Source of the DNA: a virus
Length of the DNA stretch: 43,206 bases
Virus record (IMG/VR): IMGVR_UViG_3300032213_000051
Location: 1 to 43,206 of that record
Strand: one strand, 5' to 3'
Below the pieces are notes generated by a model. That model saw nothing but the letters and a program-made list of their open reading frames with translations. It searched no databases and was not told the DNA's origin. Each line of letters begins with the position of its first letter. Position 1 is the first letter of the stretch. The position numbers and the translations under genes are program-made. Of the stretch, positions 1-43,206 are shown piece after piece.

Positions 1-67
1 TACCACTACGGTAACTGTAAACGGCGGCCACTCGTATCTCAACCCGACTGGTCAAGCCAGCGTATAA
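1..67 (+). CDS. C-terminal end of an unidentified structural-region protein (partial)
   Basis: An open frame enters from the left edge (codons from base 2) and stops at TAA 65-67, giving 21 residues that end HSYLNPTGQASV. It sits 11 bp before the major capsid gene, where phages usually carry a scaffold, decoration or head gene, but the fragment is too short to identify. The Shine-Dalgarno sequence of the capsid gene (AAGGAG, 66-71) overlaps its stop codon. That the frame is real is inferred from this tight spacing. Confidence 0.5.
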   Translation, partial: TTTVTVNGGHSYLNPTGQASV

Positions 68-78
68 GGAGCACATAA

Positions 79-987
79 ATGGCTATTTCACGCGCACAAC
101 TACTGAAAGAGCTGCTCCCCGGCTTGAACGCATTGTTCGGTCTGGAGTACGCTCGTTACGGCGAAGAGCACAAGGAAATCTACGAAACCGAGACTTCCGA
201 GCGTTCGTTTGAAGAAGAAACCAAACTGTCTGGCTTTTCTGCCGCACCGGTTAAGAACGAAGGTTCTGCAATCGCGTACGACAACGCACAAGAAGCATGG
301 ACTGCTCGATACAACCACGAAACCATTGCTCTGGGTTTCTCGCTGACCGAAGAGGCCATCGAAGATAACCTGTATGACAGCCTGTCGGCTCGTTATACCA
401 AGGCTCTGGCTCGTGCTATGGCTTACACCAAGCAGGTTAAGTCGGCTAACGTACTGAACAACGGCTTCTCGTCGTCCTATCCGGGCGGTGATGGTCAGGC
501 TCTGTTTTCGTCTACCCACCCGCTAGTTTCCGGTGGCACCAATTCGAACATCCCAGCTACTGCTGCTGACTTGAACGAAACTTCGCTGGAAAACGCTGTG
601 ATTCAAATCGCTGCGTGGACTGACGAACGTGGTCTGCTGATCGCTGCTAAGCCGAAGAAGCTGATTGTTCCTCCTGCTCTCCAGTTCGTTGCTACTCGTC
701 TGTTGGAAACCGAACTCCGCGTCGGCACTAACGACAACGACATCAACGCCCTGAAGAACAACGGTTCGATCCCAGAAGGCTATACGATCAACCACTTCCT
801 GACCGACACAAACGCATGGTTCCTGACCACTGACGTTCCAAACGGCATGAAGCACTTTGTTCGTAGCCCGCTGGCTAACTCAATGGACGGAGACTTCGAT
901 ACGGGCAACGTCCGTTACAAGGCTCGTGAGCGTTACTCGTTCGGCTGGTCTGACCCGCTGGGCATGTACGGCTCGCAAGGCGCGTAA
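79..987 (+). CDS. Major capsid protein, Mu gpT-like
   Basis: This 302-residue protein resembles the Mu gpT-like major head subunit family, which assembles the icosahedral shell. It has the acidic N-terminal helical region, a central stretch with LFSSTHPLVSGG (about residues 140-155) and a C-terminal end (RYSFGWSDPLGMYGS) typical of these capsid proteins. Length is normal for the family. The ATG at 79 has AAGGAG seven bases upstream. A strong hairpin terminator follows directly, as expected for the most abundant virion protein. Codon use is regular and favours C-ending codons, consistent with high expression. The family call is from recognition; the capsid role is also supported by its position at the head of the structural genes. 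Confidence 0.85.
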   Translation: MAISRAQLLKELLPGLNALFGLEYARYGEEHKEIYETETSERSFEEETKLSGFSAAPVKNEGSAIAYDNAQEAWTARYNHETIALGFSLTEEAIEDNLYDSLSARYTKALARAMAYTKQVKSANVLNNGFSSSYPGGDGQALFSSTHPLVSGGTNSNIPATAADLNETSLENAVIQIAAWTDERGLLIAAKPKKLIVPPALQFVATRLLETELRVGTNDNDINALKNNGSIPEGYTINHFLTDTNAWFLTTDVPNGMKHFVRSPLANSMDGDFDTGNVRYKARERYSFGWSDPLGMYGSQGA

Positions 988-990
988 TAG

Positions 991-1018
991 AAAGGGGGGC
1001 TTTACGGCCCCCCTTTTT
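991..1018 (+). terminator. Rho-independent terminator after the capsid gene
   Basis: A perfect 10-bp inverted repeat (AAAGGGGGGC at 991-1000, GCCCCCCTTT at 1007-1016) with a six-base loop runs into a T-rich end at 1014-1018. It begins three bases after the capsid stop codon. It should end or thin transcription leaving the capsid gene. The next 105 bases (1019-1123) carry no gene; they hold two short inverted repeats (TAAATCC/GGATTTA at 1035-1049 and CAGGC/GCCTG at 1064-1078) and no clear promoter. Confidence 0.85.
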
Positions 1019-1123
1019 AGGTATATAAAGGCAGTAAATCCGGGATTTATCCGGTACGTCAAACAGGCTCCCGGCCTGACTTCATGCAGATTGACGTGCC
1101 TAACCGCATGAGGGAAAATTCAA

Positions 1124-1606
1124 ATGGCACTTTCTACCACCCAAAGTATTTGGCGTTCGGGCGGCGGCGACACGACTCGCACCGCATATTGTGGCTCTGG
1201 CCTGATGGCTGCCACTTTCTACATTGCTGACGTAGCTGCGGCAAGTGCTACTAACGTCAAAGTCTCTTCTGTTTCCGGCGCTCCCGCGTTAATCCTACCC
1301 GCTGGCGCTCGCATTATGTCGATCACCTTTACTGGCGACGCTGCGACTGGCGAGACTGACGTAGGTTTTACGCTCTACAACACCGGCACTAGCACCCCAG
1401 CGGGCTTGCTAGATAACGCGAGCAACGTAGTTGGCACAATTACTCCCGGTGGAACTGGTTCTGGCACCAGCTTGGGTCTCGTCATGTCGGCTACTGAGTT
1501 GGTCTATATTACCGCCCGTGCAGGTGGTAGCGCAGGTACCGGCAACATGTCTGGCGTTATCCAATACTTCGTAGCCGATCCGCTGGTTGGTCAGCAGAAC
1601 GTCTAA
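1124..1606 (+). CDS. Putative virion structural protein (beta-rich, Ala/Gly/Thr)
   Basis: A 160-residue protein with small residues and alternating hydrophobic segments, suggesting an all-beta virion protein. There is no signal peptide or catalytic motif. It follows the capsid gene and its terminator and has its own leader with GAGGGAAAATTCAA before the ATG. Position suggests a head decoration or minor structural protein, but I recognise no named family. The role is inferred from composition and context only. Confidence 0.7.
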   Translation: MALSTTQSIWRSGGGDTTRTAYCGSGLMAATFYIADVAAASATNVKVSSVSGAPALILPAGARIMSITFTGDAATGETDVGFTLYNTGTSTPAGLLDNASNVVGTITPGGTGSGTSLGLVMSATELVYITARAGGSAGTGNMSGVIQYFVADPLVGQQNV

Positions 1607-1619
1607 TTAGGGGGCCGTT

Positions 1620-2405
1620 ATGGCGAATATCGGAACTTGGCGTTCTATAACCCAAGTAGGTACGTACGAGCCGTTTGATTTGCAGGCTTCTCGCGGGCAG
1701 ATTACAGGGCACACCGGCCTAGAGATTTTTGGGTTTACCACAGCTATCGGTAGCTCTGCTCAAGGCCCAATGTGGGAAGGCCAAACCCTTTCTGGCGGTT
1801 TGTATACGCCACCGGCTGCTGCCGCCCCACTGGTGCTGGTTAGCGACTCGGCGACTGACAATACAACCCGCTCGGTTGTGATTGAAGGTTTGGGTGCTGG
1901 TTTTGTGCCGCTTACCGAAACTATCGCATTGAATGGCACAACGAACGTCACCACGACTAATTCGTTCCTGCGGATTAACCAGATGTCTATGTTGAACAGC
2001 ACCAACACGGGCAACATCACGGCATCCATTAGTTCTACCGTGTACGCCAAAATCAATGCGGGTATTGGTCAGACGCAGATGTCGATTTACACCGTACCTG
2101 CTGGGTACACATTCTACCTGTCGTATGTTCAGTACGATGCAAGCATTGGTTTTACTTCAAGCAATTACATGACTGCTTTGGAGTACAACAAAATTAACAG
2201 CGGTACCAACAATGGCCGAATTACGCTATTGAATCAAACAACCTTTGTGCAAAAGCAAGAAATTCCGTTTACGGTGCCAATACCGCACATTGAAAAGACC
2301 GACATTCAGTTCTGCGTGAAAGCCAACACTGGCAGTCCGTTTACGGTCAGTATGTACGCAGGTGGTTACTTAATCCAAAACTATATCCAAGGTTCAAATG
2401 GCTAA
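1620..2405 (+). CDS. Putative virion structural protein
   Basis: A 261-residue protein rich in Thr, Asn, Ser and Gly with predicted beta content and no catalytic motif. It reads like a head-fibre, decoration or minor tail protein. The ATG at 1620 follows GGGG at 1611-1614, and its end overlaps the next gene by eight bases, which suggests coupled translation. It lies in the same tight group as the preceding structural gene. No named family was recognised. Confidence 0.7.
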   Translation: MANIGTWRSITQVGTYEPFDLQASRGQITGHTGLEIFGFTTAIGSSAQGPMWEGQTLSGGLYTPPAAAAPLVLVSDSATDNTTRSVVIEGLGAGFVPLTETIALNGTTNVTTTNSFLRINQMSMLNSTNTGNITASISSTVYAKINAGIGQTQMSIYTVPAGYTFYLSYVQYDASIGFTSSNYMTALEYNKINSGTNNGRITLLNQTTFVQKQEIPFTVPIPHIEKTDIQFCVKANTGSPFTVSMYAGGYLIQNYIQGSNG

Positions 2406-2643
2406 GTCTCCGGCATGGCAGAGGAAAGAGGGAAAGAATCCCAAAGGTGGCTTGAACGCCAAGGGAAGAGCCTCTGCGAAAGCGCAAGGCATGAACTTGA
2501 AAGCTCCCCAGCCGGAAGGCGGAAAGCGCAAGGACTCTTTCTGCGCCCGTATGTCAGGGATGAAAAAGAAGCTGACTTCTTCGAAGACGGCAAATGACCC
2601 GAACAGCCGGATTAACAAAAGTTTAAGGGCGTGGAAATGTTGA
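2398..2643 (+). CDS. DUF6321-like small basic protein
   Basis: An 81-residue Lys/Arg-rich protein. The opening (MAKSPAWQRKEGKNPKGGLN), the central APQPEGGKRKDSFCARM and the end INKSLRAWKC match my memory of the DUF6321 family, found in phages and environmental sequences; its function is unknown. The strong positive charge would suit a DNA- or RNA-binding virion or early protein. It overlaps the preceding gene by eight bases, and its stop codon overlaps the start region of the HNH gene. The family name is from memory and unchecked. Confidence 0.75.
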   Translation: MAKSPAWQRKEGKNPKGGLNAKGRASAKAQGMNLKAPQPEGGKRKDSFCARMSGMKKKLTSSKTANDPNSRINKSLRAWKC

Positions 2644-2648
2644 GTGTT
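2632..2648 (+). repeat. Left copy of an imperfect repeat flanking the HNH gene
   Basis: TGGAAATGTTGAGTGTT here resembles TGGAAGTGTTAAGCATG at 3066-3082; 11 of the first 13 bases are identical. The two copies bracket the endonuclease VII-like gene, and both encode a C-terminal Trp-Lys-Cys followed by a stop. This is what a duplicated insertion boundary could look like, but chance or convergence is possible at this length. Confidence 0.4.
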
Positions 2649-3077
2649 AAACGAGACTGGGGCAGGGTACCAAAAGCTCCAGATGCGGATGGAAATTACC
2701 GGTGTAGTAAGTGCCGGGAATGGAAGCCGCCAGCAGCGTTTAACAAGTCCAAAGCGCAAAAATCTGGTTTAAGCTACGCCTGTCGAGTGTGCATGCGTGT
2801 AGATGTACGTAAATACAACCTGCCTACAAAATATGGAATAACTGCGGCGCAATTTGCTGAAAAACTTCTAGCACAAGGTGGAAAATGTGCTTGTTGTGGA
2901 ATCCAATTTCAAATTGATGGGTATAAAGCAGATCGTCCTTGTGTAGACCATAACCACAATACTGGCGAAGTACGTGATTTACTCTGTGGGAAGTGTAATT
3001 TAGCGGCCGGAAACGTAAATGATAGTTCCGAACGGGCTAAACAATTGCTTGCTTATTTGGAAAAATGGAAGTGTTAA
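2637..3077 (+). CDS. Endonuclease VII-type HNH endonuclease
   Basis: This 146-residue protein fits the recombination endonuclease VII (His-Me finger) family, which cuts DNA and often occurs as free-standing homing genes in phages. Counting from the ATG at 2637, an N-terminal zinc-binding pair of CxxC motifs (C23/C26 and C49/C52) precedes the nuclease domain with CACC at 84-87, the catalytic VDHNHNTG at about 103-110 and a second CGKC at 117-120. The ATG overlaps the preceding stop (ATGTTGA); a GTG at 2631 is an alternative start. It interrupts a run of structural genes and its base composition is more A/T-rich than its neighbours (for example TGTGCTTGTTGTGGA), which suggests recent arrival. 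Confidence 0.85.
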   Translation: MLSVKRDWGRVPKAPDADGNYRCSKCREWKPPAAFNKSKAQKSGLSYACRVCMRVDVRKYNLPTKYGITAAQFAEKLLAQGGKCACCGIQFQIDGYKADRPCVDHNHNTGEVRDLLCGKCNLAAGNVNDSSERAKQLLAYLEKWKC

Positions 3078-3082
3078 GCATG
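3066..3082 (+). repeat. Right copy of an imperfect repeat flanking the HNH gene
   Basis: This is the partner of the copy at 2632-2648. It spans the end of the HNH gene and the start of the next gene. Confidence 0.4.
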
Positions 3083-3319
3083 GAAATGAACTACGTTTGG
3101 ACTGGGGGCTTGACGCTATTTACCGGTCTTTTTGCTTATATAGCGCACGAGAAGTTTACTGAGCTTGCGCGGATTACGATCTTGTTGAACAAGACTCGTG
3201 AGGAGATCGCTCGTGATACCGTCACTAAAGCTGAAGTTGAACGGATTACTGACCACATTGATCAACGCTTTAACCGACTTGAGGCGAAGATTGATCAACT
3301 CATTGGGCAGAAAGGATAA
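3080..3319 (+). CDS. Small membrane-anchored coiled-coil protein
   Basis: A 79-residue protein with one N-terminal membrane segment (about residues 4-21, VWTGGLTLFTGLFAYIAH) and a charged helical remainder. The end (HIDQRFNRLEAKIDQLIGQK) has heptad spacing typical of a coiled coil. I chose the ATG at 3080, two bases after the HNH stop; an upstream ATG at 3065 would add five residues. Such proteins sit near phage head and ejection genes and could act in membrane penetration or as a holin-like factor. Its function is not known. Confidence 0.7.
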   Translation: MEMNYVWTGGLTLFTGLFAYIAHEKFTELARITILLNKTREEIARDTVTKAEVERITDHIDQRFNRLEAKIDQLIGQKG

Positions 3320-3322
3320 GCA

Positions 3323-4162
3323 ATGAAAAAGAAAGTCAGAAAGTTTGCCAGCGGTGGCGACATTATTACCGGTCTTGGCGCAGTTTTGATTGGTAAAGCT
3401 CTGTACGATAAGTATAAGGGTAAAGATCAAGACGAGGGTAAGGCTAAGCTCAAGTACGAAGAAGAGAAAGCTGAGCCTGAAAAAAAGAAAGATGATTCAA
3501 AAGGCTTTACTCAGGAAGCTAGGGATAAGTATCTGGAAGAACGCGGCGCTAAGCCCCTGCAAGAAACCGGCACCCGTGCGAATCCTTATTATACAGAGGA
3601 CGAGCCAGCACCCAAGAAATCAGTAGTAACAACTACGCCTAAGAAAGCAGCGCCAGCAGCTAAGAAAGTCACGCCAGCGGCACCAGCGGCTAAGAAAGCT
3701 GAGCCAGCGGCTAAGGGCGAAGCGCCAAAGTCCGTAGTGTTTAAGCCCACAGAAGATAGCAAGAAGGCTGAGTCGCCAGTAAGCAAGAAGGCTGAGTCGC
3801 CAGTAAAGCTGGGCTCCCCCGGCAATTACAAGTTTGACTCCAAACCTGATCTTAGTACGCCAAAAGGCTTTGATCTAAAAGGCACTAATAAGACTGTGTA
3901 CGGCACTGACACGACTAGCGTGTTCCAGAATAAAGCCGCGCGGGAACGTGCTGAGGCTGAAGAGAAAGCCAAGAAGAAAGCAAAAGAGCAAGCAAATATC
4001 CGCAGCGGAGAATCTGAGCGCATGATGCGTGAGTCATTGGGTTCGGGGTTTAAGCGTGGCGGGGCGGTCAAGAAGTACGCATCCGGCGGCTCGGTAAGTT
4101 CAGCGTCCAAGCGTGCTGATGGCATCGCTCAGCGCGGTAAGACTAAAGGGAGAATTTGCTAA
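3323..4162 (+). CDS. Lys/Ala/Pro-rich protein with C-terminal RADGIAQRGKT tag
   Basis: A 279-residue, highly charged, low-complexity protein. Residues 10-32 are glycine-rich and mildly hydrophobic (GGDIITGLGAVLIGK). The middle is a disordered Lys/Ala/Pro region with a near-perfect tandem copy of KKAESPV at about 148-162. The last 36 residues carry the tag GGAVKKYASGG...RADGIAQRGKT that recurs in the next three genes. Composition resembles histone-tail-like, nucleic-acid-binding sequence. It starts three bases after the previous stop and ends in TAATG with the next gene. No named family is known to me; an internal virion protein is an inference. Confidence 0.7.
   Translation: MKKKVRKFASGGDIITGLGAVLIGKALYDKYKGKDQDEGKAKLKYEEEKAEPEKKKDDSKGFTQEARDKYLEERGAKPLQETGTRANPYYTEDEPAPKKSVVTTTPKKAAPAAKKVTPAAPAAKKAEPAAKGEAPKSVVFKPTEDSKKAESPVSKKAESPVKLGSPGNYKFDSKPDLSTPKGFDLKGTNKTVYGTDTTSVFQNKAARERAEAEEKAKKKAKEQANIRSGESERMMRESLGSGFKRGGAVKKYASGGSVSSASKRADGIAQRGKTKGRIC
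4121..4144 (+). repeat. Copy 1 of the tag-coding DNA repeat
   Basis: This 24-base stretch encodes GIAQRGKT. It is identical to 4450-4473 and matches 4788-4811 at 20 of 24 bases. The three copies end three consecutive genes, which points to duplication at the DNA level. Confidence 0.8.
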
Positions 4163-4491
4163 TGGCTGACAAGAAAACAGAGGGTAAAGGGCAGGGGCTA
4201 CCGCGAGGTAAAGCTACTTTTAGAGCCGGTCAGACGATGATTGAAGATGGGGATGAGGACGACATAACAGTTGTGCGCGACCCCAATGATAAGCGCCTAA
4301 ACCATTTGTATCGCCCACCCATAGGTGGAAAACGTGGCAGTCCTTTCAAAACCCGTGACGAAGCGGCAGAATACGCTTCTGAACTGCAACGTGAAACTCG
4401 CGGCATGAAAAAAGGCGGTGCAGTAAAGTCAGCATCAGCCCGTGCAGACGGCATCGCTCAGCGCGGTAAGACTCGTGGAAAGGTGTGCTGA
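4162..4491 (+). CDS. Small basic protein with C-terminal RADGIAQRGKT tag
   Basis: A 109-residue protein read from the ATG at 4162, which shares its A with the stop of the previous gene (TAATG); a TTG two codons upstream is less likely. The N-terminal half is acidic and basic in patches (MIEDGDEDDITVVRDPND) and holds RPPIGGKRGSPFKTRDEAAEYA at about 50-71, which looks folded. The last 28 residues carry the shared tag (KKGGAVKSASARADGIAQRG). The body is unrelated to its neighbours, so the tag seems to be a module joined to different bodies. Function unknown. Confidence 0.7.
   Translation: MADKKTEGKGQGLPRGKATFRAGQTMIEDGDEDDITVVRDPNDKRLNHLYRPPIGGKRGSPFKTRDEAAEYASELQRETRGMKKGGAVKSASARADGIAQRGKTRGKVC
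4450..4473 (+). repeat. Copy 2 of the tag-coding DNA repeat
   Basis: Identical over 24 bases to 4121-4144 and also at the 3' end of a gene. Confidence 0.8.
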
Positions 4492-4829
4492 TGGCTATGG
4501 AAAACGAAATTGAAAACGCTCGTAGAGATGCGCTCGTAAAGAAAGAATACGAGGAGTACGAGAAACAGTTAAAAAAAGAGCGCGAGGAGAATGAAGCCCC
4601 GCGCAAAACTGTTCGTGAAGCATTACTTGGGCTTGGCGCAAAACTAATGCCTTCAAAGCCGCCTGTAAAAGAAAAAGAAAAGAGTGCTGCGGAATCGATT
4701 GGCGAAGCAGCGCGTAAAAGTTTGCCACCTAAAGGAAGCGGCATGAAGTCTGGTGGCTCAGTTAAATCAGCGTCGGCTCGTGCTGACGGCTGTGCTCAGC
4801 GCGGCAAGACTCGCGGGAAGATCGTCTAA
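4491..4829 (+). CDS. Coiled-coil basic protein with C-terminal RADGCAQRGKT tag
   Basis: A 112-residue protein starting at the ATG at 4491 (TGATG with the previous stop). The first 45 residues are a strongly charged helix, probably a coiled coil (KKEYEEYEKQLKKEREENEA). A Pro/Lys-rich linker follows, then the shared tag (KSGGSVKSASARADGCAQRG), with Cys in place of Ile and ending KIV rather than in Cys. The gene ends TAATG into the next one. No family is recognised; an internal or DNA-associated virion role is inferred from the tag and location. Confidence 0.7.
   Translation: MAMENEIENARRDALVKKEYEEYEKQLKKEREENEAPRKTVREALLGLGAKLMPSKPPVKEKEKSAAESIGEAARKSLPPKGSGMKSGGSVKSASARADGCAQRGKTRGKIV
4788..4811 (+). 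repeat. Copy 3 of the tag-coding DNA repeat
   Basis: Matches copies 1 and 2 at 20 of 24 bases and ends the third consecutive gene. Confidence 0.75.
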
Positions 4830-5476
4830 TGCCAAGCGTATCAGCTAAACAACACCGTCTCATGGCTGCGGTGGCAACTAATCCAGCCGTGGCTAAGAAG
4901 ACTAAGATTCCACAGTCTGTGGGAAAAGAGTTTATGGAAGCCGATAAAGGCAAGAAGTTTAAAGGAGGCGGTGAGATGAAAGAATCAAAGGCGATGGTTA
5001 AGAAGGAGATCGGCTTCATGAAGAAGAAGGGTGCTCCTAAGTCAATGATCAAGCATGAGATGAAAGAAGCTGGCATGAAGAAGATGGCCTCGGGCGGTCT
5101 GGCTGCTGGTCACAAGTCGGCTGATGGTATTGCTATGAAAGGCAAGACCAAGGGCAAAGAAGTCAAGATGGCGATGGGTGGTGCTGCGATGGGCGCGGTT
5201 AGAAATGCAGCGGCTGCTAAGGCAGGCCCGATGTTGCAACAGGCCGCAGCACGTAGTGCAGCTTCACAAGCAGCGCCGAAACAGTTTATGTCTAACGCCC
5301 TTCGCGGCGGTTCCATGCAGGGGTTAGGAAGTGCCGCCGCAGGGAAAATGATGGGCAAAAAAGCTGGCGGTCTAGCCGCTGGTCACAAAGCAGCTGACGG
5401 TATTGCCAAGAAGGGCAAGACCCGTGCTATGCAGGTCAAGATGGCTGGCGGCGGTAAAACTAAGAAGTATTGCTAA
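4829..5476 (+). CDS. Basic protein with two internal ADGIA-GKT tags
   Basis: A 215-residue Lys/Ala/Met/Gly-rich protein. The N-terminal part (SAKQHRLMAAVATNP, then VGKEFMEADKGKKF at about 31-44) is a motif I recall from many environmental phage proteins without a known function. Two diverged tag copies follow, GGLAAGHKSADGIAMKGKT near residue 90 and GGLAAGHKAADGIAKKGKT near 182, separated by an Ala/Met-rich helical stretch. It ends with a basic GGGKTKKYC, so a terminal Cys recurs as in two sister genes. The start overlaps the previous stop (TAATG). It is likely a virion or DNA-associated protein, by inference only. Confidence 0.7.
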   Translation: MPSVSAKQHRLMAAVATNPAVAKKTKIPQSVGKEFMEADKGKKFKGGGEMKESKAMVKKEIGFMKKKGAPKSMIKHEMKEAGMKKMASGGLAAGHKSADGIAMKGKTKGKEVKMAMGGAAMGAVRNAAAAKAGPMLQQAAARSAASQAAPKQFMSNALRGGSMQGLGSAAAGKMMGKKAGGLAAGHKAADGIAKKGKTRAMQVKMAGGGKTKKYC

Positions 5477-5477
5477 C

Positions 5478-5753
5478 ATGATGGCCTCGCGTGGTATGGG
5501 TGCAATTAACCCTTCCAAGATGCCCGGCGGGAAAAAGAAAGCCCGTCGGGATACCACCGACTTTACGCAGTACAAAGAAGGTGGGAAGGTTAATGCTGCT
5601 GGCAACTACACAAAGCCCGGTCTGCGTAAGAAGATCGTGAGCCAAGTGAAAGCCGCAGCAACTCATGGCACAAAGGCAGGTCAGTGGTCAGCCCGTAAAG
5701 CGCAGCTCGTGGCTAAGAAGTACAAAGCCGCAGGTGGCGGGTACAAGGACTAG
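5478..5753 (+). CDS. DUF5872-like protein, N-terminal half type (GQWSARKAQ)
   Basis: A 91-residue basic protein from the ATG at 5478, one base after the preceding stop; longer upstream frames only shadow the previous gene. It opens MMASRGMGAINPSKMPGG, has KEGGKVNAAGNYTKPGL in the middle and ends GQWSARKAQLVAKKYKAAGG. From memory, the last motif belongs to DUF5872-like proteins known in algae, giant viruses and phages, where it is usually followed in the same chain by the domain encoded by the next gene. The next ATG comes one base after the stop, in another frame. Function unknown. Confidence 0.75.
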   Translation: MMASRGMGAINPSKMPGGKKKARRDTTDFTQYKEGGKVNAAGNYTKPGLRKKIVSQVKAAATHGTKAGQWSARKAQLVAKKYKAAGGGYKD

Positions 5754-5754
5754 T

Positions 5755-5988
5755 ATGAAAGCCCCTCAACAGTCGCTTAAAAACTGGGGAGACCAGAAAT
5801 GGCGCACAAAGAGTGGCAAGCCATCCTCGAAGACTGGCGAAAGGTACCTGCCAGAAAAGGCAATCAAGGCGCTAAGCCCGGCGGAGTACGCAGCAACGAC
5901 CAAGGCAAAGCGGGCAGGGAAGAAAGCAGGGAAGCAGTTCGTAGCGCAGCCCAAGGGCATCGCAAAGAAAACAGCGGGGTTTAGATAA
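5755..5988 (+). CDS. DUF5872-associated protein, C-terminal half type (GERYLPEKA)
   Basis: A 77-residue basic protein starting at the ATG at 5755, one base after the preceding stop. It contains SLKNWGDQKWRTKSGKPS, GERYLPEKAIKALSPAEYAA and GKQFVAQPKGIAKKTAGFR. I recall these as the second half of a single protein in algal and large eukaryotic viruses. Its frame is open upstream to 5665, overlapping the first half, so a frameshift could join the two. The pair looks like a split or frameshift-linked version of one protein. Function unknown. Confidence 0.75.
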   Translation: MKAPQQSLKNWGDQKWRTKSGKPSSKTGERYLPEKAIKALSPAEYAATTKAKRAGKKAGKQFVAQPKGIAKKTAGFR

Positions 5989-6728
5989 TGGCAGTTACAA
6001 CCTCAGTATCGACGTTTAACCCGACTCTCAATGAAATATTTGAAGAGGCGTTTGAGCGTTGCGGGCAAGAAATGCGCACGGGTTATGACTTCCGTACGGC
6101 ACGACGCAGCCTGAATTTCCTGCTGGGGGAGTGGGCTAACCGTGGCGTGAACTTATGGACGATTGAGCAAGGCTCGATTAACTTGGCGCAGGGGGTAACG
6201 ACCTATGATCTACCTAATGATACCGTTGATCTTCTGGAACATGTTATTCGCACTGATTCCGGACAAGGCCCTAATCAGACGGATTTGAACATCACCCGTA
6301 TTTCGGTCTCGACTTACTCGACCATTCCGAACAAGTTGGCGCAAGGTCGCCCGATTCAGGTATGGATTAATCGTCAGTCAGGGCAGACAACAGATTTGCT
6401 GGGGGCTACTCCAGCCTATCCACAGATCAATGTGTGGCCCGCTCCCGACCAAGGTACGACCCAACAGCCGTACTACGTGTTTTATTACTGGCGTTTGAAA
6501 CGAATTTTTGATGCTGGAAACGGTATAAACGTGCCTGATATTCCGTTTCGTTTCCAGAATTGCTTGGTGGCAGGTCTGGCTTATATGCTGTCAATTAAGC
6601 TGCCGAATGCTGACCCGGTTAGGTCACAGGCGTTGAAGGCTATGTATGACGAGGCTTGGGAGTTAGCGGCGGGTGAAGACCGTGAGAAGGCGGCTGATCG
6701 ACTTGTTCCACGTGAAATGTTCTTCTAA
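5988..6728 (+). CDS. Head-tail adaptor, P22 gp4-like
   Basis: A 246-residue protein that resembles P22 gp4-like tail accessory factors, which bind below the portal ring. The helical start (NEIFEEAFERCGQE, then DFRTARRSLNFLLGEWANRG) is typical, followed by a beta region (YDLPNDTVDLLEHVI, INVWPAPD) and a C-terminal helical part with GLAYMLSIKLP. It is longer than P22 gp4 itself. The start overlaps the previous stop (TAATG), as does the next gene. The family is assigned by eye; a second adaptor-like gene lies at 7595. Confidence 0.6.
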   Translation: MAVTTSVSTFNPTLNEIFEEAFERCGQEMRTGYDFRTARRSLNFLLGEWANRGVNLWTIEQGSINLAQGVTTYDLPNDTVDLLEHVIRTDSGQGPNQTDLNITRISVSTYSTIPNKLAQGRPIQVWINRQSGQTTDLLGATPAYPQINVWPAPDQGTTQQPYYVFYYWRLKRIFDAGNGINVPDIPFRFQNCLVAGLAYMLSIKLPNADPVRSQALKAMYDEAWELAAGEDREKAADRLVPREMFF

Positions 6729-7165
6729 TGGGTAATAGATTTTCTAGTGCGAAGAACTCGATTGCGGAATGTGACCGCTGCGGGTTTCGCTACAAGTTAA
6801 AAGAGCTGAAGAAGCTGACGATCAAGACCAAGCAGGTTACGATTAAGGTATGCCATACGTGTTGGGAACCGGATCAGCCACAGTTGCAGTTAGGTATGTA
6901 TCCGGTGCAAGACCCACAGGCAGTACGGGAGCCGCGCCCTGATAATAGTTACTACCAGTCAGGGTTTGGCGGGTTGCAGTTAGTAAATTCGCCACCAGCG
7001 CCTTCGGATTCTGAAGATGCTTTCGGTACAGTAGGTGGAGGTAGCAGGGTCATTCAATGGGGGTGGGCACCTATTGGCGGCGCAAGTGGTTTTGATTCTG
7101 CACTGACGCCGAACGACTTGATAGGGATAGGGCAAGTGGGCAGTTTAACGGTGGTAATTTCGTAG
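6728..7165 (+). CDS. Zinc-ribbon structural-region protein
   Basis: A 145-residue protein. The N-terminal 50 residues form a zinc ribbon: CDRCGFRYKLKEL (C15, C18) and VCHTCWEPDQPQLQLG (about C42, C45). The rest is Gly/Pro-rich, with VIQWGWAPIGG and a hydrophobic C-terminus. I have seen this CDRCGFRYKL motif in aquatic podovirus genomes between the adaptor genes, without a known function. It sits between the two adaptor genes in tight coupling, so a head-tail joining role is likely but unproven. Confidence 0.7.
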   Translation: MGNRFSSAKNSIAECDRCGFRYKLKELKKLTIKTKQVTIKVCHTCWEPDQPQLQLGMYPVQDPQAVREPRPDNSYYQSGFGGLQLVNSPPAPSDSEDAFGTVGGGSRVIQWGWAPIGGASGFDSALTPNDLIGIGQVGSLTVVIS

Positions 7166-7173
7166 GAGTAATT

Positions 7174-7335
7174 ATGGACAGCATGAAGAAAGTAGCCAAG
7201 GCGGAAGTCAAGGCTCACGAGAAGCGGATGCACAAGGGCATGGCTAAAGGCGGCGTGACCGGCGAAGCGATGCGGAAAATGGGTCGCAACATGGCTCGTG
7301 CCATGAACCAGAAGTCATCCGGTCGAGGCCGTTAA
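7174..7335 (+). CDS. Small basic protein (53 residues)
   Basis: A short gene from ATG 7174 to TAA 7333-7335. It has a good Shine-Dalgarno (GGAG at 7165-7168) and its stop overlaps the next start (TAATG). The product is Lys/Arg/Met-rich, opening MDSMKKVAKAEVKAHEKR and containing MAKGGVTGEAMRKMGRNMAR. The KGG-V motif echoes the tag in the 3.3-5.5 kb genes. It is likely nucleic-acid-binding or a virion component; the function is not known. Confidence 0.7.
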   Translation: MDSMKKVAKAEVKAHEKRMHKGMAKGGVTGEAMRKMGRNMARAMNQKSSGRGR

Positions 7336-7592
7336 TGGCTAAATATTCACAGAAGCAGGGTGGCAAAGAAGTAGGCCAAGCTGCGACTTATGCGGAGCCA
7401 CATACTATGGACGGCAAAAAAGTTAAGGGCGACCTGCCTTACAAAGCGGGCGCTAAAGTCATAACTGAGATGAATCCTTCTGTTGCTGGGCTTTCCAAAG
7501 GCAACTACAAGGAAACCAAGACTACCGGCATTAAGATGCGCGGCACCGGTGCTGCCACTAAAGGCACAATGTCCCGTGGCCCTATGGGTTAA
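7335..7592 (+). CDS. Small basic Gly/Lys-rich protein
   Basis: An 85-residue basic protein, coupled to the preceding gene by TAATG. It has no membrane segment or catalytic motif. The residues GKKVKGDLPYKAGAKVI and the C-terminal MRGTGAATKGTMSRGPMG suggest a flexible, positively charged chain. Its place between the two adaptor genes suggests a minor virion protein. No named family was recognised. Confidence 0.65.
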   Translation: MAKYSQKQGGKEVGQAATYAEPHTMDGKKVKGDLPYKAGAKVITEMNPSVAGLSKGNYKETKTTGIKMRGTGAATKGTMSRGPMG

Positions 7593-7594
7593 TC

Positions 7595-8323
7595 ATGAAC
7601 TACACCGAACTGTTCAATACTGTTAAGTCATACTGCGAAAACGATTTCGCAGCGTCGTCCTTTACGGCGGCGGGTGGCGGCACTGTCGTGGTGCCTAGTA
7701 CTGAGCAGGTCGATACGTTCATCAAGCAGGCTGAGCAGCGCATTTATAACTCTGGCAACCCGCCGATACTGAAACACAATGTATATGGGCGGCTGGATCA
7801 GGGTGATAAATATTTGAATCTGCCAGAAGATTTTCTAGCGGTGTATTCGTTGGCGGTACTAACCGACACCACAGCCGGGGAAGATAGCCCGCAGGAGTTC
7901 TTGCTCAATAAGGACGTTAGCTTTATTCGGCAAGCTTATCCTGATCCGACTTATGAAGGCGTGCCTTTGTACTATGCGCTGTTTGGCCCTAATACCGGGT
8001 TCAATGTACCCAAGCCAAACACGAATTACACAATGATCGTATCGCCTACGCCTGATGATAACTATCAGGTTGAGTTGCACTACTTCCGTTACCCAGAATC
8101 AATTGTTACTGCTGGTACGTCATGGCTTGGCAATAACTTTGACACAGTATTGTTGTACGGCGCGTTGATGGAAGCCATCGTGTTCATGAAAGGCGAACAG
8201 GATATGGTCGCGTTCTACAAGTCGCGGTATGACGAAGCGTTAATGATGTACAAGCAGTTGACTGACGGCAAGGAACGTCAAGACTCGTACCGCACGGGGC
8301 AACCACGGATGCCAACGGTATAA
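7595..8323 (+). CDS. Adaptor protein, SU10-like
   Basis: A 242-residue protein resembling the phage SU10 adaptor family, which connects portal and nozzle in short-tailed phages. Seen: an N-terminal helix, VDTFIKQAEQRIYNSGNPP at about 42-60, the beta stretch DKYLNLPEDFLAVYSLAV at about 70-88, a repeat-like beta region with MIVSPTPDDNYQVELHYFRYP, and a C-terminal helix (YGALMEAIVFMKGEQDMVAF). It starts two bases after the previous gene. The helical end and the LNLPEDFL motif are the main support. Confidence 0.65.
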   Translation: MNYTELFNTVKSYCENDFAASSFTAAGGGTVVVPSTEQVDTFIKQAEQRIYNSGNPPILKHNVYGRLDQGDKYLNLPEDFLAVYSLAVLTDTTAGEDSPQEFLLNKDVSFIRQAYPDPTYEGVPLYYALFGPNTGFNVPKPNTNYTMIVSPTPDDNYQVELHYFRYPESIVTAGTSWLGNNFDTVLLYGALMEAIVFMKGEQDMVAFYKSRYDEALMMYKQLTDGKERQDSYRTGQPRMPTV

Positions 8324-8341
8324 CTTAATCAGGAGTTCTAA

Positions 8342-8776
8342 ATGGCAATTACACAATCACTCTGCACAAGCTTCAAGGTTGATCTGCTTGCGGGCAACAT
8401 GGATTTTACGGCTGGCACCGGCGACACGTTCAGAATGGCGCTTTATACCTCGTCCGCCACGATTGGCCCAACTACAACCACTTATAGCGCAACTAACGAG
8501 ATTACTGGTACTGGGTACACGGCTGGCGGTAATGCACTAGCTATTTCTCAGTCGCCGACATCAGGCGGTACAACAGCTTTTATTTCTTTCTCGAACACAT
8601 CGTGGACAAATGCTTCATTTACCTGCCGTGGCGCGTTGATATATAACGATAGTCTAGCTGGTAAAGACGCTGTAGCCGTTTTTGATTTTGGATCAGATAA
8701 AACTGTTGTAGCTGGTACGTTTACCGTTTCGTTCCCGGTCGCGGACTCAACCAATGCTGTTATCCGTATCGCTTAA
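8342..8776 (+). CDS. Putative tail-associated structural protein
   Basis: A 144-residue beta-rich protein, Thr/Ser/Ala-rich, with a central NEITGTGYTAGGNAL motif and the FRMALYTSSATIG stretch. I recall proteins of this shape in phage tail regions, often called minor tail or fibre-associated. CAGGAG precedes the ATG. It sits just before the large tail fibre gene at 8789. No catalytic residues are apparent; the role is inferred. Confidence 0.65.
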   Translation: MAITQSLCTSFKVDLLAGNMDFTAGTGDTFRMALYTSSATIGPTTTTYSATNEITGTGYTAGGNALAISQSPTSGGTTAFISFSNTSWTNASFTCRGALIYNDSLAGKDAVAVFDFGSDKTVVAGTFTVSFPVADSTNAVIRIA

Positions 8777-8788
8777 CAGGGGGTAATC

Positions 8789-10462
8789 ATGGCATTTGTA
8801 ATTAATGACCGCGTCCTTGAGACCTCGGCAGTTACGGGGACAGGCCCGGCTACGCTATTAGGTGCTTCCACAGGCTTCCAAAGTTTTTCGGCAGGTATTG
8901 GCGCGAACAATGATACTTATTACTGTATCGTCAACCCGAATGTGGCAAATGAGTGGGAAGTCGGTTTTGGCACATTAAATGGTACGGGCACAGTTTTAAC
9001 TCGTACGACTGTTTATCGTTCGTCTAACTCAAATAATGCGGTTGTCTTTACCGCAGGTACCAAGACGGTATTTGTTACGTACCCATCAACCCGTTCGGTT
9101 AATCTGTCCTCGGGCGGCACCCTTGACCTGACGGCGGTAACTTCTGTTACATCCGCAACTAACAGCCCATTTACTGTTAATAACGGCGGCACCGCAACGG
9201 CGCTTTCTAACTCTGTTGCGTCTTTCTTCGGTAACGTAAATGGCTTTTCGCAAGTTAACCACGAGAACATAAACTCTGGTAACAGCGCATCCACAGACTA
9301 TATTGCAACTGCTGATAACGGGAACGATACGACAAACTTCGTTGACTTTGGTATCAACAGCTCAACGTATAACGTAGGGTCGTTTACAATCACTGGGGCT
9401 AACGAAGGGTACATTTACTCGCAAAGCACTAGTTTTGCAATCGGTACCGCTACTGCTGGCGCGTTTCTAAAGTTCTTCCAAGGCGGCACTCTAGCTGCTA
9501 ATGAGATCGCGCGTTTCGCCCCGACTACAAACAACCTGCTGGTTGGTACAACGTCGGACGGTGCGGGTACTTCCAAGCTTCGCGTTGCTGGTGTGATCGA
9601 GTCAACCACAGGCGGTTTTAAGTTTCCTAACGGCTCTATTCAAACGGTTGCTGCGGCTCAATATGCAACAACGCTTAGTTTAAGTACTACTACGCCGATT
9701 CAGTCGTTTACTTATGCGTTCCCAGATGCGCTTGCCACCACCGCCAGCCATATCTCTATGGCACCAAACGCTAAATCAACTAATACGCTGCTTGCTCTAG
9801 GTACTATTACTGGCGGTTCGGCGTATACCAACGGCACTTACACAAACGTGCCACTGACTGGCGGTTCTGGTACGGGCGCGGTTGCGACACAGGTTGTTGT
9901 TTCTACTGGCGCAATATCTTCTGTAACCTTGCCTGTAGCTTCTGGCGCGGTAGTTAATGGCACTATTGGTGGTGGGTCTGGTTACGTACCTGCTTCTGGT
10001 ACGGCTACTTACTTTAACGTACCTTTGACTGGTGGCGCGGGCATCAACGCAGTGGCTACTTCAGTGACCGTTACTAACGGCGCGGTTACAGCGGTCGTAT
10101 TACCAGCAACAGGAGCTGGCGCAGGTTATTCAGTAGGCGCTGTTCTAACAGCATCGAACACTTTCCTTGGGCCACCAAGCGGTACAGGTTCAGGGTTCAC
10201 CTACACGGTTACACAAGTTTCATCTTTAGGCAGTAATTACGCCTACACTGACACGCTAAATGTTTTGGCGGCTAACGTGGGTGGTACAGGTTCTGGCTTT
10301 TCGGCTCCTGTTGGTCTTTTGTCAGCAGGCGGCGATGAACTGGAAATGGACGGTATTAAGGTTTCCGCGCAGTGTTTGACAAACGGAATCATTACTGTTT
10401 ATGTTGATGCAAGCCCCGGTTATATAGCTGGGGGCCGCACTTTTGCTTACACTCTCGGCTAA
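8789..10462 (+). CDS. Tail fibre protein with N-terminal virion-binding domain and GG-rich repeats
   Basis: A 557-residue tail fibre. The first 105 residues (MAFVINDRVLETS, NEWEVGFGTLNGTGTVLTRT, TKTVFVTYPSTRSV) form an N-terminal domain I recall in many aquatic phage tail fibres, probably the virion attachment part. The middle is beta-structured with SIQTVAAAQYA-type sequences typical of fibre shafts. Two copies of a roughly 50-residue repeat with NVPLTGG and GxGY motifs begin near residues 340 and 392. No chaperone (peptidase S74) domain is seen at the C-terminus. It probably binds a host surface receptor, directly or through the later fibre proteins. Confidence 0.75.
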   Translation: MAFVINDRVLETSAVTGTGPATLLGASTGFQSFSAGIGANNDTYYCIVNPNVANEWEVGFGTLNGTGTVLTRTTVYRSSNSNNAVVFTAGTKTVFVTYPSTRSVNLSSGGTLDLTAVTSVTSATNSPFTVNNGGTATALSNSVASFFGNVNGFSQVNHENINSGNSASTDYIATADNGNDTTNFVDFGINSSTYNVGSFTITGANEGYIYSQSTSFAIGTATAGAFLKFFQGGTLAANEIARFAPTTNNLLVGTTSDGAGTSKLRVAGVIESTTGGFKFPNGSIQTVAAAQYATTLSLSTTTPIQSFTYAFPDALATTASHISMAPNAKSTNTLLALGTITGGSAYTNGTYTNVPLTGGSGTGAVATQVVVSTGAISSVTLPVASGAVVNGTIGGGSGYVPASGTATYFNVPLTGGAGINAVATSVTVTNGAVTAVVLPATGAGAGYSVGAVLTASNTFLGPPSGTGSGFTYTVTQVSSLGSNYAYTDTLNVLAANVGGTGSGFSAPVGLLSAGGDELEMDGIKVSAQCLTNGIITVYVDASPGYIAGGRTFAYTLG

Positions 10463-10479
10463 TTTAAGGAGCTTTTAAC

Positions 10480-11160
10480 ATGGCTATTATTCAATCTGGT
10501 GCAAACAGCACTGTTCTTCAAACTGTTGATCCGACCTTTCTGGCGGCGCGTTTCACTGAGCGCCCACCGGAAATTCTTGGCGCATACCAAATGGGCCTTA
10601 CTTCCGGTGCGCTAACTGTTGTTGCAGCCGGTGGTACGGTGTTCTCGTTCCGTTGGGCACCAGCTACTACTACTCAGCTTTGCTTGGTTCGTCGTGTTGA
10701 GGTTGGCTTCTCAACTATCACGGCTTTTGGTACTGCGCAGTCGTTGCAGTATTCGATGCAGGTTGCGCGTCAGTGGACTGCTTCGGACACCGGTGGTACT
10801 GCTGCGTCGTTTGCGCAGACTAACACCGCAAAAATGCGTACCACGATGCCAACTTCGGCGTTTGCTGGTGGCGGTCAGATCATGATTGCTACTACGGGCG
10901 CAAACTCGGCAGGTACTCGTACACTTGACTCACAAGCGATGGCGTTTACAAACGGTACATCAAGTGCGATAGCTACAACGCTTCCTGCTACCCCAATCTG
11001 GCAGCATCAGTCTGGTGACTATCCACTGATTCTTGCTAACAACGAAGGCTTCATCATCAACAACGTGCAGCTTATGGGCGCTACTGGTGTGATCAACTTG
11101 GTTGTTAACGTCGAGTGGATGGAACTCGCAGCTACGACTGGTAACGCAATCGCTTACTAA
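10480..11160 (+). CDS. Putative tail structural protein
   Basis: A 226-residue beta-rich protein with few charged residues and the motif GAYQMGLTSGALTVVAAG. There are no catalytic motifs or signal peptide. TTAAGGAG before the ATG gives a good ribosome site. It sits between the 557-residue fibre and the lysis block, so a minor tail or fibre-tip protein is likely. No named family was recognised. Confidence 0.65.
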   Translation: MAIIQSGANSTVLQTVDPTFLAARFTERPPEILGAYQMGLTSGALTVVAAGGTVFSFRWAPATTTQLCLVRRVEVGFSTITAFGTAQSLQYSMQVARQWTASDTGGTAASFAQTNTAKMRTTMPTSAFAGGGQIMIATTGANSAGTRTLDSQAMAFTNGTSSAIATTLPATPIWQHQSGDYPLILANNEGFIINNVQLMGATGVINLVVNVEWMELAATTGNAIAY

Positions 11161-11171
11161 TGAGGTAAACG

Positions 11172-11189
11172 GGGCGGCGAAAGCCGCCC
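11172..11189 (+). other. GNRA-capped hairpin between genes
   Basis: A perfect 7-bp stem, GGGCGGC/GCCGCCC, closes a GAAA tetraloop right after the 10480-11160 gene. There is no T-run after it (AGTTCAATA), so it is a poor intrinsic terminator. It may mark an RNA processing or stability point ahead of the lysis block, or end transcription with a factor. Confidence 0.5.
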
Positions 11190-11208
11190 TAGTTCAATAG
11201 GGGTTTGT

Positions 11209-11448
11209 ATGTTAGGTCTTGCTCCGTTTTCAGGTGTCCCGTTTTCGGGCTACCTTATTTTTTCTCCGACCTCTACGGTATCGGGGCTGGAAGCGACCGC
11301 CCTTTTGAATTCGGTTACTGTCACTCCGGCAACGGATGTATCGATTACTGGTGTGGTAGGTACTGTGTTGCTAAATAGCGGATTTAACGGCACTACGTTC
11401 CCCGTGCGCTGGACAACGATTGAGACTGCACAGTATCCGTTGGAGTAA
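11209..11448 (+). CDS. Small hydrophobic beta-rich protein
   Basis: A 79-residue protein, Ser/Thr/Val-rich. It has an internal near-repeat, SVTVTPATDVSITGVVGTVLL, with ALLNSVTV and VLLNSGFN before and after it. There is no clear signal peptide. AGGGG precedes the ATG at 11209. It lies just before the ATT-started gene, whose Shine-Dalgarno sequence lies inside its last codons. A small tail-associated role is possible; nothing more can be said. Confidence 0.6.
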   Translation: MLGLAPFSGVPFSGYLIFSPTSTVSGLEATALLNSVTVTPATDVSITGVVGTVLLNSGFNGTTFPVRWTTIETAQYPLE

Positions 11449-11454
11449 GAAATT
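11442..11454 (+). promoter_or_regulatory. Ribosome binding site with ATT start codon
   Basis: GGAG at 11442-11445, then six bases (TAAGAA), then ATT at 11452-11454. This site decides the start of the next gene. The only conventional in-frame candidate, TTG at 11572, would remove about 40 clearly coding residues. Confidence 0.65.
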
Positions 11455-12138
11455 GATCCGCTAACTCTACTTGCCGCAGCTAACGCTGCTGTCGCTGCGG
11501 TCAAGGCTGGTTGTAAGCTTTACAAGGACATCAAAGGCGCAGCGGGCGATGTCAGCGATGTACTGAAGGACTTGAAGGAGCAGTACAACAAGATAGTAGA
11601 CCCAACACCTGTACAAAAGCAACAGTACAACGCGGAAGTGCAGCGGGTGCAGGAGATAGCGAAGGCTGACCCGAACGACGTATTTACCGAAATCGGCAAT
11701 CAGTTAGGCGTGTTGATGGATGCGCATGACGAGATCAGCAAGTTGTTCCTAAAGGAGCAGATCGAAGCCAAGCAGGTCTATAAGGGTGAAGAGAGTATAG
11801 GTAAGCGGGCGTTGCGGCGGATACTAATCAATTCAAGACTGGATGCTATATGGGCAGAGGTCAGAGAAATGATGGTGTACAAAGCCCCGCCAGAATTGGG
11901 TGCGCTGTGGGGTAAGTTTGATGAGATGCGGCAGCAGATTGTTGCCGAACAAGAGGTAGCCCACGCAGAGGAACTTAGACTGGCTCAGATAGCATCATGG
12001 CGACGCAGAAAAAGAATAGCGGAAATCAGGGCAAAGGCAATGTGGGTTTCGGCAGTAGTTTTCGTAGTTCTATGGGCGGTGGGTCTAATGTGGCTGACGA
12101 CAAGAAGCATGATTACGAGAACGTCCCTTGGTCATTGA
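11452..12138 (+). CDS. Membrane-tailed helical protein starting at ATT
   Basis: Read from ATT at 11452 this is a 228-residue protein. The N-terminal part DPLTLLAAANAAVAAVKAG, then KLYKDIKGAAGDVSDVLKDL, matches a helical protein family I recall from marine and freshwater phages, which normally begins MDP. Residues 40-190 are charged helix. A membrane segment near the end (about 200-219, MWVSAVVFVVLWAVGLMWL) makes it a tail-anchored membrane protein. It opens the lysis block and overlaps the next gene by 49 bases in another frame. It may be a holin-like or lysis-control protein; the role is inferred. ATT starts are rare (infC and pcnB in E. coli) and often limit translation. Confidence 0.7.
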   Translation: MDPLTLLAAANAAVAAVKAGCKLYKDIKGAAGDVSDVLKDLKEQYNKIVDPTPVQKQQYNAEVQRVQEIAKADPNDVFTEIGNQLGVLMDAHDEISKLFLKEQIEAKQVYKGEESIGKRALRRILINSRLDAIWAEVREMMVYKAPPELGALWGKFDEMRQQIVAEQEVAHAEELRLAQIASWRRRKRIAEIRAKAMWVSAVVFVVLWAVGLMWLTTRSMITRTSLGH

Positions 12139-12302
12139 TTACTGTCGTGCTGGCAGTTGTGCTGATGTTCTTTATCGTGATGCCGGTCTTAGCTTTTATG
12201 TACTACGACATGTACTTTGCGACCCAAGCGGCGGTGCATGAGGTGAGGAAGATGCGGGAACTACGGCGCGAGATTCAGGTTGAAAGGATGTACGACAGAT
12301 GA
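12090..12302 (+). CDS. Small single-pass membrane protein, holin candidate
   Basis: A 70-residue product if started at GTG 12090, following GGTGGG at 12077-12082. Alternative in-frame starts are ATG 12072 and ATG 11997. It has a short polar N-terminus (ADDKKHDYENVPW), one strong membrane segment (SLITVVLAVVLMFFIVMPVL) and a charged helical tail (VHEVRKMRELRREIQVERMY). This layout fits small holin-like or pinholin proteins. It overlaps both neighbours, ending four bases into the endolysin gene (ATGA), as lysis genes often do. Confidence 0.6.
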   Translation: MADDKKHDYENVPWSLITVVLAVVLMFFIVMPVLAFMYYDMYFATQAAVHEVRKMRELRREIQVERMYDR

Positions 12303-12952
12303 TTACGTTGGCACAGTTCAAGAAGTTCGCCCCACATACCAAGTACGCACAGCAGTGGTATGACACGCTGTTTGGCCCGCAGACTGAGCTGGGCGGCAAG
12401 TCTCTCCTAGATGAATATCAGATCAACACCCCAAAGCGCGTTGCGGCGTTCCTAGCGCAGTGCGGTCATGAGTCGGGCGGTTTTGTGTTTGTGACTGAAA
12501 ACCTGAACTACAGCGCGTCTGGCCTGATGCGCGTCTTCCCAAAGTACTTCCCAACCCTTGACCTTGCTAAGCAGTACGAGCGCAATCCGAAGAAGATCGC
12601 GTCACGCGTTTACGCCAATCGGATGGGTAATGGGGACGAGGCCAGCCAAGAGGGGTTCAAGTTTCGCGGACGCGGGATTTTGCAGCTGACCGGCAAGGAC
12701 AACTATTTTTGGTTTGCAGCGTCGTTGGATATTTCGCCGGAAGAAGCGGCTGAGTACTTGGAGACCTTCGAGGGTGCAGCCCAGAGTGCGTGCTGGTTCT
12801 GGGAGACGAACAAGTTAAACGCGCTGGCAGACGCAGGGGACATCAAGGCGATGACGAAGCGGATCAACGGCGGATTTATTGGATTGGCAGATAGGGAGCA
12901 TCACTATGAGATGGCGCTTAACATGTTTGGCTCTGATACTCGTCTGGCTTAG
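12299..12952 (+). CDS. GH19 family endolysin (chitinase/lysozyme class I)
   Basis: A 217-residue protein of the glycoside hydrolase 19 family, which cleaves peptidoglycan in phage lysis. Seen: AAFLAQCGHESGGF with E58 the likely general acid, TENLNYSASGLM (E67 possibly the second acid), RGRGILQLTGKDNY at 123-136 and INGGFIGLADRE at 189-200. There is no signal peptide, so export depends on a holin. It starts four bases inside the upstream membrane protein and overlaps the following lipoprotein gene by 47 bases. Confidence 0.93.
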   Translation: MITLAQFKKFAPHTKYAQQWYDTLFGPQTELGGKSLLDEYQINTPKRVAAFLAQCGHESGGFVFVTENLNYSASGLMRVFPKYFPTLDLAKQYERNPKKIASRVYANRMGNGDEASQEGFKFRGRGILQLTGKDNYFWFAASLDISPEEAAEYLETFEGAAQSACWFWETNKLNALADAGDIKAMTKRINGGFIGLADREHHYEMALNMFGSDTRLA

Positions 12953-13157
12953 CGGCTGTGACCGGTTTAGGTATCCTTGCCAAGACCCGGAGAATTGGGA
13001 AAAGAAAGAGTGCAAGCGACCCTACTGTAGCAGCACCGGCACCTGCCCTGACCAGCTTGTTAAACCAGAAGATGCAAAGGTAGAGACAAATGAACCCCCT
13101 AAAACTGATCAGTCAGTTCCTTGCACTAGCACAGGAGCAACACGATGCAGTAATTAA
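12906..13157 (+). CDS. Small lipoprotein, lysis region
   Basis: Starting at ATG 12906 (GGGAG at 12894-12898) the product has 83 residues. The first 20 are a signal peptide with a lipobox (ALILVWLSGC, Cys19), so it is predicted to be lipid-anchored. The rest is Cys- and Pro-rich: PCQDPENWEKKECKRPYC, then CPDQLVKPEDA. I recall similar sequences in lysis regions of related phages. It lies entirely in overlap zones, 47 bases with the endolysin and 68 bases with the next gene. It might be a second spanin-type or exclusion protein; the function is unproven. Confidence 0.75.
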   Translation: MRWRLTCLALILVWLSGCDRFRYPCQDPENWEKKECKRPYCSSTGTCPDQLVKPEDAKVETNEPPKTDQSVPCTSTGATRCSN

Positions 13158-13551
13158 GTTCTGCATCGCCATCACGTTTTGCTTCACGGTCGTGATGATG
13201 GTGGCTATCTCTCTTTATAGCGTGGTGTTTGTAACCCAGCCGATGACCGGCATGGCCCCGGCGGACAAGCAGTTCTTCCTGATCTTGTCGGACATGAGCA
13301 AATATATTCTTGGCTCACTGGCTACGCTGTTAGCGGTTAAGGGTAAAGACGCACTACCGATGTTCACACCGCCCGGCCTGTCTACCAAAGAAGAGCGTGA
13401 GGATAGGCCAACACCAAAGGCACCCGCAGCGGTTAAAGCTCCTGTGCGTATGGAACCAACGATTGATCCTATTAGTTCAGCGCCGTCTGTAGCTACAGGC
13501 TATGGCGGTAGAGCAGCACCCGTACAACCCCCACACCCGGAGATTTCGTAA
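13090..13551 (+). CDS. Holin-like two-segment membrane protein
   Basis: A 153-residue protein. A strong first membrane segment (about 22-48, FCIAITFCFTVVMMVAISLY) and a weaker second (about 72-86, ILGSLATLLAVKG) give a holin-like layout. The C-terminal 60 residues are Pro/Ala-rich and charged. It lies between the lipoprotein and the spanin genes and is the best holin candidate together with 12090. It ends TAATG with the next gene. Its N-terminus overlaps the lipoprotein gene in another frame. Confidence 0.7.
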   Translation: MNPLKLISQFLALAQEQHDAVIKFCIAITFCFTVVMMVAISLYSVVFVTQPMTGMAPADKQFFLILSDMSKYILGSLATLLAVKGKDALPMFTPPGLSTKEEREDRPTPKAPAAVKAPVRMEPTIDPISSAPSVATGYGGRAAPVQPPHPEIS

Positions 13552-13736
13552 TGTTTATCTACGCTCGTATGGCTGTTACCGTTATTGCAAGTTTATTCTT
13601 GGTCTTCCAGATTCACGCGCAGGAGGTGAAGAAGGTCTGCAACAAGCAGAAGGACAACAAGGGTAAGGAAGTGCAAGTCTGTAAAGAGGTCAAGATTCAC
13701 AAGAAGCTTGACGGCACAAAGGTACCACCAAAATGA
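13551..13736 (+). CDS. Small secreted Cys-containing protein
   Basis: A 61-residue protein with a probable signal peptide (residues 1-23, MAVTVIASLFLVFQIHAQ, cleavage after Gln or Ala) and a basic mature part with two cysteines (VKKVCNKQKDNKGKEVQVC) that could form a disulphide. It begins at the stop of the holin-like gene (TAATG) and overlaps the Rz-like gene by four bases (ATGA). Periplasmic localisation is inferred. Function unknown. Confidence 0.65.
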   Translation: MFIYARMAVTVIASLFLVFQIHAQEVKKVCNKQKDNKGKEVQVCKEVKIHKKLDGTKVPPK

Positions 13737-14194
13737 ACCCGTGGGTGATACTCGGCTTTGTGTTAGCTGTTGGCGCAGCGGCTGGGGGCGGGTATTATAA
13801 AGGCAATTCTGCTGGTAAATCTGAAGTGCAGGCTGAGTGGGCAAAGGAAAAGGCTGAGCAGTACGCCGCTTATGCCAAGGGGCAGGAAGAAGCCCGGCAA
13901 CGTGAGCAAGAAATGCAACAGGCGGCGGACAAGCTACGGAGAGAGAAAGATGCTGAGATCAGGAATATTAATGCTCGCGCTACCGCTCTTACTAACAGCT
14001 TGCGCGACAGGTCGGAGCGCCCCGCCGAAAATGGTGCCGCCTCCGGTACCGCCCGATCTTGCGCTGGAGCCTCCGGTGCGGAATTGGCAAAAGGAGATGG
14101 AGAGTTTCTTGCAGGGTACGCTGCCGACGCAGCCCGTCTCCAAGCAGCCCTCGACCAGTGTGTCAAACAATACAACGCCGTCAGGCAAAAGTAA
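13733..14194 (+). CDS. Rz-like inner-membrane spanin subunit
   Basis: A 153-residue protein with an N-terminal membrane anchor (about 4-22, ILGFVLAVGAAAGGGYYKG) and a long periplasmic helix (Glu/Gln/Ala-rich, residues 30-95, with EQEMQQAADKLRREKDAEIR). This is the layout of Rz-type inner-membrane spanins, which join an outer-membrane partner and fuse the membranes at lysis. The partner is nested in another frame (13950-14201). C-terminal Cys and Ala residues resemble DUF2514-like Rz proteins. It follows the secreted peptide with a four-base overlap. Confidence 0.85.
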   Translation: MNPWVILGFVLAVGAAAGGGYYKGNSAGKSEVQAEWAKEKAEQYAAYAKGQEEARQREQEMQQAADKLRREKDAEIRNINARATALTNSLRDRSERPAENGAASGTARSCAGASGAELAKGDGEFLAGYAADAARLQAALDQCVKQYNAVRQK

Positions 14195-14201
14195 GGAATA
14201 G
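13950..14201 (+). CDS. Rz1-like outer-membrane spanin lipoprotein, nested in Rz
   Basis: An 83-residue protein almost wholly inside the Rz gene in the +1 frame. ATG 13950 has GGAGAG upstream (13938-13943). A signal peptide with lipobox LLLTAC (Cys18) precedes a proline-rich segment (PPKMVPPPVPPDLALEPPV), the hallmark of Rz1-type outer-membrane lipoproteins. It extends seven bases past the Rz stop. A longer upstream frame exists, but the lipobox and Shine-Dalgarno fix the start. Confidence 0.87.
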   Translation: MLRSGILMLALPLLLTACATGRSAPPKMVPPPVPPDLALEPPVRNWQKEMESFLQGTLPTQPVSKQPSTSVSNNTTPSGKSKE

Positions 14202-14203
14202 CA

Positions 14204-14998
14204 ATGACAGCCTCCCTTTACTCCCCTAGTTTACGTATTGAGCTTATCCCTAATGGTGAGCAATCTGGTACATGGGGCAATACAACTAACCTGAATTTGG
14301 GTACGTTGATCGAAGACGGTATTACTGGCTATGTAAGCGTAATTGCTACTGCCGCCAGTCCCGGAGTATTAAAGTACCCACTGACCACTAATAATGGTGC
14401 AGTGGATGAAGCACGAAACGCGATTGTTAGTCTCGATGTAGATGGCACTATTGCCGCCGCATATGAAGTCTATATCCCGCCGGTGCCAAAAACCTACATC
14501 ATGCGCAATCTGGCGGCGTATGACGTAACTATCTTTGTAAGCACAGTTGATGGCAACATCACCCCCGCAGGTACTGGGGCGCTAATACCCGCAGGTAAAA
14601 CTTCTCAGATATGGACAGACGGCACCAATTTATTTAGTTCCACAAACCATGTAGTTGGCTCTTTAACGATTGGAAGCCCTCTTCCCGTTAGTTCAGGGGG
14701 TACTGGCCTAACCGCCCCGATTGGTGCGCTGGTTGGTAATAGCACAGGCACCGCTGTGTCTGCGGTCGCTCCGGGCAATTCGGGCAATATTCTTCAGTCT
14801 AACGGCACTACTTGGGTTTCCTCAGCCGCAGGTGCGGGCGCTGTTGCTGGTGGCGCGATATACGAAACATCCCAAGTGATGACAACCTCATACACATTGA
14901 ACCCGGGTAAAAACGCGATGACTGTTAGTCCATTTAGTATTGCAAGTGGAGCGTCTTTAACTCTTCCGCTCGGTTCTAATTTTGTTGTAATCGGGTAA
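14204..14998 (+). CDS. Tail fibre protein with SLRIELI-type N-terminal domain
   Basis: A 264-residue fibre protein. The opening (SPSLRIELIPNGEQSGTWGN, then LNLGTLIEDGI and GAVDEARNAIVSL at 60-75) is a virion-binding head domain common in aquatic tail fibres. Later sequence (PVSSGGTGLTAPIGALVGN, AVAPGNSGNILQSNGTTWV) is fibre-shaft-like and recurs in many phage fibres. There is no chaperone domain. It opens the second fibre block just after Rz1. Receptor binding is probable but may be done by the glycine-rich genes that follow. Confidence 0.75.
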   Translation: MTASLYSPSLRIELIPNGEQSGTWGNTTNLNLGTLIEDGITGYVSVIATAASPGVLKYPLTTNNGAVDEARNAIVSLDVDGTIAAAYEVYIPPVPKTYIMRNLAAYDVTIFVSTVDGNITPAGTGALIPAGKTSQIWTDGTNLFSSTNHVVGSLTIGSPLPVSSGGTGLTAPIGALVGNSTGTAVSAVAPGNSGNILQSNGTTWVSSAAGAGAVAGGAIYETSQVMTTSYTLNPGKNAMTVSPFSIASGASLTLPLGSNFVVIG

Positions 14999-15011
14999 TT
15001 AAGGAATCACT

Positions 15012-15818
15012 ATGGCAAGCACAATTACGGCGGGTAACGCTTCTAACGGTGGTTTAACTTCAACAGCAGATACAGCCGGTGCGTTAGAGATAAAAACAGG
15101 AGCGGGTACTGGTACAACTGCTATTACGGTAAGTTCGTCACAGGACGTAGCTCTCGCAGGGTCTTTAGTTGTTACAGGGACTGTGTCTGCTACTGGCGGG
15201 ATTGTCGGTGGCGGTTTTACTAATATGTCCACGGCGATACGCCCAACATCCGTGGTGAATACAACCGGCACGCCTATGGTAAATACCGGTACAGGCACGT
15301 TTAGTTTTACTGTCCCAACCGGCACAACGAAATTAAAAATCACTGCTACAGCCGGTGGGGCTGGCGGAAGTAGTGGCGGGTCTGGGGCGGGAACAGATGG
15401 TGGGGGCGCAGGTGGTACAGCTATTTTAATTGCCTCTGTAACTGCGGGGCAGGTATTGTCAATTACTGTAGGTGCAGGTGGAGGTGCAGGTGGTAGTGGT
15501 GGTACCACTACTGTAACCGGCACTGGAATAAATATTTCTGCTACTGGCGGTAGTCCTTCTTTATCTGGCGGCACAGCGACTGGTGGCACATTAAATATCC
15601 CCGGCGGGCAGGGTACAACACCATCTTATGGCCCATCCATCAGTACCGGTGGTGGTGGTATGGGCGGGGCAAGTTTTTGGGGTGGCGGCGGTTCAGGCGG
15701 CTCTGCTGGTGGGGGTAACGGTTTTGCTGCGCCTACGTATGGCAGCGGTGGTGGCGGTTCAGGTCGCGGTGCTACTGGCGGCGCTGGTGCAGACGGCATT
15801 GTAGTTATTGAATACTAA
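15012..15818 (+). CDS. Glycine-rich tail fibre or tip protein
   Basis: A 268-residue protein. The N-terminal 110 residues are a fibre-like beta domain (VALAGSLVVTGTVSATGGIVGGG). The rest is glycine-dominated (stretches of GGAGGSSGGSGAGT type, then SGGGGSGRGATGGAGADG) and ends IVVIEY. Such glycine-rich tips resemble phage adhesins in which loops between polyglycine helices bind receptors. It is a likely paralogue of the next gene. The long minus-strand frame here is a codon-composition shadow. Confidence 0.75.
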   Translation: MASTITAGNASNGGLTSTADTAGALEIKTGAGTGTTAITVSSSQDVALAGSLVVTGTVSATGGIVGGGFTNMSTAIRPTSVVNTTGTPMVNTGTGTFSFTVPTGTTKLKITATAGGAGGSSGGSGAGTDGGGAGGTAILIASVTAGQVLSITVGAGGGAGGSGGTTTVTGTGINISATGGSPSLSGGTATGGTLNIPGGQGTTPSYGPSISTGGGGMGGASFWGGGGSGGSAGGGNGFAAPTYGSGGGGSGRGATGGAGADGIVVIEY

Positions 15819-15829
15819 TAGGGTGGGCT

Positions 15830-16546
15830 ATGAGCGCAGGAATTACAGCAAATAACGACGGCTCCGCAGCTATTACGGTTGGCGGGAATGGCTATATTGA
15901 AATCGCCGCTAACGGGGTTGTTGATATTCCCGTTGGATTAACTGTCGCAGGCCAGCCAGTTACCGGCGGTGGCGTTACCGACCCTTATGTTTTAAATGCT
16001 TACACTTCTCCCGGTAATTGGGGGCCAGTTAGTTCTAAACCCGGACTAAAAAGTATTAAGGTCACTGTTGTTGGCGGTGGTGGTACGGGCGGGACAGGCG
16101 CTACTCCTGCGAGCGGTGCTTCAGGTGGCGGTGCTGGTGGCGCGGCTATTAGAATTTACCCAGCCCCGTCGCTTCCCACAAGTGCAGTGCCGTACACGGT
16201 AGCGGCTCCTGCTGGCACTTCATCATTTGGCGTAGCACCTTTAATTGTTATTACTGCTACAGGCGGGGGTAATGGCGCTCCGCAGTCTCCCGGCGGTGCC
16301 GGTGGTGCGGGGTCTAACGGCAATATAAATTTTGAAGGTGGCGCTGGGGCTCAGTCATCGACTAACGGTCAAAACCCCGGTAGTACTGGCGGCAATTCTA
16401 TCTTTGGTGGCGGTGGACGAGGTGCTCCAGCTCCTGCTGCTACTACATGGGGTGCTGGTGGTGGGGGCGGTCAAGCTGCTGGGCAATCCGCGCCCGCAGG
16501 TCTTGCAGGTGCTCCGGGCGTTGTTATTGTTGAAGAATTTTATTAA
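15830..16546 (+). CDS. Second glycine-rich tail fibre or tip protein
   Basis: A 238-residue protein with a short fibre-like start (ITVGGNGYIEIAANGVVDIP) and a glycine-rich body (VVGGGGTGGTGATPASGASG and further Gly runs) that ends VVIVEEFY, much like the previous gene's IVVIEY. The two are probably paralogues or alternative tips with different loop sequences. It is followed four bases later by the dioxygenase gene. A receptor-binding role is inferred from the resemblance to polyglycine adhesins. Confidence 0.75.
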   Translation: MSAGITANNDGSAAITVGGNGYIEIAANGVVDIPVGLTVAGQPVTGGGVTDPYVLNAYTSPGNWGPVSSKPGLKSIKVTVVGGGGTGGTGATPASGASGGGAGGAAIRIYPAPSLPTSAVPYTVAAPAGTSSFGVAPLIVITATGGGNGAPQSPGGAGGAGSNGNINFEGGAGAQSSTNGQNPGSTGGNSIFGGGGRGAPAPAATTWGAGGGGGQAAGQSAPAGLAGAPGVVIVEEFY

Positions 16547-16549
16547 TTT

Positions 16550-17677
16550 ATGTGCGACCCAGTCTCGCAGTTTGCGGTACAGAAGTATGTCCACCTCACT
16601 GAGTTCTTGGACAAGGATAACTGCGCCCAGCTTACTGAGGAATTGAAAAAGCTTGTAGCAAACAAGCAAACGGCGCAAGACGTGCAGTGTCCGAAGTCCG
16701 AAGCAATTCACGGTGCACAGGTATTTGACTCGCTGCTAGTGCAGCTTCTACCGCATTTCGAGACAGCATCAGGCAAGCGCCTTTTGCCAACCTATTCTTA
16801 CGCCCGTTTATATGCACCGGGCGATGAGTTAAAGAACCATACTGACCGCGAGTCATGTGAGATCAGTGCAACAGTCACGCTAGGGTTTGAGGGTGGTGTC
16901 TGGCCTATCTATATGGGCGACAGCATTGATAAAGAGAACGCCAGCGAGATTCGCATGGAGGTTGGCGACGCGGTGTTGTACCGTGGTATGGATAAGCATC
17001 ATTGGCGCGAGGTCTATACCGAAGGCAAGTGGCAAGCACAGGTGTTTTTGCACTACGTTGATGCTGACGGCCCACATAAAGAGTGGAAGTTTGACAAGCG
17101 CCCCGGCCTGAACCTTCCTGCACAAGAGCCAGAGAACCTGCGTCACTGGGTATACGACGACATTCTGACACCAGAAGCGTGCGACATTATAGTCAAGACT
17201 TATACGCAAGAAATGATTCAAACCCTGCCGCCTATCATTGGTTCAGGCACCGGTGCAATTAACACAGAGATTCGCAACGTCGAGCGCGTGATGCTGCCGG
17301 TCTATAAAGACATTGGCGGTCGTCTGGCTGCGGCTGGCTTTGCCGCAAATAACCGTGCGTGGAAGTTCAACGTCACCCATGCTAATCAAGGCGAGTTCTT
17401 GAAGTACCCGGCAGGTGGTCGCTATACCGCGCATGTAGATACGTTCCTAAACCCAAATGAACCTGACTGCCGTAAGCTCACGGTGCTGGCGTTTTTGAAC
17501 GACGACTTTGAAGGCGGTAGGTTTTTTATTCAGGACGGACATGCGCGGCATTACCCCCCGCAGAAGAAAGGCACAGTGCTAGTCTTCCCGTCATTTTTGC
17601 TACATGGGGTTGAGGATGTAATTTCGGGTACGCGCTACTCAGCCGTATGCTGGCTTGTCGGCCCGTTCTTTAAGTGA
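16550..17677 (+). CDS. Tandem 2-oxoglutarate/Fe(II) dioxygenase
   Basis: A 375-residue protein with two copies of the jelly-roll dioxygenase fold. The N-terminal domain has H97-x-D99 (KNHTDRE) and a distal H151 (KHHWREVY). The C-terminal domain, prolyl-4-hydroxylase-like, has H295-x-D297 (RYTAHVDTF), H352 (LLHGVEDV) and R362 for 2-oxoglutarate, with TVLAFLNDDFEGGRFFI between. Both iron triads look intact. Such enzymes hydroxylate proteins or other substrates using O2 and 2-oxoglutarate. It stands between glycine-rich fibre genes and a collar-domain gene, which suggests it modifies a tail protein or a host surface; this is inference. Confidence 0.88.
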   Translation: MCDPVSQFAVQKYVHLTEFLDKDNCAQLTEELKKLVANKQTAQDVQCPKSEAIHGAQVFDSLLVQLLPHFETASGKRLLPTYSYARLYAPGDELKNHTDRESCEISATVTLGFEGGVWPIYMGDSIDKENASEIRMEVGDAVLYRGMDKHHWREVYTEGKWQAQVFLHYVDADGPHKEWKFDKRPGLNLPAQEPENLRHWVYDDILTPEACDIIVKTYTQEMIQTLPPIIGSGTGAINTEIRNVERVMLPVYKDIGGRLAAAGFAANNRAWKFNVTHANQGEFLKYPAGGRYTAHVDTFLNPNEPDCRKLTVLAFLNDDFEGGRFFIQDGHARHYPPQKKGTVLVFPSFLLHGVEDVISGTRYSAVCWLVGPFFK

Positions 17678-17685
17678 GGTAACAA

Positions 17686-18189
17686 ATGACAACCGTTATT
17701 AACGGAACCACCGGTACTACTATCGCAGGGGACGCCACTGTTACGGGGAACTTGACGGTAGCAGGCACATTATTTGGCGGAGTACCAACGGGCGCTGTTT
17801 TTTGGTTTGCTGCTAACGCCGCACCTGCCGGGTATTTAGAAGCCAATGGCGCATCTCTTTCGACTTCTACTTATGCAGCTTTGTTCGCGGTAGTTGGGTA
17901 CACATTCGGTGGTTCTGGGGGTAATTTTAATTTACCTGACCTACGAGGTGAGTTTATACGCGGCTGGGATGACGGGCGCGGGGTTGATCCTGCACGTGTA
18001 TTTGGTAGTGCTCAAGCTGATGAATTTGAAAGTCATACACATACTTGGCAAAGAACAGTTGTCGGAGGTGCATTTGCTGGTCAAGATACCGCTGGTAACT
18101 ATTCCACAGCAGCTACAGCTACAAGCGCAACAGGCGGCACAGAAACCCGTCCACGCAACATAGCACTTCTACCGTGCATCAAGACATAA
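17686..18189 (+). CDS. Phage tail collar domain protein
   Basis: A 167-residue protein. A short fibre-like N-terminus (TTIAGDATVTGNLTVAGTLF) is followed by the tail collar domain: GAVFWFAANAAPAGYLEANG at about 37-56, then FNLPDLRGEFIRGWDDGRG at about 84-102, SHTHTW near 119 and a C-terminal RPRNIALLPCIK. This is a complete collar-type receptor-tip domain. It is likely the end of the fibre assembly. Its start lies nine bases after the dioxygenase stop. Confidence 0.88.
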   Translation: MTTVINGTTGTTIAGDATVTGNLTVAGTLFGGVPTGAVFWFAANAAPAGYLEANGASLSTSTYAALFAVVGYTFGGSGGNFNLPDLRGEFIRGWDDGRGVDPARVFGSAQADEFESHTHTWQRTVVGGAFAGQDTAGNYSTAATATSATGGTETRPRNIALLPCIKT

Positions 18190-18199
18190 AGGGTACCCA

Positions 18200-18421
18200 A
18201 TGAAACTCATCAGAGAAGCAACGGTTTTGCCTGACGGTACCGTAGAGCCAGCGCATACGATTGAACAGGTGTGTATCAATTGCCAAGACCCGGTAAGTGA
18301 GCGCGAGGCATCAAGTGGTATGTGTACGAACTGCGGTCAGCCGTGGGAAGCTGCGCAACACGTAACGGTGTCTGTTACCTCAATGCCAGCCATTCAAGGT
18401 CTGACTATTAACATAGGTTAA
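18200..18421 (+). CDS. Small zinc-ribbon protein
   Basis: A 73-residue protein with two CxxC knuckles (VCINCQDPV and MCTNCGQPW), forming a zinc ribbon at about residues 26-50. N- and C-terminal flanks are beta-like. It lies between the fibre and large tail genes, two bases before the next start. This is the second zinc-ribbon protein in the structural block (the other at 6728). Function unknown; a structural role for zinc is likely. Confidence 0.65.
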   Translation: MKLIREATVLPDGTVEPAHTIEQVCINCQDPVSEREASSGMCTNCGQPWEAAQHVTVSVTSMPAIQGLTINIG

Positions 18422-18423
18422 TC

Positions 18424-20517
18424 ATGCCTCTACAGAGACTGCAATTTCGCCCCGGTGTAAACCGCGAGAGCACTACGCTTGCCAACGAAGGCGGCTGGTT
18501 TGCTTGCGACAAAGTGCGGTTTCGTTCTGGCTATCCGGAGAAGATTGGCGGCTGGACAGCGTTTTCTCTCAATACTTTTCTAGGCGTTTGCCGTTCGCTG
18601 TGGAATTGGGTGACTCTGAAGAGTTTTAACCTTGTTGGGGTCGGCACACACCTGAAGTTTTATATTGAGAGCGGCGGCGCGTATTACGACATTACGCCTA
18701 TTCGTTACGTTAGTACGGTAGCAGCAAATGCGTTTACCACAGCGGTATCTACCCTAAACGGCGGCATCAATGCAAATCAAACCTCGATTCTGTTAGCAAG
18801 CGCCACAAATTTCTCCGCTGCTGGTGGCGTTATTTACATCGGGTCTGAGCAAATTTTTTACGGTACCGTTACCGGTAATACACTAATAAACTGCGTGCGC
18901 GGTTTTAACGGAACAACAGCAGCGGCGCATTCGACAGGTGCTACGGTTGCCTCATCCACAATCATAGTTACTGATCCGGGGCATGGTGGTCAGACGGACG
19001 ACTTCGTAACTATTTCAGGTGCTACTGGGTTTGTAAACGGCATACCCGTATCATTTATAAATGGGAATCAAGAGATCACCGTCATTGACTCTACGTTCTG
19101 GACATTCACTATTGCCACCCCTGCTATTACCGGTGGCACTGCAACTAACGGCGCTACTTTTTCCTACGAAATTTCAACAGGTAAAGCGGTATATACCGCT
19201 GGTACAGGTTGGGGCGCTGGCCCTTGGAGCCGGTTAGGTTGGGGTGATGGTTTTACGACCGGTGTTGGTCAGCAGCTTCGACTATGGAGCCAAATTAACT
19301 ACGGTGAGTTTTTGCTGTTCTCTTACCGTGGTGGCCCTATTTATATCTGGGTGCCGGGCCCCGGCACTCAGCCTGATTTTGCTACTAGAGGTGATCTTGT
19401 AACAGGCCCAGAGTGCCCTACTCAGGTGCTGCAACTGCTTATTTCTGACGCTACGCGTATTTTGATCGCGTTCGGTTGCAACCCCTATTCGTTCGACCCT
19501 GACCCTGACGTTCTTGACCCCCTGCTTATTCGCTGGTCTGTGTCTGAAGACTATACGGATTGGAACCCTGCAATTACAAATCAGGCGGGTAGCTATCGAC
19601 TGTCTCACGGCTCTTTGATTATTGGCGCGTTGCAGACCCGCCAAGAAAATCTGGTATGGACAGATACAGCCATGTATTCCATGCAGTACGCTGGGCCGCC
19701 GTTTGTCTGGAATTTTAATATTTTAGCGGACAACATTTCTATTTGCAGTCCAAACGCTATGGCTACGGTTAACGGCGTGGTGTATTGGATGGGCACTGAC
19801 AAGTTTTATATGTACGCCGGTCGGGTAGAAACGCTGCCATCTACGCTTCGCCAATTCGTGTATAGCGACATTAACCGCGATCAGTTCTACCAAGTGGTTG
19901 CCGGTACTAATGAGGGTTACAACGAGGTGTGGTGGCACTACTGCTCGGCTAATTCAGAAATCAATGACAGATACGTCATTTACAACCACCTTGACCGTGT
20001 GTGGTACTACGGCACGATGTCCCGTACGGCTTGGTTGGATAGCCCGTTGCGTGGTTTTCCTATGGCTGCTGACGCGACCGTAAACCGTCTTGTATTCCAT
20101 GAGTTAGGGGTTAACGACAACTCAACCGACCATTCGCAGCCTATCAATGCCTACATTCAGTCATCCGACTTTGATATTGGTGACGGGCATAACTATGGGT
20201 TTGTGTGGCGTATGGTGCCGGATATTACTTTTGACGGGTCTAATATTGTTCAAGGCGCTACAACACCACGCGTAAATTTCACAGTTCTCCCGCGTAGAAA
20301 CCCCGGTTCTGCTTATGGGCCAGCGGACAACCCATCGGTTATAACTGAAAATAACTACGCGGATGCGAACACTTACGAGGTGCAGCAGTTTACGCAGATT
20401 GTGTACACACGCGTTCGCGGCAGGCAGATGGCTTTCAAAATAGAGTCCAACACGCTTGGTACACAATGGCAGTTGGGTACGCCTAGTATGGATGTGCGTC
20501 CAGACGGTAGGAGATAA
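18424..20517 (+). CDS. Large tail nozzle or stabilisation-like structural protein
   Basis: A 697-residue protein. The opening (LQRLQFRPGVNRESTTLANE, then VRFRSGYPEKIGGW) is a conserved start in aquatic podovirus tail proteins. An insertion near residues 105-165 has a beta-domain pattern (GSEQIFYGTVTGNTLINCVRG). The body is beta-propeller-like with QENLVWTDTAMYSMQYAG and VVYWMGTDKFYMYAGRV. I take it as a tail nozzle or DNA-stabilisation protein of the P22 gp10 or T7 gp12 functional class. That equation is inference; a homology search is needed. It couples closely to the next gene. Confidence 0.6.
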   Translation: MPLQRLQFRPGVNRESTTLANEGGWFACDKVRFRSGYPEKIGGWTAFSLNTFLGVCRSLWNWVTLKSFNLVGVGTHLKFYIESGGAYYDITPIRYVSTVAANAFTTAVSTLNGGINANQTSILLASATNFSAAGGVIYIGSEQIFYGTVTGNTLINCVRGFNGTTAAAHSTGATVASSTIIVTDPGHGGQTDDFVTISGATGFVNGIPVSFINGNQEITVIDSTFWTFTIATPAITGGTATNGATFSYEISTGKAVYTAGTGWGAGPWSRLGWGDGFTTGVGQQLRLWSQINYGEFLLFSYRGGPIYIWVPGPGTQPDFATRGDLVTGPECPTQVLQLLISDATRILIAFGCNPYSFDPDPDVLDPLLIRWSVSEDYTDWNPAITNQAGSYRLSHGSLIIGALQTRQENLVWTDTAMYSMQYAGPPFVWNFNILADNISICSPNAMATVNGVVYWMGTDKFYMYAGRVETLPSTLRQFVYSDINRDQFYQVVAGTNEGYNEVWWHYCSANSEINDRYVIYNHLDRVWYYGTMSRTAWLDSPLRGFPMAADATVNRLVFHELGVNDNSTDHSQPINAYIQSSDFDIGDGHNYGFVWRMVPDITFDGSNIVQGATTPRVNFTVLPRRNPGSAYGPADNPSVITENNYADANTYEVQQFTQIVYTRVRGRQMAFKIESNTLGTQWQLGTPSMDVRPDGRR

Positions 20518-20519
20518 GA

Positions 20520-20831
20520 ATGTCAACCGGTACAACAAGAGCCCCGGCGCTGCCTTACGCGCCCGTCGAATACGACCGGCAGTACATGGATCAGCTACTG
20601 AACATTCTCAGACTCTACTTTCAGCAGCTAGACAACCCCGGCCCTAGCGCAGCGTCCACACAAGTCATAAACCTGAATCAAATTGTGTCCGCCATGAACT
20701 TTAGCGTGATCAATCAGGCAACAGGGGTAAGGATCGCAAGCTTGCCTACTCAAGCGGATTTAGCCAATATGCGGGTGGGGGACTTGTACCGTGACACTAC
20801 CGCAGACAACGTAATAAAGATAAAAGTATGA
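20520..20831 (+). CDS. Small tail-region protein
   Basis: A 103-residue protein with a helical segment at about 15-40 (YDRQYMDQLLNILRLYFQQL) and a beta-like C-terminus (RVGDLYRDTTADNVIKIKV). The ending resembles the C-termini of fibre-base domains. It begins two bases after the large tail gene and overlaps the GNAT gene by four bases (ATGA). A minor tail or connector protein is likely. No named family is recognised. Confidence 0.65.
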   Translation: MSTGTTRAPALPYAPVEYDRQYMDQLLNILRLYFQQLDNPGPSAASTQVINLNQIVSAMNFSVINQATGVRIASLPTQADLANMRVGDLYRDTTADNVIKIKV

Positions 20832-21205
20832 CTGAACGGGACGCCGCTATTAAGTTGGTGTACAAGTCCGTTAGAGGACGCGCTCCGTTTGCGTTAGAAG
20901 AGTTTGTCCAGATGCTAAGGCTATGGTCAGTGGTGCCCCTCCATGAAAATGGGCAGGTTATCGGCGGTGTGTTAATAAAAGAGAATGAATTACATGTAGG
21001 GTATGGGGAAAAGCCCAGAGCTTCAATCCGGCCTTACATCAAAGAAATATTGGGCGGGGTCATAGGCAAGTATGGTTTTGCAGTGACCACGGTACAGGCA
21101 GACAATCCAGCGGGTTTACGCTTCTGTGAGCGGCTAGGATTTGTCAAATTAGACGAAGAAAACGGTACAATCCGGCTAAGATGTGATAGGAGTAACTACT
21201 TATGA
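20828..21205 (+). CDS. GNAT-like acetyltransferase-fold protein
   Basis: A 125-residue protein with the GCN5-related N-acetyltransferase outline: GQVIGGVLIKENELHVGYG (central strands), IKEILGGVIGKYGF (helix) and ADNPAGLRFCERLGFVKL (C-terminal strand-helix-strand). It opens the ejection block, where T7-like phages carry gp13-type internal proteins. It could be a true acetyltransferase or a structural derivative; the acetyl-CoA pyrophosphate loop (Q/RxxGxG/A) is not obvious, so activity is doubtful. It overlaps both neighbours by four bases. Confidence 0.7.
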   Translation: MTERDAAIKLVYKSVRGRAPFALEEFVQMLRLWSVVPLHENGQVIGGVLIKENELHVGYGEKPRASIRPYIKEILGGVIGKYGFAVTTVQADNPAGLRFCERLGFVKLDEENGTIRLRCDRSNYL

Positions 21206-23100
21206 TCCGCAATAAATACAACGGGTATGGGTTCGATGGTTCTCGGCTCTACCATGATCCTATCTCTCTTTCTATTGCGGCTACCAAGGCTGGTGCCGCT
21301 TCTTCCGCCGCTGCCGCTGGAACCGCCGCTGCTCAAACTGCCGCCCTAGAAGTAGCTAAGCAAGCCACCATCCAAGAGAGCATGAGGCAGATGGGTATAC
21401 AGGCTGCTAAACAGGCGGGTGTTGAAGCTACTAAACAGGTTGGCCTTGAAGCTACTAAGCAGGTCGCTGCGGAGGCTGCTAAACAAAGTGCCGTTGAAGC
21501 AAGTAAGCAAGGTATCGCACAGGGATTCCAGAAAATGATCCCGCAGGCCGCAGATGATATTGCTGCTCAAGTTGGTTCTTCTGGTTATTATAATCCTGCG
21601 ACCGCTTCTGTACCGTATGGTAGCCCTACACCGCCTGCACCCGCCACTGCTCCCGCACCCGCTGGTTCTCCTGCGCCCGCTACTACTCCTGCTCCTGCCG
21701 GTTCAACGCCCAACTTGGAGGCATTAAAAGCTCAAACTATTCAGTCTGGGTCGCCTTCTGTTACTCCAAGTTTAGACACATTAAAAGCGCGGGTTATTCA
21801 ATCTGGCTCGCCTATCGCGCCGGAATCCCAGCTTTTAGCTGAGCAGGCCGCAAGAATGCCCTCTACCGGTGGAAACTTCCCCGGCATAAAAATGACGCCA
21901 GACAAAGCGTTCGGCCCTGAGTCAAGCGGTATTTACAAAGGCAAGAACTTGGAGACAGGCGAGGCATTCGAGACGCTTTCTAGGCCATCTTTCAACCCCC
22001 CTACAGGCGACGGTTCTGGACTGAAACTGTCAGATACTTTACGGCAATCGCTTAGTCAGCCAACACCAGAAAGTCCTTTGGCAAAAGGCGCTCGTGAGGC
22101 TATGGATTGGATGGGCAAGAATAAACTTGAAACCGGCCTTGGTTTGATGACGGTTGGGCAGTACATGAACAAACCCAAAGGGGACGAAGAGGACAAAGAC
22201 AAGTACAAGAGTACGGTCGATATGTCGGATTTCCGCCCAACAATACCTGAACAGCCGTCGTTTACCCGCTCGTATGAGTACCAGAACTATCAGGCTGGTG
22301 GCCCGGTTGAAGATATGTCCCGTATGAATAGTATCGGGGCTAACACCGGCTTCCCTATGGCAGGATTGCAAACCCCAGCGTATTCTGTAAGTTCAGCCAC
22401 GCCGATGCCTGTAAACACTTTGACCCCTACGGCTGACGCTTCTGTTAGTACCTACAGTGGTGAAGCACGGTTTGCTAGTGGTGGCCTTTCTGAGGCGCAG
22501 CGTCGTGAATACGGTCTTAGAACTCGTAGTGAACGTGCATCTAGAGACCTGACAAAGTCCTACGAAGAGATGGAAGCCGAGCGCGAAAGAGAAGCGATGA
22601 AGCTGTTTAATGAAAGCTCTCTCCCAACGCCTCGCCCTATTTCTCGTAGCCGCACCCAAGAACTAAGCAGCCCCTTTTCCGCTGCAATGACTGAACACGC
22701 ACGACTCGCTAAAAAAGCTAAAGTGCCGGTTGTCCCGATGCCTAAGACTAATTTAGGTGACATCGACACCTACATGGACATCCCGATTGAAGCCGCGAGT
22801 GGGGGCATCATGCACGGTCTTGGTGGTTATTCCGATGGTGGGCGACTCTTAAGGGGGCCGGGCGATGGAGTTTCGGATTCTATTCCTGCTGTTATTGGTA
22901 AGCGGCAGCCTGCTCGTCTTGCTGATGGCGAGTTTGTAATCCCAGCGCGTATTGTCTCTGAGTTGGGTAACGGTTCTACTGAAGCTGGCGCAAGAAAACT
23001 CTACGCCATGATGGAGCGCGTTCAAGCATCGCGTAAGAAAAGCATTGGTAAGAAGAAGGTAGCGGTCAACAGCAAAGCTGACAAACACCTGCCCGCATGA
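21202..23100 (+). CDS. Internal virion/ejection protein with octapeptide repeats and GEFVIPARI motif
   Basis: A 632-residue protein. Residues 70-101 are four octapeptide repeats of KQ-x-x-x-E-A-x type, so a helical rod is likely. A Pro/Ala-rich linker follows at about 135-170, then two copies of an IQSGSP-containing motif (about 180-215). GG motifs recur (QAGGPVEDM, FASGGLSEA, AASGGIMHG). The C-terminal part (LADGEFVIPARIVSELGNGS, then ARKLYAMMERVQASRKK) is a motif I recall at the end of aquatic podovirus ejection-type proteins. It fits the internal-core class. Function is inferred from position. Confidence 0.65.
   Translation: MIRNKYNGYGFDGSRLYHDPISLSIAATKAGAASSAAAAGTAAAQTAALEVAKQATIQESMRQMGIQAAKQAGVEATKQVGLEATKQVAAEAAKQSAVEASKQGIAQGFQKMIPQAADDIAAQVGSSGYYNPATASVPYGSPTPPAPATAPAPAGSPAPATTPAPAGSTPNLEALKAQTIQSGSPSVTPSLDTLKARVIQSGSPIAPESQLLAEQAARMPSTGGNFPGIKMTPDKAFGPESSGIYKGKNLETGEAFETLSRPSFNPPTGDGSGLKLSDTLRQSLSQPTPESPLAKGAREAMDWMGKNKLETGLGLMTVGQYMNKPKGDEEDKDKYKSTVDMSDFRPTIPEQPSFTRSYEYQNYQAGGPVEDMSRMNSIGANTGFPMAGLQTPAYSVSSATPMPVNTLTPTADASVSTYSGEARFASGGLSEAQRREYGLRTRSERASRDLTKSYEEMEAEREREAMKLFNESSLPTPRPISRSRTQELSSPFSAAMTEHARLAKKAKVPVVPMPKTNLGDIDTYMDIPIEAASGGIMHGLGGYSDGGRLLRGPGDGVSDSIPAVIGKRQPARLADGEFVIPARIVSELGNGSTEAGARKLYAMMERVQASRKKSIGKKKVAVNSKADKHLPA
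21409..21504 (+). repeat. 24-base tandem repeats encoding an octapeptide
   Basis: Four imperfect 24-base units encode KQAGVEAT, KQVGLEAT, KQVAAEAA and KQSAVEAS in frame with the 632-residue protein. Units can be gained or lost by slippage. Confidence 0.75.
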
Positions 23101-23543
23101 ATAATTACGGGAAACTAGAATGGTTCGGTGGCAACACCGACGCGCTACAGATGTACCGTATGCTGGTAGACCTTGCGCACTTGTGGGATGACTTGGTTGA
23201 CAAAGACAAGGATGTGAGTGAGTTAGAGATAAACAACTCTTTCCTTATCTGCCTTGTCTACTTGCCGCTAAACCCGTTTTATCAGCAGATACAGCGCGAT
23301 GTGATGCCGATGTGGATAACCGTGGTGTCTTCGTACCAGACTGCAAACAAGTTTGAGCGTGAGAAAGATGAACGTGGGTTAGAGGCGGCGCACATGCTTA
23401 GGTATGCCGCTGGAAATATCTTAGCCTACGCGATACATGTATGTGTTGGGCCAGAAAAAGCCGCAGAGTACGTACCGGAAATGTGGAAAGATGTTGTTAA
23501 TGAACGCTTTGCGGAGTACCGCGAGGAGCACTTGAATGCTTAA
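23097..23543 (+). CDS. Helical ejection-block protein
   Basis: A 148-residue protein that looks all-helical. It contains LVDLAHLWDDLVDKDKDV at about 23-40, aromatic and charged surface stretches (FYQQIQRDVMPMWITVVSSY) and no membrane anchor. It overlaps its neighbours by four and eight bases. The place between two large internal proteins suggests a core or chaperone component. I do not recognise a named family. Confidence 0.65.
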   Translation: MNNYGKLEWFGGNTDALQMYRMLVDLAHLWDDLVDKDKDVSELEINNSFLICLVYLPLNPFYQQIQRDVMPMWITVVSSYQTANKFEREKDERGLEAAHMLRYAAGNILAYAIHVCVGPEKAAEYVPEMWKDVVNERFAEYREEHLNA

Positions 23544-25884
23544 CTTCTTAAAATTTATTTTCAACCCCGACCTGTTTACGTTCTACTTCGGTGGGGGCGG
23601 TGGCCCGACTACTACCAAGTCCGAGACTTCGAACATCCCTGAATACGCCCGTCCGTACGTTGAACGGATGATGGGGTCTACAGAAAAACAAATCTATACC
23701 TATGGCGATAAGGGGCAGATAACTGGTTTCCAGCCCTATAAACCATTCCAAGGCGAGACGGTTGCAGGCTTCACCCCAATGCAAGCGAGAGCTATGCAGG
23801 GTATTGGTAATTACCAACTGCCGGGGCAGACTGGTGCAGCTACTGGGCTCACTAATATGGGCACTTTAGCTTCTATGGGCGCGGGTTCTCAAGCGATGGG
23901 GGCTGGGGCTAATTATGCGAATCAGGCTACAGACCCATACGCCATGCAGTCCTACATGTCGCCATACATGGAAAACGCACTGCAACCGCAGATGCGTGAA
24001 GCTGCACGTCAGTCTGCTATACAAAGACAGTCAAATATGGCTGAAGCCGCTAAACAAGGCGCGTTTGGTGGCTCACGGCAGGGGCTTATTGAGGCTGAGC
24101 GTCAGCGTAATCTTGCCCAACAGCAGCAAGATATTTACGGCAGAGGAATGCAGACTGCGTTCGAGCAAGCTCGCCAAGCCCAGCAGTTTGGCGCTGAACT
24201 AGGTCTAAAAGGGATTCAGACTGGTCTTTCGGGGTACGAGCAGGGGCTACGAGGTGCCGGTCAGCTGGGTGCGCTAGGAGAACAACAGTACAAGCAAGAG
24301 ATGGGGCTTCTAGGCCAGCAGATGGAAGTAGGCGGCAAACAGCAAGCCTATGAGCAAGCTCGCCTTAACCAGAAAATTCAGGATTACGCTACTGCGCAGC
24401 AGTACCCGTTTATTCAGTTGGGCACACTTTCCAACATGCTGCGCGGCTTGCCGATGCAAGCGTCTACAACCCAGATGTACCAAGCGCAGCCGTCGTTTTT
24501 TAACCAAGCTGTTGGTCTGGCTGGTGCTGGGGCAAACCTGTATCAGGCTATGAAAGCCGAGGGTGGCGCTATTAAAGAGATGGCGAGCGGTGGTATTGCC
24601 TCTGGCGTTGACCCATACAAGCTGCCGGGCATGATGAAGAAGTTGTCTGACGATCAGCTTAAAGACAAGATGGGCGGTGACACCGATCCTGAGACTATGG
24701 GCATCGCCCAAGCTGAGAAGCAACGTCGTGACAAAGTGCGCGGTATGGCGGGTGGCGGTGCCGTGGCGTTTAAAGAAGGGAAAAGCGTAAAAGACGAGGT
24801 TGACAATCCGTTCGACGTAAAGAACGAAGTAAAGCCAAAAGAAGAGCTTGTAGCCAAGAAGGAAGTCCCTGCGCCTAAAGCTCCTGTAGCAAAAGCGCCG
24901 GTATCGGCAACGCCTTACCAAGACCAATACCGCGACGTTTTAGCTGGGTTTAAGCCACCACCAGAAATTGAAAAGACCCGTGCGAATATCAAAGAGCTTG
25001 AAGATCGTGTTGCTGCTGGGGTTACAGGTGAACTAGATCGTCAACAAGCTGCTTACGCAAAACTGGGCATTGATCCAGCGAAGATGTTTAATGAAGAACG
25101 TGAGCGTCGCCAAGAAGAAATGAGGATGAGCAGGGAAGACGCTAGAAAGGCTGAGCATCTACGCTGGGCGCAAATGTTTGCTAAGTTCGGTTCCACTCCC
25201 GGCCCCGTGCTCAGAGCCGCACTTGTGTCAATTAACGATACAGTACCCGACCTCCTTGAAGATAGAGCCAAGGCAAACGCTATTCAGCGCGATATTAATA
25301 AAGCCATCAATGACTTGAACAGGGCTGAATACCTTGAGAAAAAAGGCAGGGTTGATGATGCGCTTAAATCGCATAACGCTGCGGCAGAGAAATCAGCTAC
25401 CCTTAGTGCCAATTTAGCCGAGTTTATGTACAAGGCTGAAAGCGACAAACTTAAATCCGTCGCTGAAATGGCAAGAAGTGAAGTAGCTGCAAGATCGGCG
25501 GAGAAAACAGCCGGAATGTCTTTAGCTGGGACAAAGTACACGGCTGATAAAGCGGAAAAGAGAGCTATTTTAGAAGAAGCAAAACAGGCTAATCAGAAGA
25601 AGAAAAACGCGCTCGCCTACATTCAGAACGAAACAAAAGATATCACTAAGGAGATTACCGAAGCAGTGAAGGAGGTAGCGTTAATAAAAGACCCTGATAG
25701 AAGAAAACCGTTTGAAGACAAACTCAAGACGCTTAAAGAAACTAAAAATCGTGTCGCCGCCCAAGCTGCTGCTTTGTATGACGTGGATTTGAATGCGATC
25801 ATAGATGAGGCTGATAAGACTGCTCCGTCTGGTGCCGCAGAGTTTAATTATGTGCCCGGCAAAGGACTAACGCCTGTTAAGTAA
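23536..25884 (+). CDS. Large internal virion protein, ejection-type
   Basis: A 782-residue protein. N-terminal 20 residues are hydrophobic (LKFIFNPDLFTFYFGGGG), followed by NIPEYARPYVERMM. Residues 100-300 are Gln/Ala/Gly-rich helices with AAKQGAFGGSRQGLIEAERQ, typical of podovirus internal core proteins. GG motifs (KAEGGAIKEMASGGIA near 340; MAGGGAVAFKEG near 405) mark the middle. Residues 480-750 are a long charged helix, probably coiled coil. It likely joins an ejection apparatus with its two large neighbours. The function class is inferred from composition and order. Confidence 0.65.
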   Translation: MLNFLKFIFNPDLFTFYFGGGGGPTTTKSETSNIPEYARPYVERMMGSTEKQIYTYGDKGQITGFQPYKPFQGETVAGFTPMQARAMQGIGNYQLPGQTGAATGLTNMGTLASMGAGSQAMGAGANYANQATDPYAMQSYMSPYMENALQPQMREAARQSAIQRQSNMAEAAKQGAFGGSRQGLIEAERQRNLAQQQQDIYGRGMQTAFEQARQAQQFGAELGLKGIQTGLSGYEQGLRGAGQLGALGEQQYKQEMGLLGQQMEVGGKQQAYEQARLNQKIQDYATAQQYPFIQLGTLSNMLRGLPMQASTTQMYQAQPSFFNQAVGLAGAGANLYQAMKAEGGAIKEMASGGIASGVDPYKLPGMMKKLSDDQLKDKMGGDTDPETMGIAQAEKQRRDKVRGMAGGGAVAFKEGKSVKDEVDNPFDVKNEVKPKEELVAKKEVPAPKAPVAKAPVSATPYQDQYRDVLAGFKPPPEIEKTRANIKELEDRVAAGVTGELDRQQAAYAKLGIDPAKMFNEERERRQEEMRMSREDARKAEHLRWAQMFAKFGSTPGPVLRAALVSINDTVPDLLEDRAKANAIQRDINKAINDLNRAEYLEKKGRVDDALKSHNAAAEKSATLSANLAEFMYKAESDKLKSVAEMARSEVAARSAEKTAGMSLAGTKYTADKAEKRAILEEAKQANQKKKNALAYIQNETKDITKEITEAVKEVALIKDPDRRKPFEDKLKTLKETKNRVAAQAAALYDVDLNAIIDEADKTAPSGAAEFNYVPGKGLTPVK

Positions 25885-25893
25885 GAGATAACC

Positions 25894-28800
25894 ATGCCAA
25901 GAGTAAATATTGAGGGCGTAGGTGTAGTTAATTTTCCTAGCGGTATGTCGCCTGAAGATATTACAAAGGCGATAGAACAGGACATACTACCAAAGGCGCG
26001 GGGGCCTGAAGCCAAGAAACCTGAGCCTGAGCCTGAAACAGGGTTTGTAGCTGGTGCTAAAGCAGGCTTTCAAAGATTACTCGGCGACATTGAGGCGCTT
26101 AAAGCCGCTGGCAATGTAGAGGGCGCTGAACAAAAGGCTAAAGAATATCGGGAAGAGGCTGCAAAAATCTACAAGCAGCCTGAACTACTCGAAGCGCCTT
26201 GGGAATACCTTAAGGGTCTAGCCGGTCAGTCTGCCGCTTATATGGTTGCGCCTGTTGCAGCGGGCGCTGCCGCAGCTTTTGGTGCTCCTGCTTTAGGGCT
26301 TGGCGCTCTTGGCACTACCATTGCCGCAACTGGGGCTACATTTGCTACGTCGGCGCTACAGTTCTCTGGGTCTAACCTGACGCGTCAATTAGAAGAGAAC
26401 GTCTCCGCCAAAGACTTGAAGGTCTTGAATGCGGTAGCTGCGTCCGTGCCTCAAGCCGCGCTAGACACGTTGAGTCTTCGTATGGTGCCGGGGCTTCGCG
26501 GCATCTTTGCCAAAGCTGGTGTTGAATTAGGCGAAAAAGAAGCGGCGCAAATCGCCAAAGAGAGCATAGTCATCAACATGGCTAAGACTTCTGGCATGGA
26601 AGGCGCTACTGAATCCGCGCAAGCTGTTCTAGAACGCGCTCAAGCAGGGCTCAACCTGACAGACGCGGAAGCCCGCAAAGAATACTTCGATAACTTCATA
26701 GGCGGCGCACTGCTTGGCGGTGCTATCTCTGTGCCGGGTACTATCTATGAAAGGGGTAAAGCTCAGGCACAACTAGACGCTAAGGCTCAAGAAGAGGCAG
26801 CTAAGATAAGTCAGACCGCTGTGCCAGACGAAACAGGTACGGTGCCACCACCCGCAGCGCCTTCTGAAATACAAGAAGCCCCACCACTACCTACGTTTGA
26901 AGCTAGGGCACCGGGGTCTGTCAGTACTGAAACTCCTGACGCTGATATTGATCCGACTATTGCACTAACTGAAGGCTCTGCGCCTCCAGCATTGCCACGA
27001 GCTAAGAAAGAAAATGAAACGGCGGAAGAAGAGTATCTCCGATACAACGAGATGCTTGCCGCAAAAGTTGACTCAGATGGCAAAGCGTTGCCCGCAAAAC
27101 GTATTAAAGCCATTGAGGATAAATTAGCTAACCCTAAGTACGATGAGTTTCGTACTACCAAAGAGGAGGTTGCTGATGCCACGCAATCTGCTGGAGTTGA
27201 CACAACAGGAGATCAGTCTCGCCCTGCTGGCCCTGCATCAGAATTGGGAGCACCCACCGGAGGAGTTACAACACCTGACGCCGGTGGAATGGTGCCTGCT
27301 GGAGGGGCTGCTGAATCAGCTGTTGTTACAACGCCAGCACAGCCAACTACATTAGTACCCGGCCCCGCAATCTTAAATGAGCTTGGAGGTAGCACTCCAG
27401 TTACGATACTAAGTACTTCGGGTGATCGTGCAGAAATAAGTATAAAAGATGAAATGGGCGAAGTTCTTCGCTCCGTGCCTATTACAAGCTTACAGCAAGA
27501 AACAACACCAACATCTGAAGAAGTCATAACGGAGGAACCCAGTGTCGCTGAAACCACTGAAACCGTCGAAACAGAAGCGCAAGGACAAGAACAAGCAGCC
27601 CCCGCTGCCGCAGCCGCACCCACAAAGCGCGTAATCAAACTCGAAGAAGAGAAAGCTGCCCCGACAGAGACGTTTACGCCAGATCAGGCGGCGTATCTGG
27701 GCATGGAGACTGATACTCGCGCTGCCCCAGCCACATCTATTAAGGAAGGCATGGGTTACGCGGCGGCAGAGACCGCGTTCGACTTCTACGACTCAGCGTA
27801 CAGCAACATAGAGCGGGCGCTAAAGGGACGCGTCGCAGAAGAGAACGCTGCAAGAGAGACCGCATACAACGAAGCTAAGGCACGTGGCGAGAAAGTATCC
27901 AAGCCGGAGAAAGCCACAACGCTCGACATCTTGCAGAAGATGCCTGAAGCTGAGCTTGTAAAGTTATTTAATGAGAACGTAAGCGAGAAGAAGCTTAACG
28001 ATACACGCCGCGCCGAGATGAAAGCGCGGGACAAGTTCATCAAGAGCCTGTCTAAAGAACAGCAAGAAGCGGTGCGTAAACGCGCCGTTGAAATGTTCCA
28101 CCGCGAGGTAAAGGCTGTCAAGAACATCGGTAGAACAACTACTGAGGCAGACCTACGCAAGAGCCGCGAGCAAGCTGCAAAAGAAGCGGTAGAAAAACAG
28201 ATCGAAGAGATTGAGAAGCCAACGCGCAAAGCCGCGCCCGCTAAAGAAAAGACTGGCCCGACTCAGATTGAGACGCTTGAGCAGAAAAGAGAAGCTACTA
28301 TACGGAGCGCGTTAGAAAGCGGCGATGTAGGTAGGGTGTTTGCTGCCATAGCGAACGAACGCATCAATGATTCTATTACGGCTTTCTTTGCCAGAAAGCT
28401 ATACGACGTACTGAAGACCTTTGACGTTCAGCCAACTATAGTCTTAGGTGCGGTAGAAGATGGGCGAGCCGGTAAGTACGATCCATCAACTGAAACAATT
28501 ACGATTGACATTAACAACCTAGGCAAAGACCGCCTAGACATCGTTGCGCTGCATGAGTTCACCCACTTCATGGCAGACCACGCAATTGACAATCGTAAAA
28601 GCCTGACAAAAGAACAACAAGCTGCAATCAATAGGCTCGACAATCTGTACAGATATGTCAACGCCCAGCTTGGTAAGAAGTTCGACATAGGGTCGCTTAA
28701 GGAATTTGTAGCAGAAGCTTTCTCCAACCCTGAATTTCAGAAGGCTATGGGCAACCTGAAGCCCATGCAAGAGGGTGGCAAGCCACAAAATGTGTTCTCG

Positions 28801-31800
28801 CTCTTTGCCAAACGCATCATGGAGATGCTTGGCTTCCGCAACCGTCTGCTTAGCCAAGAAGAACTAAAAGAAGCTGGCGGCACTTATGGCGCGGTGCTTG
28901 GCGATGTGCTGACACAGATTGAGCAGATTATTAAGGCAGACCGTACTGCACCTGCTGTTGGTGTGTCTTACATGGCGAAACAAGCCAAGCCACCAATCCA
29001 AGCACCGGCTGGGGGCACTACTAACGTCAATGAACTGCGCGACACAATCCCAAGTCCGTCGTTTAAGGCGCGGGACATTTTTAAGACCTTTAACGCGCCT
29101 AAGTTTGTAGAGGGTGCCGTCAAGCTTCTTCAAAATGATCGTGCCGCGATAAAGAATTGGCAGCGCAGAATGTGGCTGACAGGCCGCTACTTGGCCTACG
29201 GCACAGGGTTTAACAACATCTATGACCAGATAACTTTGTCGTCTGGCAACGCGCACTGGCTCTACACCCAGTATGTTCAGGAGGGCAATGAGACTGTGCG
29301 TAAAGCGGTGGTTGACTACGCCAAGGCGCGTAAGCTTGATGTAGACACTGCCCTAAAAGAACTAGGCATGTACTCTGTGGCCCTGCATGAGGAAGAGCGT
29401 CGAGAGACATTGTATTTACGCACGGTCGATTTGACTGAGACTGAAACCCTAATTAATAAAGTCACGGGTAAGGGCATCTCTCCTATTGAGGCGCGGAACG
29501 CTATCTTTGCTTATCTGGATGAACACAAGCTTGATTTGTCCGGCGCTAAGTACTTGCGGGCGCAGCTTGAAGCTATCGTTAATGACAAAAAGAATTTGGC
29601 TAAGGAGGCAAAGCCTCGTGAAGACAATATGTTTGCGGTAGCGGGCTACACTCCAGAACAGATTAAAGCAATCAAAGCCGACTACGAAAAGCATAAGACA
29701 GAGGCTGATAAGGTATTGAACGCCCTCAAGGAAGTAAACAAAGCCACGCTTGAACTGAACGCGATGGCTAACTACATGTCTGAGTTTGCCAACAACTACA
29801 TTATGTTCTACGGCTACGATAACTACGTGCCGTTCAAAGGCAAGAACTTCAACGAAGACAAAGCGGACATCTTTAACCACGACGGGCGTAGGCTAGGCGG
29901 GGACTTCCAAGAAGACATCCACACGTTCGAAGGCCGTTTAACCGTGCCTGACAACCCAATCCTGCAAGTTATGGCAGATGGCGCTAAGGCGGCGATGCGT
30001 GCTGGGCGCAAGGATGTGACGCAAGCAATCTACAACGCTGTGAAAGAGAAAACACTTAACGGCGAGATAATGAATTTTGGCAAAGAAGGCGAGACCAAGA
30101 AAGACTATATCGACTTCAAAGACCGTGCTAATGATGACCTGCTGCAACAACTAAAGGGTGACACCAAGATATTCCATTACATGCCTAACGGCAGGGTAGC
30201 AATCATCCAGATTAACGACAAGCAGCAACGTGAAGCAATACGTCGTACATACAGGGATACCAACCCTGCGGTTGATTTCATCCTTAACAAAGCTAACAAG
30301 TACACCGGCCTTGTTGGGCAGATGCACACTAGGTACAAACTTACGTTTGCCCCAGTTAACTTTGTTCGTGACGTGTTGACTAACGCTTGGGCTATAGGTG
30401 CAGAGGGTAAAGGCTATCTTGGCCTATTGCAGTCGTTCCGTTATCTCAGCGCCGTGGCTCTGAACATTGTTAACGGAAACATGCGAAGGTCTTGGAACTT
30501 TGTACGCCTGTATTCTAAAGGTGATACGAAAAAAATTGAGGCACTAGCTAAGAATGACAGTTATTACAAAGACCTGATGGACTACGTCAAAACCGGCGGC
30601 AAGGTCTCCTACATCGCAGGTATTGCACCTAAAGGCCAGCTAGACCAACTGTTAAAGACCCCCGGCGGTAAGCTGCTTGATACAAGCAAGATCGAACGGT
30701 TCTTCGACATTTGGATTGACACCTTTGAAATGACCTCGCGGACTACGGCCTTCCGTATTGCCAAAGCCGATGAGGTTGCAAAGCTCTCCAAGAAAGCTGG
30801 CCTTACCAAAGACGAAGTAGATACCGCTGCGACAAAGACCGCCGCTGCGTACGCCAAGAACCTTGCTAACTTTGAACAAGTGGGCGAATGGGGTAGAGCG
30901 ATTGGCTCGTTATTCATGTTCTATCGCCCCTCGGCAACCGGCGCGGTGCGGGCTATGGACGCTGTTGCCCCCGCCTTTCAGAATAGAGACCGCGTTAGAT
31001 TGTCGTTGCCTGAATTTGCTGAGGCTGCTCAGATTAGGCACAAACTAACCGGGGATGTTACTGAAACAGAGAAGAAAAAACTGCAAGCTAAACTTGCTAC
31101 ATTAGATAAAGCACTAGCTGACTTCGACAATAACTATAAACAGCTACAGCAAAGTTCAAGAATAGTCGTAGGGGCACTGATCGGTGCCGGATATGCTACG
31201 TATGTTATGGCTCAAAGCAGCTCAGACGATGATGATCTTGGGCGTAACAGTGTGTCTTCAGACGATATGGCGCGGTGGACTAAGTTTGCTCGTTTCCATA
31301 TACCGGGGTTTGAAGCTCCAGTCCAGCTGCCGTGGGGCTTTGGTCTAGGTGCTTTTGCAGCGTTTGGGGCTCAATTAGCTGCACTGTCAGACCCCAAGAA
31401 CCCAACCAAGACAAGAGACATTCTAGGCAACATGGTGCAAATTACTCTTGATTCGTTCATGCCTTTGCCTTTTTCACGTATCCCGATTACTGAAGAACCG
31501 GGGAAGTTTGCTATTGACTCCATCACACCAAGCGTTCTGCGTCCCATGTTTGAGTACTACATGAACACGAATGCGCTGGGCCAGCAGATATATAACAACC
31601 GGCAGTCTAGGTATGGCGACGCTTACACCGGCGGGGATAACATACCTGAAGCGTATAAGTCCGCTACACGACTGTTAGTCGAGTCAACAAACGGGGCCAT
31701 TAACTGGAGCCCCAACGTGATGTACTTCTTCTTCAACAACTATGCTGACGGTGTCGCAGCGTTAGCCAATAGTCCAGTAAATATGGCGCTTTGGATGTCT

Positions 31801-32187
31801 GGTAAGAAGGACTTCAACGCTCACACCGACACTATGTTATTCGACAGTTTCTTTGGCACGCGGTCAAACATAGACGCTCGTCAATGGTCTAAGATTGAAA
31901 AAGACTTAGAAGACCGCGCTGCGAACATAAAAATGTTCAAGTCTGACCCAGCTCAGTACTACGAGTACCTAGCTAAGAATCCGTTCGACGCCATGCTCAC
32001 TAAGATGTACGACGGAGACGCTAATAAGCAGCTTAAAAATCTGCGGGAAGAGGCTAATAAGTGGCGCACCATGCGGGGGCTAGACTTAAAGACTAGGAAA
32101 GAGCTCGTTGACAACGCCGTACTTCAACAGAACCTGCTGAAATACAGCCTGATACAGAAGTACAAAGCGTTTGGTGTTGAGCCTTAA
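25894..32187 (+). CDS. Giant polyvalent ejection protein with HExxH and LPD38-like C-terminus
   Basis: A 2097-residue protein, the largest here. It opens VNIEGVGVVNFPSGMSPEDI, a start I recall in large phage polyvalent proteins. Hydrophobic Ala/Gly stretches near 110-155 and 1758-1775 could enter membranes. LHEFTHFM places an HEFTH motif at 887-891, the zinc-metallopeptidase signature. From about 1456 on, NPAVDFILNKANKYTGLVGQ and KLTFAPVNFVRDVLTNAW resemble the large polyvalent protein domain LPD38. It ends the rightward block. Role: probably injected with DNA, as T7 gp16 is; the peptidase may act in the host envelope. Zinc ligation beyond HExxH is not established. Confidence 0.7.
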   Translation: MPRVNIEGVGVVNFPSGMSPEDITKAIEQDILPKARGPEAKKPEPEPETGFVAGAKAGFQRLLGDIEALKAAGNVEGAEQKAKEYREEAAKIYKQPELLEAPWEYLKGLAGQSAAYMVAPVAAGAAAAFGAPALGLGALGTTIAATGATFATSALQFSGSNLTRQLEENVSAKDLKVLNAVAASVPQAALDTLSLRMVPGLRGIFAKAGVELGEKEAAQIAKESIVINMAKTSGMEGATESAQAVLERAQAGLNLTDAEARKEYFDNFIGGALLGGAISVPGTIYERGKAQAQLDAKAQEEAAKISQTAVPDETGTVPPPAAPSEIQEAPPLPTFEARAPGSVSTETPDADIDPTIALTEGSAPPALPRAKKENETAEEEYLRYNEMLAAKVDSDGKALPAKRIKAIEDKLANPKYDEFRTTKEEVADATQSAGVDTTGDQSRPAGPASELGAPTGGVTTPDAGGMVPAGGAAESAVVTTPAQPTTLVPGPAILNELGGSTPVTILSTSGDRAEISIKDEMGEVLRSVPITSLQQETTPTSEEVITEEPSVAETTETVETEAQGQEQAAPAAAAAPTKRVIKLEEEKAAPTETFTPDQAAYLGMETDTRAAPATSIKEGMGYAAAETAFDFYDSAYSNIERALKGRVAEENAARETAYNEAKARGEKVSKPEKATTLDILQKMPEAELVKLFNENVSEKKLNDTRRAEMKARDKFIKSLSKEQQEAVRKRAVEMFHREVKAVKNIGRTTTEADLRKSREQAAKEAVEKQIEEIEKPTRKAAPAKEKTGPTQIETLEQKREATIRSALESGDVGRVFAAIANERINDSITAFFARKLYDVLKTFDVQPTIVLGAVEDGRAGKYDPSTETITIDINNLGKDRLDIVALHEFTHFMADHAIDNRKSLTKEQQAAINRLDNLYRYVNAQLGKKFDIGSLKEFVAEAFSNPEFQKAMGNLKPMQEGGKPQNVFSLFAKRIMEMLGFRNRLLSQEELKEAGGTYGAVLGDVLTQIEQIIKADRTAPAVGVSYMAKQAKPPIQAPAGGTTNVNELRDTIPSPSFKARDIFKTFNAPKFVEGAVKLLQNDRAAIKNWQRRMWLTGRYLAYGTGFNNIYDQITLSSGNAHWLYTQYVQEGNETVRKAVVDYAKARKLDVDTALKELGMYSVALHEEERRETLYLRTVDLTETETLINKVTGKGISPIEARNAIFAYLDEHKLDLSGAKYLRAQLEAIVNDKKNLAKEAKPREDNMFAVAGYTPEQIKAIKADYEKHKTEADKVLNALKEVNKATLELNAMANYMSEFANNYIMFYGYDNYVPFKGKNFNEDKADIFNHDGRRLGGDFQEDIHTFEGRLTVPDNPILQVMADGAKAAMRAGRKDVTQAIYNAVKEKTLNGEIMNFGKEGETKKDYIDFKDRANDDLLQQLKGDTKIFHYMPNGRVAIIQINDKQQREAIRRTYRDTNPAVDFILNKANKYTGLVGQMHTRYKLTFAPVNFVRDVLTNAWAIGAEGKGYLGLLQSFRYLSAVALNIVNGNMRRSWNFVRLYSKGDTKKIEALAKNDSYYKDLMDYVKTGGKVSYIAGIAPKGQLDQLLKTPGGKLLDTSKIERFFDIWIDTFEMTSRTTAFRIAKADEVAKLSKKAGLTKDEVDTAATKTAAAYAKNLANFEQVGEWGRAIGSLFMFYRPSATGAVRAMDAVAPAFQNRDRVRLSLPEFAEAAQIRHKLTGDVTETEKKKLQAKLATLDKALADFDNNYKQLQQSSRIVVGALIGAGYATYVMAQSSSDDDDLGRNSVSSDDMARWTKFARFHIPGFEAPVQLPWGFGLGAFAAFGAQLAALSDPKNPTKTRDILGNMVQITLDSFMPLPFSRIPITEEPGKFAIDSITPSVLRPMFEYYMNTNALGQQIYNNRQSRYGDAYTGGDNIPEAYKSATRLLVESTNGAINWSPNVMYFFFNNYADGVAALANSPVNMALWMSGKKDFNAHTDTMLFDSFFGTRSNIDARQWSKIEKDLEDRAANIKMFKSDPAQYYEYLAKNPFDAMLTKMYDGDANKQLKNLREEANKWRTMRGLDLKTRKELVDNAVLQQNLLKYSLIQKYKAFGVEP

Positions 32188-32393
32188 GCAGTGCGCCACA
32201 CCCTGATGCCCAGATGACCTTCCTTCTCACAGGTATAAATCTTTACCTTGATGTGGGATTTCTTGGCGGCGATGTCCGCCACGTACATCATCTGGGCAGG
32301 GCGTAGCGTGGGGATGAAGAAACTCTCCCCCACTGCCATGTAGTCATAAGGAAAAATCCACTCAGGCTCCTCCGTCAGCCTGTCCATCTCCAT
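32184..32393 (-). CDS. Small early-region protein
   Basis: A 69-residue protein if started at ATG 32393 (MEMDRLTEEPEWIFPYD); an upstream ATG at 32435 adds 14 residues but overlaps the primase gene more. The rest (YMAVGESFFIPTLRP, then IKVKIYTCEKEGHLGIRVWR) is a compact alpha/beta sequence I recall in phage early regions, of unknown function. It is the last gene of the leftward block. Its stop interlocks with that of the giant ejection gene on TTAA. Confidence 0.6.
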   Translation of the reverse strand: MEMDRLTEEPEWIFPYDYMAVGESFFIPTLRPAQMMYVADIAAKKSHIKVKIYTCEKEGHLGIRVWRTA

Positions 32394-35238
32394 CGGTTCC
32401 AAAGAAAGTATCTGGGATTTGGGTCGCAAAGACATAGGTGTTCACATTCATGTTTTTGTCAAGGATGCTCAGAGCTTGCTTCCAGCCAGCGTCGAGGCGT
32501 GATTTCTTTATATCGACCAGTATCTTTTTCTCCCGCATGTTCTGTTCGAACTCGCGTGAGCTGACACTCTTCTCAATCAGATACTTCTTGAACTCGGTGG
32601 TCGATATAGTGACAAGCCCCGTCGCTAGGTCAATCCTGCCAACCAGACTCGTCCTCGGCTCCATCGTGACCTTGCCGTCGTTAATACCCAAGAAGCCTGT
32701 GTAGTACTTGTTGATGAAGTCACCAACCAGCGTCGAGTAATCCGTCTCGCCAAGATTGACCACCTTGTCCCGGATGTTGATCATCTCAGAGCAGACCTTG
32801 TTGTAAATACGTTCTAGGTCATAGTCGATGAGGCCGATCTCGTTGGCTACCGTGCCCCCTGCCATAGTTGCACCGATGATGTTCTCGTAGAAGCGGTAGA
32901 TAGCGTCGTTGCCAAAGTCTTTCTTGAACCGTTCAATCCACTCGTCCACTATCTGTTTTAACGCTACCTCACCGTGGGCAAAATACGCGGGGATGAGTTT
33001 GCGTCCTGCATGACCGTAGTTGTACTTGAACAGGTCAAAGACCTTGGGGCCAAACCCCGGCTCGTCAAACAATAGCTGTGGTTTCATTACAAGAAACTCG
33101 ACCATACGCGCCATCTGGCCCGTCGCCATAGAGTTCTTGGACATGATCATTTCCAGCAGCGGCACGTTACAGGTCATCATGGCAATCGATGACGCTAAGA
33201 GTTCATGCTCCCGTTCAGCGTTGATCGACCCCTGCATCCTGATCTTGGCCTTACCCTGCGAAATAGCGTGAACCATCTTGCCAAGTTCTTCTATCTTACG
33301 TTCATGCGCTTCATCGACGCCGAACGCTGCGTTCTTCAGGGTGACGTACCGTTGATTCAAGCCGTTGTTTGTGGCATCGAAGACCGAGATACCGACTGGG
33401 TTACACCAGACGCTAAGGTTTGCGTACAGCGCCCCCGTCTTGCCGTTGCCTGATTTACCTGTATAACTAACGACAGCGCCCGGTGTGGACGTTAACGGCA
33501 TGAGCGGTGAACCCAGACCGATCAACGTACCGAACGCGTGCATCTCCATCGTCGGGCGGTTCAACTGCTGGGCGCACTCTTTCCATACTTCAAGGCTACC
33601 CTTCGGCTCAAAGTGTTTTGAGATACTGCGAACCATAGGTGATGCAGGCGTCGGGACTATCTTGCCGTTTGATTTAATTAAGTTGTTGCCGATGACATAC
33701 TCACGGCCCAGTCGGTCGTCTCCCACCGGCTCTGTCCAGCCCATCTGCATCTGCATGAGTTCTGCTTCAGACTGGGTTTGTAGGTAATGTCCCCACTTCA
33801 TTATGTACCTCATGATGTGTTGTAGTTTTTCTGCCCCGCCTGTTATACCCATGAAGCCGATTGCTTTCTTAAACTCATCGGTCGCGTTTAAGCCCCGTGT
33901 AGTTAGCATGAAGTCACGCGGCGCGTCTTTGGGCAACAGAAGGCGCATCATAAGAATCTCGCCGTCCAACTTGCTGTACATCCGGCGTATAGGGAACAAC
34001 TCGTGCGGGTATACCAGTACGGGGTCGTACTCTTTCTTGACGCCCTTCCTATCCACTGTAGGTGGTGGTTGGTAATAGATGCCGCCGTGCTGCCCACGGA
34101 AGTACGGGAACAGTGCCTGTGGATGGTCAGGGATTACGTTTGCTGGAATATCTTCGGGATTCTCGTACTCCCGAACTGCGTCCTTTTTAGGGGCTTGGGC
34201 GATCTTGATGATTCGTCCGAGCGCAAGCGGGTTGGTAAACTTGCCTTTGTATTTACAGGTGTCGCAAACTCCGGGGTTCTCATTATCAAAAACTGTGCAG
34301 GAATAGGGCTTACCTTGACGCAGTGTTGCTTTTCGTTCCGTGTCTTCAAAAGAGTATCCGGGATAATCTTCCGATAGTCTGTGGATAGCGACATCGCGGT
34401 CTGTACAATGCTGTGCAATGGATAACACGGCTGTCCAGACGGGTTCGGGTAATGTTGAAGATCGTTCAATCGCCCACTTAATCTGTTCACATCCATCACC
34501 CTCAAGACTTCTGATAGCGATTTTTTCAAAGGAGGTCTCCTGATTATCAAGTTTCATCAGCGCCTTAGTGTCGTCGTCCAGACCTTTAGGCAGCTTCTTC
34601 AACAGCTCTGCGGGCGAGTCTTCTACTATCCCTAAGAACTCTTTGAACTCATCAAACGAATAGACGTGGAGTTCGTCGCTGATTACCTCACACTTACTAG
34701 GTGGTGTAGTCTTGTAATTAAATGTCTCAGGACAGCGCATGATCCGCGCCACGTCCGCTGTAACAACCGGATCAATGAATAAATCATTCTCAAGGCATAG
34801 CGTCTTGAACTTCTCGGCGTATGGCTTCCACTCAGCGACGGGGATGTCTCGATCAAAGAACCAGTAGGCGTGTACGCCCGTGCCTGAATCGACGATAACT
34901 GGGGGAGGTAGATCAACTCTTGGGAGGAAAGCCTGTAGTGCAATATGCGCATCTCCTTGAGTAGCATATCCTCTTCTGAGTTCTGCTTTCCCTGCCCCAA
35001 CATCAAGGTCAATGAAGAATGAACGTAGGAATTGCGCGTCCTCTGCCTTGCGACTATAACCGTCGAAGGATGCAAGGGCGACGTAGACGTTAGCTTTTTC
35101 CAAGCTAAACTGTCTTGCAAGATTTTCGACATCATCTATGGACTCCGCAAATCTCTGTGTAGTGCGTTTGTTGTCTATCTTAGCTACACAGTAGACGCCC
35201 TGCGAAGGCAATGCTTTCTCGTAAAATTGTTTTATCAT
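32362..35238 (-). CDS. Primase-helicase (AEP-type primase plus DUF927-like ATPase)
   Basis: A 958-residue replication protein. N-terminal primase domain: FFIDLDVGAGK with D77/D79 as metal ligands, VDSGTGVHAYWF (H123) and DVARIMRCPETFNYK (about 162-176), the pattern of archaeo-eukaryotic-type primases. A PriCT-like helical region and a cysteine cluster (C314, C325, C328) follow. The C-terminal half carries Walker A GKSGNGKT (594-601) and Walker B FGVDEA (639-644), resembling DUF927-type phage helicases. It probably unwinds and primes DNA for the family A polymerase at 40146. Its start lies 17 bases after a hairpin that may control it. Confidence 0.85.
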   Translation of the reverse strand: MIKQFYEKALPSQGVYCVAKIDNKRTTQRFAESIDDVENLARQFSLEKANVYVALASFDGYSRKAEDAQFLRSFFIDLDVGAGKAELRRGYATQGDAHIALQAFLPRVDLPPPVIVDSGTGVHAYWFFDRDIPVAEWKPYAEKFKTLCLENDLFIDPVVTADVARIMRCPETFNYKTTPPSKCEVISDELHVYSFDEFKEFLGIVEDSPAELLKKLPKGLDDDTKALMKLDNQETSFEKIAIRSLEGDGCEQIKWAIERSSTLPEPVWTAVLSIAQHCTDRDVAIHRLSEDYPGYSFEDTERKATLRQGKPYSCTVFDNENPGVCDTCKYKGKFTNPLALGRIIKIAQAPKKDAVREYENPEDIPANVIPDHPQALFPYFRGQHGGIYYQPPPTVDRKGVKKEYDPVLVYPHELFPIRRMYSKLDGEILMMRLLLPKDAPRDFMLTTRGLNATDEFKKAIGFMGITGGAEKLQHIMRYIMKWGHYLQTQSEAELMQMQMGWTEPVGDDRLGREYVIGNNLIKSNGKIVPTPASPMVRSISKHFEPKGSLEVWKECAQQLNRPTMEMHAFGTLIGLGSPLMPLTSTPGAVVSYTGKSGNGKTGALYANLSVWCNPVGISVFDATNNGLNQRYVTLKNAAFGVDEAHERKIEELGKMVHAISQGKAKIRMQGSINAEREHELLASSIAMMTCNVPLLEMIMSKNSMATGQMARMVEFLVMKPQLLFDEPGFGPKVFDLFKYNYGHAGRKLIPAYFAHGEVALKQIVDEWIERFKKDFGNDAIYRFYENIIGATMAGGTVANEIGLIDYDLERIYNKVCSEMINIRDKVVNLGETDYSTLVGDFINKYYTGFLGINDGKVTMEPRTSLVGRIDLATGLVTISTTEFKKYLIEKSVSSREFEQNMREKKILVDIKKSRLDAGWKQALSILDKNMNVNTYVFATQIPDTFFGTDGDGQADGGA

Positions 35239-35254
35239 ATCCGCAGAGACAAGA

Positions 35255-35276
35255 AAGGCAGGATTTCTCCTGCCTT
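35255..35276 (-). terminator. Hairpin before the primase-helicase gene (attenuator or weak terminator)
   Basis: A perfect 9-bp stem AAGGCAGGA/TCCTGCCTT closes a GAAA loop on the minus strand and is followed by a partial T-tract (TCTTGTCTC). It lies between the small lipoprotein gene and the primase-helicase gene, so it may end transcription or set the ratio between them. Confidence 0.6.
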
Positions 35277-35299
35277 GTTAATGGGTAAAGTACTGCTAC

Positions 35300-35452
35300 T
35301 TAGTTGCAGAACGTGTTGCAGTTGTTGCCGTAGCTATCGCAGCAAGTTGTACAGTACACATACCGTCCGTTATATGAGTAGCTGTGTGAGGAACACCCAG
35401 CGTAAGCCACACCAGCAGCAGCGATTGCCCAGATTGCTATAAGGTATTTCAT
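35300..35452 (-). CDS. Small cysteine-rich lipoprotein or secreted peptide (50 residues)
   Basis: A short gene from ATG 35452 to TAA 35300-35302. It has an excellent Shine-Dalgarno (GGGAGG at 35457-35462) and overlaps the upstream stop by four bases (ATGA). The first 20 residues (IAIWAIAAAGVAYAGC) are a signal peptide ending in a lipobox-like YAGC, so Cys20 may be lipidated. The mature part has CTTCC, then C45 and C49, so six cysteines in all. Its place among replication genes is odd for an exported protein. I recall similar CTTCC peptides in aquatic phages; function is unknown. Superinfection exclusion or membrane signalling are guesses. Confidence 0.75.
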   Translation of the reverse strand: MKYLIAIWAIAAAGVAYAGCSSHSYSYNGRYVYCTTCCDSYGNNCNTFCN

Positions 35453-35763
35453 ATTGGCCTCCCAATCATATCTTCAATGTAGGCTTTGGCTCCCTTCACG
35501 GACTTGGCTGGCAATACCCCCGCCTCCAAGTCCTTCTCTAAAAGCCTGATGAAAGCCAAAGCCATATCTTCGTTTTTACCACGCAACACCGCGCCGCGAA
35601 ACCAATTATGAACTGTTGCTCGTGAAACTTCCATCGCTTCAGCTACGTACTTAGCAGGAAGATTTGCAATGACGCAAAGCTTTGCCATCTTGTAGCCGAT
35701 GCGATAAGTATCATCTGCTTCGTCCAGACTACTAAGGAACTTCGTACTATACGGGCGCGACAT
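35449..35763 (-). CDS. Helix-turn-helix DNA-binding protein
   Basis: A 104-residue protein with a recognisable helix-turn-helix around 32-60 (VIANLPAKYVAEAMEVSRAT, then VHNWFRGAVLRGK), similar to XRE- or transposase-type HTH domains. A charged helix follows (EDMALAFIRLLEKDLEAG). AAGGAG precedes the ATG (35767-35772). It sits between the putative ssDNA-binding and lipoprotein genes. A transcription regulator of the phage or a replication initiator is possible; which is not known. Confidence 0.7.
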   Translation of the reverse strand: MSRPYSTKFLSSLDEADDTYRIGYKMAKLCVIANLPAKYVAEAMEVSRATVHNWFRGAVLRGKNEDMALAFIRLLEKDLEAGVLPAKSVKGAKAYIEDMIGRPI

Positions 35764-35771
35764 GGCTCTCC

Positions 35772-36602
35772 TTATTTCTTAGTCCACTTCTTAATGACAT
35801 CGGACGCATCGGTTGCCTGTGCCGGAGCGCGTTTGGTTGATTCACGCACCGTCGGCTCTGCCACTGATACTTCTTCCCCTGCGTCCTTCTTCTTGTACAC
35901 CGTCAGCTTGATAGCAGCTTCAGCAGCAGCCGAGTTACCCTGTGCGGCAACAGTATCGTAGTCCTTCGGGTCAACTGCACCTGCGGGGGAGAACAGCACC
36001 TTCGGGTATTGCACTTTGGTGTCAAACTGAACCTTAGTGACGACACGGCCTTTGCTCACGTTGTTGCTTGCAAGCATCCCGATGTAGGACTTGAAGGGCC
36101 ATCTTCCGTTTTCTTCTTTGCCGAAAGACGATGCTGCCGGGATAACGAATTCCAACACGTCACCACTTGGGTCTTGTGGAAGGACAACAGCGGTACGCCA
36201 TGACAGCTTGCATTTCGCGCCAACGCCAGAATCATTGCTTCCTTTGGCGGAGTTCGGGCAAACATCGCACGTCGGAGCGCAGGGTTGTTCAACATCAGCA
36301 TCTGGCTTAACGGAATCGTTAGACCAGCAAATAGGAGAAGTGACTTTTCCTTCTTCATACGTACCCTCGTAGCACTGACGCGACGCGCTGTGTGCCATCT
36401 TCACAAAGATGATGTTCATGTGACGGTCTTCGATAGCACCAACTTCCTTGCCACCGACCATCTTACGGAACACACCGCCCTTGATCGAAAGACGCTTGGT
36501 CTGATTAGCACCGCCGCCAGCAACCGCTGCGGTATCTTCATCAACGCCTGTCTGAATCATCAGCGGGTTGTTTGCCAAAATAGTTGCGAGTTCTGTACTC
36601 AT
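35772..36602 (-). CDS. Putative single-stranded DNA-binding protein, Cys-containing
   Basis: A 276-residue protein from ATG 36602 with AAGGAA upstream; a longer upstream frame lacks support. Seen: KRLSIKGGVFRKMVGGKEVG at 36-55, then cysteines C77, C92, C108, C112, C115 and C131 (CAPTCDVCP), which suggest a zinc site, and an OB-like beta region (WRTAVVLPQDPSGDVLEFVI). The C-terminus is disordered and Ala/Lys-rich. I recall these as replication-module proteins of aquatic podoviruses, taken to be ssDNA-binding; I cannot confirm it. Its neighbours are the HTH gene and the coiled-coil gene. Confidence 0.6.
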   Translation of the reverse strand: MSTELATILANNPLMIQTGVDEDTAAVAGGGANQTKRLSIKGGVFRKMVGGKEVGAIEDRHMNIIFVKMAHSASRQCYEGTYEEGKVTSPICWSNDSVKPDADVEQPCAPTCDVCPNSAKGSNDSGVGAKCKLSWRTAVVLPQDPSGDVLEFVIPAASSFGKEENGRWPFKSYIGMLASNNVSKGRVVTKVQFDTKVQYPKVLFSPAGAVDPKDYDTVAAQGNSAAAEAAIKLTVYKKKDAGEEVSVAEPTVRESTKRAPAQATDASDVIKKWTKK

Positions 36603-36618
36603 GATGTTTTCCTTAACT

Positions 36619-37017
36619 TTATCTAACTGTGGGCTTTTTAACTGTGATGGTAAATTCACGCATCACGTTCACACCGGGGGGCAAACCTTCATGATGCCGC
36701 TCGGACATGAATTCTTTAAAATTACTTTGATGCAGGTGCGCGGCAAACAATTCAACAGCGCCCGTCTCTAGTACGAACTTGTTGAAGTTATCGCGGTCTG
36801 AACAGGTAAACCTTTCTGAAAGTTTTTTAATAATCGTGCCGCTATTGGTGCGGAGACTCTCGACCTTCATCTCGTTGCACCCTGACAGCATTGCTTGCTC
36901 AAGCACTACCAACTCAGACTTCAGTGCAAGGTCACGCTCCTTGTATTCGGCTTCGATCTTTTCACGCTCGTTCCGAATAGTCAAGTAGGTTTTAACTAAT
37001 TCCTCCATATCACTCAT
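36619..37017 (-). CDS. Coiled-coil early protein
   Basis: A 132-residue protein from ATG 37017 (GGAGGG upstream at 37022-37027; the ATG overlaps the helicase end by eight bases). Residues 1-50 are a charged coiled coil (VKTYLTIRNEREKIEAEYKE). The rest (SLRTNSGTIIKKLSERFTCS and FKEFMSERHHEGLPPGV) reads as a folded alpha/beta domain. It lies between the helicase and the putative ssDNA-binding protein, so a replication or recombination accessory role is likely. No family is recognised. Confidence 0.65.
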   Translation of the reverse strand: MSDMEELVKTYLTIRNEREKIEAEYKERDLALKSELVVLEQAMLSGCNEMKVESLRTNSGTIIKKLSERFTCSDRDNFNKFVLETGAVELFAAHLHQSNFKEFMSERHHEGLPPGVNVMREFTITVKKPTVR

Positions 37018-38593
37018 AGCTTCCCTCCATTTCTGACTTGTACAAATCAACTAACTTTTCATGTGAATCAACTTTGCCTTGCAACATGCGATACATTCTT
37101 CGTTCAACTTCCGAACCTTGTAAGTGAACCACTGTCATACGATTCTTCTGGCCCACGCGATCAATACGCGCAACGCACTGTAGGTACGTTTCAACACTCA
37201 TAACAGGAGACCAGAAGACGATAGTGTCGGCAGCAGTCAGCGTGACACCATGCGACGCCGCTTGAGGTTGAATGACTAGCACTCGTGGGTTTGCCGACGT
37301 TTGGAATCTGCCCACGATGCGCTGCCGTTCGCCAGCGGATACCGCTCCGTTAATGATCTCGTTGGTGACACCATTGTTAGTTAAGTGCCGTGAAACAAGA
37401 TCGATTGTGTGGGTGAACGGCACGAAGACCAGCACCTTGTTCTCGGTCTCCTCCAACACTTCATCCAACGCTTTGAGTCGCGGAGCAATATCGAACTCGA
37501 CAACTTCTTTCGTATCGGAATACACCGCGCCACCTGCTACCTGAAGCAACTTGGAGAGCCGCGCCGCTGCGTTTACTGCACTTATCTGTTCACCCGCTGC
37601 ATTGATCAGCATCTCGTCCTTCAGCGCCTTGTAGTACTTGGCGGCTTGCGGGGTCAGCGGGACTTCACGGGTCTGATACAACACCTCTGGCAGATCGAGA
37701 CACTCGGCTTTGGAGAACCTGATCGCGGGTTGCAGTGCGTCGAATACAGTTTGTCTGGCTGATGGCTTGGGCATCCACTTGAACCGTGTGATCTGGTTCA
37801 TGACTTTATCTCGCCATGCCGTGCTGTACTTCGGAACCTTGTTTGGCGCAACCAAACGCGCTAGGCCGAACGCATCGAGCGGTGACTGCGATGCAGGTGT
37901 GCCGGTCAGCATCCACAGGCGGGTCTCAGGCTTGATCAGCTTGGCGAGTATCTTCCAACGCACGGTACTCGTAGACTTGTACGCGTTCGCTTCGTCAACC
38001 ACAATCAGGTCGAACTCACCGTTCTTGATGTCCTCATGCAGGATGCCAACGCCGTCGTAGTTGGTGACGATGAAGTCGTACTCACCGTTTAGAATTTTCT
38101 TACGCTTCGGGGCAGGGCCGTACGCTACACCCACGCTTCGGTGCATAGCTGTCTTGAATACGTCAGCTTGCCATGCGGAATACATAATCGTGATCGGACA
38201 CACCACGAGCACGCGCTTGATCAACCCCAAGCTCATCAGATAGTCAGCCGCCCAGATGACCGATGAAGTCTTACCTGTACCTGCTTCGTTGAAACAGAAC
38301 GCGCGGCGGCGCGACGCTAGGAATGATGCAGTAGTTTTCTGGTGGTCGAACGGCGTAAACAAACCGGGCCAGTTGTAGTCCCGCAGTATGGGTGAAGGGA
38401 TGTTGTAACCAAAGGACTCGGCTAGGAAGGATGCCTCGTCGTTACCCCAGTAGACAAGAAGCTCGGTCTCGTCTTTGCCTCGGTCAAGAATCTCACTCTT
38501 CTCGACGTAGGTTAGGATTTGGTCAGCGTTCGCGTTAGATGTCCGGAACTGTAGGGCGGCGTCGCCCACGACTGTAAACTTAACGTCACTCAA
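37010..38593 (-). CDS. SNF2-type DNA helicase, TTG start
   Basis: A 527-residue superfamily 2 helicase. Walker A NEAGTGKTSS (K108), motif II VVDEAN (D200/E201), motif III LTGTPASQ (229-236) and motif VI VARIDRVGQ (R476, R479) are all present, in the layout of SNF2-like phage helicases, which remodel DNA or drive branch migration. The start is TTG at 38593 with GAGG well placed upstream; the next in-frame Met is near residue 120, so TTG or another non-ATG codon must be used. The 184-bp non-coding region precedes it. Confidence 0.87.
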   Translation of the reverse strand: MSDVKFTVVGDAALQFRTSNANADQILTYVEKSEILDRGKDETELLVYWGNDEASFLAESFGYNIPSPILRDYNWPGLFTPFDHQKTTASFLASRRRAFCFNEAGTGKTSSVIWAADYLMSLGLIKRVLVVCPITIMYSAWQADVFKTAMHRSVGVAYGPAPKRKKILNGEYDFIVTNYDGVGILHEDIKNGEFDLIVVDEANAYKSTSTVRWKILAKLIKPETRLWMLTGTPASQSPLDAFGLARLVAPNKVPKYSTAWRDKVMNQITRFKWMPKPSARQTVFDALQPAIRFSKAECLDLPEVLYQTREVPLTPQAAKYYKALKDEMLINAAGEQISAVNAAARLSKLLQVAGGAVYSDTKEVVEFDIAPRLKALDEVLEETENKVLVFVPFTHTIDLVSRHLTNNGVTNEIINGAVSAGERQRIVGRFQTSANPRVLVIQPQAASHGVTLTAADTIVFWSPVMSVETYLQCVARIDRVGQKNRMTVVHLQGSEVERRMYRMLQGKVDSHEKLVDLYKSEMEGSYE

Positions 38594-38777
38594 TTTTGCC
38601 TCACTATAAATTAACGTGACCCCTTGCGGGGGTTAGTCGGCTACATCCGTACCAATGACAACTTCCGAAAGGGCGGTACTAAGTAGCTGATGCGGTTTAT
38701 GGGGGAAAAGTCCGTTGCAGAAAAAACCCCGCCCACTCACACCTTACGGCACGAAACTCTTAAAGTCAAGTAAAACT
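38594..38777. other. Non-coding region with foldable sequence
   Basis: No supported gene lies in these 184 bases. In the plus-strand sense the bases 38636-38644 and 38683-38691 form a 9-bp stem (two G-T pairs), enclosing GTACC/GGTAC (38649-38653/38675-38679) and a TCC-GAAA-GGG hairpin at 38664-38673. ACCCC/GGGGT at 38619-38633 adds a small stem. The G-T pairs and GAAA loop favour a plus-strand RNA. A minus-strand promoter is possible at 38741-38769. It might also be a replication origin. None is proven. Confidence 0.5.
38741..38769 (-). promoter_or_regulatory. Weak sigma-70-like promoter candidate
   Basis: On the minus strand TTGACT (38769-38764), a 17-base spacer and TAAGGT (38746-38741) face the helicase gene. 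The -35 is near consensus (5 of 6) but the -10 is poor (3 of 6). Confidence 0.25.
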
Positions 38778-39089
38778 TTACTTCTTACGTTCTCGCTTGC
38801 TTGTCTCTGATACCAGCGCACCGGATGCGGCACGTCTGAATGATCGGTTAGCTGACGCGGACTGTACCACCACACCGTCCTTGTTGCTGCCACCTTTGGA
38901 CAACGCTTTCTTGTGCGCTATGTCTTTACCTTCGCGCTTGTCAGCCTTGCCGTTGCCGTTGGCATCCGATCCTGTCTTGTCCATCGCTCGACGCGCCCGT
39001 TGACGCTCCATGCGGTCAGGGTGTTCACCCCTTGCTTTCTCTTGCTCGTACTCTTTTTTGTACGGCCTCGGCTTGTTCACGTATGGCAT
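38778..39089 (-). CDS. Small very basic HNH-like protein
   Basis: A 103-residue Lys/Arg-rich protein. It opens MPYVNKPRPYKKEYEQEKAR, and GKDIAHKKALSKGGSNKDG at about 54-72 followed by SASANRSFRR resembles an HNH/His-Me finger core (typical D-H-K...GGS...N) in which the leading acidic residue of the DH pair is replaced by Ala (IAH). It may be a diverged nuclease or a DNA-binding relic. GGAG upstream of the ATG gives a good ribosome site. Confidence 0.65.
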   Translation of the reverse strand: MPYVNKPRPYKKEYEQEKARGEHPDRMERQRARRAMDKTGSDANGNGKADKREGKDIAHKKALSKGGSNKDGVVVQSASANRSFRRAASGALVSETSKRERKK

Positions 39090-39142
39090 TTGGTTCTCCG
39101 TGTATTAGTTCGTTGGACGAAGTGATTCGTCTAAACATTCTT

Positions 39143-39313
39143 TCATTTGACTGCCGCAGTTGCTTCACTGTCGGTAGTCGCCTCCCTTTGTACATTGTGG
39201 ACGTACTCGTTTCCGCCGATTGTTGTTCGGTGTTGTTTCGCGTACGTGTCATTGAAAGATTTCTCCAGTATTTTCAACGCTTCACGCGTTATTGTTTCCG
39301 TAGTTAGTATCAT
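39143..39313 (-). CDS. Small early protein (56 residues)
   Basis: A short gene from ATG 39313 to TGA 39143-39145. It opens MILTTETITREALKILEKSF and continues NDTYAKQHRTTIGGNEYVHN, a balanced alpha/beta sequence with normal codon use. GGGGTGAAGA lies just before the ATG. It overlaps the upstream gene by 32 bases. A competing 75-residue frame at 39025-39252 is less likely. Function unknown. Confidence 0.55.
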   Translation of the reverse strand: MILTTETITREALKILEKSFNDTYAKQHRTTIGGNEYVHNVQREATTDSEATAAVK

Positions 39314-39470
39314 TCTTCACCCCATGTACTTCGTCGTTGTGCATCGTTGTTAGGTCTATGCCCCGCCATATAGCTCTTTGGTGGGGGTGCTTGGCATCGG
39401 GGTGGTACTCTTCATCCCACTCTTCAGCTTCAATCGGCTCAACGTGAAAGTCTCCCCAGCTTCTCTTCAT
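39282..39470 (-). CDS. Small acidic early protein
   Basis: A 62-residue protein from the second of two adjacent ATGs (39470), which lies six bases after AGGAG (39481-39477); the first, at 39473, is only three bases away. It is rich in His, Asp and Glu (VEPIEAEEWDEEYHPDAKHP). Its start touches the exonuclease stop. No family is recognised; its position suggests an early accessory protein. Confidence 0.6.
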   Translation of the reverse strand: MKRSWGDFHVEPIEAEEWDEEYHPDAKHPHQRAIWRGIDLTTMHNDEVHGVKNDTNYGNNNA

Positions 39471-40129
39471 CATCGACTCCTGTGATGCTCACACGTATTG
39501 ACCGGACACCAGCCGCATAGTGGCGTAGGATTCTTCTGCCACGTATCGTTCTCGTACGATATCTTCAGCCGCTCAAGGTCTCCGTTAAAGCTATTCCACA
39601 ACGCCGGAATCTGTCCCCGGTGGTAGTCTTCCGTGATGAAGTTGTTGTGCATGACGAACATCAGCCCTGCCTTTACCTTCTCCACCTGCGGGAAGTACGC
39701 GTAAGTCATCAACGCCATCAGTCTCAACTGCTTCACATCAGGGTAGCGGTCACTGCCTGTCTTGTAATCAACGATGAACGCTGTGTCACCTGACAGAATC
39801 AGCAGGTCAACGATACCTCTGACCCAATACTCTTTCGAATGAAACCCACACGGCTGCTTGTTCTCGTCTAACGCCATCTCGTATTCAGGAAAGCGTTCAC
39901 CATCGATCTCCAGAAGCGGATCAACCAAGGGCGCAAACCGCTTGTAGTTCTGTGGTAACTCTGTTCCATCTTTGGCGTAGCTCTCCAGCGCGGCATGTAC
40001 GTCCGTGCCGTAGAGCATCTGTTGCGTCGGCTTAACCTCATAGTTTCTTAGCACCTTGACTTCGTGATACTGCTTTGGACAATTTATATACTGTTTGAGA
40101 CCTGAGAATGACCACTTGATCGGCTGCAT
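39470..40129 (-). CDS. PD-(D/E)XK nuclease with Fe-S-type cysteines (Cas4/RecB-like)
   Basis: A 219-residue nuclease of the PD-(D/E)XK superfamily. Seen: LYGTDVHAALE (H45), RGIVDLLI (D108), VDYKTG (D121, K123) and Q134 in DVKQLRLMAL, the standard active-site series of RecB/Cas4-type exonucleases. Four cysteines, C17 and C205/C208/C213 (PLCGWCPVNTCEHH), match the spacing of the Fe-S cluster in Cas4/AddB nucleases. It lies next to the polymerase gene and probably acts in recombination or end processing. AAAGG precedes the start. Confidence 0.87.
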   Translation of the reverse strand: MQPIKWSFSGLKQYINCPKQYHEVKVLRNYEVKPTQQMLYGTDVHAALESYAKDGTELPQNYKRFAPLVDPLLEIDGERFPEYEMALDENKQPCGFHSKEYWVRGIVDLLILSGDTAFIVDYKTGSDRYPDVKQLRLMALMTYAYFPQVEKVKAGLMFVMHNNFITEDYHRGQIPALWNSFNGDLERLKISYENDTWQKNPTPLCGWCPVNTCEHHRSR

Positions 40130-40145
40130 GGATGACCTTTATTTG

Positions 40146-42026
40146 TTAACACTCACCATAACTATGCCCCCATTTCGCCTCACACGCAACCGGTAAACCT
40201 GTTGCCCAGCTAGGTGCGATGGACATCTTCTCAGTGATGAAAGCCATAGCTTCCTCGCGCTCAACCTCTGGAACTACGATCACCGCTGCGTCATGCACCG
40301 TCAAGGCTACCCTGTACCGCTCGTTGATCGCCAGCATCTGCTCACCTACGACAATCCTAGCCAACGCTTGGACTACGTTCTCAACCACCGCCCCGCCCCA
40401 GATACCGATCTCGCCCTTACGTGACTTGTACTTGTATTGGGACTTCTCCCCGGATGTATCAAACCGTAGCTTCGGGTAGCGAATCATTAGCCCATTCGGA
40501 AGCGATATGCCCTCTTGGGTAATCTGCAACACCTCATGATGTCCTAGATAAAACGGGTCAGACTTCGCATCCCAGTTGGCAAGTTCCGTCAGCGCGTTGT
40601 CCGATTCCTTCCATAGCGAAATGATATTGTCGTTGACCTCACGATAAAGGTTAACTATGGCCTGACACTCGTCATCCGGCAGCGACACGCTGATCGGCTT
40701 CGATGTCGCCAACGTGTGCTGCAACTTTCTCCAGCCAGTGCCATAGCCCAGACCGAGAACGCAAGTCTTGCCGACGAACCGCTCGGACTCATCCTTCTTG
40801 GTTATGGTGCGGTTGTAGACTTTGGAAGCAAAGATTGAATAAACATCTTCGCCGCTTGCGAATTGTCGTACAACATCGTCTTGTCCTGCCAGCCAAGCAA
40901 GCACACGTGCCTCGATTTGTGAGGAATCACAGTTAATGACCACGAATCCGTCTGGAGGGAGGACTGCGTTCTTGAGGGTTTTCTTCTTTTTATCTCGGCT
41001 AGGAAGGTTCTGGAAATTAACTTTGTCTGAACCACTCCACCGCCCAGTGTGTGCGCCGTAATATTTAAGGGGGATGGGCAGTAGCCCTCGATTTCGTTTG
41101 CCAGCGTCGATGAATCGTGTAATACGAGACTCTTCCAGAGTTGACTTAGTTCCAAGTCTGACTGCGCACAATTGTTGAACGAGTGGATTTTCATGTTCCG
41201 AGAGTGCAATAAACCCCTCGTCGTTCTTTGCCAGAGCAAATGTCTCTTTGCCTGTAACCGGACTAATTTTTGTTGGCGGTATGACTGGAGGATCGAGTGC
41301 TTCAAGGAGTGCAGCGAATTGCTTATTACTAGCCAACTTCTTCCTAACAGCTTCTTCATCAGCGCACTCCAGTTTGTCTTTCAAGGTAGCCAGCAGCTCG
41401 GTCTTCTCCTGACGCAGGTCTTCTAACCGTTGTACTAGCAACGCATCGTCTACCTGAAACACCGGGTCGATGAACATACGCAGTGTCATATCAATGAGTC
41501 TTATCTCATCGCCGGGGAACGCGGGCGCCATCAGGTGGAAGAGCTTGTAAGTCAACTCCACGTCGTTCTTGCAGTACTCACCATATCGTGCGAGTTCTAC
41601 GGGGCTAAAGTCTGCCCGACGCTTGCCCAGAGCATTGTTTACCTCATCACCCTTCGCACCGATCTCATAGCGTTCAGCCAACGCGCCGAGACTCCCACCT
41701 GCATCCACGCCGTGGAGCGCACGAGCCATGCACAGTGTGTCGAGATAAAAAGCAGGGTGGATGCCGAACCGCCAAGCCAGTATTGCCCCATCGAACAGGG
41801 TGTTATGGCATAGAAGTGCAGCATCCGACCAGTCGGTCAACCCATCAAGGTGCTTCTTTATCTCTTCATGTGAGCCTGAATACCAATACGACGGCGCGTC
41901 ATCGATCTTGATGCCCACACCGATCTCTTCGAACTGTTTGTCGCGTATGTATTCCTCAGTGGTCAGGTTCTTGAACCCAAACCCTGTGGCGTAGTACGTC
42001 TCCCAATCAAGCGTGACTAGACTCAT
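40146..42026 (-). CDS. Family A DNA polymerase with 3'-5' exonuclease
   Basis: A 626-residue replicative polymerase from ATG 42026 (the longer upstream frame is a shadow of the next gene). The exonuclease domain has D7/E9 (LDWET), D79 (HNTLFDG) and D155 (YCKNDVELTY). The polymerase domain has motif A INCDSSQIEAR (D367), motif B RFVGKTCVLGLGYG (R416, K420, Y428) and motif C TVHDAAVIV (H578, D579). The residue equal to E. coli Phe762 is Leu424, and the motif C Glu (E. coli E883) is Ala580. It works with the primase-helicase and nuclease of the same block. Confidence 0.93.
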   Translation of the reverse strand: MSLVTLDWETYYATGFGFKNLTTEEYIRDKQFEEIGVGIKIDDAPSYWYSGSHEEIKKHLDGLTDWSDAALLCHNTLFDGAILAWRFGIHPAFYLDTLCMARALHGVDAGGSLGALAERYEIGAKGDEVNNALGKRRADFSPVELARYGEYCKNDVELTYKLFHLMAPAFPGDEIRLIDMTLRMFIDPVFQVDDALLVQRLEDLRQEKTELLATLKDKLECADEEAVRKKLASNKQFAALLEALDPPVIPPTKISPVTGKETFALAKNDEGFIALSEHENPLVQQLCAVRLGTKSTLEESRITRFIDAGKRNRGLLPIPLKYYGAHTGRWSGSDKVNFQNLPSRDKKKKTLKNAVLPPDGFVVINCDSSQIEARVLAWLAGQDDVVRQFASGEDVYSIFASKVYNRTITKKDESERFVGKTCVLGLGYGTGWRKLQHTLATSKPISVSLPDDECQAIVNLYREVNDNIISLWKESDNALTELANWDAKSDPFYLGHHEVLQITQEGISLPNGLMIRYPKLRFDTSGEKSQYKYKSRKGEIGIWGGAVVENVVQALARIVVGEQMLAINERYRVALTVHDAAVIVVPEVEREEAMAFITEKMSIAPSWATGLPVACEAKWGHSYGEC

Positions 42027-42340
42027 TTCGAACACACCTTTGATTCCCACATAGTAACTACCATGCCATGAACTGTTAAGCTCTGAGCGCGTACCCATCC
42101 GTGTGGCTGAATTAAACCTTCCTTCTGGGCTTTCCTTGCTACTGCCCCCCAAGCCCTTCTATCTGGTGGTTCTGGCAAGTCGTCGTAAGCGGCCCTCACT
42201 TGTTCAGTCGTGAAGTATTTGTTTGTTAGCGCATGTTTGTGCATGGCATCCAACGCTATTGCCACCCATTCACTACCTGCGTTCTTAGCGGCAACGTCAG
42301 CCATCGCATGACCGAGCGCCAATCCTTGATGTTCTGTCAT
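42023..42340 (-). CDS. Winged-helix-like small protein
   Basis: A 105-residue protein from ATG 42340 (AGGGAAATAAA before it). It looks like a winged helix: AIALDAMHKHALTNKYFTTE, VRAAYDDLPEPPDRRAWG and ARKAQKEGLIQPHGWV. Its stop overlaps the polymerase start by four bases (ATGA), so the two are translated together. It may bind DNA or the polymerase. No family is named. Confidence 0.65.
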   Translation of the reverse strand: MTEHQGLALGHAMADVAAKNAGSEWVAIALDAMHKHALTNKYFTTEQVRAAYDDLPEPPDRRAWGAVARKAQKEGLIQPHGWVRAQSLTVHGMVVTMWESKVCSK

Positions 42341-42341
42341 T

Positions 42342-42521
42342 TTATTTCCCTTTCGTTTTGTTGACACGTCCTTTGTTTTTAATGGTGTTGGGCGCTCCAT
42401 GCCACTGCTTCTTTGGCTTGTCATCGAACGCCTTTGATGTGTTGTTCTCATTACCCTTGGGCAAGCTAGATAACAGCTCCAGCAGATTATTTGTGTCCTT
42501 AACTGATCGTAGAGATTTCAT
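42342..42521 (-). CDS. Small basic protein (59 residues)
   Basis: A short gene from ATG 42521 to TAA 42342-42344. It begins MKSLRSVKDTNNLLELLSSL and ends in a basic Lys-rich tail (KNKGRVNKTKGK). The ribosome site AAGGAG lies in the end of the previous gene (42524-42547 repeat), and the start overlaps that gene's stop by four bases. The C-terminus resembles nucleic-acid-binding tails. Function unknown. Confidence 0.65.
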   Translation of the reverse strand: MKSLRSVKDTNNLLELLSSLPKGNENNTSKAFDDKPKKQWHGAPNTIKNKGRVNKTKGK

Positions 42522-42742
42522 GTGTTCTTCTCCTTCAGCTTGGCTTCTACAGCATGGACAATGAGCGGCTTCATCTGGTAGCGTGGGTCAGTCAGTATCT
42601 CTTGCACTTCTTCCATCGTCAGCCCCTGCCATTCGCGCTGTGCTTCAACTGAGCGGTTCATCATCTCTGCGTAGTTCTTCAGCCTGTGCAACTCTAGTTC
42701 TACTTCTTTAAGTTTTTCGATTGCTGCAAATGTTTTATCCAC
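42518..42742 (-). CDS. Small early protein with EWQGLT motif, GTG start
   Basis: A 74-residue protein starting at GTG 42742. Residues 1-30 are helical (IEKLKEVELELHRLKNYAEM), followed by EWQGLTMEEVQEILTD and the C-terminal EAKLKEKN. It shares the EWQGLT stretch and C-terminus with the gene upstream (42735-43094), so the two are diverged paralogues. The ribosome site is the end of that gene. Function unknown. Confidence 0.65.
   Translation of the reverse strand: MDKTFAAIEKLKEVELELHRLKNYAEMMNRSVEAQREWQGLTMEEVQEILTDPRYQMKPLIVHAVEAKLKEKNT
42524..42547 (-). repeat. 24-base direct repeat (copy 1)
   Basis: Identical to 42744-42767. On the minus strand it encodes the C-terminal EAKLKEKN of the 74-residue protein and includes AAGGAG, the ribosome site of the next gene. 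Confidence 0.85.
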
Positions 42743-43094
42743 CGTTCTTCTCCTTCAGCTTGGCTTCGACAGTTCGCATAAGTTCATGCGCTTCGTGGTC
42801 CAACAACGCTTCGCATGGGTCTGCCTCAACCAGACAATCATTACGCTCCTTATACGTCAGCCCCTGCCATTCTTTCATTAGCACAGTACCGTACTGGCTC
42901 GGTTGGTTTTCTGGATCAGTGACCGCTTGCTCAAAACTCTCTCGCATCTTCTGCACTTGCGTCTCTGTGTACAAACCTTCATCATCTGGTTCAGGATTTA
43001 GACCAAGATTAGTTTTCCACTCTGTTGCACCACGTTCAGCAACGGCTTGCATATACGATAGCTCTCGTACTTTTATCCATGCGATTGGTTTCAT
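42735..43094 (-). CDS. Small early protein, Ea22-like start and EWQGLT motif
   Basis: A 119-residue protein. The N-terminus (MKPIAWIKVRELSYMQ) and GLYTETQVQKMRESFEQA resemble short Ead/Ea22-like phage proteins of unknown function. The second half contains MKEWQGLTYKERNDCLVEAD and ends EAKLKEKNGG, matching the next gene. Its ATG overlaps the upstream stop by four bases. The role in the early operon is unknown. Confidence 0.65.
   Translation of the reverse strand: MKPIAWIKVRELSYMQAVAERGATEWKTNLGLNPEPDDEGLYTETQVQKMRESFEQAVTDPENQPSQYGTVLMKEWQGLTYKERNDCLVEADPCEALLDHEAHELMRTVEAKLKEKNGG
42744..42767 (-). repeat. 24-base direct repeat (copy 2)
   Basis: Identical to 42524-42547. Here it closes the 119-residue gene and gives AAGGAG to the GTG-started gene. 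Recombination between copies would delete one gene cleanly. Confidence 0.85.
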
Positions 43095-43206
43095 ACATAC
43101 CCATCCATCTGAAATTTAAGTTTCGCTTCTTCTAACGCACCAATAATTACAAGCCGATCAGATGCTGTACTAGCCTTGATCTTGAACTGCCCTCGGTCTT
43201 TCCAGA
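43091..43206 (-). CDS. C-terminal end of an early protein (partial)
   Basis: The right edge holds the last 37 codons of a minus-strand gene (KDRGQFKIKASTASDRLVII, then GALEEAKLKFQMDGYV), with TGA at 43091-43093 overlapping the next ATG. Too little remains to identify it. The four-base coupling and coding-like sequence support it as real. Confidence 0.6.
   Translation of the reverse strand, partial: WKDRGQFKIKASTASDRLVIIGALEEAKLKFQMDGYV

Follow-up and report, generated by a model that had tools for sequence, protein, structure and literature searches.

A terminal peptide tag shared by unrelated small proteins in the head module of aquatic phages, a candidate head-cargo docking signal

The window analysed here, that is, the 43,206-base viral record IMGVR_UViG_3300032213_000051 at its full length (positions 1 to 43,206), contains four neighbouring genes whose products share a peptide tag of ~20 residues with the consensus KKGG-V-SASKRADGIAQRGKTRGK[MI][VC]-stop. 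In the sequences searched, the tag is confined to the head module of one large group of aquatic phages, most of them uncultured. We infer that it may act as a C-terminal head-cargo docking signal, with docking, packaging and injection all belonging to that inference, and we give this reading about an even chance of being correct.

The tagged genes and their five tag copies

Gene 1 (3323..4162, + strand, 279 aa) is composed of a conserved N-terminal region of ~37 aa (MKKKVRKFASGGDIITGLG...), which is present in 35 related loci, a variable middle rich in Lys, Ala and Pro, and the tag at its end (copy 1, ASGGSVSSASKRADGIAQRGKTKGRIC-stop, 4076..4159, + strand). Gene 2 (4162..4491, + strand, 109 aa) consists of a body and a terminal tag (copy 2, KKGGAVKSASARADGIAQRGKTRGKVC-stop, 4408..4488, + strand); its body has no relatives among the related loci fetched for body comparison and no Pfam or PHROG match. 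Gene 3 (4491..4829, + strand, 112 aa) combines a Lys/Glu-rich body, found in four relatives, with a terminal tag (copy 3, KSGGSVKSASARADGCAQRGKTRGKIV-stop, 4746..4826, + strand). The endings of the three genes follow GG-V-(S)SAS-RADG[IC]AQRGKT[KR]G[KR][IV][CV], with ADG-x-A-x-x-GKT cores at 4115-4144, 4444-4473 and 4782-4811 and GKT exactly five residues from the stop in each. Gene 4 (4829..5476, + strand, 215 aa) opens with a module of ~44 aa (MPSVSAKQHRLMAAVATNPAVAKK...) followed by two internal copies of the tag, with cores ADGIAMKGKT (copy 4, 5120..5149, + strand) and ADGIAKKGKT (copy 5, 5393..5422, + strand, 17 aa before the stop). Elsewhere gene 4 usually carries a single tag, and the copy in the window has an inserted low-complexity stretch and a second tag.

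An earlier sequence-only reading had described one module in four neighbouring genes, terminal in the first three and twice inside the fourth, and we located the motif at all five sites. The other observations of that reading hold as well: the four proteins are basic (pI 9.7-10.5), the 24-base stretch GGCATCGCTCAGCGCGGTAAGACT is the same in genes 1 and 2 and matches at 20/24 positions in gene 3, and the bodies differ, since genes 1-3 give no mutual match once their tags are removed (best E 0.05). A chance repeat is ruled out, as composition-preserving shuffles of the four proteins are expected to give 0.00015 matches in total and five are observed.

The segment G-IAQR-GKT, like practically every tag, spells the Walker A or P-loop pattern GxxxxGK[ST]. 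A P-loop NTPase was rejected because almost nothing follows the motif, usually five residues, and neither a P-loop domain in Pfam nor such a fold in the low-confidence models was found; the match in text is a coincidence of spelling. Structure prediction for genes 2 and 4 gave low-confidence models, unsuited to a fold search; they leave the tag without structure, which would fit a peptide that takes up its fold when bound.

Genomic setting

The tagged island is bordered upstream by the gene of the major capsid protein (79..987, + strand). In full-length alignments with tagged relatives this protein keeps an identity of about 83-96%, in contrast to the turnover of the tagged bodies. A DUF6321 protein (2398..2643, + strand) adjoins the island, and a SU10-type head-tail adaptor (5988..6728, + strand) forms its downstream border, with a second SU10-type adaptor at 7595..8323 (+ strand). 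The order of terminase, portal, GroES, scaffold, capsid, DUF6321, tagged island and adaptor recurs in all longer contigs mapped, as far as each of them reaches. In one sample, loci were picked by the capsid protein alone, not by the tag, and 35 of them reach the adaptor. Thirty of these 35 carry the tag, and 67 of their 69 tags lie between the capsid and adaptor genes. Five loci are without it; the tag is therefore common and not obligatory.

The tag core is also found near the N-terminus of a small protein encoded between the two adaptor genes (MAYTRSADGIAKKGKT...) in three relatives (L215:13298, L226:4747 and L260:5697). Together with the internal copies, this means that the module is not tied to the C-terminus and that a free C-terminus is not essential.

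We also noticed an HNH-endonuclease-like gene, judged by eye, inserted beside the tagged island at 2631-3077 of the window, which may help to move cassettes. Further downstream, a predicted ejection-region protein (window 21202-23100 and L209:12429-13313) has a conserved end, GPGDG-SD-IPA...DGE-VIPA-VVS-GNGSTEAG, in common with the cultured phage MinM2.

Spread, conservation and alternative explanations

A search with gene 4 returned 532 viral stretches with relatives, and the exact back-translated pattern of the tag core gave at least 120 matches in viral contigs. Among the matches listed from public viral contigs, 324 different proteins end in the tag. The 314 of these with bodies of at least 30 aa fall into 87 blastp groups, 53 of them singletons, with the qualification that the largest group (121 bodies) may merge low-complexity bodies. 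A logo built from 279 different C-termini shows D, A, T and both G of ADG-x-A-x-x-GKT as invariant or nearly so, with K kept in 99%.

The same sequence-only reading had taken a shared terminal module on unrelated bodies for a sorting, packaging or DNA-binding signal. This interpretation is supported in part. The 87 body groups, the fixed distance to the stop and the conservation at the protein level strongly support a shared terminal signal, and the location in the head module fits head cargo. A Gly/Arg/Lys-rich basic tag on basic bodies, encoded in the head module, would suit a nucleic-acid-binding tail that condenses or organises the head DNA, or binds RNA, with the bodies as variable spacers. 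However, charge-driven tails drift, whereas here the exact residues are kept (Asp is invariant, and Gly, Ala and Thr are fixed), and although 257 of the 314 bodies have a positive net charge, 29 are negative. We regard such a tail as unlikely; that D, G, A and T are so strictly kept speaks for a specific protein partner in the head over plain DNA binding.

GKT lies five residues from the stop in most tags and two residues from it in a minority (GKTRA). A terminal position after a conserved GG-V segment, near head genes, is also what a recognition or cleavage site of the head maturation protease, or a chaperone or degradation signal, might look like in place of a docking peptide, and the internal proteins of T4 are indeed processed (PMC9026906). 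The internal and N-terminal copies speak against this, the last residues of the tag vary (V, C, I, R, L, Y) in a manner unlike a strict degron, and the protease reading stands without any protease identified in this analysis, so that we consider a role in processing or stability rather improbable.

The 24 identical bases of genes 1 and 2 had been read as a sign that the duplication is recent or under selection, and the two halves of that claim have to be separated. If the tag DNA were a homology patch for recombining bodies into the island, or the product of recent local duplication, the peptide itself could be without a role. The window's three terminal copies, with 23 of 32 shared codons identical, are closer than average and may be somewhat younger duplicates, and in one relative (L227:14072-14174) two tag copies stand in direct tandem at one gene's end (14072 and 14144), 72 bases apart. 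Over the whole set, however, 332 distinct DNA versions are found among 348 terminal tags (36 bases compared), and shared residues use the same codon in 43% of cases within a locus vs 41% between loci. Codon identity is thus about equal within and between genomes while the residues are invariant, the pattern left by selection acting on the peptide; what is preserved is therefore the protein sequence and not the DNA, and the fixed reading frame and stop distance point the same way. Selection on the peptide stands, while codon diversity rules out recent duplication or a DNA-level element as the general cause. We consider the DNA-level explanation very unlikely and largely refuted in general, with a role in cassette exchange possible beside a role of the peptide. 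Alternatively, the tag might have no part in head assembly and work inside the infected cell once the protein has been made or injected, e.g., by binding a host protein. This would agree with bodies that vary as host-interaction proteins do and with a phage-confined tag absent from bacterial genomes. Against it, the tags are tightly linked to the capsid-adaptor interval, and genes for host takeover are usually found in early regions; we consider this reading very unlikely.

Searches for known families gave little. The tag belongs to no Pfam or PHROG family as judged from 60 diverse tagged proteins, the few matches being body modules or marginal (E about 0.01) and none recurrent, and a PDB search was without match. 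The tag pattern was found only twice in 84,980 bacterial and archaeal genomes (257 Gb), both times by chance, and a prophage or host origin was rejected on this basis. No paper with the motif strings emerged from a search of the literature.

Fused modules and cultured phages

Gene 4 is not simply one more body under the tag. Its first ~44 residues (window 4829-4960) form a separate portable N-terminal module, which also occurs at L307:4001-6535, L308:3001-3792 and L309:3001-3177: it opens two jumbo-phage proteins annotated as structural, GAP32_317 (about 845 aa) and 121Q gp51 (263 aa), whose bodies are unrelated, and a 58-residue protein of phiKZ consists mostly of this module. One tagged protein of a relative is made of the gene-4 module and the tag, and in another case the DUF6321 domain is itself tagged (L153:1618-1941). 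Together these links point indirectly to the virion.

DUF6321 (PF19846) resembles the tag in being a short basic module that stands alone or closes longer families of phage proteins at their C-terminus, and it is abundant in cyanophages and pelagiphages; it differs in its length of about 80 aa and its sequence, and it lies beside the tag or, in some cases, carries it. Its relatives are present in 528 cultured-phage records, mostly of cyanophages. As DUF6321 makes up the C-terminal part of much longer PHROG families, it is possibly another shared terminal module.

A tblastn search of the tag consensus against cultured-phage records gave no match; in a local control, the same query does find viral contigs, with E about 1e-8 for a database of that size. 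The sole cultured carriers are MinM2, Pag-Yong1 and Pra-JY27, in which one type of gene, located just after the capsid gene, ends in a diverged copy, RDGCAKRGRTKGRFI-stop; in MinM2/Pag-Yong1 its product is the protein MM2_5 (OQ594354, 2274-3200). In the cultured relatives CRP-901 and HTVC023P, with capsid proteins 58-64% identical, this form of the tag is absent from the stretches scanned. The literature search found neither virion proteomics of relatives nor a structure of any tagged protein.

Comparison with known systems and proposed mechanism

The internal proteins of T4 have a short capsid-targeting sequence in common while their mature parts diverge, and relatives of T4 have different basic proteins with such signals; the signal is N-terminal, 10-19 residues long and removed by gp21 (PMC9026906). 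Like T4 IPI-III and Alt (PMC9026906), the tagged proteins are divergent, small and basic under one short signal, and the head genes stay constant while the cargo set changes between relatives. Two features of the T4 type are thus found here, a short signal on divergent proteins (87 groups, one tag) and variable cargo with conserved head genes. The N-terminal position is not, as the tag is mostly C-terminal, with five residues after GKT; it is also ~20 residues long and unrelated in sequence.

We counted in favour of docking the conservation, the 87 body groups, the capsid-adaptor location, the gene order, the codon data, the basic bodies, the fused modules, the unstructured tag of the low-confidence models and the diverged tag at the same gene position in a cultured relative, and against it the 5/35 loci without tag, the internal and N-terminal copies, and the lack of this tag form in CRP-901 and HTVC023P. 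In the docking reading, the tag would be a portable signal of ~20 residues, usually at the very C-terminus, that guides a fast-changing set of small, mostly basic proteins, probably disordered for the most part, to a conserved component of the head as it assembles. Candidate docking sites are the inner capsid surface, the scaffold or the portal. The tagged proteins would then be packaged in the head and probably delivered with the DNA. The logic would be that of the T4 capsid-targeting sequence moved to the opposite end of the protein, in which a constant head and a constant peptide go with changing basic bodies in a head operon.

Encapsulin cargo-loading peptides are short C-terminal peptides on unrelated cargo that is encoded beside the shell gene. 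The tag resembles them in this outline; it differs in that the shell here is a tailed-phage capsid into which loading is presumed.

Other terminal motifs in related phages

In marine phages with related portal, scaffold, GroES, capsid and adaptor genes, another motif, RGGGAAIRG..FKGVF-stop, ends at least 16 unrelated bodies. Its stop always follows two residues after FKG (113/113), and its genes lie within the portal-to-adaptor region in the loci that could be mapped. The cultured pelagiphage HTVC023P carries one such protein, gp51. The marine motif (HTVC023P gp51 and relatives) thus resembles the tag in being strictly terminal, on unrelated bodies, in the head module and often preceded by GG, a segment found before many of its copies; its sequence is different, and the tag profile does not score it above shuffles. 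A third ending of similar shape, RGTGAATKG-MARGPMA, is found in a small gene of the window itself (7335..7592, + strand, ending MRGTGAATKGTMSRGPMG-stop) and in its relatives, where it is C-terminal in 90/90 matches and distributed over seven body groups. All three endings have an R..G-x-A..[RK]G core near the stop in common. As the profile of the window's tag scores the marine and RGTGAATKG motifs near shuffles and not significantly above them, homology is kept only as a lead.

A broader reading, which we put forward tentatively, is that the proteins of a large aquatic phage group, to which the HTVC023P-type pelagiphages belong, bear labels at the C-terminus that are specific to each lineage, RADGIAQRGKTRGKMV in that of the window and RGGGAAIRG..FKGVF in the marine one. 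These labels would be read by a conserved head, so that almost any small protein might become head cargo by gaining about 20 residues.

Implications

Whatever its mechanism, the tag is a simple sequence marker for the hypervariable head island of this group. If it is a head-cargo signal, it could serve as a small C-terminal handle by which chosen proteins are loaded into phage heads, and hundreds of proteins of very abundant aquatic phages, almost all of them without annotation at present, would become candidates for packaging or injection. In podovirus-type phages, the T4-like targeting of varied internal proteins would then have evolved in another form.
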